Shown here: positions 1 through 64,000 of the stretch, piece by piece | Layout: each line of letters opens with the position of its first letter | Numbering within the stretch: the stretch's first letter is position 1 | Assembly: GCA_964017185.1 (NCBI GenBank) | Contig: OZ024871.1 | Span: forward strand, 3,673,472 to 3,737,471 | Reading direction: 5' to 3' | DNA: 64,000 bases | Origin: Rugalucina vietnamica | Taxonomy: Eukaryota > Mollusca > Bivalvia > Lucinida > Lucinidae | The notes under the pieces: generated by a model | Database searches by the model: none | What the model was told of the DNA's origin: nothing | What the model saw: the letters and a program-made list of their open reading frames with translations, nothing else | Made by a program: the position numbers and the translations under genes

Positions 1-545
1 TACATATAACAACACCCTACTTCTGTCTTTTTAAAGAAAATTGTTCATTAATACACAACACCAACGCGAATAACTGTCCAGATCTTTGCTTCTTCATGAG
101 TATATGACGTCGCGCACCGTAAAGCGCATGACAGCGCGCCACGTCAGATACGTTATGAGAAACTAGCGGAAAAATACAATGTGACAGGGGCATAAAAAAC
201 CATGTAAATGTGAACGTAACAATTAAGCGAATATTAGATGTATTATAGTGAAAAAAACTATTGGATCGAAAATGATACAACTATTCCTATAAAATCTTTA
301 CACAAAAAAGTAATAATAGGAACAATCAATAGCTGCTTAACTGTCACTCAACATTGTACAACAATTTGGAATTCATGCCTTTTGGGTACATTGTTTCTAG
401 TTTATGTATCCAATAAGTTTTCTTACACAGGCGAGTCATTTTATCATTAACAACATCAATAGGATGGAAAATTGTAAAATTGAAAACTAAAGAAAATTGT
501 AAAATAAAGAAAATTGTAAAATTGCAAACTTATTAACTGAATCAA
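1..545. other. unassigned sequence
   Basis: AT-rich sequence. The short open frames on both strands are low-complexity and show no recognisable motif. I see no repeat shared with the rest of the window. Confidence 0.5.
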
Positions 546-552
546 GACTAGT

Positions 553-797
553 AGGATTCTGTTGTGGTTCTAGTTGTTCAATGTTTTGGTGTTGAGTTTT
601 GTACTTGGTGCATCTTATGTACATGTCCATTTATCTAGTTAAGTCCGTGTAACTGGGTGTCCATCTATTGGGAGTATTGGGAAATAGTTGCTCTGCTCGC
701 TCGGCTTACGATACGTTCTCTTTGTGTTGCTACCTCATTGTCAATTTAGTTTCTCCAACCTTGGTTTTCAGAGTGAGATTTTTTTTCTGATGACGTT
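553..797 (+). mobile_element. old Penelope-like element (PLE) 3' fragment
   Basis: Diverged copy of the dominant PLE 3' UTR. It follows the same order as the intact copies: the stretch around 'gtggttct', then 'ttatgta', then the conserved 'gctcggcttacgat' block, then the terminal hairpin region. Identity is clearly lower than in the 43-49 kb copies, so this is an old insertion. Confidence 0.7.
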
Positions 798-819
798 TTT
801 ATCTGCATTTCTCTATGGA

Positions 820-1010
820 AAGGTACAAGTAGGCAACGATCAGGAAAAGGCGCAATCAGAAAAAGATTCCCACTCCAAAAACCGAGGTCGAAAAAACAAC
901 AACAAACAAACAATACCTGATTGTTAGTTTGGTTTTTTCCCACCTCGGTTTTTGGAGTGGGAATCTTTTTCTGATTGCGCCTTTTCCTGATCTTTGCCTT
1001 TTTGTACCTT
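820..1010. mobile_element. inverted pair of PLE 3' termini
   Basis: Two copies of the PLE 3' terminal ~75-90 bp lie in opposite orientation with their 3' ends pointing outward (820-905 minus, about 906-1010 plus). Together they form a near-perfect hairpin with arms at about 821-890 and 940-1009. Complex inverted insertions of this kind are typical of Penelope-like elements. Confidence 0.8.
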
Positions 1011-1124
1011 GTTAAACCGGCAACGAAAGCCAGTCTAGAGTGCTGCAATTTCGAGAATTCATACGAGAATTCTAAATCAAAGACACATTCTTAAACGGGG
1101 TCAATAAATTAAAACATTGCTTAG

Positions 1125-1345
1125 AAGTATGTTTCCAAACGTAAGTGTTTTGTACACTTTGAATATCTTTACTAATCTAAAAGGACCAAAAGAAAAATAT
1201 AATCTGCCTTTTGGAGGATGTACGGGGAGCCTTTTTAGGGCCGCCTCACTGCAAAACGCCAACTGCAGTAATAGCAAATACAAATAAAATATAATGGTTT
1301 TATCCTCTGGAAGCAGTAAAACAGTGAAAGGGAGATATTATGGAC
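1125..1345 (-). repeat. decayed unit of the hammerhead repeat family, ribozyme part absent
   Basis: On the minus strand this matches the repeat units at 11.7-12.5, 24.3-24.8 and 50.6-51.0 kb: 'tttgctattactgcag', then a 'cggccctaaaaa' block, a 'cccgtac' block and 'tatatttttctttt'. The hammerhead core is not present here. Confidence 0.6.
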
Positions 1346-1713
1346 TATATTGCGCAATTTCGGGTATTGAACCCTCATAAGTAGCCCTTTTGAAAGTAAT
1401 TAAGCTTAAAACATTGCTTAAAAGAGTCGATTTTAAATTCGTTGAATTTAACAACAAAAATAAAGAGCATAGGGAACTCACAAATCTGTCGTCGTCCAAT
1501 TCTTTATTTCCCATCGCCGATCGGTTGACGCTTACTCGCCGATTGATTATGGACGGCAACTGGTCGCCGATTTGGCGATTTTTGGGAGCAAATGCTTTGT
1601 CTTTAAGTTAGCACCATGTGAATAAATAGTCGTAGCATGTCTATAGTACATGTTTAAAAGACATGTGGGCAGGTCGCATCTGATTTCAATTTATCACGCA
1701 GTGACAATCTTTA
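1346..1713. other. unassigned sequence
   Basis: Overlapping open frames on both strands (73 codons each) have no recognisable domain and look fortuitous. No repeat partner was seen in the window. Confidence 0.4.
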
Positions 1714-2118
1714 TGGAAATAGCTGCTCATTGATTAGTTAGAGATTCACCACGAGGACCGAACAACTAAATAAATGTTGTGGACTACTGCAGAAGATGAG
1801 GGTGAATTTTGGACTCAGTAAAAAGGTACAAGTAGGCAACGATCTGGATAAGGCGCAATCAGAAATAAATTCCCACTCAAAAAACGAGATTGGAAAAAAC
1901 AAAGCCGGGTTAAGCTCCAAGTAATGTTATATATTGATCGTCCCAATTCAGATCGTTACTGATCTGCTGTGGTTCTACTCGTTTTCTGTTTTGCAGTCGA
2001 ATTTTGTGCTAGTTGAACCTTGTGCCTGTTCTTATATTTTAGTTAAGTTCGGGTAACCGGGTGGTCGCCTATTGGGAAATAGCTGCTCACTCGGCTTACG
2101 TTATATTGTCTTAATATA
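1714..2118 (+). mobile_element. PLE 3' UTR fragment, itself interrupted by another PLE
   Basis: Plus-sense PLE 3' UTR with the landmarks 'gattcaccacgaggaccga', 'actgcagaag', 'ttactgatc' and 'ctcactcggcttacg'. A minus-sense PLE terminus (1819-1907) interrupts it. The host copy resumes directly after the insert, so one PLE has inserted into another. It lacks the terminal ~90 bp. Confidence 0.75.
1819..1907 (-). mobile_element. nested PLE 3' terminus
   Basis: About 89 bp of PLE 3' end beginning 'aaaaaggtacaagtaggcaa', inserted in antisense inside the older plus-sense copy. It is an extreme 5' truncation. Confidence 0.8.
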
Positions 2119-2901
2119 CATGGGGTTATCAAGAATTACATGCACTTTATTTATATGTTTTGATTGTATTATTCGATTCCACTCAAACTTACAATGCAAA
2201 TATCCCCATGTAATATGCAGCGGTCTGCAAAATTTCATCACAATCCCTTCATCTATTATAAAATTACAGCGAAATGAAAACACCCACTTTCACCATCACG
2301 GAGCAGTAAAAATTAAATGACGGATTTAAACTTCTGATATTTATTTGGGCATTATTTTTTCAAAAAATCATGCAATGTTTTGATTTGTAATGTTTTACAA
2401 AATGCCATTGAAGTTTTATGGGCAAATGAGAAATTAGAGTTTGTTTCAAGGGGAATTTTACAAAATTGACGGTTGATCTGTGTTGCATGAAGTTCAGATG
2501 CCGTTTAAACATTTTGAAAAAGCAAGCATGCAGGCCTTAGCAAAACAACATAGGTGCACAAATGGTCCATCAAAATTTTTCAGCAAGTATAAAATGTTTT
2601 GTAATGGATTCATTAAGACACATGGCACTTTACGCTGTGATCTGCTCAATAGTTTTGAAGAAAACGCAAAAGAAATGCGATACTGCAATGCAAGCTTAAC
2701 GTTATTTCTGACGTGCTCAGTGATGGGGTGGGTGGGTTAAGTAAACCCATCACTAACTGGCAATAAAACACTTTTAGTTGTCCAGACTTTCATAACTGAT
2801 TGGATTTAAACAAGTTTATCGTCAGCTAAAATTTTAATATGTTTGCCTGAACCGTTATAAGTTATAAGAAAAGTCCACATAATTTTTGATAATCTCGTAA
2901 G
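2119..2901. other. unassigned sequence
   Basis: AT-rich. An 86-codon open frame at 2480-2740 (+) has an overlapping 64-codon frame on the other strand and no domain I recognise. There is no splice-site support and I treat it as noncoding. Confidence 0.4.
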
Positions 2902-2988
2902 TACCTAATTGTCAATTTAGTTTTTCCAAACTCGGTTTTTGGAGTCGGAATTTCTTTCCCTGATCATTGGCTATTTGTACCTTTTTAT
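2902..2988 (+). mobile_element. PLE 3' terminus fragment
   Basis: Only the last ~85 bp of the PLE, including the terminal hairpin region and the 'tatttgtaccttttt' end, diverged from the consensus. Confidence 0.75.
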
Positions 2989-3102
2989 TCGCATTGTACC
3001 TTTTTATTCTCATTCTGAAAATATCTGAACTTGCAATAATCGTCTCGGTTTGTCAAGTAGATTTAGATAATCGACCAACTAACTTGCGAAACTAATCGAA
3101 AA

Positions 3103-3430
3103 AAGGTACAAGTAGGCAAAGATCAGGAAAAGGCGCAATCAGAAAAAAAGATTCCCACTCCAAAAACCGAGGTGGGAAAAAACTAAATAAAAAACCAGGT
3201 ACTTATACAATGAAAACATATCGTAAGCCGAATGAGCAGCTATTTTCCCAATAGGTGGCCACTCAGTTACCTAAACTTAAATAAAAATATGAAAACGTAC
3301 ATAAGGCGCCAACAGCACAAAAAATTAAACACCAAGACATAAAACAAAAAAGAACCACCACAGACAGTATCTCCTTGCAACGATCAGTAACACAAAATTA
3401 CTGGCGGGCTTAAACCGGTTTTACATGGCC
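3103..3430 (-). mobile_element. PLE 3' UTR copy, head-to-head with the next copy
   Basis: Starts 'aaaaaaggtacaagtaggca' and runs through the whole 3' UTR landmark series to about 3430. A plus-sense PLE begins about 17 bp further on, so the two 5' (truncated) ends face each other. Confidence 0.85.
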
Positions 3431-3446
3431 ATGCTTCTGCAGTTCA

Positions 3447-4461
3447 GAAGAAACCGTTTTCGTATGGTGTATACATTTCGCAGCTTATTAGGTTTGCTAA
3501 AGTCTGCAATCATGACGCGCGAAATAAATGTTTAACAGCCAAACTTCTCCAGCAGTGATATCGATATCATAAACTTGGAAAAACATTTTCTAAATTTTAT
3601 CGCAGACACGATGAGTTGATTTCCAAATTTAATGTTTGGCTAAAGACCCTTTTACGTGAGGGCCTTTCAGAACCTGAATTCTATGGTGACTTCGTTTATG
3701 AATTTAAGAAGCTTAAAGGAAAGAATGATTTTTCTTTTAAGTTCAGAAAAATTATAACTCGTTACAGACGGATAGGTTATAACTTGAATGTTATGCGACA
3801 GTCTGCATGCTTAGTTTTTAACCCAATCATGGTTGATAACTATGCTGCCTTCGTTAATTGCACGCCGGTGGGTTGGGCGTCAGACTCTTACGATGGCCTC
3901 GACTTAAAGCTATTCAGCTGATCCAACTGATGTTTTTTGAACAGGGGTCCAACTGATGTTTTTTCTTTTGCTCCGGAGTTAGTAAGTTATTCGGCGCCCA
4001 GGGATCTCCATCGTCGGGCAGCTTACTGAATCTGTGAGTCCTGGTTTTTGATCCAGCAGTATGTTTATTTTGATTTATTTGTTTGTTCTTGATGAGTCAT
4101 TGACTAGTTAGAGATTCACCACGAGGACCGAAGAACTAGCTAAATGTTATGGACCACTGCAGAAGCTGAGGGTGAAGTTATTGCCATGTAAAATCAATTT
4201 AAGCCCGCCAGTAACTGTGTGTTACTGATCGTTCCAAGTCGATACTTCTGTGGTGGTTCTTTATGTTTTATGTCTTGGTGTTTGAAATTTTTGTGCTGTA
4301 GGCGCCTTATGTGTGTTCTCATATTTTTAGTTAAGTAATGGTAACTGAGTGGCCACCTATTGGGAAAAAAGCTGCTCATTCGGCTTACGAAATGTTTCTT
4401 GGTATCAGTACCTGATTGTTGTTTTTTTTCCACCTTTTCCTGATCTTTGCCTACTTGTACC
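3447..4461 (+). mobile_element. PLE copy with RT C-terminus and 3' UTR
   Basis: 5'-truncated plus-sense copy. It begins inside the RT C-terminal region (degenerate equivalents of 'YGVYISQLIRFA'), keeps a 101-codon frame at 3616-3921 matching the last ~100 residues of the 45962-48133 protein, and continues through the 3' UTR to the 'gcctacttgtacc' end. Frameshifts, stops and an internal rearrangement near 3920-3960 make it non-coding. The SECIS-like core is damaged: the AUGA position reads ACGA. Confidence 0.85.
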
Positions 4462-5083
4462 TATTCATTTTAGTTGGTTGGGGCCGGTGCTTCTTGTCTG
4501 TTGCTTGGCGCACCGGGGTTCAACTGGTGTTTTTCTTTTTTACGTGTTTCAGTACGTTTAGTATTCGGCACCCAGGGATCTCCATCGTCGGGCAGCTTTC
4601 TGAGTCTGTTGTCCTCGTTTTTGATTCATCAAGGCGGTTATCATGATGTATTCTTTTGTCCTGGATGATTCATTGACTAGTTAGAGATTCACCAACCAAA
4701 CAACTAACCAAATGTTGTGAACCACAATAGAAGATGAGGGTGAGGTTAGGCGCCTGTAAAGCCGGTTTGACCCCCCCCCCTCCCAGTATTTTTATATTAC
4801 TGATCGTTCCAAGGCAATACTTCTGTTGTGGTTCTAATTGTGTTTTGGAGTCAAATTTTTGTGCTGTTTGAGCCTTATGTACGTTTTCAGATTTTTAGTT
4901 CAGTTTGGGTAACTGAGTGGCCGCCTATTGGTCAATAGCTGCTCACTCGGCTTACGATATGTTTTTTTAGTATACGTACCTAAGTGTTCTTTCAGTTTTT
5001 TCTCACCCCTCGGTTAATGGAGTGGGAATATCTTTCTGATTGCGCCATTTCCTGATCATTGTCTACTTGTACCTTTTTAAAAG
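4462..5083 (+). mobile_element. PLE copy in direct tandem with the previous one
   Basis: Begins directly after the 3' end of the preceding copy, starting just downstream of the ORF stop position ('attttagttggttggggcc'), and ends at about 5083. Head-to-tail tandem copies are the pseudo-LTR arrangement known for PLEs. A C-run at 4770-4782 is a local expansion. Confidence 0.85.
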
Positions 5084-5619
5084 TATCGATAATGTGTTCT
5101 TGGGATAACTTAGTATAGACATGCTGAGTGCACAGGATCCTTTTTGCACGTCTCGATTTACATCATAAAATGGAAGATAAAACAGGAAACAATTCGGTGC
5201 CATTATCGAGCAAACAGATAGTGTACCATTATGGTTCATGGGAGAAAAAGAGAACATTTATTACCCTTCTATGACTGTATGCTACAATGATTAAATTATA
5301 ACCATTGCTTTTACGATCGTCATATCCAACGTTGTGTTCTATATCGACTTATTTGTTGAAAGAAATGTTTCAAGAAATGATTCAAATCATGATAGCATAA
5401 GGTACATGTACCTATATACTACTTGTTATTTAAAGTGCAAACTCGCGCACTCCGACCTGTTTCGTATGTCAGTATGTACAGCCGTACCGTATTGTAGCCG
5501 TACCGTATTGTTACTAAGCCAATAGAATATAATTAAGATATTATTTTGTTTGTAACTGTGTCTTGTATTGCGAGTTATCACATCATTTAAAAAAGTAAGG
5601 CGAGATGAAGATAAGGTTA
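5084..5619. other. unassigned sequence with a short tandem duplication
   Basis: No recognisable gene. The 16-17 bp word 'agccgtaccgtattgt' occurs twice in tandem around 5480-5514. Confidence 0.4.
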
Positions 5620-5815
5620 CCCAATCGTCTAGTTTGTCTCGGAATGCTATTTCTATGTATAGGACGGACGTGATTACGACACTTGTCTGGTAATTATTAA
5701 TGATGCGCCTCAGTGATACGAATCGAAAGTAATTTTGCCTTATTACGTCTCTGCAAAGCAAGTATCTTTTCCATAATTGGTTTTGTTAAGAAGCGTATCT
5801 ATCATCTTGATTTGC
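5620..5815 (+). repeat. segment duplicated at 63812-64000; ends an open frame in Val-Trp-stop
   Basis: This segment aligns in direct orientation with the last ~190 bp of the window. Both contain a plus-strand frame whose end reads S-R-N-x2-S-M-x3-D-V-I-x-T-x-V-W-stop (stop at 5685-5687 here), followed by a similar region beyond the stop. It could be a terminal exon plus 3' UTR of a duplicated gene, or simply a diverged repeat. Because similarity continues past the stop, a repeat cannot be excluded. Confidence 0.45.
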
Positions 5816-7307
5816 CGGTATAGAGTTCAAAATCTGGTGCTAAGATTGCAGCAGTTCGTCGCTAACGAAATGAGAACTAATTTTGTCACATATTCATTAG
5901 GACAAGACACACCACTAACTGCGGTTGTTGGGTTTAAGGCCCATGATATAGAGTCAACGTCAGGACATGACCATTGCTGTGAACTGGGGTGTAAAACAAC
6001 CATTAAGAGTGTTATTTTGTGATACTCAGGTACACTGAAATGTTCGAACATCAGTACATTAATGGAATATATGATGTTACATAATTATAATGGGAGAGAC
6101 ACGACGTTTAGTGATCAATCCAGAATTCTGTTGGACAGACAGCGATGCATTAACTTACACCGGCACAACCGATTCTAACACAACCGAGAAAGAGTAAATG
6201 TTTACTTTTTGCAATATTTAAATGTAGACTCATTCTCTAAGGACTTGATGTTAAAACAAAGGCGCGCTCTTTCGCACACAGATTCATTAACTTTGAAAAA
6301 AAAAAAAAAACTCTTGTTTTCACATGATGACGATTCCGCCACTTTCAATGGGGTAAACGATTTGTAGTGTTAGAATAGATAAATTAGATAAAAGTCGACC
6401 GAGACCTGCAAAAGAAGGTAAATGCTGCTCGTTGACATTACCAAAATGCGAAGTTTGAAACAATAATATGCAGGTCATTCAGCTTCTTAAGGTTTTGTGG
6501 GGATTTACATCAAACGAAGGAACAAAGAGGAATTAAAAGTTTTGCCGCTCTAAAACGCCCCTTTATTATCTAGCTCGAACGTGTTTTACGTCTCCACCCT
6601 ACCGCCATCCTAAGGTTCTACATGTAGTGTCGAAGAATTTACGGTGCTGTCGGGTTTCGTTGTTGGTCGGAAGCGAACATAATGCTGAATTCTGTTCAGA
6701 AACTTTTCCTGTGAGAAGGTCTCGAAGGATCATTTTATTAGAGAATTAATACAATGACAGATCGTAAGCACTTCAAAGCAATCCCAAATCGGTAATAAAA
6801 CCTTTCTACGACAGAGAATAATGCTAGTAATGTGCGCAATGTTTTGTAGTTGAATGCATTGGAGGAAAGAACAACAGAATTTACTTGTCTCGCAGAAAAC
6901 ATGTACATGTGCATGCTAGTCTGAATGTACACTGCGTATTTATTTGCGTATGATCAACTTAATATTAAAACATCTTAAGTTTCACCAGTACGCCACATGG
7001 CACCATAACATTGATTGATATTCAAAAAATATCAGAGATCAGGAACAAATAATAATCTCTGAACCTTAATGGTAAATAACGTAACAATGCAAGGGATGGT
7101 CAGTTAGGAGAGTGTAGGGTCTTTAAATGGTAATGCCGCGACAGTATCACAAAAAGGTTAATTGTTAAGTTCACTAACTACAGTTGAATAAAACAAACAC
7201 CAAAGGTACCGACGCCCCCTTTTTCTATTGCTAAAAGTTTTGTTTCTTCTTAAATTTGTGATAAACGCGATAACTTTGATTTTAAAATAGTAAATGTTGC
7301 GTGTTTG
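5816..7307. other. unassigned sequence
   Basis: No gene or repeat recognised apart from a 14-base A-run near 6297-6310. An 81-codon plus frame (5777-6022) overlaps an antisense frame and has no recognisable motif. Confidence 0.4.
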
Positions 7308-8371
7308 GATGTTGACGTTCTTCACCGTGCTTCTTATAGTGTATACATTTCACAACTTACTAGGTTTGCTAGAGTCAGCAATCATGATGCGGACTTCAAC
7401 GCACGAACTTGATAAATGTTTAACAGCCAAACTTCTCCAGCAGGGTCATAAACTTCCAAATACATTTTCTAAATTCTATCGCAGGCACTATGAATTGATT
7501 TCCAAATTTAATGTTGGGCTTAAGACGCTTTTACGTGAGGGCCTTTCGGAATCAGAATTTTATGGTGACTTGGTTTACGAATTGAAGAAAAATCATTACA
7601 CGTTACAGACGTATAGGTAATAAGTTAAATGTTATGCGACAGTCTGCATGTTCAGTTTTTAACCCAATCATGGTTGATAACTATGCTGCCATCTTTAATT
7701 GCACGCCGGTGGGTCGGGCGCCAGACTCTTTGATGGCCCGACTTAAAGCTATTCGTTTTAGTTGGTTGGAGTCGGAGCTTCTTGTCTGTTGCTTGGCCAA
7801 CTGGGGTTCAACTGGTGTTTTTCTTTTGCACCGGATTTCAGTAACTTTAAAGTTATTCGGCGCCCAGGGATCTCCATCGTCGCATAGATAACTGAATCTG
7901 TGTCCTCGTTTTTGATTCATCATGGTGGTTATCATGATTTATTTGTTTGGCCTTGATGATTCATTGATTATTAAAAGATTCACCACGAGTACCGAACAAC
8001 TAACTAAATGTTGTGAACCACTGTAGAAGATGAGGGTGAGGTTAAGGCCCTGTAATATCGGGTTTAGCCTCCCATTACTATAATATTACTGATCAATCCA
8101 AGATGATGCTTCTGGTGGTTCAATTTGTTTTATAATTTGGAGTCGATTTTTTGTGTTGTTTGAACCTTATGTAGGTTTTCAGGGTTATAGTTAAGTTCGG
8201 GTAACTGAGTGGCCACCTATTGGGAAATTGCTGCTCACTCGGCTTACGATTTGTTTTCTTAGTATAAGTACCTAATTGTAAGTTTGTTTTTTCCCACGTC
8301 GGTTTTGGAGTGGGTATTTCTTGGTGATTGCGCCTTTTCCTGATCATCGCCTACTTGTATCTTTTCACGCA
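7308..8371 (+). mobile_element. PLE copy with RT C-terminus and 3' UTR
   Basis: 5'-truncated plus-sense copy. The frame at 7294-7620 matches the C-terminal region of the RT protein (blocks like 'CLTAKLLQQG', 'FSKFYRRHYELISKFNVGLK', 'GLSESEFYGDLVYEL'), then frameshifts; a second frame at 7634-7891 continues it. The 3' UTR is complete to 'gcctacttgtatctttt'. The SECIS-like quartet position reads UUGA, so it is degenerate. The 3' end abuts an antisense PLE 3' end only a few bases away. Confidence 0.85.
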
Positions 8372-8374
8372 AAG

Positions 8375-8822
8375 GTAAAAGCAAGCAATGATTAGGAAAT
8401 GGCGCAATCAGAAAGAAATTCCCATACCAAACGCCAGGGAGGGAAAGAAGAAAATAGACAATACAAATAGAAAATATCGTAAGCCGAATGAGCAACCGTT
8501 TTCCAATAGGTAGCCACTTAATTACCCGAACTTAACTAAATATATGACACGTACATAAGTTGCAAACAGCACAAAACTTTAACATCAACACATAAAACAG
8601 TTAGAGTCTTAATTGTAGTATTTAGCACCTGGAACGATCAAATTATACAAATACTTTGGAGCTTTAAACCGGTCTTACAGGGCCCTGACCTCACCATCAG
8701 CTTGTGCAGTGGTTCACAACATTTAGGTAGCTGTTCGTTTCTGGTGGAGAATCTCTAACTAGTCAATGAAACATCAAGGACAAACTAATTAATTATGATA
8801 AACGTCTTGACGAATCACAGAT
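8375..8822 (-). mobile_element. PLE 3' UTR copy, tail-to-tail with the previous copy
   Basis: Minus-sense copy starting 'aaaggtaaaagcaagcaatg' and running to the 'gataaacgtcttgacgaatc' block. The 3' ends of the two copies face each other across fewer than 10 bases, giving a long imperfect palindrome centred near 8373. Confidence 0.85.
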
Positions 8823-8939
8823 ACAACAAGACAGTTATCGCTATGATCGTGGTCACACTGTTATTAAATTACGATTTGTAAAAGTCGCTTTTCAAGACAT
8901 TCTCATCAGTATTTCAAGTTTTATCATTTCTGGTTTCAG

Positions 8940-9040
8940 GTTGTAAAGATGATGATAATCGTAGTGTGTCTGTTCGCCATTTGTTGGATGCCGCTCCAGA
9001 TATATGGATTTCTGTCGGAAATCTACCACGAAATAAACAA
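8940..9040 (+). CDS. neuropeptide GPCR exon, transmembrane helix 6
   Basis: Exon of a rhodopsin-family (class A) G protein-coupled receptor, an integral membrane protein that couples ligand binding to heterotrimeric G proteins. The 33 codons read from V-V-K-M-M-I-I-V-V through F-A-I-C-W-M-P to the start of extracellular loop 3; the F-x-x-C-W-x-P motif is the TM6 signature. It is bounded by a good acceptor ('tttctggtttcag') and a GT donor ('gtaggt'), ending in phase 2 (AA|). The next exon supplies the missing base, so the two exons join as N-N-Y-K-Y. The sequence most resembles tachykinin, NPY or GPR83-type peptide receptors. Exons for TM1-5 were not found and are expected upstream. The unbroken frame and intact splice sites argue for a live gene. 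Confidence 0.85.
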
Positions 9041-10016
9041 GTAGGTACAACATATTTGTTTTACCTTACAGAGAATTCACTAACGTTTGAACGCATGGTT
9101 GACATTTCTACCCCATTTAGCCAGCAAGGTTCAAAATGCTAGCTGATAGTATAACTTAGCCAATACCTTATCTTGAACTTGTAAAAATCACTTTCAATAA
9201 AATATAAACATGTACGACCCTTTGTGACCAGTTTATACGTTCAAAGCGAATATAAGGTAATTTCTGGTAATGAACCCTCATCACTGAACGTTATAATCTG
9301 GAAATGAAAAATAGACAATTGTGCTGCAATTTACAGAATTTAGACTGGTGTTTAGATATACGTATTTAATGCTCTTCGAAATGGTCACAAGGAATATTGG
9401 TCACCGCAAAATGTAACATGCTGAAAAACATGGAATCATATACTAGATTTATGAGATGCCCATATATTGAGACCTGGCATCGGCACAAATAGAATTCCTA
9501 CTGGCCAAATGTCATAATAACACACGACAGAGCGTGTCCTTTGACTATTACCAGGAAACTGATTAGAAGTCATCTAATCTAGAGGGAAATAAAATGATCA
9601 AGGAGATTTTCTTCTTTTTATCCTATGTATCGTTTTGATGAAATGTCCAACGAGCTTATGCTGTCTCGGTATTGTCACAATAACATTGGTATGCCTTGAC
9701 ACTCAGGCTATGGCAAACGTGCCTGACCATCTGAGATAAAGTATGACTGGCAATGCCTTTGAAATCAAGGTACGATTTAATTAATTTTACAGTATAGTTT
9801 TCAAGATTTAAACACTGCATGAATTAACTGTATGTGTGTATGTACTGGTGATGGTCAACGGGTACGTGAATGTATGGATTTTCCCTAGCTCTATAAATAC
9901 CCCTCGTATGAATTAATACACATTGAACCATTGAAGTCCCTGAGTAAAAAGCCAGGAGCTTGTTATAGCCCGTATATAACTGTTTTATTGCATATTTCCA
10001 GAAAAATGATTAAAAA
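9041..10016 (+). other. GPCR intron, nothing else recognised
   Basis: AT-rich intronic sequence between the TM6 exon and the first palindromic MITE. No repeat partner in the window and no coding signal. Confidence 0.5.
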
Positions 10017-10250
10017 GAGCCGCCGCATGGGAAAACCAACACTCTGCATAGGCGAAAACAAAGGCGCAGATCAGCTTCGCAGTAACTGCGAAGCTGATCA
10101 GCGCCTTTGCGTTCGTTATACAGATAGTACAATTCCTCTACTTTCTAGATCCAAAATTTCCACTCTCTTACCATCTTTTGTTACTGTACAGCCCGGTTTG
10201 TGTCCGACCTGTTCGGAACCAAAATTGTTCGTTTTCTCATACACAGGCTC
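10017..10250 (+). mobile_element. palindromic MITE, family A
   Basis: Non-autonomous element with terminal inverted repeats (gagccgc... / ...gaggctc in this copy, gcggctc in others). A strong central palindrome at about 10061-10107 has arms reading 'aaggcgcagatcagcttcgc' and its complement around 'agtaact'. Other copies are at 16398, 27277, 32939, 35633, 40668 and 41022. It has no coding capacity. Confidence 0.8.
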
Positions 10251-11683
10251 AAATGTTTTGGTCATATTTACGTTTGTATCCAAACTCCGAAGAGTGACAG
10301 AGACACTATTTTAGGCTTTTAGTCCAGCAAAAATTCGCTTTTCAGGCAGCAGTGACATTCAAAGTCTGCATGTATCTTCAGTATTGTTGGTAGAGTATCT
10401 GAAATGTGTTTGGTGATCGGGAAATCATCGAGCCATTCAGGCATCAAAAACGCTAAATATATTCGCTAATATTTGCAAAAATAGTGATTGTGATAATACC
10501 TAGCGTTTTAAGTCTAAATGTCACCGTAAATGTCATTTGGCTTTATCATTACGGTCATTGATTCCAAATCCTTATTTTGATTTTCCAAGACAAATTATCT
10601 CTATAGAAAGTCTCACACAACATTTTTGATTGATACTCAAATAATTCTACATTCAATTAAAAAGATCTTTGGTCGACAAGAACACACACATTATTTATTC
10701 AGTCTCAAATTTGATAAACGCACCTTATCATCTGCCCAATTCGATACATAGAGTAGTATATAATTCGAACAAATAGCAACGTCTAAACATACACTGCTCA
10801 CGGTATCAAAGGAAAATTGCAGAGTTTCCCATACATTGGAATGTAAACTAGTGAATCTTTGACCCACATTTAAATGCACTTCAGAAAGATTCCGATTGTC
10901 TGTGTGTTTTGCATAATTTGCCATGTGCCTCTACGTTTGTGATTAAAGGAAGTTTCATTCCGACTGGCGTTGCCCTACCTAAGACCATGGGTGTTATTTA
11001 CATCTTTTGAATATTGTGAATTTTTTAGGCATTTTCTGAATTTACGGATATAAAAAATTAATGCAATCTCCGTGTCGAATTCAGTCTAGCAAATGGTAAC
11101 AGTATCGGATCGAAAGTTCCTTTCGACATTTATGTTTGACCTTTTTTGAAAAAAAAAAAAAAGACATTTTTTGGCAAAATCAAATTTTTACAAACACGTT
11201 CTGTGAAATGAAACAGGACATTTTCCTTGTAATACATGTACATGTTTCTGTTAAATATTTAAAAAAAATCAAATGTTTATTGAATTTTTTTTTTGGATTA
11301 TCAACGGACATAATCTCGAATCAAATCCCATGTAAACGAATCACGATCAGAAAAGGGCGGATATCCGGAGGATTGTTTTTCATGTGCGGCCATAGTACAA
11401 TGTATCTCACAGTGCCATTAAATATTTTGAGCAGAATAAAATACACAAATAAATATAAACAGAAGCGTAAAGAATTCATCAAAGTGTAAAAATCGAATTA
11501 ACGTAGCTCATGGTTTCGATAGAAAAATCAGTTGGTTTGTTTGATGGGTTCTCCTAATGATTCGGACACAATTTTCAGTTTTGTTTGAAACAAAAGTAGA
11601 AACAACAACGGCTTAAGAGTACAACGTATGTGTCGGTTTCAGTGCCGCTTATCTTATAATTTCGTGTTAGTGTAAAAGCCTGT
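10251..11683 (+). other. GPCR intron, nothing else recognised
   Basis: Intronic sequence without a recognised repeat. An A-run lies at 11149-11162. The 117-codon plus frame at 11136-11489 is low-complexity (K/F/I/N-rich) and has no motif. Confidence 0.45.
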
Positions 11684-12009
11684 CTCATTAATGTGTTCAC
11701 TGCTCTTAAAGGATCCCAGTTTTGATTTTTATTTGCTATTACTGCAGCTGGTGTTGTGCCGTGTGGCGGCCCTAAAACGTCTCCAAGTACATTATCCATA
11801 GTGCAGGTTATATTTTCTTTTTGGTCCTATGAGATCAGCGAGGATATTGTGATAAAAATCAAACATTTATTATCGGTATAGATTCGTTTTCTAACCAATG
11901 TTTAACAGAGTTGGTCCCATTTAGATAATATTAGTCTTTGTATCGACTACCCCGTTGAAAGTTGCAAAATTTCAGTAATTCTCTTTGGCTCCATGTTGCC
12001 AAATCCAAA

Positions 12010-12055
12010 AGGGCTCTGACGAGACTTTAATAGTCGAAACTGCGTTATGTTCCAT
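12010..12055 (+). ncRNA. type I hammerhead ribozyme, partly degenerate
   Basis: Core CUGACGA at 12016-12022, stem II GACU (12023-12026) with AGUC (12032-12035), and GAAA at 12036-12039. Stem III reads CUGCGU instead of the palindromic CCGCGG of other units, and stem I pairing is weak. Probably inactive, but the catalytic core residues are present. Confidence 0.6.
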
Positions 12056-12387
12056 CCCCTTTCTCATTAATGTGTTCATTGCTCTTAAAGGAACCCAGTT
12101 TTAATTTTTATTTGCTATTACTGCAGCTGGTGTTGTGCCGTGTTGCGGCCCTAAAAAGCCTCCCCGTACATCATCCATAGTGCAGGTTATATTTTCTTTT
12201 TGGTCATTTGAGATCAGCGAGGATATTCTGAGAAATCAGAAATTTATTATCGGTTAAGATTCATTTTCTAACCAATGTTTAACATATTTGGTCCCATTTA
12301 GATAATATTAGTCTTTGTATCGACTACCCTGTTGAACGTTGCAAAATTTCAGTAATTCTCTTTGGCTCCATGTTGCCAAATCTAAAG

Positions 12388-12430
12388 GGTCACTGACGAG
12401 ACTTTAACAGTCGAAACCGCGGTATAGCAT
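12388..12430 (+). ncRNA. type I hammerhead ribozyme core
   Basis: CUGACGA at 12393-12399, stem II GACU (12400-12403) with AGUC (12409-12412), GAAA at 12413-12416, palindromic stem III CCGCGG (12417-12422), and the cleavage triplet GUA ending at 12424. Stem I is incomplete because the unit carries a small deletion right after the cleavage site. Confidence 0.7.
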
Positions 12431-12487
12431 TAATGTGTTCACTGTTCTTAAAGGATCTCAGTTTTAATTTTTATTTCTGTATTTCAG

Positions 12488-12578
12488 CTACAAGTACATC
12501 AATATTATCTGGTTTTGTTCAAACTGGCTGGCGATGAGTAACTCCTGCTACAACCCCTTTATATATGGACTTTTAAAT
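12488..12578 (+). CDS. neuropeptide GPCR exon, transmembrane helix 7
   Basis: Second supported exon of the class A receptor. One base completes the Asn codon split from the TM6 exon. Thirty codons follow, running through I-N-I-I-W-F-C and L-A-M-S-N-S-C-Y-N-P-F-I-Y-G-L-L-N: the N-P-x-x-Y motif at the end of TM7, which switches the receptor between states and links to helix 8. The acceptor is 'ctgtatttcag' and the donor 'gtaagt', ending in phase 0. The N-S-C-Y-N-P-F-I-Y block is typical of peptide receptors in the NPY, tachykinin and GPR83 group. The ribozyme repeat ends 12 bp upstream, so the bases just before the polypyrimidine tract come from a mobile repeat. Confidence 0.88.
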
Positions 12579-13949
12579 GTAAGTGAAATTACTAAACCAC
12601 GGCACTCATTAAAGTTTTGTCTATTTTTAGAAAATTTCAAACCTTTAAAGTTTTGTCTATTTTTAGAAAATTTCAAACCGAAAATAAATTACATGATACT
12701 CGGTGTATCAAATGCCAAATAGCTGTCTGACTCCTTCGCGTACTGTATGGTCCAAGAAAGTAAATTTATATTGTATAAACTCATATTTGTTTGCCTTAAT
12801 TGTACGGTTGTGTATTCTTGCACTCTTCAGACAACTAAATTAAGTCCGTCAATAAATTCCACCTAAGTCATCGAGAAGGTAATAACGTCATCCAAATAAA
12901 CCTCTATAAACTCTCATTTCGCCCATCTCCACGAGTCGCTGAAAATGCTTGGTTGTTGCATAAACCGAATAGCATTCTGTGAAAGTTTTAAACCGATAGT
13001 CCCTATTCGGAAGGCTGTCTACGTCCGTTTTTATTTTTCTATCTTCACATGCAAGTAACGGAGCCTGAGGTCTAGCGTGATGAAATAATTGGAATTGGTT
13101 AACAAATGCAGAGGTGTTTTCTTCCTTGATTTTCCGGTTTTTCATGTTCCAGGAGGGTTCTTTAAATATTATAGTGTCACCAGTTTTTCAATTTTTACAG
13201 CTGAAAAAAACATCTCTGTATATTGCATGGGCGCAATGATTATCACATCAACTGCATTAGATGAACAATTGGATTTGCTGACCATATGTACCTAACCGGA
13301 GCAATTCTTGTAGACTCATGAACTATTTCCTGGCTGGCAGAATTGGACCATAATGAAACTTGAACGGGTCATAATTATTGTATTGTTTGTTTGACTGAGT
13401 TTTTGCTTTCCGTCCTTTTCAAAAGCTTTGGTTTTGTCGGGCCAATACCTTCGTTAAATGAGATATCTACTTCGGGGTGCTTTGAAATGTGAAATGTGCA
13501 CAACGATTACGCGGCATAGACAAATGACCGAAAGCAAAACATCTATTATTCTATATTATCATGTACAGAAAAATGCAATGATACTACACCTTTGAGTTGC
13601 ACTTGTTCTTGCACTGCGTTATTTTCCATGTCAATTCCAATTGGAATTGGGACAATAACTGTCGTAGTCATGATTTATTGTCTGTCAGTGAAACCAAATG
13701 CCATCTACTTAGATAAATGAATTATCTTGATGGCAATTGCAGCTAATGGAAAGCATTTGTCAACAGCTCTATTCCAGTCGTTTCTAGGGAAATCTTTAAA
13801 TATTTTGGCAACAATACGAGGAGGGGAGTAGAAGCGAGGCAAATTCAGCGTCTTTCTTTAGCTGTTGTGAATATATACTCCCGCTACCTCCTAAGTCAAA
13901 GCATTGACACAAGTAGTATCAACACGGTCTGTGTTAAAACCAGCTAGAA
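12579..13949 (+). other. GPCR intron with a small MITE-B relic
   Basis: A 33-bp unit 'ttaaagttttgtctattttt' plus 'agaaaatttcaaac' occurs twice in tandem at about 12609-12680. At 13181-13232 a relic of MITE family B is visible ('acagctgaaaaaa', 'catctctgtatattgcatgg'). Nothing else recognised. Confidence 0.5.
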
Positions 13950-14032
13950 AAAGGTAAAAGAAGCCAATGATCAGGACATGGTGCAATCAGAAAGAAATTC
14001 CAACTCAAAAACCGGAGGTGGGAAAGACTTAG
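13950..14032 (-). mobile_element. PLE 3' terminus fragment
   Basis: About 80 bp of diverged PLE 3' end in antisense, keeping the terminal hairpin region. Confidence 0.7.
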
Positions 14033-14192
14033 ACTGCTCCACTGCGCATGTGTCGGATTTTAAGATTCAATGACACAAGCGGACAGCTGCACGATAATGT
14101 TTACATCGCACGCCAATGTTTACATCCAAGGATTCGTGGATGTACTTGTATGAACTCAGAGTGCATTGACTGACTCATGAACATAAACAATT

Positions 14193-14828
14193 TTCTCTAT
14201 GATGGCCCCGACTTAAAGCTATTCATTTTAGTTGTTTGGGGCCGGAGCTTCTTGTCTGTTGCTTGGCCCATCGGGGTGCAACTGATGTTTTTCTTTTGCT
14301 CCGGAGTTAGTACAGGGATCTCCATCGTCGGGAAGCTTACTGAATCTGTGAGTCCTGGTTTTTGATTCATCAGGATGTTTATCATGATTTATTTGTTTGT
14401 TCTTGGTGATTCATTGACTAGTTAGAGATTCACCACGAGGACCGAAGAACTAACTAAATGTTATGAGCCACTGCAGAAGCTGAGGGTGAGGGTATGGCCA
14501 TGTGAAATCGATTTAAACCCGCCAGTAACTTTGTGTTACTGATCGTTCCAAGTCGATACTTCTGTGGTGGTTCTTTTAGTTTTATGTCTTGGTGTTTTAA
14601 AAAATATTTTTGTGCTGTTGGCGCCTTATGTGTGTTTTCATATTTTTAGTTAAGTAAAGGTAACTGAGTGGCCACCTATTGGGAAAATAGCTGCTCATTC
14701 GGCTTACGAAATGTTTTCATGGTATAAGTACCTGATTGCTAGTTTGGTTTTTCCCACCTCGGTTTTTGGAGTGGGAATCTTTTTTCTGATTGCGCCTTTT
14801 CCTGATCTTTGCCTACTTGTACCTTTTT
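14193..14828 (+). mobile_element. PLE 3' UTR copy
   Basis: 5'-truncated just before the ORF stop. It keeps the core of the SECIS-like element (ATGATGGCCCCGACTTAAAG with the partner GGGGCCGGAG) but has lost the lower helix through truncation. Complete to the 'gcctacttgtacctttttc' end. Confidence 0.85.
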
Positions 14829-14920
14829 CTATTGGCTGGAACCATGACAACAAAGAATAAACAAGTTGGTGGCTGGCTGGCGTGTGATTGATAATGAACT
14901 CGCCAGAACGAAGCAGGCTA

Positions 14921-15055
14921 GGAAAGACTAAATTGACAATTAGGTACTTGTACTAAGAAAACATATCGTACGCCGAGTGAGCAGCTTTTTTCTCCATAGG
15001 CGACCAAACAGTTACCCAAAGCTAACTAAAAATATGAAAACGAAAATAATCGAGA
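14921..15055 (-). mobile_element. PLE 3' UTR internal fragment
   Basis: Antisense fragment containing 'caattaggtacttg', 'acatatcgtacgccgagtga' and 'gcgaccaaacagttaccc'. The extreme 3' end is missing. Confidence 0.65.
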
Positions 15056-15302
15056 AATACGGAAAATCATGTTAAGATAATATAAAGATTTCATATTTAA
15101 TTGTACCAATTCATGAATCTTCTATTCTTACTTTGAATACTCTCTCCTGCTACTGCAGGTTCGATCCTGGGCTTATCCATTTTGTCGGACGGGACTACAC
15201 GCCGAGGACCCGCCTCCAAATGATCTTAGCTGTTGGTAGGATGTTATATTCGAAATCAACTTAACGTCAGCTATCGCATCATGTGAGTGTTCTATGTTTC
15301 AG

Positions 15303-15430
15303 GAGAAGTTCAAGTTCGAGTACCGGCTATTATTCTCGAAAACCCGTTGTCTGAAACGCCTAGCCAGACAGCCTAGTGGCTACCCTAGTGATGTATCCGG
15401 AGACAGCAAACGAACCAGACTCTCTTACAG
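15303..15430 (+). CDS. neuropeptide GPCR exon, helix 8 and cytoplasmic tail
   Basis: Third receptor exon. It joins the TM7 exon in phase 0 to give Y-G-L-L-N-E-K-F-K-F-E-Y-R, the usual N-x-x-F-(R/K) start of helix 8. The rest is a basic cytoplasmic tail with two Cys residues (S-K-T-R-C-L-K and similar) and a Ser/Arg-rich end (S-K-R-T-R-L-S-Y-R). The acceptor is 'tctatgtttcag' and the donor 'gtaaaa'; it ends in phase 2. The tail must continue in a later exon because no stop occurs here. A candidate lies at 63220, which would make the following intron about 48 kb. Confidence 0.8.
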
Positions 15431-15567
15431 GTAAAAACAAATCTTTGCCGCGTATAATCTACAAAAATATGGAGAAAGCATGATTGACCAGAAATGTGTC
15501 GAAGCAGAGCCATTACGAAACATGCCCATATGATATACAGTATTTTTTTCAGGTCACAAATCGATAA

Positions 15568-15712
15568 TTTTCAGAGGAAAAATGTTGATATTTTTCTTAT
15601 TTTTGCTCAAAACATAGATTGTGGGTACACGTTAGAACCGCCTCGCCGTGCAAACCCCAGTTTTACTATATAAAAGTGGGGTTTAAGGGGGTATTAATTG
15701 CACGGACATGTT
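15568..15712 (+). mobile_element. MITE family B copy with internal deletion
   Basis: Shares 'cttatttttgctcaaaacat', 'gattgtgggtacacgttag' and 'aaccgcctcgcc' with the copies near 32.2, 51.1, 55.5 and 62.6 kb, then jumps to the second module 'ccccagttttactatataaa'. The family contains a GAACCGCCTCGCC/GGCGAGGCGGTTC palindrome and a TATACCCC-type palindrome. Confidence 0.75.
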
Positions 15713-16397
15713 TCCCACCCCATACACCGTGGTTTGATGCAATCAAACTAAGAAAGTACTCATACAAAAAGTTATGTTCAACTGAAAAAGCATCCGTTTC
15801 CCAAAAGGTGAACGTTCAGTGACTAAAACTAACACAATTATACGAGAAAATGTACGTAAATATGGTAGAAACATCTTTGAAACCGTCATCAAAAAGAAGT
15901 ACAGAGAGTCACAACAGAAGCCTGCGTCATACTTTCTTTGTATTACTGCCACTTAAGATGAGTTGTGGAGTCTTGTATTGAATTAAATTTAGTACCGTAT
16001 TGATGCATCTCGTTTTCGATCAGGTACGTCGCAAAATGGAACGTACAGTAGTTAAAGGGTGCTACGGATTCAATATAACTGTTTTACCACCCGCCATAAC
16101 GGAAGTTAACCCCAAATTTGAGATATATATTCGAATAAATGTTCTCAATCGTGTTTGCACGCTTGTCGTTTAAAGTTCTTGAGGAACGAAGCAAACCGTC
16201 TAGATACGTTAAATAAAGCTTTTCGCACTGATAATATTGTCTGACACGCGTTCGACGCAAGTGTCTGTGTTACAAAGCGTACTTCTGGATTAATGTTAAA
16301 AACTTCTCGTATGCATAATGATGTCTGACATGCTTTCTGAAATTGAATTTTAACAACAGTATGTGGCGAACAGCCTTTTCATTACACTGGGATATAT
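15713..16397. other. unassigned intronic sequence
   Basis: No repeat or coding signal recognised. The short open frames lack motifs. Confidence 0.4.
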
Positions 16398-16625
16398 TAG
16401 CCGCGTCATGGGAAAACCGGACTTTTGCCTATGCGAATACAAAGGCGCAGATCAGACTGCGAAGCTGATCAGCGCTTTTGTTTTTGCTACACGGACAGTA
16501 CAATTATTCTTCTTCTTGAATCCGAAACTTCAAGCTTCTATACATTTTATGTAGCTGCAGAGGCCGGTTTGTGTCAAAACTGGTCGGAAGCCCCGAAGAA
16601 CTGTTTTATCGCGCCACGGCTCATA
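16398..16625 (+). mobile_element. palindromic MITE, family A
   Basis: Same structure as 10017-10250: 'tagccgcgtcatgggaaaac' at the left, a shortened central palindrome around 'gcgcagatcag...ctgatcagcgc', and 'gccacggctcat' at the right. Confidence 0.75.
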
Positions 16626-16768
16626 TAAGGTACGACTCCATACATGGTGTATTACAAGTTTGTTTCTTGTGGTTACTTTTCGTCAAATACTACTGTACGG
16701 AGTATGATGATTTCTATAGCTCGTCACTGTAAACCATTTCTGATTCCAGGAAATAATTTCTGCAGATA

Positions 16769-17538
16769 GTGGAGCTGCTTAATGAGAAAATACTTCAGTT
16801 GATGATACAAGCATGAAATTTTCACCATATGTTCTTTATATGACACACATTAAATTCTGATCCCTGGCCACTTGAAATTCCGCCATTTTCAAGATGGCCG
16901 CCAAAAAACAAAATGGCCGACAGTTGTGAAAGGAGTACATGTAGTAAATTGCTCATATCTTAGGTTCTCTTCATCATAGAATAACAATATTGATACCAAA
17001 ATGAAGCTAAATAATTGTTCTTTGAAATAAAGTTCCAATATGCAAATGACCTCATTTGCATATTTATGAATATTAATGAAATCATACTTTTTTGGCTAAA
17101 AATTGAGAAAAAAAACAACATATCTTATTTTCTGAATGATGAAAAATGTTAAATGAAATGGATAACTATGGCTTTGATAATGCTAGACCATAAATTATCA
17201 TAAATTAACAAAAGCTAATTAGCATGTTCATGAATATTCATTTTAAAACATTTTAAGACTTTGTATGCCCTTATCTATCAGTTTAGTTTAAACAGTTCAT
17301 GCAGTGAATTGCTTATAGCTTAGGTCCTGTTCATCATAGAACATCAGTATTGATACCAAAATGAAGCGTAATAATTGTTCTTTCCAGTGGAGTTCAAATA
17401 TGCAAATAACTTCATTTTCATTTTTATGAATATTAAAAGGTCTTATTTTGTTACCAAAAACTTGAGGAAAAAAATCACATCCCATTCTCTGAATGATGTA
17501 AAATGTTAAATGAGATTGATAACTGTGGCTTTGATATA
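16769..17538 (+). repeat. left arm of element D
   Basis: Contains two related sub-blocks in tandem (about 16930-17280 and 17290-17538), each with 'gataccaaaatgaagc', 'atatgcaaat' and 'tggctttgata'. It is continuous with the sequence after 18437 once the nested MITE is removed. Confidence 0.75.
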
Positions 17539-18435
17539 CTGAGCCAAACATATAACGCAACAAGGTTGTGGCATGTTTTTCGCATTTTAATGTAACGTAT
17601 GACCTTCTACCCAACATATGATGGTCAACAATTACCAATGAATAAATTGGTTACAAAAGTTTTAGATTTCTGGGCATGGGTCACTGAGCTCGAATCTGAT
17701 TGGTCAAAACGATTATTTTGCTGGCATGCGCACCCCGAGAGATTCTGGAAATCAATTTGCACACAGATTGCTTCTTTATGGATCGCCTAGTGAGGTTCGA
17801 TGAGGTAATTGCAATATGGACTCCATTTGTACCCAAAATTTCAAATCAAAATTTGCATCATTGAAAATTGGACGTTTAATACTGCGCATTCCATTTGACA
17901 CAATAGAAAATGGAGTTAGTGAAAAATTCTGACGGCGAATGTTTTTAACGAAACCTTTGTGAAAACATGTTCATTCCTTCATTCAGCATTGTTAGAAAAC
18001 ACAACAGCGTCCAGTTGTTGGGATAGGAACGTCTGTAACAAATGTTAAAATGTGAGTAAACTTGAATGGTTGGGAGTAAAAATGAGTCTTCAACTCTGTT
18101 TAAAATTGTGCAAAATTGACCCTTTGACTGTAGAATTATTCATTGTCTAAAATAGGGCAGGGGTAACCCTGAAAACCGACAGTAATTTCTATGGTACGAA
18201 TACACGTCACATGTTGCATTCTGGAAAATCACAATGCATTTGATTTTTTGCCAAGACCCTACCTCTGAAAAATGATTAATTTCTTGAGACGCATAACACA
18301 GAATGTTAAAAACAAGATCTTATGAGATGGTTCGATTGTCTGGCAATCTTATTCAGTGGAGAAAAAGTTTGTTTGATACTGTTCTTGTGTATAACAATAA
18401 AAATAAACCGATGTTGCGTTATAAGTTTGGCTCAG
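17539..18435. mobile_element. 897-bp MITE with 24-bp TIRs and TA duplication
   Basis: TIRs begin CTGAGCCAAAC and continue with (A/T)TATAACGCAACA; the two ends differ at one of 24 positions. TA flanks both ends (17537-17538 and 18436-18437). The interrupted arm of element D resumes at 'tttctacatcataaataatc', matching the uninterrupted sub-block at about 17185. TA duplication and TIR size suggest a Tc1/mariner-type non-autonomous element; no transposase frame is present. Confidence 0.75.
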
Positions 18436-18537
18436 TATATTTCTACATCATAAATAATCATAAATTAACAACGCCCAATTGGCATATTCATGAATATTCA
18501 TTTTTAAATACTTCAAGACTGCATCAGTTTATTTAAG

Positions 18538-19016
18538 AAAGTTCATTCTGTAAATTGTCTATAAATGTCACTTTCATTTCGGGGTTCATTCACTTTGCAC
18601 GCGACCCACTGCGGTTCATAGCTCCATGAACAACAGAAAAATTAAACTCATTGCTTATATTTACATTCGTTTCTCTCTATCGCTTGTTGAAAAATCACCA
18701 AGGCGGTCACATTTACCAGCAAACAGAGAATCTACACACAGTGTGTGTTCAAACAGCGGAACGGCGTCGACGTTTACAACGTCAAATCAGATTGGTGAGA
18801 TTCATGTTTTTTGACGTTAAGTTTGGATTACGTCATGTCGCGTGACACAATGTTGTTCATGGAAGTATGAGCACAGATGAACATCTAATGGTTCATCTAA
18901 GGAGGTTTTAGAAAAATGTAAATATTGTAAAATAAATGTAATTAATACAAGATATATGTCATTGTACTTTCTTTCTAAGCTCGCACATGTTCACTGGCTA
19001 ACTGTTAATCATATAA
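18538..19016. other. unassigned sequence inside element D
   Basis: No repeat partner seen in the window. Short overlapping plus frames at 18626-18845 have no motif. Confidence 0.35.
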
Positions 19017-21232
19017 AAAGGTACAAGTAGGCAAAGATCAGGAAAAGGCGCAATCAGAAAAAGATTCCCACTCCAAAAACCGAGGTGGGAAAAAACCAAA
19101 CTAACAATCAGGTATTTATACCATGAAACATATCGTAAGCCGAATGAGCAGCTATTTTCCCAATAGGTGGCCACTCAGTTACCTTAACTTAACTAAAAAT
19201 ATGAAAACATACATAAGGCGCCAACAGCACAAAAAATTTTATACACCAAGACATAAAACAAAAAGAACCACCACAGAAGTATCGACTTGGAACGATCAGT
19301 AACACAAAGTTACCGGCGGGCTTAAACCGGTTTTACATGGCCATAACCTCACCCTCAGCTTCTGCAGTGGTTCATAACATTTAGTTAGTTATTTGGTCCT
19401 CGTAGTGAATCTCTAACTAGTCAATGAATCATCAAGAACAAACAAATAAATCATGATAAACATCCTGATGAATCAAAAACCAGGACTCACAGACTGAGTA
19501 AGCTGCCCGACGATGGAGATCCCTGGGCGCCGAATAACCTACTAACTCCGGAGCAAAAGAAAAACACCAGTTGGACCCCGGTGGGCCAAGCAACAGACAA
19601 GAAGCTCCGGCCCCAACCAACTAAAATGAATAGCTTTATGTCGGGGCCATCATAGAGTCTGACGCCCGACCCACCGGCGTGCAATTAAAGAAGGCAGCAT
19701 AGTTATCAACCATGATTGGGTTAAAAACTAAGCATGCAGACTGTCGCATAACATTTAAGTTATAACCTATACGTCTGTAACGTGTTATGATTTTTCTGAA
19801 CTGAAAAGAAAAATCATTAATTCCTTTAAGTTTCTTAAATTTGTAAACCAAGTCACCATAAAATTCAGGTTCCGAAAGGCCCTCTCTTAAAAGCGTTTTT
19901 GACCCAACATTATATTTGGAAATCAATTCATAGTGTCTACGATAAAATTTAGAAAATGTTTTTCGAAGTTTATGATACCGATAGCCCTGTTGGAGAAGTT
20001 TTGCCGTTAAACACTTATTTCGAGCGTTGAAGTCTGTAACATGATTGCAGACTCTAGCAAACCTAATAAGTTGCGAAATGTATACACCATAAGAAGCACG
20101 ACGACCCAGCAGGCACCTGACGTCTGTTCGACGTCAGATATTGGTTATATTTTGGTCGCGACGTCATATAACCAATTTCCAACGTCTATCAGACGTCATT
20201 TCCTGACGTCTTTTGGACGTCTGGATTGGACGTTGTTTTGACGTCCAACTAGTTCGTCAGTTTGACGTCGTAATCAAGACGTGATTTAGACCTTGTGTTT
20301 TTCATACTTCTGACCATGTGTGGTGTGCAAATTAATGAAACTTCACTTTGGGTAAAAATCAGATCATTCGTTTCGTGTGTTTCTTTTGCTTTCTTTCTTT
20401 CTTTTTTCTTTTTTTCTATGTTACTTCCAGCAGACATTTGACGTCCGTTGGACGTCAGTTTGACGTCAGACTCCAACGTCATAATAACGTTGGAGTAAGG
20501 TTGATTTTGAAAGTTTGTTTGTTGTCAAAACTTGACGTCAATCTGACGTGCTAAAGCCAACGTCGGTTTAACGTTTGAAAGCTGACGTCAATCTGACGTC
20601 CTAAAAACGACGTTTGAATTAATGTCATATAAATAGTTTAAGGTGTATATTTTTTCGCATTTTTGAATAACAGTGGATTCAGAAGAGCAGTGATGCACTT
20701 TTGATAGTCTCTTTCACTTCTTTGATAGAGTTTTTCGGGACATACACAATGTTCAAGATATTAATTCAGCCTGATGTTGATACATCTTGTTTAAGCAAAA
20801 TTTTATTGCTTTATGGTGCTAAAACCAATAAGACATTAGTGTGAGAAATAAGATTATTCTGAACAAATAATTATTTAAAATGGTGAAATAAATATTAAAA
20901 TATACAAATTTTATTTTCATCTTAATTGAAAGTTTGATAATTTAGTGAAAGACTTTATTTTGATTAATAAATAATCATTTTTTTCTACATTAATTAAGCA
21001 TGAGGGCGAAATATGGGATTTCCCATACGAGACTCAGATATGACTTATAAGTGGCAAGGTTGAAATTATTATTTGAATTTGATATTATTACATAATATGT
21101 GTAAGATATTATGTCAGTTTAAGGGCAGCTAACTCTGACGACATTTACGAAAAACACGTCCCCAGCATGCATCTGACGTCAACTTGTCGTCGGATATTGG
21201 TTGTAATTTGGTCACGACGTCATACATACTCA

Positions 21233-21391
21233 TTATTACTTCAGTAACTTGATCTGATGGGTCGGATCACGTCTCGTAGCTGCGCCAGGAAAGACCAGAT
21301 CACGCGAGTCGGAGACGAGCGTGATCCGGTCTTTCCTGGCGCAGCTACGAGACGTGATCCGACCCATCAGATCAAGTTACTGAAGTAATAA
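21233..21391. repeat. near-perfect 159-bp hairpin at the core of the foldback
   Basis: Arms 21233-21296 and 21328-21391 are perfect 64-bp reverse complements. After one A/C mismatch, GATCACGC (21298-21305) pairs with GCGTGATC (21319-21326), leaving a 13-base loop. Lack of decay means it is young or kept homogeneous by gene conversion. Confidence 0.95.
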
Positions 21392-22465
21392 CGCGTTTAT
21401 TATATACCTACAGAAGTAATCAGCCACAAGAATTCAAATCATAAATTTGCGACGTTATGACGACGTACCATACGACGTTGCGTCAAATCTTTGATGACGT
21501 AACATTGTGCCAGTTCTTACGTCAAAGCTAGAAAAGTCGTCATTTTTTTGTTAATTATGTTGCTTTGATGACAAGCGAACCTCTTTAACTTCTGAAACAG
21601 TTGTTGTTTTATAAATTAAAATAGAAAATACTCTGGTTGTCATTCAGATTTAGATGCCGGCTTTAGGTGCTGGATTTTATATTGTTGGGTAAAAAATGGA
21701 CGATGGTGATACGGAATCGTATCAGGACAGTGTGGTGATACAAGATTCCGTATTTTTGTGTCGGAAAATGGGTAGTATCAATGGTTATTTTTGGTAGGTA
21801 TATAATAAAACCAATAATCAACGTCCACCTGACGTCCAGTCCTGACGTCAGTGGACGTATTGATATGACGTCGAAATGACGCCGGATTCAAACGTAAGTC
21901 TAACGTCATATGTCGACAGAGTTAGCTGCCCTTGAACTGACATAATTTCTTGCGCAAATTATGTAACAAAATCAAATTCAAATAATAATTTCAACATTGC
22001 CACTTTTAAAAAAGTCATATCTAGGTATATATCGGAAATCATATATTTCGCCCACCATGCTTAATTTAGAAAAAATAATTATTTGTTAATCAAAATAAAG
22101 TCTTTCACTAAATTATTAAACCTTCTATTAAGACGAAAATGAAATTTGTATATTTTAATACTTATTTCACCATAATTAAATTATTAATTGTTCACAATAG
22201 TCTTATTATTTACACTAATGTCTTATTTGTTTTAGCACCATATAGCAATAAAATTTGACATAAATAAGATATACCAACATCAGAGTGATTTCACATCGTA
22301 AACATTTTGTATATCCCGAATAACTCTATCAAAGGAGTGAAAGGGAATAACAATAGTGCATCACCGCACTTCTGAATCCACTTCAGGATTTCAGAATGTT
22401 AATTATAATGCGAACAAACATTCGCGATATCGGTTTTAGCACGTCAGATTTACGTCTGTTTTTGA

Positions 22466-22627
22466 CGTCAAACAAACTTTCAAAATCAACCTAACCCCAA
22501 CGTCATTATGACGTCACATTTGAGACATCAAACCAACGTTGTTTTTCTGACGTCAGAATGACGTCTGTTTTTGACGTCAGAAAGACGTCTGTTTTTGACG
22601 TCAGAATGACGTCTGTTTTTGACGTCA
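22466..22627. repeat. 24-bp tandem array of TGACGTCA (CRE-like) octamers
   Basis: Six TGACGTCA octamers lie within about 160 bp. Three consecutive 24-bp units (about 22549-22620) each carry TGACGTCAGAA followed by GACGTCTG and a T-run. TGACGTCA is the canonical CREB/ATF binding sequence. Related but looser GACGTC words fill 20115-20270, 20435-20610 and 21830-21915. Confidence 0.8.
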
Positions 22628-24352
22628 AACAAACTTTCAAAATCAACGTAAATCCAACGTCATTACGACGTCGGAGTCTGACGTCTATCTGACGTCCAAC
22701 CGACGTCAAATGTCTGCTGGGGAGGAACGTCACCATCCAAAAAAGGAAAATTTACTATATCAAAATCAAAGTCATCGCGCTTATCATAAATTTTAGAAGA
22801 AACAAATCCATTTGCAACAGAAAGATGTAGATCTTAAAAGGGGGCTTCAGTATCTGTGATATTGGCTTTGTTCAACTGAAGTTCAGGTGGATAAATTTGA
22901 TTGACCATACCTTCAAAATAAGGGTTGTCAATGTTCAAAAGGTCATCGAGGTACCTAGATGTGGAATTAAAAGCCTCGATAACATCAGCTTGATTATCAT
23001 GGTTAAGAGAATCCATGAAATCTCTTTCGTAGCAGTATAAAAATAAATCAGCTACGAGAGGTGCGCAATTTGTACCCATCGGAATTCCAACAATTTGTCT
23101 GTATAACTTGGTTCCAAATCTAATATAAATATTATCAAGGAGATAGGATAAGGCATCGCATACATTCTGACATGACCAAAGTGTATACCGACTTTGGTCA
23201 GAGGAAGTGAAAAAAGCCTTTCTGTCATTACATGCCAAATAAAGTGAACCATAGTTTTTTAATGCCCTTTTGAAGGTCCACTCTATCAAATTCAGAAGTT
23301 TTTCTTTTATTAGATTATGTGGTAATGTTGTATACAGAGTAGAAAAATCATATGTGGACAAGCTTGTCGCACGGAACCCTCTACACTTCAATTTACTGAG
23401 CACCTCACCAGAATTTTTAATTGACCAAAACCAATTTTTATTTGAAGTTTCATACACTGTCTCACAGTATCTTATAACATGAGATTTGATAGCAGTAAGA
23501 CAGGAAGTTAATAATTTAGAAAGTTCAGTGGTAGTACAAGAGCTAGAATTTGCAATAAATCTAGCTTTGTATGGTCTTTTGTGAAGCTTAGGTAACCAAT
23601 ACATCGTAGGAAGTTTGTCTTGGCCTTCATTGACACAAACAGAAAACTTAACAGGTAAATCGTTTAAGTGGGCATTAACTACAGACACCTCATCAGTATC
23701 TGTCTCCAGATAAGCCCTGGTACCATCAAGCTCCTGTTTTAAGGTGTTAACGTAGTGAAGCCTACAAACGACAACAACATTGTTTGCGGCTTTATCTGCC
23801 GGAACCAAGACATACTTTCTATGAAACTCTTGGATACCCTGCTTCAAATGCCTAAATGACGATTTGGGTTTAGGAGGTAAAAGATTAGTATTTTGTGAAT
23901 AAAACTTAATACGTTTATCCACGATAGTGAAGATACTTCTTTTCCATTCTTTAAGAGCATTATCCTCAACACCCTCTCGTTTACACCATCGAATACCGAA
24001 ATCATTTAATGCAGATGAAATCTCCTCTCTACATTTGTCGAAATTAATGTAGGAAGGGAATCTATATTTCGGACCTTTAGAAACGTATGTTTGATCCCAT
24101 CCCTATCACGTATAACTATGCATATATTTAAACTAAAAATTGACAATTTATGTTTGTAGTGAGCTTCCCACGATTAAATTATTTCCCATCAATTATTTGC
24201 ATGCATCAACTTTGTCGACTGATCATATCATCATCATATCCTTTTATAGCCCTTTGTCCTCATCTGAGGGTTGGACTTGTTTGACAAGTCTCCTTCTGTT
24301 AAAAATTGCAAAATTACAGCAATTCTCTTTGGCTCCATGTTTGCAAATCTAA

Positions 24353-24396
24353 AGGGTCACTGACGAGGCTTGAATAGCCGAAACCGCGGTATGGTC
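24353..24396 (+). ncRNA. type I hammerhead ribozyme, complete consensus
   Basis: Best-preserved ribozyme here. Stem I GGGUCA (24353-24358) pairs with UGGUCC (24391-24396) through Watson-Crick and G-U pairs. Then CUGACGA (24359-24365), stem II GGCU/AGCC (24366-24369 with 24375-24378), GAAA (24379-24382), stem III CCGCGG (24383-24388), and the GUA cleavage triplet ending at 24390. Stem II differs from the 12.4 kb unit (GACU/AGUC) by a compensated A-U to G-C change. The short palindromic stem III would favour pairing between two copies, as known for dimeric hammerheads. Confidence 0.85.
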
Positions 24397-24703
24397 CATT
24401 ACCTTTCTCACAAATTATTATTTTTTTTTTGCTATTACTGCAGCTGGTGTTGTGCCGTGTAGTGGCTCTAAAAAGTCTCCACGTACACCATTTATAGTGC
24501 AGATTATATTTTTCTTTTGTCATATGAGATCAGAGAGGGTATTTTGAGAAATCAGAAAATTATTATCGGTTAAGATTCATTTTCTAACCAACGTTTACTG
24601 TATTTGGTCCCATTTAGATTAAACAAGACTTTATTATTGACTACCCTGTTAAAAGTTGCAAAAATACAGCAATTCTCTTTGGCTCCATGTTGCCAATTCT
24701 AAA

Positions 24704-24747
24704 TGGTCACTGAAGAGACTTGAATAGCCGAAACCGCAGTATGGCCC
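24704..24747 (+). ncRNA. type I hammerhead ribozyme, degenerate
   Basis: CUGAAGA at 24710-24716 and GAAA at 24730-24733. Stem II GACU/AGCC has one A-C mismatch, and stem III CCGCAG has lost its symmetry. Probably inactive or weak. Confidence 0.65.
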
Positions 24748-24796
24748 ATATATGCTCACTGCTCTTAAATGATCTCAGTTTTATTTTTATTCTTAG

Positions 24797-25975
24797 ACGA
24801 CCTCTCCACTCTGAGCGATTCTACGGATCGGCAGTATCCATTCTCACCTTCTTTTCGTCGTCCAACAACACTTCATCCCATGATTTCCTTAGTTTGTCGG
24901 ATCTATTCTGTGCAACTACATTTAGCTTGCGTACTTGAGAAATAATGCACTCTACATGCCCATACCATCTCATATTGCTGGAGTGAAGCACTACATCTAC
25001 ATGTATATTCTGAAGTCCAAGCCTTGAGAGATGGGAGTCTGAGCTTACTTCATCATTCGCCTTGAAATTACAGATCCAGCACATCATTGCACGGTCATTG
25101 CGCTGCAGGCGACAAAGTGTTGCCAGTCATTGCCCATGTTTCTGCTGCATGTGGCAGTACATAAGTTGAATACACTCGACCTCTGGTCAAACGTGGCAGT
25201 TTGCGATTGGTGTGGAGAGGAAGTAGTTGGAGGAACTTGCCCTCAGCCGATTTGCAGTGCGTGACTGCAGCCAGTTCACAACCTCCGCCAGCAGAAAGCA
25301 TGTCTCCCAGATAACAGAACTCTGGTACAGCCTCTTTTTCAACTAGAACCTCCCTCACTAGCCTTCCATCTATAGGACGCGCCTTTCCTAGGCAGCCAGC
25401 ACAGCTGAAATCAGGATCACGACGCAAGGAGCTTTTGATTCCACTGCATTTCTTGTAGATCCAGGACAAGCATCGACCACAGAAAACGGCATTTCTTCCT
25501 ACGCCTGTCTAACAGACGCCACAGGGATTCTTTCCGGATTTTTTCAGAAGGTTCAGATTGAGGCCAGATACCATGAACTTTGTCTTCCCCATGTTCACTC
25601 AAAGAACTTTCCTCTCCATCTCTGCTTTCCAAGTCTTCAACTTAACAGGTAGTTCTTCCATGGACTCGACAGTGTCATATCATAAGAAATCTGCATACAG
25701 CAGGACTCAATGTCAGCCTGTGCGGAACTCCCTATAGCAGAGTGAAGAGTGACACCAAAGTCCTCACTGTTTCCACTGCCCACTCTTACCCTGCTTCTCA
25801 TGATCTTATACATGGACTAGACCAGATGCACTAGTCATTCGTCAATTCTTAGTTTCGCATTGTCCACCAGATTACATCCCCCAGGACTCTATCAATTGCT
25901 TTCTTCAGATCAACGACGGCCATGTAGAGCAGCTTGTTAGTGCCCAAGTGCTTGATAAACACAGCAATCAGTTAA
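24797..25975 (-). pseudogene. non-LTR retrotransposon (LINE) RT relic
   Basis: Minus-strand decayed LINE in several frames. From the 5' side it reads: a block equivalent to L-Y-M-A-V-V-D-L-K-K-A near 25930 (RT motif A region), S-M-Y-K-I-M-R-S-R-V-R-V, a Cys-rich segment (C-S-G-I...C-A-G-C), E-F-C-Y-L-G-D-M-L-S-A-G-G-G-C, R-G-R-V-Y-S-T-Y-V-L, and the C-terminal R-W-Y-G-H-V-E. This order is familiar from a group of metazoan LINEs with an RT, a small Cys-rich block and a W-(Y/F)-G-H end. Frameshifts and stops are present throughout. A related plus-strand relic lies at 54330-55440. Confidence 0.8.
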
Positions 25976-26469
25976 ATAAAAAAAAATCATAATTTATAAT
26001 TGCCAGTACGGCTCATTTCAAGCATACCAAAATGGGCGACAACATACTTGCAAGTTCTTAGCTAATTGCTTTCTCCAAATACACATGGCCACAGTAGTCT
26101 AACCCAGAGCACCAAAAACGGCCAATGAGGCGATCGTACCTCATATTGAGTCATTTGCCAGAAAACATTCCAGGGTGTATGATTTTTTTTATTTATCGCC
26201 AAGAAGGCCAGTTAGAAAATAGTAACTGGTGTTTACCGAGAGGTAATTGGTAACTGCAGACCTCCAAAATCACGGAACAACTTCATCAGATGTGATGAAA
26301 ACAAAACAGAAATATTTGTTTTTTTTTTGTAGATAAATTTATTCTTGCGCACAATCATGCACAGGTCAAAGTGACAAAAAGGAATGATGTTGTTTGCAAT
26401 GTAGGAATTAAATTCTTCCAGACTTAGCTCCCACTTTTTGAAAGAAAGCACAATGGCACAGATCTTATA
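25976..26469. other. unassigned interior of element D
   Basis: A minus-strand frame at 26233-26451 (72 codons) has no recognised motif. It could be a scrap of element D's own coding region, but nothing identifies it. Confidence 0.35.
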
Positions 26470-27258
26470 TTAATGACATTTATTTTACAATGAAAGTGAT
26501 ATTTATAGATAATCTACACCATGAACATTTTACATCGTTCAGTGAATAAGATGTGATTTTTAAAAAAAACAAAAACCTCATTTATATTCATATATATGCA
26601 AATGAGGTTATTTGCATATTTGATTTCTATTTGAAAAAAAACAACCATTTAGCTTCATTTTGGTATCAATATTTTTGTTCTATTATGAACAGGACCAAAG
26701 ATATGAGCAATTTACTGTGTAAACTTTCTGAACCAAACTAATAGGTAAGGACATACAAAGTCTTGAAATATTCTAAAATGAATATTCATGAACATGCTGG
26801 TTAACTTTTGTCAATTTATGATAATTTATGGTCTAGCAATATCAAAGCCACAGTTATCCATTTCATTTAACATTTTACATCGATCAGAAAATAAGATGTG
26901 TTATTTTTTCTCAATGTTTAGCCAAAAAAGAAAGATCTCATTAATATTCATAAATATGCAAATTAGGTAATTTGCATATTGGAACTGTATTTGAAAGAGC
27001 AATCATTTAGCTTCATTTTGGTAACAATATTGTTGTTCTATGATAAAAAGAACCTAAGATATGAGCAATTTACTACATGTACACCTTTCACAACTGTCGG
27101 TCATTTTGTTTTTTGGTGGCCATCTTGAAAATGGCGGAATTTCAAGTGGCCAGGGATCAGAATTTGATTAGTGTCATGTAAAGAACATATGGTGAAAATT
27201 TCATGCTTGTATCATCAACTGAAGTATTTTCTCAAAATCTCTCACTAAGCCGCTCCAC
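26470..27258 (-). repeat. right arm of element D
   Basis: Inverted counterpart of 16769-17538, with the same paired sub-blocks, 'ggccatcttgaaaatggcgg' near 27119 and the GTGGAGC terminus at 27252-27258. Confidence 0.75.
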
Positions 27259-27276
27259 TAAGAAGTAAACTGTTGT

Positions 27277-27506
27277 ATTTGAGCCGCATCGTGTGAAAAC
27301 GGGATTCTTGCCTTGGCGAAAACAAAGGCGCAGATCAGCTTCGCAGTAACTGCGAAGCTGATCAACGCCTTTGTTTTCGCTACTTGGATAGTACAATTTC
27401 TCTTTTACTTAAGCGTCTAGATTTTTTCTGAGACTTTACAGGCCGGTTTGTATCGGACCTGGTCGGAATCCCCGAAGACCGGTTTTCTCGTGTCGCGGCT
27501 CATTTT
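27277..27506 (+). mobile_element. palindromic MITE, family A
   Basis: One of the best-preserved copies: 'gagccgcatcgtgtgaaaac' at the left, the central palindrome at about 27328-27369, and 'ttttctcgtgtcgcggctc' at the right. It lies 18 bp outside element D. Confidence 0.85.
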
Positions 27507-28339
27507 ATTGTTATTGTCTAGACATCAGGCGTGTTTCTGACAGGATTCACGCCAGCAGCTGTTGGTGATCAGAATACACTAGACAAACCTTTTGCACTCG
27601 AGCATGCAGAATCAAATAAGAATATTAGCTGGAACAAATTGAATACGCGCCTATATGATGTGCAGCATTTTACAGTAGCTAAATTGAATGAACAAATTTA
27701 AACGAAACAATTTGAGAATATGCTTTTATTATTATTTTTTTTAAACAAAGATTGTGGGTAAGTGTTTTTTTTTTCTTCTTCTTCTTCTTCTTTATAAACG
27801 CGATGAACCGCCTCGGCAAGACGATCTTTATATGTACCCACCCACTTTCAATGTTTGGAGCATCATTTTGAACAATATTAAACTCTTTCAAGAGATCCTT
27901 CTCAGCTTTCCAGTCGAATTGTTCGTTGCGTAATGTGATCGTGAAAGTTCAATGCATTGCGCTCCATGAAAAAAGGCAATCACAGTTCCAATAATAAACT
28001 TTAATTAAATTGCGTGTATGCACATAGATTCACAGTTGCTATTGTCAATGTAGTGTCAGTTTCAGGAAAACTGTCAACAGCAGCCGCAAAGTGCTAATGT
28101 TGAGTTAAAATAAGGCAAAGCACATAAAGCACAATTGAAGAGAGGAAAACAGAACTGAATTTCATGTGACCGAATAGCCCCCTTTAGGAGAAAAAACTGT
28201 TCACTTGTATTACTTGTAGTTTCTTTTCTTTTTTATCAGTAACTATCATTTTATCTATTTGTCAGCTTGATCTTAGGGTTTGACATTGGTTCCAAAACCA
28301 CCAGTTTCCGGTCAATGCTTTCTCAAAGTTTTCATTATC
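27507..28339. other. unassigned sequence with a MITE-B relic
   Basis: At 27738-27845 the words 'caaagattgtgggtaagtg', 'gaaccgcctcggcaag' and 'tacccaccc' mark a decayed MITE family B copy interrupted by a CTT microsatellite. Nothing else recognised. Confidence 0.45.
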
Positions 28340-28560
28340 CCATATTTGACGAATGGATTTTCCCATCATTATCATTTGGATCAGTCTACTTTCATTTTTA
28401 GAGGCGTCAGGAGTGATTTTTAAATTTATTGAATTTTTCGATGAAAATTCTCTAAGCAAACATAATAGCCCCAGATGGGACGCCGCGTTCTGCGGCGTCA
28501 CATCTGGGGCTATTCTGTTTGCCTATTTCCAATAAAAAGGACACCAGGCGTAAATGAGTT
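28340..28560 (+). mobile_element. MITE family F with a strong hairpin
   Basis: A related copy lies at 40066-40250 (shared: 'cccatatttgacgaat', 'atcattatcatttggrt', 'ccactttcatttttag', 'aataaaaaggac'). A near-perfect hairpin spans 28456-28522: GCAAACA/TGTTTGC, ATAGCCCCAGATG/CATCTGGGGCTAT and ACGCCGC/GCGGCGT around a 5-base loop. No coding capacity. Confidence 0.7.
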
Positions 28561-29723
28561 AATACGATGTAGTTGGACACACAGTAATGACAAAACTATT
28601 TCTCCCTTCTGTTGCAGAACGAACACGTACAGCTTGAAGAAAACTTTTGGAGAGAACGGGTTCCAGTCAACGAAATATTCTAAAGTGTCAACAAACAACG
28701 GACGTAATTCTTCAGACACATCACAAACCGCAGTGTAGACATGTGTGAACATTAACAGGTGTACACGTTTAGAAAATAGAACATGCTTACGATAGCTACT
28801 TGCTCATCTCCAAGAGTTTACATCGAGGTTATTTATTGAGATTGTTCCAAGTTTATAAGTGGATAATTCCACGTGTTACTGATCTATAACGGTACGTTGC
28901 GCTATGACATATACAGTGTATTGTATAAGGTTTTCGGAAGGTTTCATAGGTTTCCCGCCCAAAGTTTGAGTGTTTCTGGCAGCTTTTGTGTTATTTGTAT
29001 AGAATATATGTTGCATTCTCCTTAAACTACAACATTTGTTCAACGCAACGCTATGGTGGAAACCTCGTAATGTTACATACGTGCAGCATAAATATGTGTC
29101 AAAAAGGGAGGGGGTAAGATTTTTGCCAAAAACAAAAATATTTTGTCAGAAAACATTTTTGTTTTTGCAATAGATTATCAAGAAAACACTACAATATGCT
29201 TATTGCAACCTAATATTTTGGGTAGAAACTATTTATGAACGAATAACAGATACATCATCATTTTTATAAGTTTTATTACTATAAATAACACTGTCCATCG
29301 CTTATGCAAAAACCTGTACCTTAAAAATACATTGCAACTTTTAATGTGAACAGTGACTCCACATGTTTTGTAGACATTAGGGAAGTTCTTCTGACAATGG
29401 CGTGCATGTATCAAATTATGGTAAAACCAATCGTTGTGTGGTGCTGAAATGACATTAGATTTTAAGTCCAAGGAGGCATCATAAACCATCAAATATTGAT
29501 AAACATATTTTGCACAGTATATTTATATGCATCATAACTTGTACACTTTGTGTATACCTGTTGAAATAGGACAGGTAGTATGTTCATTCAGGTAGAACAT
29601 ACATATACAGTATATTTGCATAGCCTTGGTGAATTACAAATAATGGAGCTGAGCCCGTCTATTTTTGACAGCCTCCCCCCTTGCCCAAACATGGCATTTT
29701 GATATAATACACAAATGTATGTC

Positions 29724-29772
<49 letters not shown>

Positions 29773-30271
29773 GTGTTCAAAATATTTGGTAGGTCAAGGG
29801 GGGGGGGACATGGTATTATAAATGTTGCCTATTTCCTATATGATGCTATATTAAATTCAAAGATTTTGTCCAATTTTGAAAGAAGTCTCTGCTTGAGTTA
29901 AACAAAAGATTACATGTCTAATTACAATAGAAACTTATTTTTTGACTGCAATTAACTTCATTGCAGTGCCTGGAACTTGAGATTTAGAAAATTTCTTGGG
30001 CAATCTCTCTAAAGAAATCTTCCAAAAACCTTTAAAATAGCGTCAACATGAAATACATATAGATTCGCATAGACTCACAGTTCCACTAGAATGGTATTTT
30101 GTGATGTTCCTGTTTTTATCTAGTCTTTAAAGTAAATGCCAATATGAAACTCATGAACTTGAATGTACAGTGGATGAGCAAGATAATTATAAAAATATAG
30201 TAACATCTAAAGTTCGAAGAAGATACTGAACTCAAAATACTTTCGAGAGAAACCATTGCTCCTTTGCATTG
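28561..30271. other. unassigned sequence with homopolymer tracts
   Basis: A 42-base A-run lies at about 29728-29769 and a G-run at 29802-29810. Minus-strand frames at 28510-28752 and 29229-29492 show no motif. No repeat partner was recognised. Confidence 0.4.
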
Positions 30272-30385
30272 AAAAAAGGTACAAGTAGGCAATGATCAGG
30301 AAAAGGCGTAATCAGAAAGAAATTCCCACTCTAAAAACCGAGGTGGGAAAAACTAATTTGACAATTAGGTACTTACATGTATACT
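30272..30385 (-). mobile_element. PLE 3' terminus fragment
   Basis: About 114 bp of PLE 3' end in antisense, ending in the 'caattaggtacttaca' block. Confidence 0.8.
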
Positions 30386-31600
30386 TAGAAAAGTTTATTG
30401 ACAACGTCACGGAGAGTGCCAGATGCATGCCCGGGATGCATGGTCTTGTGGTAGCTCATTCCTCTTATCTTGTTGGCGGTAATAAAGGGAAACAAAGAAC
30501 ATACAATAGCAACAGGATCAGGTAGACTGTAGGAAAAAATAATTAGAAATTATAGAACCTCGGGCATTTTGGACGATTGTTATTAATGTCAACACGATTG
30601 AGTTCCAAGCAACAATGAAGTGTGATTAACCAATTTGCATGCTCGGTTTTGCTCATCTTAGCTCTTCACGCTAATTGGAATTTTTATTGTCCTATTTATT
30701 CTAAAAAAGAGCTTTATAAAACCAATCACGTTAGATACGCTAGAGAAAATCACAGGCGCCTGTATATTAATGTCAATAAAGTCCTGAACTCGTGCTTATT
30801 TGTGTCAATTTTATCTCCAGTTATAGCTCTATTAGGCCTTCGACCCTGACTTTATGTACAGATGGGTCTTTGACAGTAATGAATTCCATATTTCAGTAGG
30901 CAATTCGTCTTTCTCAGTAACCAATTTGTTTTTCGCACTAAGAACTAATCTTTAAGATGAGCATCGGTGCGGGAAACATACATTTCTTATTTCGACCAGA
31001 TTTCGCTATTCTGATATTCTTTAACACATGCGTTAACGATTAAAAATGTGTGAGAGAGGTATCGATAGATAGACGAGTAATTAACTATTGATGTCGGTAC
31101 ATAAAAGGCAACGCCTTTGTGGGTCGTATTTTCAGAGAACAATAAGATTTTCTCATTACATGGCTGAAATGATATTTCATTTAAGGAAGATAACAAATTA
31201 AGTTTTGGCCATATTTGACCGCAGTTTGCCCTGACAATCAATGCTTTTCAATCACATCGATGGTCACATTCTATGAAATAGATTATTTGCCAAGAACAAC
31301 CCATGTATAAATTGAAATACAATTCCATTATTTATGGTGTTTTATGTTTGGCTTAATGCGGACTAGGATATCTCAATAGAATGCCAACAGTTAATGGGAT
31401 TTCTACATATAAATGTGATAATGGAATATAACACAGAACATAAAGTGCAATTTAGAGAAGAATAACAAACTGAGCAAAGCCAGTGTCCTTTGGGTTTCTA
31501 ACAAGGTTTTACAAACTTGGCACGGAGCGGTATTGGTGATGATGTTTAGAGGGTTGTTATTAACATCACGAAAACGTGACTATAGTAATATATAGAGGAT
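30386..31600. other. unassigned sequence
   Basis: No recognised gene or repeat. Short frames at 30622-30849 (+) and 30987-31241 (-) have no motif. Confidence 0.4.
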
Positions 31601-31795
31601 ATTCAAGTTTTTGGAGTGAATATGAGTTTTATTTCATTGAGTGAAGTGAAAAATATTTATATTTCATGAGTTTTATTTCATTGAGTGAAGTGAAAAAAAA
31701 TATATTTCATGAGTGCCGAAGCCACGAATAAAATATATAATTTTTCACTTCACAAGATGAAATAAAACTCATATTCACGACAAAAACTTGAATTT
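31601..31795. mobile_element. palindromic AT-rich MITE with an internal tandem duplication
   Basis: TIRs ATTCAAGTTTTTG / CAAAAACTTGAAT continue as an imperfect palindrome ('gtgaatatgagttttatttc' and its complement). The left arm contains a roughly 50-bp tandem duplication ('gttttatttcattgagtgaa' twice). No coding capacity. Confidence 0.75.
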
Positions 31796-32151
31796 TCTTT
31801 TTATTATATTGCATGTAGTCATTGTAACGTTGCGCGCTAAAGCATATGACGTCAAAATCTTAAAGACGTCATTACGTTACGCCATTACGTCGCTTTTGTG
31901 TGTGAACGTTCATTGCGTCAACAATAGCATAGATTATAAAATTCATTTATGTATAAATTAGAAATGAAACGGTGGAATCGTAATTTGCGTATTCCCAATT
32001 CTTATATTTTCACATGTGAAAATATAACTTTTTTATATTTTCACATGTAAAAATATAACTTTTTCAAATATTGGTTATATTTAATACATATTTCTCTATA
32101 TTTCATCACTTGCCATATAATAAATGGATTTTTCCGCTGTAAAATTAAAAA

Positions 32152-32327
32152 AAAAAGATATTAATATTCATGCTCAAAACATTGATTGGGGGTACACGTT
32201 AGAACCGCCCCGCCTCGTTCTAACGAATACCCAAAATCTATGTTATGGAGAAAAAAATAAAGAAAAAAGGCATTCCCATACATTACTCACTTTAACAATA
32301 TGAAACTGGGGTTTAAGTTCGGACATG
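32152..32327 (+). mobile_element. MITE family B, decayed
   Basis: Contains 'catgctcaaaacattgattg', 'ggtacacgttagaaccgcc', 'acccaaaatctatgttatgg' and 'gaaactggggtttaag', in family order with many changes. Confidence 0.65.
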
Positions 32328-32938
32328 CTGATGAAAGGTTAGAAAGTAGGGAGACTGTACTCTCTAAAAGCAATGACTTATACGCTGCACATCTGATATG
32401 CGTCTTTGTTTTCGCATATGCCCATCAAAATTATGTTGTTGTTTTCTCATGATGCAGCTCATATTTGACCGCCATCCTTCTCTTTTATTCCCAAACACGA
32501 CACAAATATGGAATATTTTGCGTCAGTCCGAAAAAGAAAATTATTTTAAATCCTCAGATGGTACATATGGTCAAACCAAAGGACCATTGGCCCTGAGAAC
32601 ACTCAACTGAGATGTGGTCTTTGAAAAATGGCCGTTGATCAAATTGACATCGAGCTTGAATACTCACATACATGTAACTTCATTAACTCGGTATTGAACT
32701 GTATGTATCTATAAATTGTCACGCCACAAGCTACAAACCTTCTAAACAAACCATTGTTTACACGTCTCCATTGAAAAACCTATGACTAATTTTGAATTTG
32801 TTGTAAAACTACTGTAAGGTCAGAACTTAAGTTAGCACACTATGTTCACTTCCAAATTGAATCAGATATAATAAAGAGCTACTATTCTGCTGATTGATAT
32901 ATGTTTGTGTCCAAGCGTTGGACAGGATACATTTATTG
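32328..32938. other. unassigned sequence
   Basis: No recognised feature. A 70-codon plus frame at 32398-32610 lacks motifs. Confidence 0.4.
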
Positions 32939-33150
32939 AGCTGCGTCATAAGAAAAACGGATTTTACCTATGCGAAAAAAGGCGCAGATCAGCTCTGCAG
33001 TAACTGCGCAACTGATTAACGCCTAAAAGTTTGTTTTCGCTACACTAATAGTACAGTTTCTTTTCTACTTATTTCCGAAATTTCAAGCTTCTAGCCATTT
33101 TCTCTGACTGCTCAGACCGGTTTGTGTAAGTCCTGTTCGGTTGCCCCGTT
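32939..33150 (+). mobile_element. MITE family A, right end missing
   Basis: Left end 'gagctgcgtcataag' and a decayed central palindrome ('ggcgcagatcagctctgcag' with a mutated partner), then the 'agaccggtttgtg' block. The right TIR is absent; the sequence passes directly into a hammerhead-repeat relic. Confidence 0.65.
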
Positions 33151-33690
33151 TGGTCAGCGAGGTTATTAGGAGAAATCAGAAATTCATTTTCGGTTTAGAT
33201 TCATTTTCTAAAAAGGTACAAGTAGGCAAAGATCAGGAAAAGGCGCAATCAGAAAAAGATTCCCACTCCAAAAACCGAGGTGGGAAAAAACCAAACTAAC
33301 AATCAGGTACTTATATCATGAAACATATCGTAAGCCGAATGAGCAGCTATTTTCCCAATAGGTGGCCACTCAGTTACCTTAACCTAACTAAAAATATGAA
33401 AACATACATAAGGCGCCAACAGCACAAAAAAAAATTTACACACCAAGACATAAAACAAAAAGAACCCACATTTTATATTTTTGGCTCTGTTTGGATAATA
33501 CAAGTCTAAGTAACGTCTTTCTTGTTGAAAGTTGCAAAATTACAGTGTTTCTCTTTGGCTTCATTTTACCAAATCTGAAGGGTCACTGAAGTGGCTTAAG
33601 AAACCGGGATCCGCGATATGGCAAATCCCTTTTTCATTAATATGCTCATTGCTCTTAAAGGGTAAAATACAAGTTTTATTTGTAATATAC
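33151..33690 (+). repeat. hammerhead-repeat unit interrupted by a PLE
   Basis: The unit runs 33151-33210, is interrupted by a PLE, and resumes at about 33469 with 'tttggctctgtttggataat' through to 'gctcttaaagg' and 'caagttttattt'. The ribozyme core near 33584-33618 is decayed (CUGAAGU, then broken stem II). Confidence 0.65.
33211..33467 (-). mobile_element. PLE 3' copy with a 9-bp imperfect target duplication
   Basis: Insertion into the hammerhead-repeat unit. CATTTTCTA (33202-33210) and CATTTTATA (33469-33477) flank the element, consistent with a short target duplication with one later change. Confidence 0.8.
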
Positions 33691-34009
33691 GTATATCAAG
33701 ATAGCCTTCCGGAATCCTGAAAATTTATGCATTCCTGTTTTCATACAGATTTTGTAATCAGTTAATTATTTTGTCAATCTTTAACACTGACTCTAAGGGT
33801 AACGGACTTGCTTGCGTGTTTAAAACAAACTAATATTTAGTCTTCTTGCTTCATGTTGAACTAAAATTTGCCATAAAAATCACTGTCATTATGAAGTCAG
33901 CTCATATTTTAGATAATGACTGGAAAAAATGCTTGGTGTCTAGTAACTATGACGAGACATTAATTACTGCACTAAATCAAAGAATATTAATAATAATGAT
34001 AATCTAACC
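33691..34009. other. unassigned sequence
   Basis: AT-rich with no recognised feature. Confidence 0.35.
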
Positions 34010-34119
34010 ACCCTGATAAATCAAAAAGGGGACTCAACAGATTCAGTAAGCTGCCCGACGATGGAAATACCTGGGCGCCGAATAACTTACTGGAACCCGG
34101 AGCATAAGAAAAACACCAG
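34010..34119 (-). mobile_element. PLE internal 3' UTR fragment
   Basis: Antisense fragment with 'cagtaagctgcccgacgatg', 'gggcgccgaataacttact' and 'agaaaaacaccagt'. Both ends are missing. Confidence 0.75.
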
Positions 34120-34710
34120 TCAAACAAAGGCGGGGTTCAATTACTCTTTTCAAATTATACGAATTCGTCGTGGTAAAGAGACACATACTTGCTACATGTA
34201 ATCGTCCAAATTAAAAAAATGCGAGCAGCGACAAGACTCTATCTGCAAGTGTGTGCTTGGATATACCCAGCGCAAACCAGGTATGCTTCTTCATATTTGT
34301 TAAAACATATATTCATAGCAGTTACTGGGAACTGACACTTGACATTGCCCAAAGATACATAAACTAGAGGAACGATCTGCTGATTTTGCCGTTAATATTT
34401 AGTCATGTATACTCTAAATATTTTAAAGTCATTCTTTCTCCCCTGCCTTGCAATACGAGCTGCTGACAATTTGTGATCTAATTCCTGAACAGTTTATGCA
34501 GGAACAGTTTGGTTGGTATAGCAGAACACCTGGCCATGAGATCAGCTGTTAACCGTGGTTAGCAGTGCATTTATTCAAACGATAAACATCAATTCGAATT
34601 AAAAACTGGCCGCCATCTGGATTGAGTTTAGCCGAAACCCATGAGGACTGGGTTCCACCATGGTGAAAACAAGATTAGGGCCATCACTTTTCAAGCGATA
34701 TTTAAATTGC
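34120..34710. other. unassigned sequence
   Basis: No recognised gene or repeat. Confidence 0.35.
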
Positions 34711-34893
34711 TGACTGTAAATAGCCATTTTAAAGTTTTTTGGCTACTGACAGTTGACTGGTAATAGCCATTTTAACGTTTTTGGCTACTGCCAGTTGACC
34801 GTAAATAGCCATATTAACGTTTTTTGGCTACTGACAGTTGACTGGAAATAGCCATTTTAACGTTTTTGTTTTTTTGGCTATTGACAATTGACT
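34711..34893. repeat. four-copy minisatellite, 42-43 bp unit
   Basis: Unit landmarks are 'aatagccattttaacgtttt', 'ttggctactgacagttga' and 'ctg'. Four imperfect units; the last has a T-run expansion. Confidence 0.85.
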
Positions 34894-35632
34894 TAAACAA
34901 ACTCTTCCTAAATGTTATTGTAAATTGTATTGTAATGTTAAGAATTCATTAACCAATTTGTTATATGGGACTTTTGTCGTCAAGGCATTGACAAATCACA
35001 TATATGAATTACATTTTCTCTCGCAACTAAAAACTAGTTTTTTTTTCTTTTACGGTGACCACGCATCATATACGTATTAGGCAATAATAGACTGGCTCGT
35101 ACGTCGGCAAGATGAAAGAAAGAATGCAATTTTAGCAGTTGTCAATTTATTTGGAAAAGTACTAGCAACTCACAAGAAGCAAACTCAGTGATATATTGTC
35201 ATTTTAAAATAAAATCCCGTTAACAGGACAATGCCATCCCAATGAGACTCATTTTTCTTGCATTAAGATTATAGTGCGTTGTAAATAAAGCTTAAGAAAT
35301 AAAATCTGATTTAAGCATAATTGAAAAGATACTTTGAGAGCCTATTGTAACTTAAGCGCATATTTCGTCTCGAAAAGAGCATTTTACATTGGGATCGGTA
35401 GATGAATAGCTGCAAATATATTTTCGTAAACATTTTGGTAATTCATCTTTTTTTCAATTCGTTTTCAATATTCAGATGTCTCTTCAAAGCAACATGTGCC
35501 TGGAAATGCATATGTCGACAGTAGGTCTTTAAATGATCTTGGGGGTTGTATGGATATTTTGGGGTATGAGTATGACAGTAATTTTGTTCATTGGACAAGG
35601 ACTATTTAATCAATTCTACATTCAATATTTTA
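34894..35632. other. unassigned sequence
   Basis: No recognised gene or repeat. Confidence 0.35.
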
Positions 35633-35869
35633 GCCGCCTCGTGGGAAAACCAACAATGTGGTTTCCGAACAGGTCCAACACAAAGCGGCCTGTACAAGCA
35701 CAGAAAAGAGCTAGAAGCTTGAAATTTCGGATTTAAGTAGAAGAGGAATTGTACTATCCGAGTAGCGAAAACAAAGGCGCTGATCAGCTTCGCGGTTACC
35801 GCGAAGCTGATCTGCGTCTTTGGTTTCGCCTATGCAGATTGTTGGTTTTCCCATGAGGCGGCTCATTTA
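35633..35869 (-). mobile_element. palindromic MITE, family A, reverse orientation
   Basis: Left 'agccgcctcgtgggaaaacc', the central palindrome at about 35774-35821 ('ggcgctgatcagcttcgcgg' and its partner), right 'tgaggcggctcat'. Same family as 27277-27506, inverted. Confidence 0.85.
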
Positions 35870-36473
35870 TCTTATTTTATAGTATTCGCATACACCTTGT
35901 CACTAATGTTTCGGTGACATAAAATGCCTTAAGAAATTCCGTATACTGTAGCAATCAGAACTGTTGTAATACGAACGTTCTAGCTTATTACTTTACAGTA
36001 GACCATCAGGTTTACATGATGTTGATTATAAATTGCCTTGGAGACTTACAACTTAATTTGAGTGCACTTCGCCGAGAACTGATAGTTTTCAATACCCGTG
36101 CTCTCAAGAGAGAGAGAGGGTTTTAATATTGCAAATTGAATGTTATATAAGAAAATGTCTGTCTTATAGGTCAAGTCATATCAAGAAATTGACACATAAC
36201 ATTATATGAAAATACACCACGGGATGAAAGTTGGTCAGTTTAATTGCAAATGTAGTTCAAATGTATTTTTGTCCTCGGAAATATGTTTTGAAACATGTAA
36301 TCACTTTGTGTTTCCCCTCCCCTACGGAGGGTTGAATGTTGGTCTTAAATGCACCAGTTTATGATCTCAATCATTGCTCACTTTTACCTTATAAACGAAC
36401 CTCTTCGCAACTTTCGTAATCTCTTTGCATTTTTACCTCACCTGAGCCGTTAGGCTCCCAAGTTGGGCTTTAG
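35870..36473. other. unassigned sequence
   Basis: No recognised gene or repeat. Confidence 0.35.
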
Positions 36474-37002
36474 TTAGTAGGTTATTCGGCGCCCAGGGAT
36501 CTCCATCGTCGGACAGCTTACTCAATCTGTGAGTCCTTGTTTTTGATTCATCAGAATGTTTATCATGATTTATTTGTTTGTTCTTGATGATTCATTGACT
36601 AGTTTGAGATCCACCACGAGGACCGAAGAACTTACTAAATGTTATGAACCACTGCAGAAGCTGAGGGTGAGGTTAGGATCCTGTAAAATCGGTTTAAGCC
36701 CGCCAGTAACTTTGTGTTACTGATCGTTCCAAGGCGATACTTCTGTGGTTCTTTTTGTTTTATGTCTTGGTGTTTAAAATTTTTTTGTGCTGTTGGCGCC
36801 TTATGTATGTTTTCATATTTGTAATTAAGTTAAGATAACTGAGTGGCCACCTATTGGGAAAATAGCTGCTCATTCGGCTAACGATATGTTTCATGGTATA
36901 AGTGCCTGATTGTTAGTTTGGTTTTTTCCCACCTCGGTTTTTGGAGTGGGAATGTCTTTCTGATTGCGCCTTTTCCTGATCTTTGCCTACTTGTACCTTT
37001 TT
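36474..37002 (+). mobile_element. PLE 3' UTR copy
   Basis: 5'-truncated at 'gttagtaggttattcggcg' and complete to 'gcctacttgtacctttttag'. Well preserved. Confidence 0.88.
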
Positions 37003-37960
37003 AGAGGATGGCCTTGATCCGGCGTTCGTCCGTCGTCCGTCCATCTACAACTTCAAAGATCTTCTCCTGAAGCTGCTTGGCCAATCAAAGCCAACTTGTA
37101 TATGAAGCATCTATAGGAAGGGGGGACCAATGTATATGTAAATAATTCAGGTCACATGACCAAGATGGCCGCCATATCCATATATGAAAAAGAAAACTTT
37201 AAAAATCTTCTTTTACAGAACCAATAAACCGATTTCAACGAAACTTAACATGAAATATTAATGAATCGAGTACTACAATGATGATCTTGACCTATTTAGG
37301 GCAAGGTCAACATAGGTCACCAATGCATTTGAATGGGAAAACTTTTAAAATGTCATTTAAAGTGAAAGTCTTGCAGGAAATGGGCAGTAGGACTGAATAT
37401 TAATGATTCTGAAAAACTGGACCACAGGGTCTCATATGGCCCGACCCCGGGGCAATATACTTGTATATCTCCATAATATTCAAACATATTTTTCTCTGAA
37501 ATCACTTGGCCAATCAAAGCCAAATTTTATGTGAAGGATGGAGTAACCAATGTCTATATAAATAATCCAGGTCACATGACCAAGATGGCCGCCATGCCCA
37601 TATATATTAAAAACCCTTCAAAAATATGTTTCTCCGGAACCGGTGGACAGATTTAAAAGAAACATGGCATGAAGCAGCGTTGGCTAAAGTACTACAATGT
37701 GTATATAAATCATGACCCTGTGATTACCTTAACCCTTTTAAGGGCAAGGTCAACATGGGCGACTGGGTAAAACTGTTAATATGCCATTTGAAGATAAAAA
37801 AAATAATCGCATGAAATGTACAGGATATTGATTATTCTGAAAATTAAATGTCTCCAGGGCTTCATCTCCCCTAAATTACTGGGGCCATTTTTCATAATAT
37901 TCATAAATGTTTACTGGTAGATCTAAGATGAGCGTTTACAGGTCCATTGGTCTTCTGTTT
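37003..37960 (+). repeat. two-unit dispersed repeat with 'aagatggccgcc' motif
   Basis: Two related units about 421 bp apart, each with 'cttggccaatcaaagccaa', 'aggtcacatgaccaagatgg' and 'ccgccat'. It opens with 'gaggatggccttgatccggc' and closes near 'acaggtccattggtcttctg'. No coding capacity; class unknown. Confidence 0.65.
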
Positions 37961-38130
37961 TTTATGTTTTGTTGAAGTCGGTCACAGCGTCGGTATAAGC
38001 TGGACTTACACTGACTTGATTCATTAATTGAACAAATACAGGTACCGTACACTTTTAAACCTCTGGGTGATTTCTTAGTATACCATGTACTCTAAGAAAA
38101 GTAAAAGGAGAAAGCAAAGCAGTCACAATG

Positions 38131-38372
38131 CTCAATAAAAAACCAATGCGTAGGTTGAGCATAAATGTATTTGAGGTGTGCTGTATCATAAAAAAAAATT
38201 CTTTGCGTTAGTTTAGTCTGATTATCTGGAAGAAACTACGATTTATACACAGCCTTTCATTTGACTGAAAATCTAATTAAATGTGTACCACTGCAGAAGA
38301 TGATGGTAAGGTTATGACCATGTAAAATCGATTTAAGAGGACACTTCTGTAGTGGTTCTATTTTTTTTTTCA
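38131..38372 (+). repeat. segment duplicated at 39571-39843
   Basis: The block 'accaatgcgtaggttgagc' through 'gtgctgtatcat', 'gaagaaactacgatttatac' and into a PLE 3' UTR fragment recurs at 39571-39843 in direct orientation. The duplication therefore includes a PLE fragment and its flank, copied after insertion. Confidence 0.8.
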
Positions 38373-38405
38373 GCTGTTTGCACCTTATGTGCGTTTTTAT
38401 ATATT
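38265..38405 (+). mobile_element. PLE 3' UTR fragment
   Basis: Diverged plus-sense fragment from 'actgaaaatctaattaaatg' to 'gcgtttttatatattt', with a deletion across the 'cccgccagtaac' block, ending where the next antisense copy starts. Confidence 0.65.
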
Positions 38406-39131
38406 TAAAGAGGTACAGGTAGGCAAAGATTAGGAAAAGGCGCAATTAGAAAAAGATTCCCACTCCAATAACCGAGATTGGAAAAAAACTAAATTAACAA
38501 TAACAAACTTACACCATGAAAACATATCGTAAACCGAATGGGTAGCTATTTTCCCAATAGGTGGCCACTCAGTTACCTAAACATATTTAAAATATGAAAA
38601 CATACCTAAGGCGCCAACACCACAAAAAAACATTTAAACACCAAGACATAAAACGAAAGATTTATCGCCTTGGAACGATCATTTATATAAAATTACTGGC
38701 GGGCTTAAATCGATTTTACAGGTACCTAACCTCACCCTCAGCTTCTGCAGTGGTTCATAACATTTAGTTAGTTCTTCGGTACTCGTGGTGAATCTCTAAC
38801 TAGTCAATATATCATCAAGAACAAACAGATAAATCATGATAAACATCCTTATAAATTAAAAACGGGGACTCAACAGATTCAGTAAGCTGCCCGACGATGG
38901 AGATCCCTGGGCGCCGAATAACTTACTAACTCCGGAGCAAAAGAAAAATACCAGTTGGACCCTGGTGGGCCAAGCAACAGACAAGAAGCTCCGGCCTCAA
39001 CCAGCTAAAATGAATAGCTTTATGTCGGGGCCATCATAAAGTCTGACACCCGACCCACCTGTGTGCAATTAAAGAAGGCAGCATAGTTATCAACCATGAT
39101 TGGGTTAAAAACTAAGCATGTAGACCGTCAG
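38406..39131 (-). mobile_element. PLE copy with 3' UTR and end of the ORF
   Basis: Antisense copy from 'agaggtacaggtaggcaaag' to the region coding the last residues of the RT frame. The SECIS-like region is present, but one strand of the upper helix reads GAGGCC instead of GGGGCC, weakening the pairing. Confidence 0.85.
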
Positions 39132-39365
39132 TTTAAACATATTTAATTGCCATATATCTACATGAACATGTAAGCAATGGGGTTGGGCCACAAGTTCTTC
39201 CAACATTAGTTACGGCCCTCCCCCTAATATGTACAACATCAACAAATATTATATGGTCACATGATTATAAATAAAAATACAAAATACATAAATGCAGAGT
39301 CTTAATTTTGATTTACATTGAAATATATACATATAGAAATAAATTTTAAAGGTAGTCAGCTGACA

Positions 39366-39404
<39 letters not shown>

Positions 39405-39480
39405 AATGATAAATAAATAAAATGATAAATAAATAAATAAATTAATTAATTAATTAATAAAGTAATTAAGTGAATTGAGT
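39366..39480. repeat. AAAT microsatellite
   Basis: Run of (AAAT)n with interruptions 'aaaatgata' and a (AATT)n tail. Confidence 0.95.
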
Positions 39481-39491
39481 GTCAATAGGTA

Positions 39492-39566
39492 AACCCCTGC
39501 ATACCCCAGTTTTACTATATAAAAGTGGGGTTTAAGGGGGTATACATTGCACGGACATGTTTTCAT
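39492..39566 (+). mobile_element. MITE family B, right module only
   Basis: Only the 'ccccagttttactatataaa' palindrome module and the 'cacggacatgttttc' end are present. Confidence 0.7.
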
Positions 39567-39570
39567 GATG

Positions 39571-39843
39571 GCTCATTAAAATACCAATGCGTAGGCTGAG
39601 CGTAAATGTATTTAAGGTGTGCTGTATCATTAAACATTTTCTTTGCGTTAGTAAAGTCTGATTATCTCGAAGAAACTACGATTTATTCACAGCCTTTCAT
39701 TCGACCAAAAATCTAACTAAATGTGTACCACTGCAGAAGCTGATGGTAAGGTTATGACCATGAAAAATCGATTTAAGCCCGCCAGTAATTTTATATAACT
39801 GATCGTTTTCAAGAGGACACTTCTGTTGTTGTTCTAATTGTTT
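39571..39843 (+). repeat. second copy of the 38131-38372 segment
   Basis: Direct duplicate of 38131-38372, about 1.44 kb away. This copy keeps the 'cccgccagtaattt' block that is deleted in the first. Confidence 0.8.
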
Positions 39844-39853
39844 TGTTTTCTGC

Positions 39854-39895
<42 letters not shown>

Positions 39896-39937
39896 ATTGC
39901 GCCATTTCCTGATCATTGACTACTTTTACCATTTCAT
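39698..39937 (+). mobile_element. PLE 3' UTR fragment with a poly-T expansion
   Basis: Plus-sense fragment in which about 38 T residues (39857-39894) replace part of the UTR before the 'gattgcgccatttcctgatc' end. Confidence 0.7.
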
Positions 39938-40065
39938 CATCTACGGAAGAAAACGTTTGTGAGTATCTATTTATACAAGTAGCTTATGAGCTCTTGATTT
40001 AAATCATTTTAACACACGGAAATCTGCATCAAATGACGCTGTTGGCCAAACAGTACTTGCAAGTC

Positions 40066-40250
40066 ATTAACCCATATTTGACGAATTGATTCGTCCATCA
40101 TTATCATTTGGGTGAGTCCACTTTCATTTTTAGGGGCGTTAGGAGTAAATTTCAGTTTTTATATCATTTTTCGCTAAAATTTCTCTTTGCAAACAGAATA
40201 GCCCCATATGTGACGCCGCAAAACGCGTCCCATAAAAAGGACGCCAGGTT
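40066..40250 (+). mobile_element. MITE family F, decayed
   Basis: Counterpart of 28340-28560. The hairpin is mostly destroyed ('aatagccccatatgtgacgc' without a full partner). An AATAG microsatellite follows at about 40255-40280. Confidence 0.65.
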
Positions 40251-40283
40251 TATAGAATAGAATAGAATAGAATAGAATTCTTT

Positions 40284-40667
40284 TATATGAGTGAAAATTA
40301 AAGGCTTGTCAAAATAATTGTTTTCTGCTTTTGGATTCGCAGCATATTGTTTTATAGACGGAACTTTCTGTACTCTAGCAGCATTATTTAGTCAACATTT
40401 TAATGAGAGCTCAGATGGTCTGTTGCAAAACATCTCAATTCATAGCGACAAATGTAATTAGGTTAGTTGTTTGTAAAGAGGTCATGGTTAGGTGTGTACA
40501 CACAACTACCTTTTTGGGAATAGATGTTGAAAATATTTAACGCACAGTGCGCTATATATAACGAAGTCGTTTTTTCGAATGACACTAGACTAAGAATGAA
40601 AGACGATCTTTATATATATCTTTATATTTTAGTCGGTTTAATTACTTTAGTTAAATATGGAAACAAA
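40284..40667. other. unassigned sequence
   Basis: No recognised gene or repeat. Confidence 0.35.
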
Positions 40668-40995
40668 ATGAGCCACATTGCGAGAAAACCGGTCTTCGGG
40701 GTTTCCGACAGAACCGACACAAACAGGCCTGTGCACCCACAGAAGAAAGCTGAAACTTTGAATTATTTGACCCGCGACGCGAGAAAACCGGTCTTCGGGG
40801 TTTCCGACCAGGTCTGACACAAACCTACCTAAACAGTTACAGAAGCAGGCTAGAAGCTTGAAATTTCGGATTTAAGAAGAAGAAAAACTGTACTATCCGT
40901 GTAGCGAAAACAGAGGCGCAGTTACTGCGAAGCTGATCTGCGCCTTTGTTTTCGCATAGGCAAAATATCCGGTTTTCTCATAATGCGGCTCATTT
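40668..40995 (-). mobile_element. MITE family A, duplicated left end
   Basis: The 'gagaaaaccggtcttcgggg' start occurs twice (about 40679 and 40783), so one partial copy lies in front of a complete one. The central palindrome is shortened near 40913-40950. Right end 'ataatgcggctcat'. Confidence 0.8.
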
Positions 40996-41021
40996 GGCAT
41001 AAGAAGGGGGGGGGGGTGTTG

Positions 41022-41135
41022 TACTATCCGCGTAGCGAAAACAACGGGACTGATCAGCTGTGCGGTTACTACACAGCTGATCTGCGCCTTTTTTTCGAAT
41101 ACGCTAAAGTCCGGTTTTATGATGACGCGGCTCAA
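41022..41135 (-). mobile_element. MITE family A, half copy
   Basis: Contains the 'actatccgcgtagcgaaaac' block, the palindrome 'ctgatcagctgtgcgg' with its partner, and 'gatgacgcggctca'. A 10-base G-run lies just before it (41007-41016). Confidence 0.75.
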
Positions 41136-41222
41136 AACATAAGATGGTGTTTCGTTTGTGCAATTAAAAAGTCAAATTATGATACCCAAGACCTGATAGA
41201 CAGGCAAAATGACAGAAAAATG

Positions 41223-41320
41223 TTGTGAACTACTGCAGAAGCTGAGATTGAGCTTAATATGCCTGTAAAACTAGCTTAAGCCCGCCAGTTATATATTACT
41301 GATCGTTCCAAGGCGATAAA
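41223..41320 (+). mobile_element. PLE internal 3' UTR fragment
   Basis: Contains 'actactgcagaagctgag', 'agcccgccagtta' and 'ttactgatcgttccaaggcg'. Both ends are missing. Confidence 0.7.
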
Positions 41321-41463
41321 CTTAGGCAAACAGGTCACTGTATGGGCGTTACCTCATGAATACGTTATTCGGCTCGGTACAATACGTGACTCACGGTATA
41401 CTGCAGTACGGACAGCACAATACGGCACTGTATAATACGGTACAATTATTTTAACTTAAGAAT

Positions 41464-43033
41464 GCCTTTCTTGGAACAGCCATGTGATTGCTGCGTAATA
41501 CACTCATACATTGATGACAGAGATGGTGAGGGACAAATACCTAATACAATTGATGACAATGAATATGATTAAGATTTTGATGAAGCTGCATTGGATGAAT
41601 TAGAAACAATTGATGTGGGGACCCTTCCGTTATTACCTGATTTTATTTCCATTAAAGATTTAATTGATGACATCCGGACTAAAAAAAACCCATTACACAT
41701 AAACAACAGGAAATCAATGATGTATGTAATTCATTAGTTGAACCTTTCGTGGAAATATTTTTATCCAAGCATATTGAAAAAAATGAAATTCTTCTTCCAG
41801 AAGACCTTGAAGAAACTTGTACAACCAACCAATTGTGGACTCAGACTTTATCTGAATATCATCGCTATATGTTAACAGAAGATTATATAACAACCATACC
41901 ATTGCTAAATGAGTACAAAACACCATTGAATGGTATTGCCTCAAAATTGGTGTATAACCTTCTGAAAAGTACAGTTCACCATTATGCTAAACGAGTGAAG
42001 TATATCATTCATCCTATTAAAAAAACCTCATCACAAAGGTAAAATATCTGAAAGTGGCAAAGCTATGATCAGGTATGTAGGCGGAACGTGCATTGCTAAA
42101 ACAGAAAAAAAACATTTTGCCAACCTCATAACTACAATCTTGGTAACCAAGACAAGAAAAACATGCTATTGCAGTTGTGGAAGAATGAAGAAAGAAGTGT
42201 GAATTATTACAAATAATGGAAGCCAGGCCGGAAAAAATATACATGAATGATAAGTCATTTGAGGAGATATAGAGGAGAAAAAATTACACAAGTTGTTTGA
42301 CATACATATATAATGATAATTGTTTTAATTTTGCTTTTAAATTGCAGGACAAAATAGACAGGAAATTACAACAGGAGCATTTACATGTAATAACTGAAAA
42401 ACAATCTTTGTTTGAAAGTTGCAAAAAATGCGTTATTAACGATACAGACCTTATATTCCTCAGGAAAAATATGTGTTCTCTTAAACTACCTGAAAAGCTT
42501 ACCCAATCTGTCTATGAAAAAGTAATTCATTTGTATCTCAAAGTATGTTTTAAACAATTTTTTAAAAATACTAAAGACAATATACAATTATTGAAGAAAA
42601 AAGAAGACACCGAGAACAAATTACTAAGAAACAAATGCGGATACCAACGTGTCTATGAAACAAATATTTGAAGACGAAAGTGAAGGAAAGGAAGTATCCC
42701 ACCTTAGATTACAATCAAACTGCATTTAACACTAGAAGTTGTTTACTACTAAATTTGCAAACAAATGACAAATTATGCTCTGCGTATGACTGCCATTTTT
42801 CAAAAAGTATGAAAAAAGAAACTTTATCTCAATTACTGGCTGATTCCGTATCGACAGTACAACATATGAACAACCCCGAATAGGTAACCCAACCTGTCCC
42901 TTCAACTTCCAAAGACTATTGCGAGCAGCATTTCACACAAAAAAGACCTAGAAAAAGTAAAATTCCATACAAAGGAACCGGAAGGGGGAAAGGGTAATCA
43001 TCTAGAAAAATATACCATTGTGGAGTATGTAAA
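41464..43033 (+). pseudogene. decayed gene with C-terminal PHD finger, 5' part
   Basis: A chain of plus-strand coding scraps in shifting frames: an acidic block near 41500-41700 (D-D-N-E-Y-D, E-L-E-T-I-D-V-G-T-L-P), 41749-42042 (97 codons, including H-I-E-K-N-E and T-I-P-L-L-N-E-Y-K-T-P-L), R-Y-V-G-G-T-C-I-A-K-T near 42069, an exon-like block after a good acceptor at 42348, 42668-42883, and finally K-I-Y-H-C-G-V-C, the first ligand pair of a PHD finger. Several stops and frameshifts are present. Retained acceptor-like sites suggest duplication of an intron-containing gene rather than a processed copy. I do not recognise the full-length protein. Confidence 0.65.
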
Positions 43034-43300
43034 GGTACAAGTAGGCAAAGATCAGGAAAAGGCGCAATCAGAAAAAGATTCCCACTCCAAAAACCGAGGT
43101 GGGAAAAAACCAAACTAACAATCAGGTACTTATACCATGAAACATATCGTAAGCCGAATGAGCAGCTATTTTCCCAATAGGTGGCCACTCAGTTACCTTA
43201 ACTTAACTAAAAATATGAAAACATACATAAGGCGCCAACAGCACAAAAATTTTAAACACCAAGACATAAAACAAAAAGAACCACTACAGAAGTATCGACT
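43034..43300 (-). mobile_element. PLE 3' copy with 6-bp TGTAAA target duplication, in the PHD coding region
   Basis: TGTAAA flanks both ends (43028-43033 and 43301-43306). Removing the 267-bp insert and one duplicate rejoins the PHD reading frame exactly at C-x-x-C-K, which confirms the boundaries. Confidence 0.88.
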
Positions 43301-43470
43301 TGTAAACCTGAATATCCAATAAACGACGCATGAATTGAGTGTAGTAATTGCAAATAATGGTTCCTACTTGTACCTTTCCATCGAGAATATGCCACAATAA
43401 CTGATGAAAAAGAATGGGATCGACTTCAAGGGGACGATGTAGAATGGTTTTGCGACTCATGTACTAACTT
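43301..43470 (+). pseudogene. PHD finger pseudogene, 3' part
   Basis: Continues the zinc finger: I-E-C-S-N-C-K, W-F, H-R-E, then E-W-D-R-L-Q-G-D-D-V-E-W-F-C-D-S-C-T-N-L-stop, the C-x2-C ... W-F-H ... C-x2-C pattern of a PHD finger, a domain that reads histone tails. TGA and TAA stand where Trp and a polar residue are expected, one Cys position reads Tyr, and 15 extra bases split W-F-H. The gene is dead. Confidence 0.7.
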
Positions 43471-43529
43471 GTAAAATACAGATTACATACTATCAATACA
43501 GGTAAAATAATTGCTATAACAACGCTTAA

Positions 43530-43682
43530 ATAGCTGGGAAAATAGCTGCTCATTCGGCTTGCGATATGTTTCATGGTATAAGTACCTGATTGTTAGTTTG
43601 GTTTTTTCCCACCTCGGTTTTTGGAGTGGGAATCTTTTTCTGATTGCGCCTTTTCCTGATCTTTGCCTACTTGTACTTTTTT
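43530..43682 (+). mobile_element. PLE 3' terminus copy
   Basis: Last ~150 bp of the PLE from 'gggaaaatagctgctcattc' to 'gcctacttgtactttttt'; very close to consensus. Confidence 0.88.
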
Positions 43683-43904
43683 ATTACCGCGCAATTAATT
43701 CGATTGTCTAACCGCTGTGTATTGTATGGATTAGACCTCAACGAAGCACATATGACATATTCCAATGTTTGCTTCCGGATGTGTTTTGTTTTTCTAAGTT
43801 ATCCCGTTTTTTGCCCACATATTGATTTGCTGAAATTATCTTGAAAGGGGCGTACCATTGGATAAAAAATGACGTTGTATTATATAACTTTTTATAATCC
43901 TACA

Positions 43905-44765
43905 TATATATTGACATCACTGCAAACGCTTTTTCTTGGATAATATCAGTGGTTGAACAGATTGCCTTTTCTGTTTCTTTGCTGCATTGCTTTTAACCGA
44001 AACTGCTGTCTCTCGCAGTACTGTGGCATTAATGCCATATTTATACTGATGGGCAGATGGATTCGTTGTTGAGCCATGACATGTAGTTCTCTGTTGGCAG
44101 AAGAAACTTTCAACTATGTCAATATTTATTCTTGCTGGTACAATGCTTTTTTGTATATTGATTCTTTTTACACATAATTATAGCAAGAAATCTCTGTTAC
44201 ATACTTCTGCTATGTACAGTGTATGTATGTTTCTTTGCTTAAAAATGATTTTACTTTTTCAGGTTTAGATGTTCATTCCTCCCTCGAGCCATTTATCTAT
44301 GCATTCTCAAGCCTTTTAAGACGGGGGTCATTTATGTCTGCTACAGGTCTGGCATCACGAAAAATCTCAATCAATTCACCGGTGTTAGTAAGTACTTCTA
44401 TTGAACTGTCTAAATATTCCTCTTCTTTCTTGGATTCTTTGAAATGTTTCATCAAATTTGTTAAAGACGTCTTCTGCAAGATTATTTCGCATTTTAGCAG
44501 GCTTGTTGAGGAAAATGTGGTTGTCTGTCAGTTTTGGATGGACCCTCATAGAATTGTGGTATCTGTCCCAGAAATTGTTTCCAAGTGACATCTTTGTTGT
44601 GTAAATTCAGTTTCCTGGTGCTCAACTCATGGCATCCGCTGGACAGTCTGTAGTCCATTATAAAGGTAACTTATTTTGATGAGTTGTGTGGATTTGATAC
44701 AGTAAATGGTCTAGATATGGCATCTTCCATGTCTTTAAAAAGCTCCATTTGGAATCCCCTATTGC
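43905..44765 (-). pseudogene. P-element-type (THAP9-like) transposase, C-terminal half
   Basis: Minus-strand coding relic in shifting frames. In order: S-S-N-R-G-F-Q-M-E-L-F, T-R-K-L-N-L-H-N-K-D-V-T-W-K, M-R-V-H-P-K-L-T-D-N-H-I with K-M-R-N-N-L-A-E-D-V-F, then E-L-I-E-I-F-R-D-A-R-P, and near 44040 T-T-N-P-S-A-H-Q-Y-K-Y-G. The K-L-T-D-x-H-(I/L) ... K-M-R-x-x-L-A block and the T-T-N-P-(S/T) end are features I associate with the P-element transposase superfamily, which performs DNA cut-and-paste transposition in the nucleus. Its N-terminal half continues at 48131-48546 on the far side of two PLE insertions. At least one frameshift (near 44450) and stops are present. Confidence 0.65.
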
Positions 44766-45333
44766 TACTGGTCCAACAGGTGTTTTTCTTTTGCTCCGGA
44801 GTTAGTAAGTTATTCGGCGCACAGGGATCTCCATCGTCGGGCAGCTTACTCAATCTGTGAGTCCTCGTTTTTGATTCATCAGGATGTTCATCATGATTTA
44901 TTTTTTTGTTCTTGATGATTCAATGAATAGTTAGAGATTCACCACGATGACCGAAGAACTAACTAAATGTTATGAACCACTGCAGAAGTGAGGGTGAGGT
45001 TATGGCTATGTAAAACCGGTTTAAGCCCGCTAGTTATTTTGTGTTACTTATCGTTCCAAGGCGATACTTCTGAGGTGGTTCTTTTTGTTTCATGTCTTGG
45101 TGTTTAAAATTTCTTGTGTTGTTGGCGCCTTATGTATGTTTTCATATTTTTAGTTAAATTTAGGTAACTGAGTGGCCACCTATTTTGAAAATAGCTGCTC
45201 ATTCGGCTTACGATATGTTTTCATGGTATTAGTACCTGATTGTTAATTTAGTTTTTTCTCACCTCGGTATTTGGAGTGGGAATCTTTTTCTGATCGCACC
45301 TTTTCCTGATCTTTGCCTACTTGTACATTTTTC
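44766..45333 (+). mobile_element. PLE 3' UTR copy, tail-to-tail with the full-length RT copy
   Basis: Plus-sense copy truncated at 'ggtccaacaggtg' and ending 'gcctacttgtacattttt'. Only about 7 bp ('ccaccac') separate it from the antisense copy starting at 45341, so about 565 bp of each form a long inverted repeat. Confidence 0.92.
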
Positions 45334-45340
45334 CACCACT

Positions 45341-48130
45341 AAAAAGGTACAAGTAGGCAAAGATCAGGAAAAGGCGCAATCAGAAAAAGATTCCCACTCC
45401 AAAAACCGAGGTGGGAAAAAACCAAACTAACAATCAGGTACTTATACCATGAAACATATCGTAAGCCGAATGAGCAGCTATTTTCCCAATAGGTGGCCAC
45501 TCAGTTACCTTAACTTAACTAAAAATATGAAAACATACATAAGGCGCCAACAGCACAAAAAATTTTAAACACCAAGACATAAAACAAAAAGAACCACTAC
45601 AGAAGTATCGACTTGGAACGATCAGTAACACAAAGTTACTGGCGGGCTTAAACCGGTTTTACAGGTACCTAACCTCACCCTCAGCTTCTGCAGTGGTTCA
45701 CAACATTTAGTTAGTTCTTCGGTCCTCGTGGTGAATCTCTAGCTAGTCAATGAATCATCAAGAACAAACAAATAAATCATGATAAACTTCCTGATGAATC
45801 AAAAACCAGGACTCACAGATTGAGTAAGCTGCCCGACGATGGAGATCCCTGGGCGCCGAATAACCTACTAACTCCGGAGCAAAAGAAAAACACCAGTTGG
45901 ACCCCGGTGGGCCAAGCAACAGACAAGAAGCTCCGGCCCCAACCAACTAAAATGAATAGCTTTAAGTCGGGGCCATCATAGAGTCTGACGCCCGACCCAC
46001 CGGCGTGCAATTAAAGAAGGCAGCATAGTTATCAACCATGATTGGGTTAAAAACTAAGCATGCAGACTGTCGCATAACATTCAAGTTATAACCTATACGT
46101 CTGTAACGTGTTATGATTTTTCCGAACTGAAGAGAAAAATCATTTATTCCTTTAAGTTTCTTTAATTTGTAAACCAAGTCACCATAAAATTCAGGTTCCG
46201 AAAGGCCCTCACTTAAAAGTGTCTTTAACCCAACATTATATTTGGAAATCAATTCATAGTGTCTACGATAAAATTTAGAAAAGGTTTTTCGAAGTTTATG
46301 ATACCGATAGACCTGTTGGAGAAGTTTTGCCGTTAAACATTTATTTCGAGCGTTAAAGTCTGTGACATGATTGCAGACTCTAGCAAACCTAATAAGTTGC
46401 GAAATGTATACACCATAAGAAGCACGACGAGGAACGTCACCATCCAAAAAAGGAAAATTTACTATATCAAAATCAAAGTCATCGCGCTTATCATAAATGT
46501 TAGAAGAAACAAATCCATTTGCAACAGAAAGATGTAGATCTAAAAAGGGGGCTTCGGTATCTGAGATATTAGCTTTGTTCAACTGAAGTTCAGGTGGATA
46601 AATTTGATTGACCATACCTTCAAAATAAGGGTTGTCAATGTTCAAAAGGTCATCGAGGTACCTAGATGTGGAATTAAAAGCCTCGATAACATCAGCTTGA
46701 TTATCATGGTTAAGAGAATCCATGAAATCTCTTTCGTAGCAGTATAAAAATAAATCAGCTACGAGAGGTGCGCAATTTGTACCCATCGGAATTCCAACAA
46801 TTTGTCTGTATAACTTGGTCCCAAATCTAATATAAATATTATCAAGGAGATAGGATAAGGCGTCGCACACATTCTGACATGACCAAAGGGTATACCGACT
46901 TTGGTCAGAGGAAGTGAAAAAAGCCTTTCTGTCATTACATGCCAAATAAAGTGAACCATAGTTTTTTAATGCCCTTTTGAAGGTCCACTCTATCAAATCC
47001 AGAAGTTTTTCTTTAATTAGATTATGTGGTAATGTTGTATACAGAGTAGAAAAATCATATGTGGACAAGCTTGTCGCACGGAACCCTCTACACTTCAATT
47101 TACTGAGCACCTCACCAGAATTTTTTATTGGCCAAAACCAATTTTTATTTGAAGTTTCATACACTGTCTCACAGTATCTTATAACATGAGATTTGATAGC
47201 AGTAAGACAAGAAGTAAATAATTTAGAAAGTTCAGTGGTAGTACAAGAGCTAGAATTTGCAATAAATCTAGCTTTGTATGGTCTTTTGTGAAGCTTAGGT
47301 AACCAATACATCGTAGGAAGTTTGTCTTGGCCTTCATTGACACAAACAGAAAACTTAACAGGTAAATCGTTTAAGTGGGCATTTACTACAGACACCTCAT
47401 CAGTATCTGTCTCCAGATAAGCCCTGGTACCATCAAGCTCCTGTTTTAAGGTGTTAACGTAGTGAAGTCTACAAACGACAACAACATTGTTTGCGGCTTT
47501 ATCTGCCGGAACCAAGACATACTTTCTATGAAATTCTTGGATACCCTGCTTCAAATGCCTAAATGACGATTTGGGTTTAGGAGGTAAAAGATTAGTATTT
47601 TGTGAATAAAACTTAATACGTTTATCCACGATAGTGAAGATACTTCTTTTCCATTCTTTAAGAGCATTATCCTCAACACCCTCTCGTTTACACCATCGAT
47701 TACCGAAATCATTTAATGCAGATGCAATCTCCTCTCTACATTTGTCGAAATTAATGTAGGAAGGGAATCTATATTTCGGACCTTTAGAAACAATTTTGCG
47801 AATTCTAGAATCCGAAATTATTTTTAAATTTCCAGTAACTATATGTCCAGCTGGTTGATAAACATATTTTGAATCTTTACAATCTCAAGACTTAGGAGTA
47901 TTAGCATGGATATCAAGATCAGAAACAAGTTTATTGAAATTAAAAATAGTATTTCTGATTGGTCTGTTATATTTGTAACAAATAATAGGAGGTTCTGAAT
48001 TTTGGAAGTAGGTAGGTATAGACTGTATCACTGATTTATCCTGGAATATGCTTGGTAAATCAATAAAGTCAATTCCTTTATTGATGAAAGGAATTTTAAT
48101 AAAACTTCTAATGTGATTAGATAAAACATA
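45341..48130 (-). mobile_element. PLE copy 2 (Naiad-like), most complete copy
   Basis: Retroelement of about 2.79 kb: 3' UTR (45341-45961), an RT-bearing frame and a 5' truncation near 48126-48130, where the sequence passes into P-type transposase. The GIY-YIG endonuclease expected N-terminal to the CxC motif in Naiads is absent, lost with the 5' truncation. The 3' terminus carries a conserved TTCCCAC/GTGGGAA hairpin about 40-75 bp from the end, present in nearly all copies in this window. Confidence 0.9.
45913..45994 (-). promoter_or_regulatory. candidate SECIS element overlapping the stop codon
   Basis: Sense (minus) strand. Helix I CAGAC (45987-45983) pairs with GUCUG (45924-45920) and extends outward through CGGGCG with UGCUUG-type pairs. 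An internal loop follows, with AUGA (45979-45976) opposite GA (45933-45932). Helix II GGCCCCGACU (45974-45965) pairs with GGUUGGGGCC. The apical loop starts with unpaired AAA (45963-45961), 12 nt after AUGA. These are the defining parts of a eukaryotic SECIS. The AAA overlaps the TAA stop, so the element straddles the end of the frame. Copy 1 (19580-19680) keeps the same pairs; older fragments are degenerate. Confidence 0.65.
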
Positions 48131-48133
48131 CAT
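45962..48133 (-). CDS. Penelope-like reverse transcriptase with in-frame TGA (candidate selenocysteine)
   Basis: Reverse transcriptase that copies element RNA into DNA at the target. Reading from the ATG at 48133 gives 82 codons, one TGA (47885-47887), then 640 codons to TAA at 45962-45964. The TGA is followed by D-C, so the site reads U-D-C where Naiad PLEs have a CxC motif between the endonuclease and RT. After that: V-P-A-D-K-A (about residue 208), W-L-P-K-L-H-K (about 277), motif A Y-D-F-S-T-L-Y (catalytic Asp about 360), G-I-P-M-G-T-N-C-A-P (about 447) and R-Y-L-D-D-L-L (catalytic Asp pair about 494-495). There are no frameshifts. The first few residues before L-S-N-H-I-R probably come from flanking transposase DNA, so the ATG is fortuitous. 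No GIY-YIG domain. A single Cys-to-stop mutation is the alternative reading. Confidence 0.75.
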
Positions 48134-48546
48134 AATCAATAGTAATGTCAATTTCATGAAGCTTGCAAATGACGCCCAAACATTTATATGGTAGCACCAC
48201 ACGTTGGAAAATATGCGACCGGGAAAGGAATCCCTTGTAGCTAAGGCATATGAACTGTAGTATATTAGATGCTGTTTTAAACTGCCTCCTCCGAGAATGT
48301 GCCCAAGTACAGATATTTCCCCTCCACTAAAGGACATCTGTAAATCCTCTTGAATGGACATTTCGTCTATTAATAGACCACCACGACAGTCTGAACTAAT
48401 ACGGTTAGACTCCACATGTTGCCACTCCAGCATAAAATGCCGGGATTTTGTTTCACACAATTTTTATATTTACTTGATAAATTTTCTGAGGGCAGATGTA
48501 ATATTCCACTTTCTCTTGAAGTTGTGTAGCCTTGTGGACCCCTGTA
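48131..48546 (-). pseudogene. P-element-type transposase, N-terminal/catalytic fragment
   Basis: Minus-strand relic upstream (in sense) of the PLE insertion. An acceptor-like 'attattattacag' ends at about 48547. Then come T-T-S-R-E-S-G-I-L-H-L-P-S-E (48530-48490), after a frameshift L-L-I-D-E-M-S-I-Q-E-D-L-Q (48390-48340), after another F-P-V-A-Y-F-P-T-C-G-A-T (about 48220), and finally H-E-I-D-I-T-I-D-Y-V-C (about 48155-48135). The D-E-M start of a catalytic strand and the F-P-x-A-Y-F-P-T block are typical of P-type transposases. The protein continues as S-S-N-R-G at 44765, so the two PLE copies sit in its middle. Confidence 0.65.
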
Positions 48547-48582
48547 ATAATAATTAATATATTGATCGAGAACTCAATAGGA

Positions 48583-49101
48583 AGGTACAAGTAGGCAAAG
48601 ATCAGGAAATGGCGCAATCAGAAAAAGATTCCCACTCCAAAAACCGAGGTGGGAAAAAACCAAACCAACAATCAGGTACTTATACCATGAAACACATCGT
48701 AAGCCGAATGAGCAGCTATTTTCCCAATAGGTGGCCACTCAGTTACCTTAACTTAACTAAAAATATGAAAACATACATAAGGCGCCAACAGCACAAAAAA
48801 TTTTTCAAACACCAAGACATAAAACGAAAAGAACCACCACAAAAGTATCGACTTGGAACGATCAGTAACACAAAGTTACTGGCGGGCTTAAACCGGTTTT
48901 ACATGGCCATAACCTCACCCTCAGCTTCTGCAGTGGTTCATAACATTTAGTTAGTTATTCGGTCCTCGTGGTGAATCTCTAACTAGTCAATGAATCATCA
49001 AGAACAAACAAATAAATCATGATAAACATCCTGATGAATCAAAAACCAGGACTCACAGACTGAGTAAGCTGCCCGACGATGGAGATCCCTGGGCGCCGAA
49101 T
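48583..49101 (-). mobile_element. PLE 3' UTR copy upstream of copy 2
   Basis: Same orientation as copy 2, from 'ggtacaagtaggcaaagatc' to 'gagatccctgggcgccgaat'. It resembles an upstream pseudo-LTR, but 450 bp of transposase sequence lies between it and copy 2, so it is a separate insertion. Confidence 0.88.
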
Positions 49102-50344
49102 TTACGCTATATTCATTATATGATAAACGTATAAGCAATAAGATCCCAGATAAACAATGGGCATAAGAACCTTAGACTTTGCCATTGAAAATTGGCCTTG
49201 ACATCTAATGCGCATATTACTTCATTAACTCATTTAAATGCGTGTATCTACCAATGTTGGGAGGGGGACGGAGCAGGATTAACTATAAGCTAAAAATTTG
49301 ATAATGTCGCCTCCGGTAATCAAATAAAGGTGAGACCTGTTAGCAGCATTACAAAGATTCGAAGGGATAATGTCAATATTTTCAAACTTAAAAAATTACA
49401 ACTTACAGAATTTAAATTGGGATAGAACGATATATACAAGATACATACAATTTAAATTAAAAATACAAATAAGACACCAGGCACCAAAGACATAAAGCAT
49501 GAAACGTGAAACTATGATACAATATGCATAAGGAGCCAACTTGTTAACTCTTTCCTAAAAAAGATAGCACTCCGGCTAGCATTTACCAAATACAAATGTT
49601 ACTTGTACAACAGAATTACAAAAACATGATAAGAAAATATAAAAAATAATCACGGCAGAACGGTCTTAGAATGGCTATTAAAGATCAAATTAAGAGCGTA
49701 TGGCTTATACCAAGAGCTCATGACAAAGCTACTTGCTTATACCTATTTTACGGTGCAAATTCTCTACTCTTCGTTTGTTGTGATCAAAAATAACCACGTA
49801 AAAGAAACTTAGTTTAAAGTTAATGCAAATTGTATTATGTCCTTGTGCCAACGTTTTGCTCTGGGGTCTTTGCCAAGTTTGCAAACCTCACTCTGCTGTC
49901 TTAGCATGGTAAGCATGAGATCAGATGATCCAGGAAAATATTCTTTCAGAAAGGCGTTATCATCATGCACATCCGACGCTGATCTAATTGTAAATGTAAA
50001 TTAAAATTACTTTACAATTAGATTCCACGTATAATATTTCTATAAATTTATGGTATGTAAAAAGTCTAATGACTACATGTTTCTTTTGATGATTATATTT
50101 ATCATATGCCTTTATTACAAACTGAATTAGTGACAGTCATAAACTGAGTGAGCAATTTATAATTGTTAATACGTTATTTTAATGAGCTAGTGAATAAAAG
50201 TATTAATAATTATAACGTTTAATGTGTTTTTTTTTCTTTATTACAGATATCAAAATACTTTTACCATTTGGTAACATGTTCGTTGCATACATGGCAAATA
50301 CCTGAAAGTGCTGTGAAAGATAAAACTACTTTGCATTTTATAGA
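49102..50344. other. unassigned AT-rich sequence
   Basis: No gene, long frame or repeat partner recognised. A T-run lies near 50228. Confidence 0.4.
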
Positions 50345-50381
50345 GAGGTACAAGTAGGCAACGATCAGGAAAAGGCGCAAT
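50345..50381 (-). mobile_element. PLE 3' end stub, 37 bp
   Basis: Only 'gaggtacaagtaggcaacga' plus 'tcaggaaaaggcgcaat', an extreme 5' truncation. Confidence 0.8.
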
Positions 50382-50640
50382 ACAAACTGATTGCAAGCAA
50401 TTATAGAGGTATCCTTAAATCCTTGCTTTCTTCACCAGAAGTACTCCACTCTTAGACATAGCTGCAGAATATAAATTTAGATGTTAATGATATGGTTGGC
50501 TGCACCTTAATTCTGTGTTAAATGTGCATGCAATACGAATTTACAAAAATACAATATGTCTACATCACTATTAGCAAGAAGAATATGTGATGGGGTAACA
50601 AGCTTCACTTACCCAAATATTGAATGTGATTATACCAGTC

Positions 50641-51023
50641 TTTTATTTTTATTTGCTGTTACTACAGCTGGTGTTGTGCCGTGTGGCAGCCCTAAAAATT
50701 CTCCCCGTACACCATCCACAGTGCAGATTATATTTTCTTTTGGGTCATGGAGGGTATATTGAGAAATCAGAACATTATTACCGGTTTAGATTCACTTTCT
50801 AACCAACGTTTAATATATTTGGCCCCATTTTGATAATACTAGTCTTTGTATCTACTACCCTGTTAAAAGTTGCAAAATTACAGTAATTCTCTTTGGCTCC
50901 ATGTTGCAAAATCTAAAAGGTCACTGATGAGGTTTGAATAGCCGAAACCGCGGTATGTCCCATCACCTTTTTCATAAATATGCTCACTGCTTTAAAAGGA
51001 TCTCAACTTTATTTTTATTTCCT
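50641..51023 (+). repeat. single hammerhead-bearing repeat unit
   Basis: One nearly exact unit that starts and ends at the 'ttttatttttattt' word, giving the element's natural limits (about 380 bp). It contains 'ctgttactacagctggtg', 'ttctctttggctccatgttg' and a hammerhead core. Confidence 0.8.
50918..50960 (+). ncRNA. type I hammerhead ribozyme
   Basis: CUGAUGA (50924-50930), stem II GGUU/AGCC (50931-50934 with 50940-50943), GAAA (50944-50947), palindromic stem III CCGCGG (50948-50953), and the GUA cleavage site ending at 50955. Stem I is GGUCA with UGUCC. All catalytic core residues are present. Confidence 0.8.
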
Positions 51024-51109
51024 TGTATCTTGTCTCATTACAGGTTTTCCGCTTCATAGTCTTATGAGTGTAACTGTGCAGAATATAATCGAAATGTTGT
51101 CGTAGCATC

Positions 51110-51390
51110 AGGAAAACATGTCCGTGAAATGTATACCCCCTTAAACCCCACTTTAATGTAGAAAAATTGGGGTATGCAGGGGTATACCTATTATTCTTAT
51201 TTTTGCTCCAAAACATAGAATGTCGGTACTCGTTAGAACCGCCTCGCCGAGGTGGTTCTAAAATGTACTTACTCACAATCTATGTTTTGAGCAAAAAAAA
51301 GGAAAATATCAAATTTTTTCAGCTGAAATCTTCAATTTTTAAAGCTCAAAAAAATCTCTGTATAATGAATGGGCAAGTTTTCGTAATGGA
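51110..51390 (+). mobile_element. MITE family B, full-length
   Basis: Ends 'ggaaaacatgtccgtg' and 'gggcaagttttcgtaatgg' form short inverted termini. Both internal palindromes are present: the TATACCCC module near 51133-51187 and GAACCGCCTCGCCGAGGTGGTTC near 51237-51259. No coding capacity. Confidence 0.8.
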
Positions 51391-51920
51391 ATCGCGCAGA
51401 ATGTTAGACAGACCAATAATGTTGCAGTCCACCATCTTCCCTCCTTCCTGTAAGTTCCACGTTTTGTCTCCATTAATTTCAATTGACTCCTCCGCCAGCA
51501 AGGTATAGCCACGCCCACCCCTATTTCCTTAGACAAACATTGTGTTTTTGCACCTGTACTTACCTGTAAAAAGTTTGTCTAACCCACGTGTTGTCTAACC
51601 GTCATTGACCGTTAGCTAATGTGCAGATTTGAATGGTCAATATAAAAATGAATATTAATGATGGGAGGTTTTACGGAGGACTCAATTACTTTCATTATAT
51701 GCATTTTATTAACTCAATAGTTTGTCAAAAATCTATACTTTGACTTGCCCGCTCCATTCATATTGAAAAACCCGTACTTTGAGGCTATTGCACTCAGGTC
51801 TATTTCAGTATCTTTGTTGTCAATGAAATAAGTTCTATGGCCTTCATTAACATCCTTTCTTACACCCGATTTTGATTTACATAAATTGTGAAAAACGGAT
51901 CCCACTGTCAGATACACACA
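51391..51920. other. unassigned sequence
   Basis: No recognised gene or repeat. The 113-codon plus frame at 51167-51508 begins inside the MITE and has no motif. Confidence 0.4.
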
Positions 51921-52145
51921 AATGACAACAAAACATTTTCCGACAACACACTCGAAGAGCAGAATGACTAGCTCTTTCCCAACAAGGCAGCCATCCGGCT
52001 AAGATTCAACAGGAACGAAAGGGAACGAGCACGACAGAGAAGTAGGTACAATAAACAGTAGTATAATGAAGATAAACCACTTTTCCTGTGACACCGATTA
52101 TCGTTTTAACTGGAGGCAAGCATGATGAAGACAAATCACACTATA
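51921..52145 (+). repeat. duplicated segment S2, left part of the interrupted copy
   Basis: Matches 57849-58050 ('gaagagcagaatgactagct', 'ccatccggctaa', 'caacaggaacgaaag', 'gataaaccacttttc'). It continues at 56447 after the 4.3 kb insertion. Confidence 0.85.
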
Positions 52146-53348
52146 GCAGGGCGGATATGTAACAATTTTTTGGTGGATTGTGCACTTTTTGATAAAAGCA
52201 TGAAACTTGGCACAGGTGTAGACTTATAATTATAAGAATTTTTGAGGGTCAGTGCCACGTGAAATTTGGCCTGTGACGGCCGCCATTTTGAAATTCAAGA
52301 TGGCGGCATTTTCATTAAAAGCATTATACAGATTGATATCAGTTTCCACTGCTGCTTTCGTCAAAAGTATCAAAAACCAAAGTTCTAATGCTTATCCATT
52401 TCAAGATATATTTTAATGAATTTTAACCTTAAAAGTTTTGAAGATGGCGACTATTTTCAAAGATGGCCGCCATTAATTTACTAAAAATCAAGTTAGCGAG
52501 ACGAAAATATGACGCAGTTAATAAAAAGAAGAATTATTTATTATAAAATGTTTCAAGCACATTACATGCCACAAATGCAAGTTACAAGTACATAATATCA
52601 AAACAAAAATAGATTTAGTGCCACAAATGTCCTGTAATGGCCGCAATTTATGATTTTTTGCAAAGTGGCCACCTATTTGCAGCTTCTTTATCAATATGCC
52701 ATTTAATATATAATTGCCGAAATCATACTTTCTTCGTTTAATGTTACATAAATTGCAGTCATAAACTTTCTCATACACCTTAAACTCAAACTGCTGATTA
52801 GAAATATCAAGAATGATGCTAATTCTCAAGATGGTCGCCATATTTAGCTTCTTAAAGAGTGTATATTGGTATGTTACATATGGATACTATAAATTATGAT
52901 TTTGGATGGAAATCTCTTAATCTGTTCTAATGAATAGAAACATTCTACTTTCACCAAAATCTTACCAATCTGTATTGTTTCAGTTGCATATTAAAATCAG
53001 TATGGTATTCAAGATGGCTGCCAAAAGACAAAAAGAAAAAAAAATCATATTTTAGGAAAATGATGATTGAACAGTTTGAACTGCTGAAGATCTTATTAAT
53101 TTTCATGTATCATTGCTGTTAACTATCCTTGAATGAAAGCAATGGCATTATATTTGACATTCAAAATGGCTGTAAAATCATAATATGGTCATCAGTTGTG
53201 ATTTTTGTAATATACAATACTGCCAGTCTTGCAGCACATTCAAATCCTTGATGCAAACTAGACTAAATCTTGTAAAGACATGTGCATACATCCAGCAAAC
53301 AAGTTATCATTGAAACAAATTTAGCAAAAATATATATATTCCTCTATT

Positions 53349-53653
53349 GCCCGCCAGTAACTTTGTGTTACTGATCGTTCCAAGTCGATACTTCTGCGGT
53401 GGTTCTTTTTGTTTTGTGTCTTGGTGTTTAATTTTTTTTTGTGCTGTTGGCGCCTTATGTGTGTTGTCGTATTTTTGGTTCAGTTAGGGTAACTGAGTGG
53501 CCACCTATTGTGAAAATAGCTGCTCATTCGGCTTACGATATGTTTCATGGTATGAGTACCTGATTGTTAGTTTGGTTTTTTCCCACCTCGGTTTTTGGAG
53601 TGGGAATCTTTTTCTGATTGCACCTTTTCCTGATCTTTGCCTACTTGTACCTC
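53349..53653 (+). mobile_element. PLE 3' UTR copy inside element C
   Basis: From 'cccgccagtaactttgtg' to 'gcctacttgtacctct', well preserved. Confidence 0.88.
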
Positions 53654-54329
53654 TAAAGGTCAGTGATTCTACATATCCGAATCAATATCTGAATCCGCCT
53701 ACATTTATTACTAGAGTAACAGGTCTTCTCATGCCTGCTTTCTGGCAAGTGTCATACTAATTGCAACCTTTCAATGAGTTTTTGGCATCAATGACATCTA
53801 CGTTAGGACTTCCCATTGCATAGGGTGATGGTTGGAGACTTCAAAGTTTCTATCCTACTAGCTCAAGTGCGAGTTTGTGCCACACATCAAACTGCAGGAG
53901 CTGAAGGGTCAAGAGAAACAAGCAGAGTTCCATTTCCTGAAGTATTTTACTTCCTGAGATATAAGACATTGAGCTGCAACAGAAAAGCACAAATGAGCAT
54001 TTGTCTTCTCTAAGTACAACCTTCCGCGTGCTACAAAAGAAGTATGCAAAGTAACCATGGAGAAAGCAGAGGTGGTAGTTGAACACGCTGGTAGAGGAAG
54101 CAGTAAGGGAGGAGGTTAGGTCCTTCAAACTGTGAAAGGCAGGTGTCAGGCAGACTGCATACAACTGGTAAGAGTTCATCCAGTAGAATAGAATGGGGGG
54201 GGGGGGAGGGGACATTATATCCTAAATCAGTAAATGTATTTTGTATTACCAAGTAAATATGATGTGGCAATCAGGATATCTTGGTAGATAAAGAGGTAGG
54301 CAAAGATCAGGAAAACCTGTCAGGAATAA
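53654..54329. other. unassigned interior of element C, with a PLE stub
   Basis: A short 'aggtaggcaaagatcaggaa' stub at 54292-54315 is the PLE 3' end in antisense with a small deletion. A G-run lies at 54197-54206. Overlapping frames on both strands show no motif. Confidence 0.45.
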
Positions 54330-55440
54330 TGAAGACCGACTTTTGCCAAACTAGAAAGCAGAAAAAGAGCATTATGAAAATCTCCTGTTGAATTTCTTTG
54401 TAATCTGGAGGACCAGTCTGAGAAAACCCTTTTTGAAAACCAAAATGAGTCGAACACAAAGGCCATCTGCAATATAGCATCTGGCAAAGCAGCCGGGCCT
54501 TCAGGTACCATCACTAAAATTCTTAAATCACTCGGGAAAACTGGAACACCCAAAGTGCCTGATCTTGTGGACATCACCTCAGACAGTTGCATTCCAAGTG
54601 ACTGACAGTAGAGCTTCATTGTCCACCAGTTTATGGGAAAAGGGCACATTCTGAACAGAGGCAACAAGGGCTTGATGCTGATTGAACAAGTGATGAAGGT
54701 GTTGGAGCATAAAGGGAAAAGATCTGAGCTTGATGAGATGCATTGTGATTTGATGTCAGGTTGAGGCTCTACAGATGCAGGTTTTATTTTTAGAGAATCA
54801 CCCGGCTGCTAATAAGCTTCTCTACATGGCCTCATTTGACCTGCAGAAAACATTTGATTGCGTCCAATTGGATTTCATCTGGTAGACACTGTGAAAACTA
54901 GGAAACGATGAGAGGCTAGTGCCTCTTGTCCAATCTATGAACATGTATTGGGATGTGAGAAGCAAGGTTAGAGTTGGTATTGGGTACACTGAGGAGTTTG
55001 GTGTCTAAGTGGATGTTCACAAGGGCTCTGCCAATAGCACACTGCATCATTTTGCTAGAGGTTACATCTAGGGCCTGATGTCTAGAAAAGAAACGTCCTA
55101 TTGATGGACGAATGGTGAAGCGTGAAGTTGATAATGAAATTATTGAGGTAGTTCCAAAAGTCTGTTATCTAGTGGACATCTTTTCTGCTTGTTGTGATCA
55201 TGACCCATTTGCCAATTGCTTACCCTCTTCACCAACATTTTCTGCTGCTTTTAACAAATGGTAAAATGAATTTTATTACCCGTATAATGCTAAATGCAGC
55301 ATGTACAGCACAACAATGACCAGATTGCTAAACAAGCTAAACGTAGTTGCACAAAAGAGACTGGTAAGGAAACCATGGGATAAAATGTTTGATATGAGAA
55401 TGGAGCTTGGAAATTGCCATTACGAAATATTGTCCATACA
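54330..55440 (+). pseudogene. LINE RT relic, same family as 24797-25975
   Basis: Plus-strand fragments in shifting frames: S-G-K-A-A-G-P-S-G (54485-54515), L-I-E-Q-V-M-K-V-L-E, E-L-D-E-M-H-C-D-L-M-S-G (about 54728-54765), L-L-Y-M-A-S-F-D-L-Q-K-T-F-D (RT motif A region, about 54820-54855), L-V-Q-S-M-N, S-K-V-R-V-G. Later blocks are badly decayed. The order matches the RT of the related minus-strand relic and extends it at the 5' side. Many stops. Confidence 0.75.
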
Positions 55441-55494
55441 ATATACAGAGAATTTTGTCAGCATTAAATCTTAAAAAAAAAATATTGGAAGAGT

Positions 55495-55682
55495 TCTGAT
55501 AATTTTAAAATGTTTGCGCTCAAAACATTTATTGTGGGTACACACTAAAACCGCTTCGCCAAGGCGGTTCTAATGAGTACCCACAATCTTTGTTTTGGAA
55601 AAAAGGTATACCTCTATAAACCCCAGTTTTGCTTTATAAAAGTGGGGTATGATGGTGTATACATTTCATGGACATGTTTACT
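55495..55682 (+). mobile_element. MITE family B
   Basis: Contains the palindrome 'aaccgcttcgccaaggcggtt', the 'tgagtacccacaatctttg' block and the 'ccccagttttgctttataaa' module. The left end is shortened. Confidence 0.75.
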
Positions 55683-56446
55683 TGATGCATTGCTGATCCA
55701 CAGAATCATTCATAGTGTAGAAGTCGTCCAAGAAGATAACTTTTTAGACAAGTACAATCCTCTGTAGAGGACAAAAGACGACAAAAAATGGACATGATGA
55801 TAATGATGATGATGAATGACTAAAACTTAGATACACTAAACAAATACATGTTAAATAATTTTAATCATAAGAACTTTGAAAAACAAAACATTAAAATGAA
55901 TGAAAAAAGAAAAGAATATGTTAATACTTTCCTACTTTGGTAGCCATTTTGTATGCCATCATTAATCAGTAAAAAGATATTTTGCCTAATACAAACTAAA
56001 AAGTAATTTGCATTTGTGATGTTATGTGCTTGAGAACATTTCAACAATGCAAAATCATTCATTCTGATCAAAATGGCATGTTTTATCACACTTTCAGTAC
56101 TGTGTGTACTTAATTTCAGGTAATTTAATGGCGGCCATTTTGAAAATAGACGCCATCTTTGAAAATTACGAGTTTATTTTCATAATTTGTTCTCTTGAAA
56201 TTTTCATTTATTGAATTTGCGGCGTTTAATACTTTTAAAGAAAGCAACACTGTAAACTGATAACTAACTGTAAAGGCTGTAAATGGGAAAAAGTCGCCAT
56301 TTTGAAATTCAAGATGGCGGCCGTCACAGGGCGAATTTCACGTGGCACTGACCCTCAAAAATTCTTATAATTATAGATATAGTCATGTACCAAGTTTCAT
56401 GCTTTTATCAAAAAGTGCACAATCATTTCACATATCCGCCCTGCTA

Positions 56447-57027
56447 CTATCTGGGACACAACTTCACGTTTTTATAGGGCACAACGCCGAAAATCACTTC
56501 TCCTGGGGACGAATTCATAAAGAGAGAAAATTAAATAAAAAGAAAAATAGTGTTCAACTGGCGAACACATGTAACAAAAACTTTTGATAAAATCAAGTTA
56601 AAATCCCAACCAAATACACCAGAAATACAGCGATTATCATTATCATTAATAAAAACCATTTTTACTGGGACAGCGAAATTACCATAACTATAAGTATAGC
56701 GAAAATGTATGAGCGATTATCAAAAACAGATAAAAATAAAAAAATAAACCAACATTTCAACTGGCTAAAACATGTATTACAAATGTTGCTGCAAATAAAG
56801 CCAAAATCCTCGACCCAAATATACTAGGCGGGAAGGAGAGCATTTCCACTGGTTCATCAAGATGATCATTCACGAAACTAAACATGAGTCCAACAAAAAA
56901 GGCAGCAATTCGACCATATTAAGTATAAAACATCCCGATGAGCACAACAGACAGACAAATGGACAAAACACGCAACATGAATATAAATATTAACAGAACC
57001 GCCTTCGAACGGTCGGTAACGAATTAC
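56447..57027 (+). repeat. duplicated segment S2, right part of the interrupted copy
   Basis: Continues from 52145 and matches 58050-58632 almost throughout, ending at 'cggtcggtaacgaat'. Confidence 0.85.
56775..56978 (-). pseudogene. small membrane-protein coding segment, broken copy
   Basis: Minus-strand paralogue of the 58363-58584 frame. It reads M-L-R-V-L-S then a hydrophobic stretch, a TAA at about codon 20, and Y-G-R-I-A-A-F-F-V-G-L-M-F-S-F-V-N-D-H-L-D-E-P-V-E-M. The conserved V-N-(D/E)-H-L-D-E-P-V-E-M-L-S-F-P-P block despite changed codons suggests real coding ancestry. Confidence 0.5.
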
Positions 57028-57045
57028 TGAAGCCTGTAATGTATA

Positions 57046-57545
57046 GGGTATGATTGAGTTAGGATATGGATATGGATAGGGTAGGAACCGTTATGGCATT
57101 TAGGGTTATTGTAGAGCATGGTAGGGTAGGTGTAAGATGTTGGGAGTAGAGGTAGGGTAGGGAATGGGTGTTGCTTTGAGATGGGTAGGGTTGGGTTGAG
57201 ATGGTTATCATATGGTATGTCATTGGTATGAATTTAGAGGAATGGGTAGATAAATGTTAGGGACACCCTATGAAGCGATGCGACAGTAAGGTTAGAGCTG
57301 GGTAAGGTATTACACATGTGTATGGTGTATTTGGTGTGGTAGGGTAATTACTGATGTGGATTGGGCAGTTATATGGGTATGGTAGGGGTAAGGTAAGTAA
57401 GGGTTAGTTTAGGGTACGGGTTGGACAGGGCTCTGACAGATGGAGGGGGACGACAAGAATAGGCACGGATTGGAATGGAATGGTATGGTATTGTAGGGTA
57501 GGATTGGGTAGGACTGATTAGTGTTAAGGGGTACTGTTGAGTATG
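57046..57545 (+). repeat. G-rich degenerate tract of GGGTA/GGTAT words
   Basis: About 500 bp with strong G-over-C bias on the plus strand. It is built from variants of gggtag, gtaggg, ggtatgg and ttagggtta without a fixed period. It lies between the two copies of segment S2. Confidence 0.8.
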
Positions 57546-57848
57546 GTAGGTTATTTCAAAACATAAATTAAAATTCACATGGCAGATAAATTAAAATTAC
57601 CATGCCCGATTGATCTATCTTCAGCTAGATACTGAGTCGATCATGTCCTCGGTCTCGTCTTGGTAAGTCTATGCAGTTGCTAAGCTCGCATTGATACTTG
57701 TAAAATCTTGGGCGTCGAGGGAAAACTAATGCATGAGCTTATATTGGTATGTTATACAAAGTAAAAATAGAGGGACCAGGAATCGATGCAATCAAATTTA
57801 AAGTCCGAACATAGACACAAGCTGGGAAAGAAAATACATAAAACACAA
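57546..57848. other. unassigned spacer
   Basis: No recognised feature between the G-rich tract and the second S2 copy. Confidence 0.35.
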
Positions 57849-58632
57849 AAAAACATTTTTCCGACAACCGGTCGAAGAGCAGAATGACTAGCTCCCAAAC
57901 AAGGTAGTCATCCGGCTAATTTTCAACAGGAACGAAAGGCAACGAGCACGACATAGAGGCAGGCAAAATAAACAGTATTATAATGAAGATAAACCACTTT
58001 TCTTGGGACATCGATTATCGTTCTTACTGGGGACAAGTATGATGAAGATAAACCTGGGACACAACTTATCGTTTTTTCTGGGGACAACGCCGAAAACTAT
58101 TTTTCCTGGGGACCTCCTCGAATTCATAAAAAAAAAAGAAAATTTAATAAAAACAAAAAAAATTCAACTGGCGAACACATGAAATTAAAACTTTTGGTGT
58201 CATTAAGTTAAAATCCAAACCACATACACCAGAAATACGGCGATTATTATAATCATTAATAAAACCATTTTTACTAGGACAGCGAAATTACCATTTCTAT
58301 CAGTACAGCGAAATGTATTAGCGATTATTAAAAACGGATTAGAATATAAATAAACCAATATCTCAACTGGCCAACACATGTATTACAAAATGTTGTTGCA
58401 AATAAAGCCAAAACCTCGACTCAAAGATACTAGGCGGGAAGGAGAGCATTTCCACTGGTTCATCAAGATGTTCATTCACGAAACTAACCAAGAGCCCAAC
58501 AAGAAAGGCAGCAACTCGACCATAATAAGTCAAGAACACCCCGACGAGCACAATAGTAAGACAAACGAACAAAACAGGCAACATGAATATAAATATTAAC
58601 AGAACCGCCTTGGAACGGTCGGTAACGAATAC
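57849..58632 (+). repeat. duplicated segment S2, uninterrupted copy
   Basis: Direct paralogue of 51921-52145 plus 56447-57027. It serves as the empty site for element C: the sequence runs 'gatgaagataaacctgggac' where the other copy holds 4.3 kb. Confidence 0.85.
58363..58584 (-). CDS. hypothetical small membrane protein or exon
   Basis: Frame of 73 codons from ATG at 58584. Residues 1-20 (M-L-P-V-L-F-V-C-L-T-I-V-L-V-G-V-F-L) and about 23-36 (R-V-A-A-F-L-V-G-L-L-V-S-F) are hydrophobic, so a signal anchor plus a second membrane stretch is likely, followed by the acidic V-N-E-H-L-D-E-P-V-E-M. The paralogous copy at 56775-56978 keeps the acidic block with different codons, which argues for past protein-level constraint. 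I do not recognise the protein. It may be a single exon, or part of an unrecognised mobile element, since the whole segment is repeated. Confidence 0.4.
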   Translation of the reverse strand: MLPVLFVCLTIVLVGVFLTYYGRVAAFLVGLLVSFVNEHLDEPVEMLSFPPSIFESRFWLYLQQHFVIHVLAS

Positions 58633-59184
58633 TGGGGTGGGGGGTTAAATCGATTTCACAGAGCTGTAATCCTCGCCCTTTTGTCTGTTGATATTTATAA
58701 CAAAGACAATCGTTCGATTTAACCAAAAGCTTCCATATCTCGTATTAGTGACGTCACATGCGTACATTGTATTTATAAACAGTTTCTTTAATATTGAAAT
58801 TATAATGTAACTGAACGGTGATGAATCGGACATTGATTAATAGTGCTGCATTTTTAAGAAAACATTTTAAGAGTCTGGCATGGGCCGAAAGGACTTTCTA
58901 GTGGTGTTTTGACGGACCTGAAAAAGAGTACCAATCTGGAGCAAATCGTCTAAAAACATTGCATTGATAAATGCAAGATACAAGAAATTTTATTTAACGT
59001 CGGTTTTTATATAACAAACATCATTACATGTTGCTCTTAGAGCTATTTTCCGACAAACATAAGTACGAATAACAAACGTATAAAAGGCTGCAATGATTAA
59101 GAAATTAATTAGCACATTCATTATGTCAATAAATTGTATAGAATGATGTACATTTAAAGCAGAATTAAAGTACATGCAAAAGCA
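58633..59184. other. unassigned sequence
   Basis: No recognised gene or repeat. Confidence 0.35.
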
Positions 59185-59186
59185 TA

Positions 59187-60174
59187 CAGCTCCGTTTCAT
59201 AAGTTTAGTACATACCGATTTGTTTCATAAGTAATGGCATAGCAGTACCCGTATTTGAAATTTGGCCAAATTTTATTGGGTGTTTACAGATTTGAACGGA
59301 TTTCGCTAAATCCATCCAAATACATAGAAATATTCACTGATTGTATCAAATTAGATTTTGATCGATTTATAAATAGATAATAACGCATACAATATGATAA
59401 ACGAAATAACATAACTTCTGTGACACAAATATCAATGTAAACATTGATTTCTCACATTACAGGAAAGTTTGAACTAAAAATGTATTATTCCAATAAAATG
59501 ACAGAGCGCCCAGTAGACTACACCTTACATAATGTTTGGTCTACCCTATGTACAGTCGAGGTTATTGAAGCTTGAAATCTTGCATCCTACTAGACTACCT
59601 TACCTGATTTGGACTGCCGTTTCGCCATTTTGTGTCCAAGTACCTTTTCGAGCGGCTTTCTTTGGATCTTGAATATTTAAATTCAACTGTTTGACTAGTG
59701 TAATTTGTAAATGCAATGTGTAAGTATGTATGAAACGCTGACTGATTGTATAATTTGGTGTACCACGGCTATTTGGGTGCAATATTTCAAGCTTCAATAA
59801 ACGTGAATATACACAGGGTAGACCAAATGTTATATTAGGTGTAGTATGTCGGATGATATGCCAATTTAACGATATAATCTGTTTTTGGTTAAAACTTTCT
59901 TGAAGTGTATGAAATCAATGTTAAAGTTGGTATCTGTATCCCAGAAGTAATGAACTTTTGCTTGTTATTTTATTGTGTTACTATTGATAAATCAATCGAT
60001 TGAAATCTAAAATAATACAATCAGCGAATAGCTTTATGTATTAAATTTGACATAACGAAATCCGTTCAAATTTGCAAACACCCAATAACATTTGGCCAAG
60101 CTTCAAGTACTGGTACTGCTATGCCATTACTTATGAAACAAATCGCTATGTACTAAACTTTTGAAACGGAGCTG
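59187..60174. mobile_element. 988-bp inverted-repeat MITE with TA duplication
   Basis: TIRs start CAGCTCCGTTTCA and run as imperfect inverted arms of about 0.4 kb (59187-59580 and 59770-60174), with TA at 59185-59186 and 60175-60176. Shared arm words include 'cataagtaatggcatagcag' and 'attgggtgttt'. The centre is a further inverted pair around 'tggtctaccct'. No transposase. Confidence 0.8.
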
Positions 60175-60176
60175 TA

Positions 60177-60905
60177 TAGTAAATTTAAAAAAAAAACATA
60201 CATTTATCACACAAGCATTTAGTGAGCGTGTAGAGCAAATAAAACAAGCTAGTTTAGAACACAGATTAACATGGACAAAAACGTAAAAAAGTACTGATGC
60301 TGTGCTTTCCCTGCTGTACGGGCAGCCCACATGAGCACAGGAAAGACAAACAGCATCAGCACTCATGTCATATTAGCCAAGCATTAAAGTATGAAAGTAA
60401 ACAAAATTCATGAGAGCACTATTAAATTATATTATAAATATAAAATTATAAAAAAAAAAAAAAAATTGTCAAACTGTCAGCATAAGACCCTAAAAATAAA
60501 CACCTTGTAGCAAATCTTAGGCCAAAAAAAACCCGAAAAGATGAAACAAACAAGGCCCCTAAAATAAAAATAAAACAAAGAGCCTTTAAAAGACTGAAAT
60601 TTGTGAATCAAAATTTAACAAAAGGTCGATTTCTATTCCAAAATGTTTTACCTGATCTTCACGTTTATTTTGGTGCCAGCAATATTGATTGACTAATGAT
60701 GATTTTGGCCAACAGTTATTGCCTGGAATTTACTAGGGTTGACTTGCATTTGGTTGTCATCAAACCATTCTATCATTGTGGTGCTTTTTTTGTAAAACAC
60801 TTAGAACAATTTCATAAATCTTATGGCAATATGAGACAGTGTTGTTATCTGCATAGTTATATAGGGTTGACTATTCCAAAAATAAAATATATCATTCATA
60901 AAAAT
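60177..60905. other. unassigned sequence
   Basis: No recognised gene or repeat. An A-run lies at 60450-60465. Short frames on both strands show no motif. Confidence 0.35.
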
Positions 60906-61383
60906 GTTAAATATCAGCGGTCCTAAAATTGACCCCTGTGGAACTCCTTTACAATGTTTTGCCAATGACTTACACAGTTTCCTAGTTTACATCTTTGTTT
61001 TCTGCCCGACAAATAATTATGCATTAGCTGACAAGACTGTCCCGTAAGGTCATATGCCTTTAGTTTCTCAATTATTCGATCGTCGAAAGCCTTGGATAAA
61101 TCCATCAGGATTGCTCCGACATAAAGATTTCCATCCAAGGCTCACTTCCAGTCTTCCACAAGTCTAAGTAATGTGGTTTGGCAGCCGAAAGATGGTCTAA
61201 ACGCTGCAAGAAAGAGAGTGAAATTTTTCTCAAAATGAAAACTAAGTTGGTCACAAATGACCCTTTCATAAATTTTGGATAATGTAGGCAGGATACTGAC
61301 TGGTCTATAGTTTTTTGCTGTGAAAGGATCATCTTTTTTATAGATGGGGGGGGGGGGGGGGGGACCTGAGCTACTTTCAGGGA

Positions 61384-61700
61384 AAACCGGTTTAAGCCCG
61401 CAAGTAACTTTGTGTTACTGATCGTTCCAAGTCGATACTTCTGTAGTGGTTCTTTTTGTTTTATGTCTTGGTGTTTAAATTTTTTGTGCCGTTGGCGCCT
61501 TATGTATGTTTTCATATTTTTAGTTAAGTTAAGATAATTGAGTGGCCACCTATTGGGAAAATAGCTGCTCATTCGGCTTACGATATGTTTCATGGTATAA
61601 AGTACCTGATTGTTAGTTTGGTTTTTTCCCACCTCGGTTTTTGGAGTGGGAATCTTTTTCTGATTGCGCCTTTTCCTGATTTTTGCCTACTTGTACCTTT
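61384..61700 (+). mobile_element. PLE 3' UTR copy with 9-bp target duplication
   Basis: TTTCAGGGA occurs at 61375-61383 and again at 61701-61709, flanking a 317-bp 5'-truncated PLE. G- and C-runs lie just outside (61346-61363 and 61710-61720). It is inserted in the RT region of the LINE. Confidence 0.88.
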
Positions 61701-62618
61701 TTTCAGGGACCCCCCCCCCCTTCTGATAATGGTGGGTGTTTGTCATGTCACATATGGGAACTGATAGGGACTCACTTCCAGCTAAAATGAGTTAATGCGG
61801 AATCAAACACACACCAATTGATTTTTAGGGTCATATTTTGATACATTATTTATTTCCCCCTCAGTGACTGGTTTGAATTGAAATTTATTTATTTGCGAAT
61901 GTATGGACTTTATTTTTGTACACTAAGGTCGGTTTCATCATTCTGCTTGTTTGCATTTATACCTATATTCTGTGCATTTTTTTTATATAAAAAGTATTTC
62001 AACAACGTTTCCTTGCTCAGATATAAGATTTTCCTCTGTGTCTTTGAGTATTATTGGTTCATCTGATTTTTAGTTGATTTTTAGATAGGAATTTCCTGGA
62101 AATAAACTGATATAGATTCGCGTTTAACTTTTGTTTTTAGATTTCTGAATTTGACATAATTCTGCCAAATTTCTGATGTTTTGTTTCTAGAGTAAGCATT
62201 TTTGGCTTGTCTGGATTTGTGAATTATTTTTGTATAGTTTGATTTCATATATGGAATGATAAGGGATGATTTTTTTCTTTGGGCATTTTTGTTTGATAGG
62301 TGCATGTTCATCAACAACTTGTCTCAGGAGCAGCTCATGTGCCCAATATACATCATCTATGTCATCAAAAACATGTGTAACATGAAACGGAACCATTGAC
62401 AGGTCACTGTTGAACTGCCCCTCATCGAAATTTTTATATGAACGAAAATTTCCTCTTTTTTTTTCTTAACAGGGTTACACTGTACTGTCAGACAGGTGCA
62501 AATCATGCCGTGACAGTCGCTTAAGCCAAAATTGAAATTTATTACGTTACAAAGTAGATTTTTGGAATTTGTAAGAATGACATCTATAAGTGCGGGTGCA
62601 TTATTTTTCATCATCACG

Positions 62619-62915
62619 AAAATATGTCCGTGTAATATATACCCCCTTGAACCCCACTTTTATATAGCAAAACTGGGGTATGCAGGGGTATACCTATTCT
62701 TCTTATTTTTGCTCCAAAACATAGATTGTGGGTACTCGTTAGAACCGCCTCGGTAGAGTGTGTGTACTCGGTGAGGCGATTCTAACGTGTACCCACAATC
62801 TATGTTTTGAGCAAAAATAAGAAAAATATCAAAAATTTTCAGCTGAACATTTTCAATTTTATAGCTCAAAAAATCCCTGTTTATTGCATGGGCAAGTTTT
62901 CGTAATGTGCAGCAG
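62619..62915 (+). mobile_element. MITE family B, full-length, in the LINE endonuclease
   Basis: Ends 'acgaaaatatgtccgtg' and 'gggcaagttttcgt' are inverted. Internal modules are the TATACCCC palindrome, a repeated 'acatagattgtgggtac' pair and a gaaccgcctcg/cgaggcgattc palindrome. The LINE frame continues on both sides. Confidence 0.82.
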
Positions 62916-63219
62916 GTTGGAATTTTGACAATATTATCTCAATTGAAATTGGCGCATATTGGTTAAAAGTCTACATTTATCTGTTTTCAGAAGGTCATAG
63001 TTTAGGTCTCCAATGCATATAATATTATCAAAAGATATATACATTTTGTCTAAGCAGTTTGTAAATTGTTGTTCTAATACACAGTCTTCTTGTAATGGGC
63101 ATTAAACGTTTGTTTTAAAGGAAAATTTCACATACCATGGAACAATATTTATAGGTGTATGTATTTCAGATGGAGTTAGTGGACGCGATCAACTCTTTCT
63201 GTTTTCTTATTCTTTTCAG

Positions 63220-63377
63220 ATATCAAGACTTTGTTGACACCAGCCCGATCGTATCCAATCAGAAATCGTAAGGGTAAAAACCAGCATCATGGTTCTGAAA
63301 CCAATCAAATCGGAAGAAGAGATCTTGGACAAGTGTTGATCAAAACATCGCGAAATGGATCAATTTTTATATTGTAG
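63220..63377 (+). CDS. candidate late exon of the GPCR tail
   Basis: A strong acceptor ('tcttattcttttcag') precedes 63220. Spliced directly from the 15430 donor (phase 2), the frame gives R-Y-Q-D-F-V-D-T-S-P-I-V-S-N-Q-K-S and stops at 63269-63271. A different phase is open for 51 codons (K-T-L-L-T-P-A-R-S-Y-P ... G-S-I-F-I-L) to TAG at 63375-63377; that would need an unseen intermediate exon. A donor-like 'gtaagg' at 63268 is a third option. The region is outside recognised repeats. It could equally be an unrelated exon. Confidence 0.35.
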
Positions 63378-63649
63378 CGAGACATCGGATGTTCTTCATT
63401 TGCTGTAGATATAGTAAATGATGTTTGGCGTAACTGAGGCTAAGTTGCAATGTCACGCGCATCCTCTTAACAATAATTTCCAGAACAACAACACAGTTGG
63501 GTGACATATTTTCGAAATGACCCATGGGTACCATATCTGAAATACATGGTTGGACCCTAACAAACGGATCAGGAGCCAGTGGATTAGTTGACGACGCCCA
63601 GATATGAATTTTAAAGTTGCCGCCTGTACAGTATTAAACCTATTTGTCC

Positions 63650-63757
63650 AATGATACTTCTGTGGTGGTTCCTATTGTTTTATGTATTGGTGTTAAATTT
63701 TTGTGCTGTTTGCATCTTAAGTATGTTTTAATTATTTTAGTTAACTTCAGGTATACC
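63650..63757 (+). mobile_element. PLE internal 3' UTR fragment
   Basis: Contains 'gatacttctgtggtggttcc', 'ttttgtgctgtttgcatctt' and 'attattttagttaa'. Both ends are missing. Confidence 0.7.
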
Positions 63758-63811
63758 AGAAAACGAGCCCAGTTAGGCGAAAGAAACTGTCTGTACTGTT
63801 TCTGTTATTTT

Positions 63812-64000
63812 TCCGGAGACACGATGGCCCAGTCTCGGAATTGTGGTTCGATGTTTGGGATGGACGTTATTAGGACAAGTGTCTGGTAACTATAAATGAT
63901 GCGCTTCTGTGATCCGAATCGAAAGTAATTGTGTCTTATTACGCTGCTGGGAAGCAATTGTCATATCAGTAAATTAACTTATTAAGACGCGCCTCTGCCA
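63812..64000 (+). repeat. segment paralogous to 5620-5815
   Basis: Direct-orientation relative of 5620-5815 that runs to the window edge. Its plus frame ends S-R-N-x2-S-M-x3-D-V-I-x-T-x-V-W-stop at 63888-63890, and similarity continues past the stop. It is either a duplicated terminal exon with 3' UTR or a repeat. Confidence 0.45.

Follow-up and report, generated by a model that had tools for sequence, protein, structure and literature searches.

A 5'-truncated Penelope-like element in Rugalucina vietnamica whose family very probably encodes a selenoprotein

Among the Penelope-like elements, the Naiads of clams and spiders are said to encode selenoproteins with multiple selenocysteines, as Craig and colleagues reportedly described in 2021. 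An N-terminal GIY-YIG region, a CxC linker, a telomerase-like reverse transcriptase (RT) and tandem arrays together make up what we take to be the Naiad arrangement.

The canonical Penelope/Poseidon elements are built differently. These elements, such as PAc of Anolis, have a telomerase-like RT, a C-terminal GIY-YIG endonuclease, a hammerhead and tandem pseudo-LTRs (PMC11167929). Another described system is viral. The GPX4-type selenoprotein of fowlpox virus has its SECIS element in the coding sequence downstream of the UGA, where it was shown to function (PMC6769590, PMC8310308).

The whole stretch of DNA that was analysed, 64 kb in length, is called the window here. The best explanation of its sequence, held with high confidence, is that it carries a Naiad-type Penelope-like element, dead and lacking its 5' part, from a family whose protein would be a selenoprotein, with UGA codons 133, 144 and 437 read as selenocysteine (Sec) by means of a SECIS element. 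Direct support comes from conserved TGA codons that coincide with Cys-type positions or adjoin them, an intact SECIS core, young full-length copies without other stops, and other families with stops at these places. The initial annotation had proposed that the TGA in the window copy encodes selenocysteine and is not a random nonsense change. The conserved TGAs, the SECIS and the Cys columns strongly support this proposal.

Table 1. Features of the element and of related sequences in the window.
Feature	Positions	Strand	Source
Second copy, 3' part, split by a 2.6-kb insertion	19010..20104	-	
Second SECIS (37.4 bits), at another copy's end	19594..19661	-	Rfam
Second copy, middle part, starting downstream of the TGA site	22722..24084	-	
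Inverted UTR copy beside the 3' end, palindromic junction	44770..45332	+	
Penelope-like element, 5'-truncated, codon 359 onward and the 3' UTR up to its end	45340..48122	-	blastn
3' UTR, pieces repeated many times across the window	45340..45961	-	
SECIS element (RF00031), 5' arm in the last ORF codons, 3' arm in the 3' UTR	45920..45987	-	Rfam
TAA terminator, three-base apical bulge of the SECIS in the predicted fold	45962..45964	-	
ORF codons 359-1077 and TAA: CxC linker, telomerase-like RT; no GIY-YIG part	45962..48121	-	
TGT, Cys575 (VVVC), another exchange site: Cys in this family, in many relatives a stop or Trp	47471..47473	-	
TGT, Cys439, closing the CxC motif	47879..47881	-	
TGA, codon 437, opening the U-D-C (CxC) motif, proposed selenocysteine	47885..47887	-	
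UTR fragment of the same family, direct orientation, upstream, pseudo-LTR-like, 97%	48576..49101	-	

On the minus strand, positions 48133-45962 read as a single frame of 722 sense codons and one TGA, closed by TAA. Re-reading this frame bears out the original observation of one frame with a single TGA (47887-47885) followed by Asp-Cys. The reading from 48133 stood, but the Met at that position and the next few residues turned out to be flanking DNA. Homology with host copies starts at 48122, which is codon 359 of a 1077-codon ORF. Positions are given from here on in full-ORF numbering, in which codons 437 and 575 correspond to residues 83 and 221 of the 723-residue frame. Over 2783 bp, the window copy is 99.5% identical by blastn to positions 2363-5145 of the host copy L014. 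Since it is 5'-truncated and has no GIY-YIG region, this copy is dead and unable to make the protein alone, and the selenoprotein claim is one about the family. Pfam gave no RT match for the window ORF and no family in the stretch 48463-48151 upstream of it, and a PDB sequence search with query A2 gave 0 matches.

Several other repeats surround the element. The inverted UTR copy and positions 45340-45903 form a head-to-head 3' UTR palindrome (44770-45332 with 45340-45903) beside the window copy. Sub-threshold Rfam matches to microRNAs, located at the centre of this inverted repeat, were dismissed. The second copy is interrupted at 20105-22721 by 2.6 kb with TGACGTCA-like repeats. No further copy inside the window covers the TGA site. 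A 377-bp tandem duplication and related copies (11679-12425, 24285-24788 and 50599-51016) are, as far as seen, unrelated to the element.

The element family is very abundant and young. In the host genome (1.09 Gb, 47 contigs), a search with the part of the ORF that follows the TGA started from 34,128 first-look candidates, and 69 matches were scored. The open frame after the TGA is exactly 640 residues long in 67 of the 69, and thus the stop is at the same place in these 67; the other two frames have 645 and 655 residues, and one of the 67 holds an internal TAG. Reading of the best 40 of the 68 other copies, which are near-identical and do not represent 40 independent events, found TGA at codon 437 and TGT at codon 575 in all 40. 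The same TAA ends the frame in 39 of them; the exception, L012, lacks this TAA and runs five codons further, to a TAG. Element sequence lies on both sides of the site in 37 of the 40. Directly upstream of the TGA, the residues of L029, L036 and L040 are unrelated; homology is lost right before the TGA codon, so that these copies are truncated almost exactly there. Head-to-tail arrays with a spacing of 4226-4228 bp occur on contigs C1, C3, C4, C5, C15 and C16, with up to five listed units (C15:40644543 onward).

The window copy is truncated and dead, as would suit a chance nonsense mutation in this copy alone. The sharing of the TGA by all 40 other copies read refutes that idea, and its probability is practically negligible.

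Two outside queries were used against the bias of a window-derived query: P0010, with Trp (W) at the site, and P0131, a relative of the Cys type. Their tables, like that of the 69 matches, count internal stops without positions. With P0010, 58 copies were found, with one internal TGA in 55, two in 2 and one TAA in 1. The copy with the TAA, L052, has TGG at codon 437 and the TAA elsewhere; two further copies cut out and read, L051 and L053, have TGA at the site. In total, codon 437 is TGA in 42 of 43 other copies read and TGG in the remaining one, with neither TAA nor TAG among the 43. The initial annotation had held that a majority of TGT/TGC, or TAA/TAG at the site, would speak against selenocysteine, and nothing of the kind appears in these copies. 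With P0131, all of the 100 matches listed have one internal TGA. By a hand count, 71 of the 100 have an open frame of 933, which fits codons 145 to 1077 because the next stop upstream is codon 144.

The whole ORF, from its MTITKRL start, is present in 13 of the 40 loci. These 13 copies are all distinct and 99.6-99.9% identical. In every one of them the frame is interrupted exactly three times, always by TGA (codons 133, 144 and 437), and closes with a different terminator, TAA. Codons 133 and 144 lie in the GIY-YIG region that the truncated window copy has lost. A search for full-length copies with this region and extra in-frame TGAs had been suggested in the initial annotation, and all 13 answer that description. 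Variant codons in the 13 ORFs, from copies picked by protein score, comprise 23 silent and 28 replacement changes and 0 new stops. They hint at selection, a hint set aside given the manner of picking.

The same set of copies can be seen in another way. A master copy may have gained the stops and been spread in trans by another element, leaving a defective non-autonomous lineage. The full-length copies are near-identical and could all have inherited the stops of one master; many copies are truncated, and 21 of the 40 loci have no QYVGQT motif upstream. Such a lineage is nevertheless highly unlikely. All three stops are TGA, they stand at or beside invariant Cys columns and none occurs elsewhere; a SECIS is present; and other families have stops at the same site or at codon 575.

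The position of the TGAs can be judged against three aligned distant relatives, P0152, P0153 and L001. Among 640 comparable codons, just six columns (133, 146, 149, 437, 439 and 575) are Cys in all three. Two of these, 133 and 437, hold a TGA in the host family. The third TGA, codon 144, is two residues from the nearest Cys, column 146, at a two-residue alignment gap. Because only 6 of 640 columns are all-Cys, and two of them hold a TGA with the third nearby, the placement is more than chance. Codons 437 and 439 are C-x-C in the distant relatives and TGA-D-C here, in agreement with the initial reading of the TGA as the first Cys of a CxC motif. Codon 575, Cys in the three relatives and TGT in the window copy, is a stop in many related proteins.

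In a first set of 153 related proteins, 37 cross codon 437, with C in 21, W in 14 and L in 2 (one L is probably misaligned). Only at codons 437 and 575 do C and W each appear more than once. A further search, with a query length that lets in proteins ending at the site, gave 1421 matches, and of the 120 clusters listed from it, 54 end exactly one codon before codon 437. Of the rest, W stands at this codon in 23, C in 16, R in 6, S in 3 and P in 1, while 3 have a gap and 14 are of other kinds; 14 of the 16 C clusters belong to a divergent lineage with Cys and do not represent a mutated TGA. Counted as cluster totals rather than as singly checked members, the 54 clusters hold 4540 sequences and the 23 W clusters 74.

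Outside the host genome, the identity of a stop is inferred from protein ends and not from DNA. The residues found at codon 437 in the listed clusters are all, except P, one step from TGA, and Q, K, E and Y are absent. The latter four are one-step neighbours of TAA or TAG and not of TGA, while R and C are one step from TGA and not from TAA or TAG.

Internal protein ends also cluster at the exchange sites. Among 262 proteins with 123 internal ends, 55 end just before codon 437, most of these having come from the further search, with its query length set to let them in, and 3 having been known beforehand. Another 28 end just before codon 575, and elsewhere there are at most 3 ends per position. 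The 17 divergent proteins P0127-P0143 have Cys at codon 437 and end just before codon 575.

The frequent W raises the question of whether UGA is read as Trp, Arg or another ordinary residue, by programmed readthrough or a changed code. Many database relatives have W at these sites, and W at codons 437 and 575 is coupled: where a protein has W at 437 and covers the two sites, it has W at 575 too, in 16 of 16 cases. The coupling also fits gene callers taking TGA for Trp, which is what the paired W suggests, although a real TGG exists in L052. A SECIS is present, and the distant relatives have Cys rather than Trp. In addition, the L010 ORF contains 8 TGG and 28 TGT/TGC codons along with its 3 TGAs. 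An ordinary residue at the UGAs is thus very unlikely. At their C-terminal ends, the proteins P0081 and P0088 run on beyond the usual end after a W, as if a TGA stop had been called Trp, and protein databases may contain artefacts of this sort.

Three queries found no relatives in viral_contigs. In genome_contigs there was one, L001 (QIJL01000205.1), an open Naiad-like frame of 1013 residues with Cys at all exchange sites. It is filed as a Flavobacteriales MAG and is probably eukaryotic DNA in a bacterial bin. The homologues P0044 and P0047 are filed under Candidatus Thiodiazotropha, a symbiont of lucinid clams.

A eukaryotic selenoprotein gene also has a SECIS on the same RNA, and a search for one had been suggested from the start. 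At the Rfam gathering threshold, the 64-kb window has two matches, both of them SECIS_1, at the end of an element copy and on its sense strand. The match at the ORF end of the window copy scores 39.0 bits against a gathering cutoff of 35. In its alignment the AUGA, the unpaired A motif and the GA opposite are all retained. For the extended hairpin, the folding energy is -51 kcal/mol, compared with a mean of -28.7 for shuffled sequences (z -6.6). The 5' arm is also coding sequence, the last codons being ...RASDSMMAPT. A SECIS that straddles the end of the ORF, with the UAA as a predicted bulge, is a less usual arrangement.

The core ATGA/AAA/GA is intact in 46 of 48 distinct SECIS places across the 40 loci. 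Rfam at gathering found a SECIS in 8 of 10 loci tested (12 matches, all SECIS_1), with none above gathering in L019 and L022. At 7692 and 3849 in the window, other and older copies show an altered core. L001, the distant relative with Cys at all exchange sites, has no Rfam match up to E 1. At the protein level, 80 proteins extend to residue 712, and 60 of them carry the peptide SMM, which encodes the SECIS core, within their final 14 residues; some proteins without it are truncated or diverged at the C-terminal end. It is absent from P0042, P0081 and P0088, which have Cys at codon 437.

Taken together, these features allow a mechanism to be proposed. Intact copies would make a 1077-residue protein with an N-terminal GIY-YIG region, a CxC linker and a telomerase-like RT. 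Using the SECIS hairpin at the ORF end, the ribosome would decode UGA 133, 144 and 437 as Sec and would terminate only at UAA. The Secs would stand in for Cys that distant relatives keep, probably in metal-binding or structural roles in the nuclease and the linker. The full-length protein presumably drives transposition. Failure at the successive UGAs would leave stubs of 132, 143 and 436 residues, and therefore the amount of RT should follow the selenium supply.

A further idea is a selenium-gated throttle. With the SECIS folded around the terminator, each ribosome that finishes would melt the signal needed by the next. This is a rather unlikely addition to the mechanism. If true, selenium supply would govern how much of the transposition enzyme is made, and a higher ribosome load would lower that amount.

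Insertion of Sec would mean that a highly repeated gene of this genome encodes a selenoprotein with several Sec residues, and would tie mobile-element activity to selenium metabolism. The exchange of stop and Cys at up to four positions, in thousands of database members, would be a natural record of Sec-Cys replacement. The SECIS embedded in the terminator would allow interference between translation and SECIS function to be probed. The family is also easily misread, since gene finders cut its proteins at the UGAs or write Trp.

By the criteria that Craig and colleagues reportedly gave, the assignment to the Naiads is by domain order, CxC, RT fold, insertion pattern and the lack of a hammerhead. 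The GIY-YIG region is placed N-terminal to the RT by homology: full-length copies align with P0153, whose residues 45-130 match PF01541 (E 2.4e-8). A closer relative, P0126, has no Pfam match. The CxC motif, codons 437 and 439, is present between endonuclease and RT. The ORF was modelled with a mean pLDDT of 76.8, lower at the CxC loop; in a Foldseek search against solved structures the top 18 matches of this model are all telomerase, the best with E 2.2e-9 and TM 0.36. Pseudo-LTR, tandem and inverted insertions are seen in the regular 4226-4228 bp spacing, a terminal duplication of L014 and the inverted UTR by the window copy. No hammerhead ribozyme was found at Rfam gathering in 10 loci. The literature search gave no paper on a Penelope-like element together with selenocysteine, and no title on a selenoprotein retroelement among the papers listed.

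The window family would be a further member of the already-known Naiad selenoproteins. Like the Naiads as reportedly described, it has the permuted order of GIY-YIG, CxC linker and RT, tandem and inverted insertions, and several in-frame UGAs. It has three proposed Sec sites and a fourth exchange site occupied by Cys, and its SECIS overlaps the terminator.

With the Penelope/Poseidon elements, the family shares a telomerase-like RT, a GIY-YIG endonuclease and tandem copies forming pseudo-LTRs. Their endonuclease is C-terminal and a hammerhead is present, whereas in the window family the endonuclease is N-terminal and no hammerhead reaches threshold in 10 loci. With the GPX4-type protein of fowlpox virus, it shares a SECIS in coding sequence, although only by the 5' arm. 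The fowlpox protein is a viral redox enzyme with the SECIS inside its ORF, whereas the window family is a retroelement with a SECIS straddling the stop codon.
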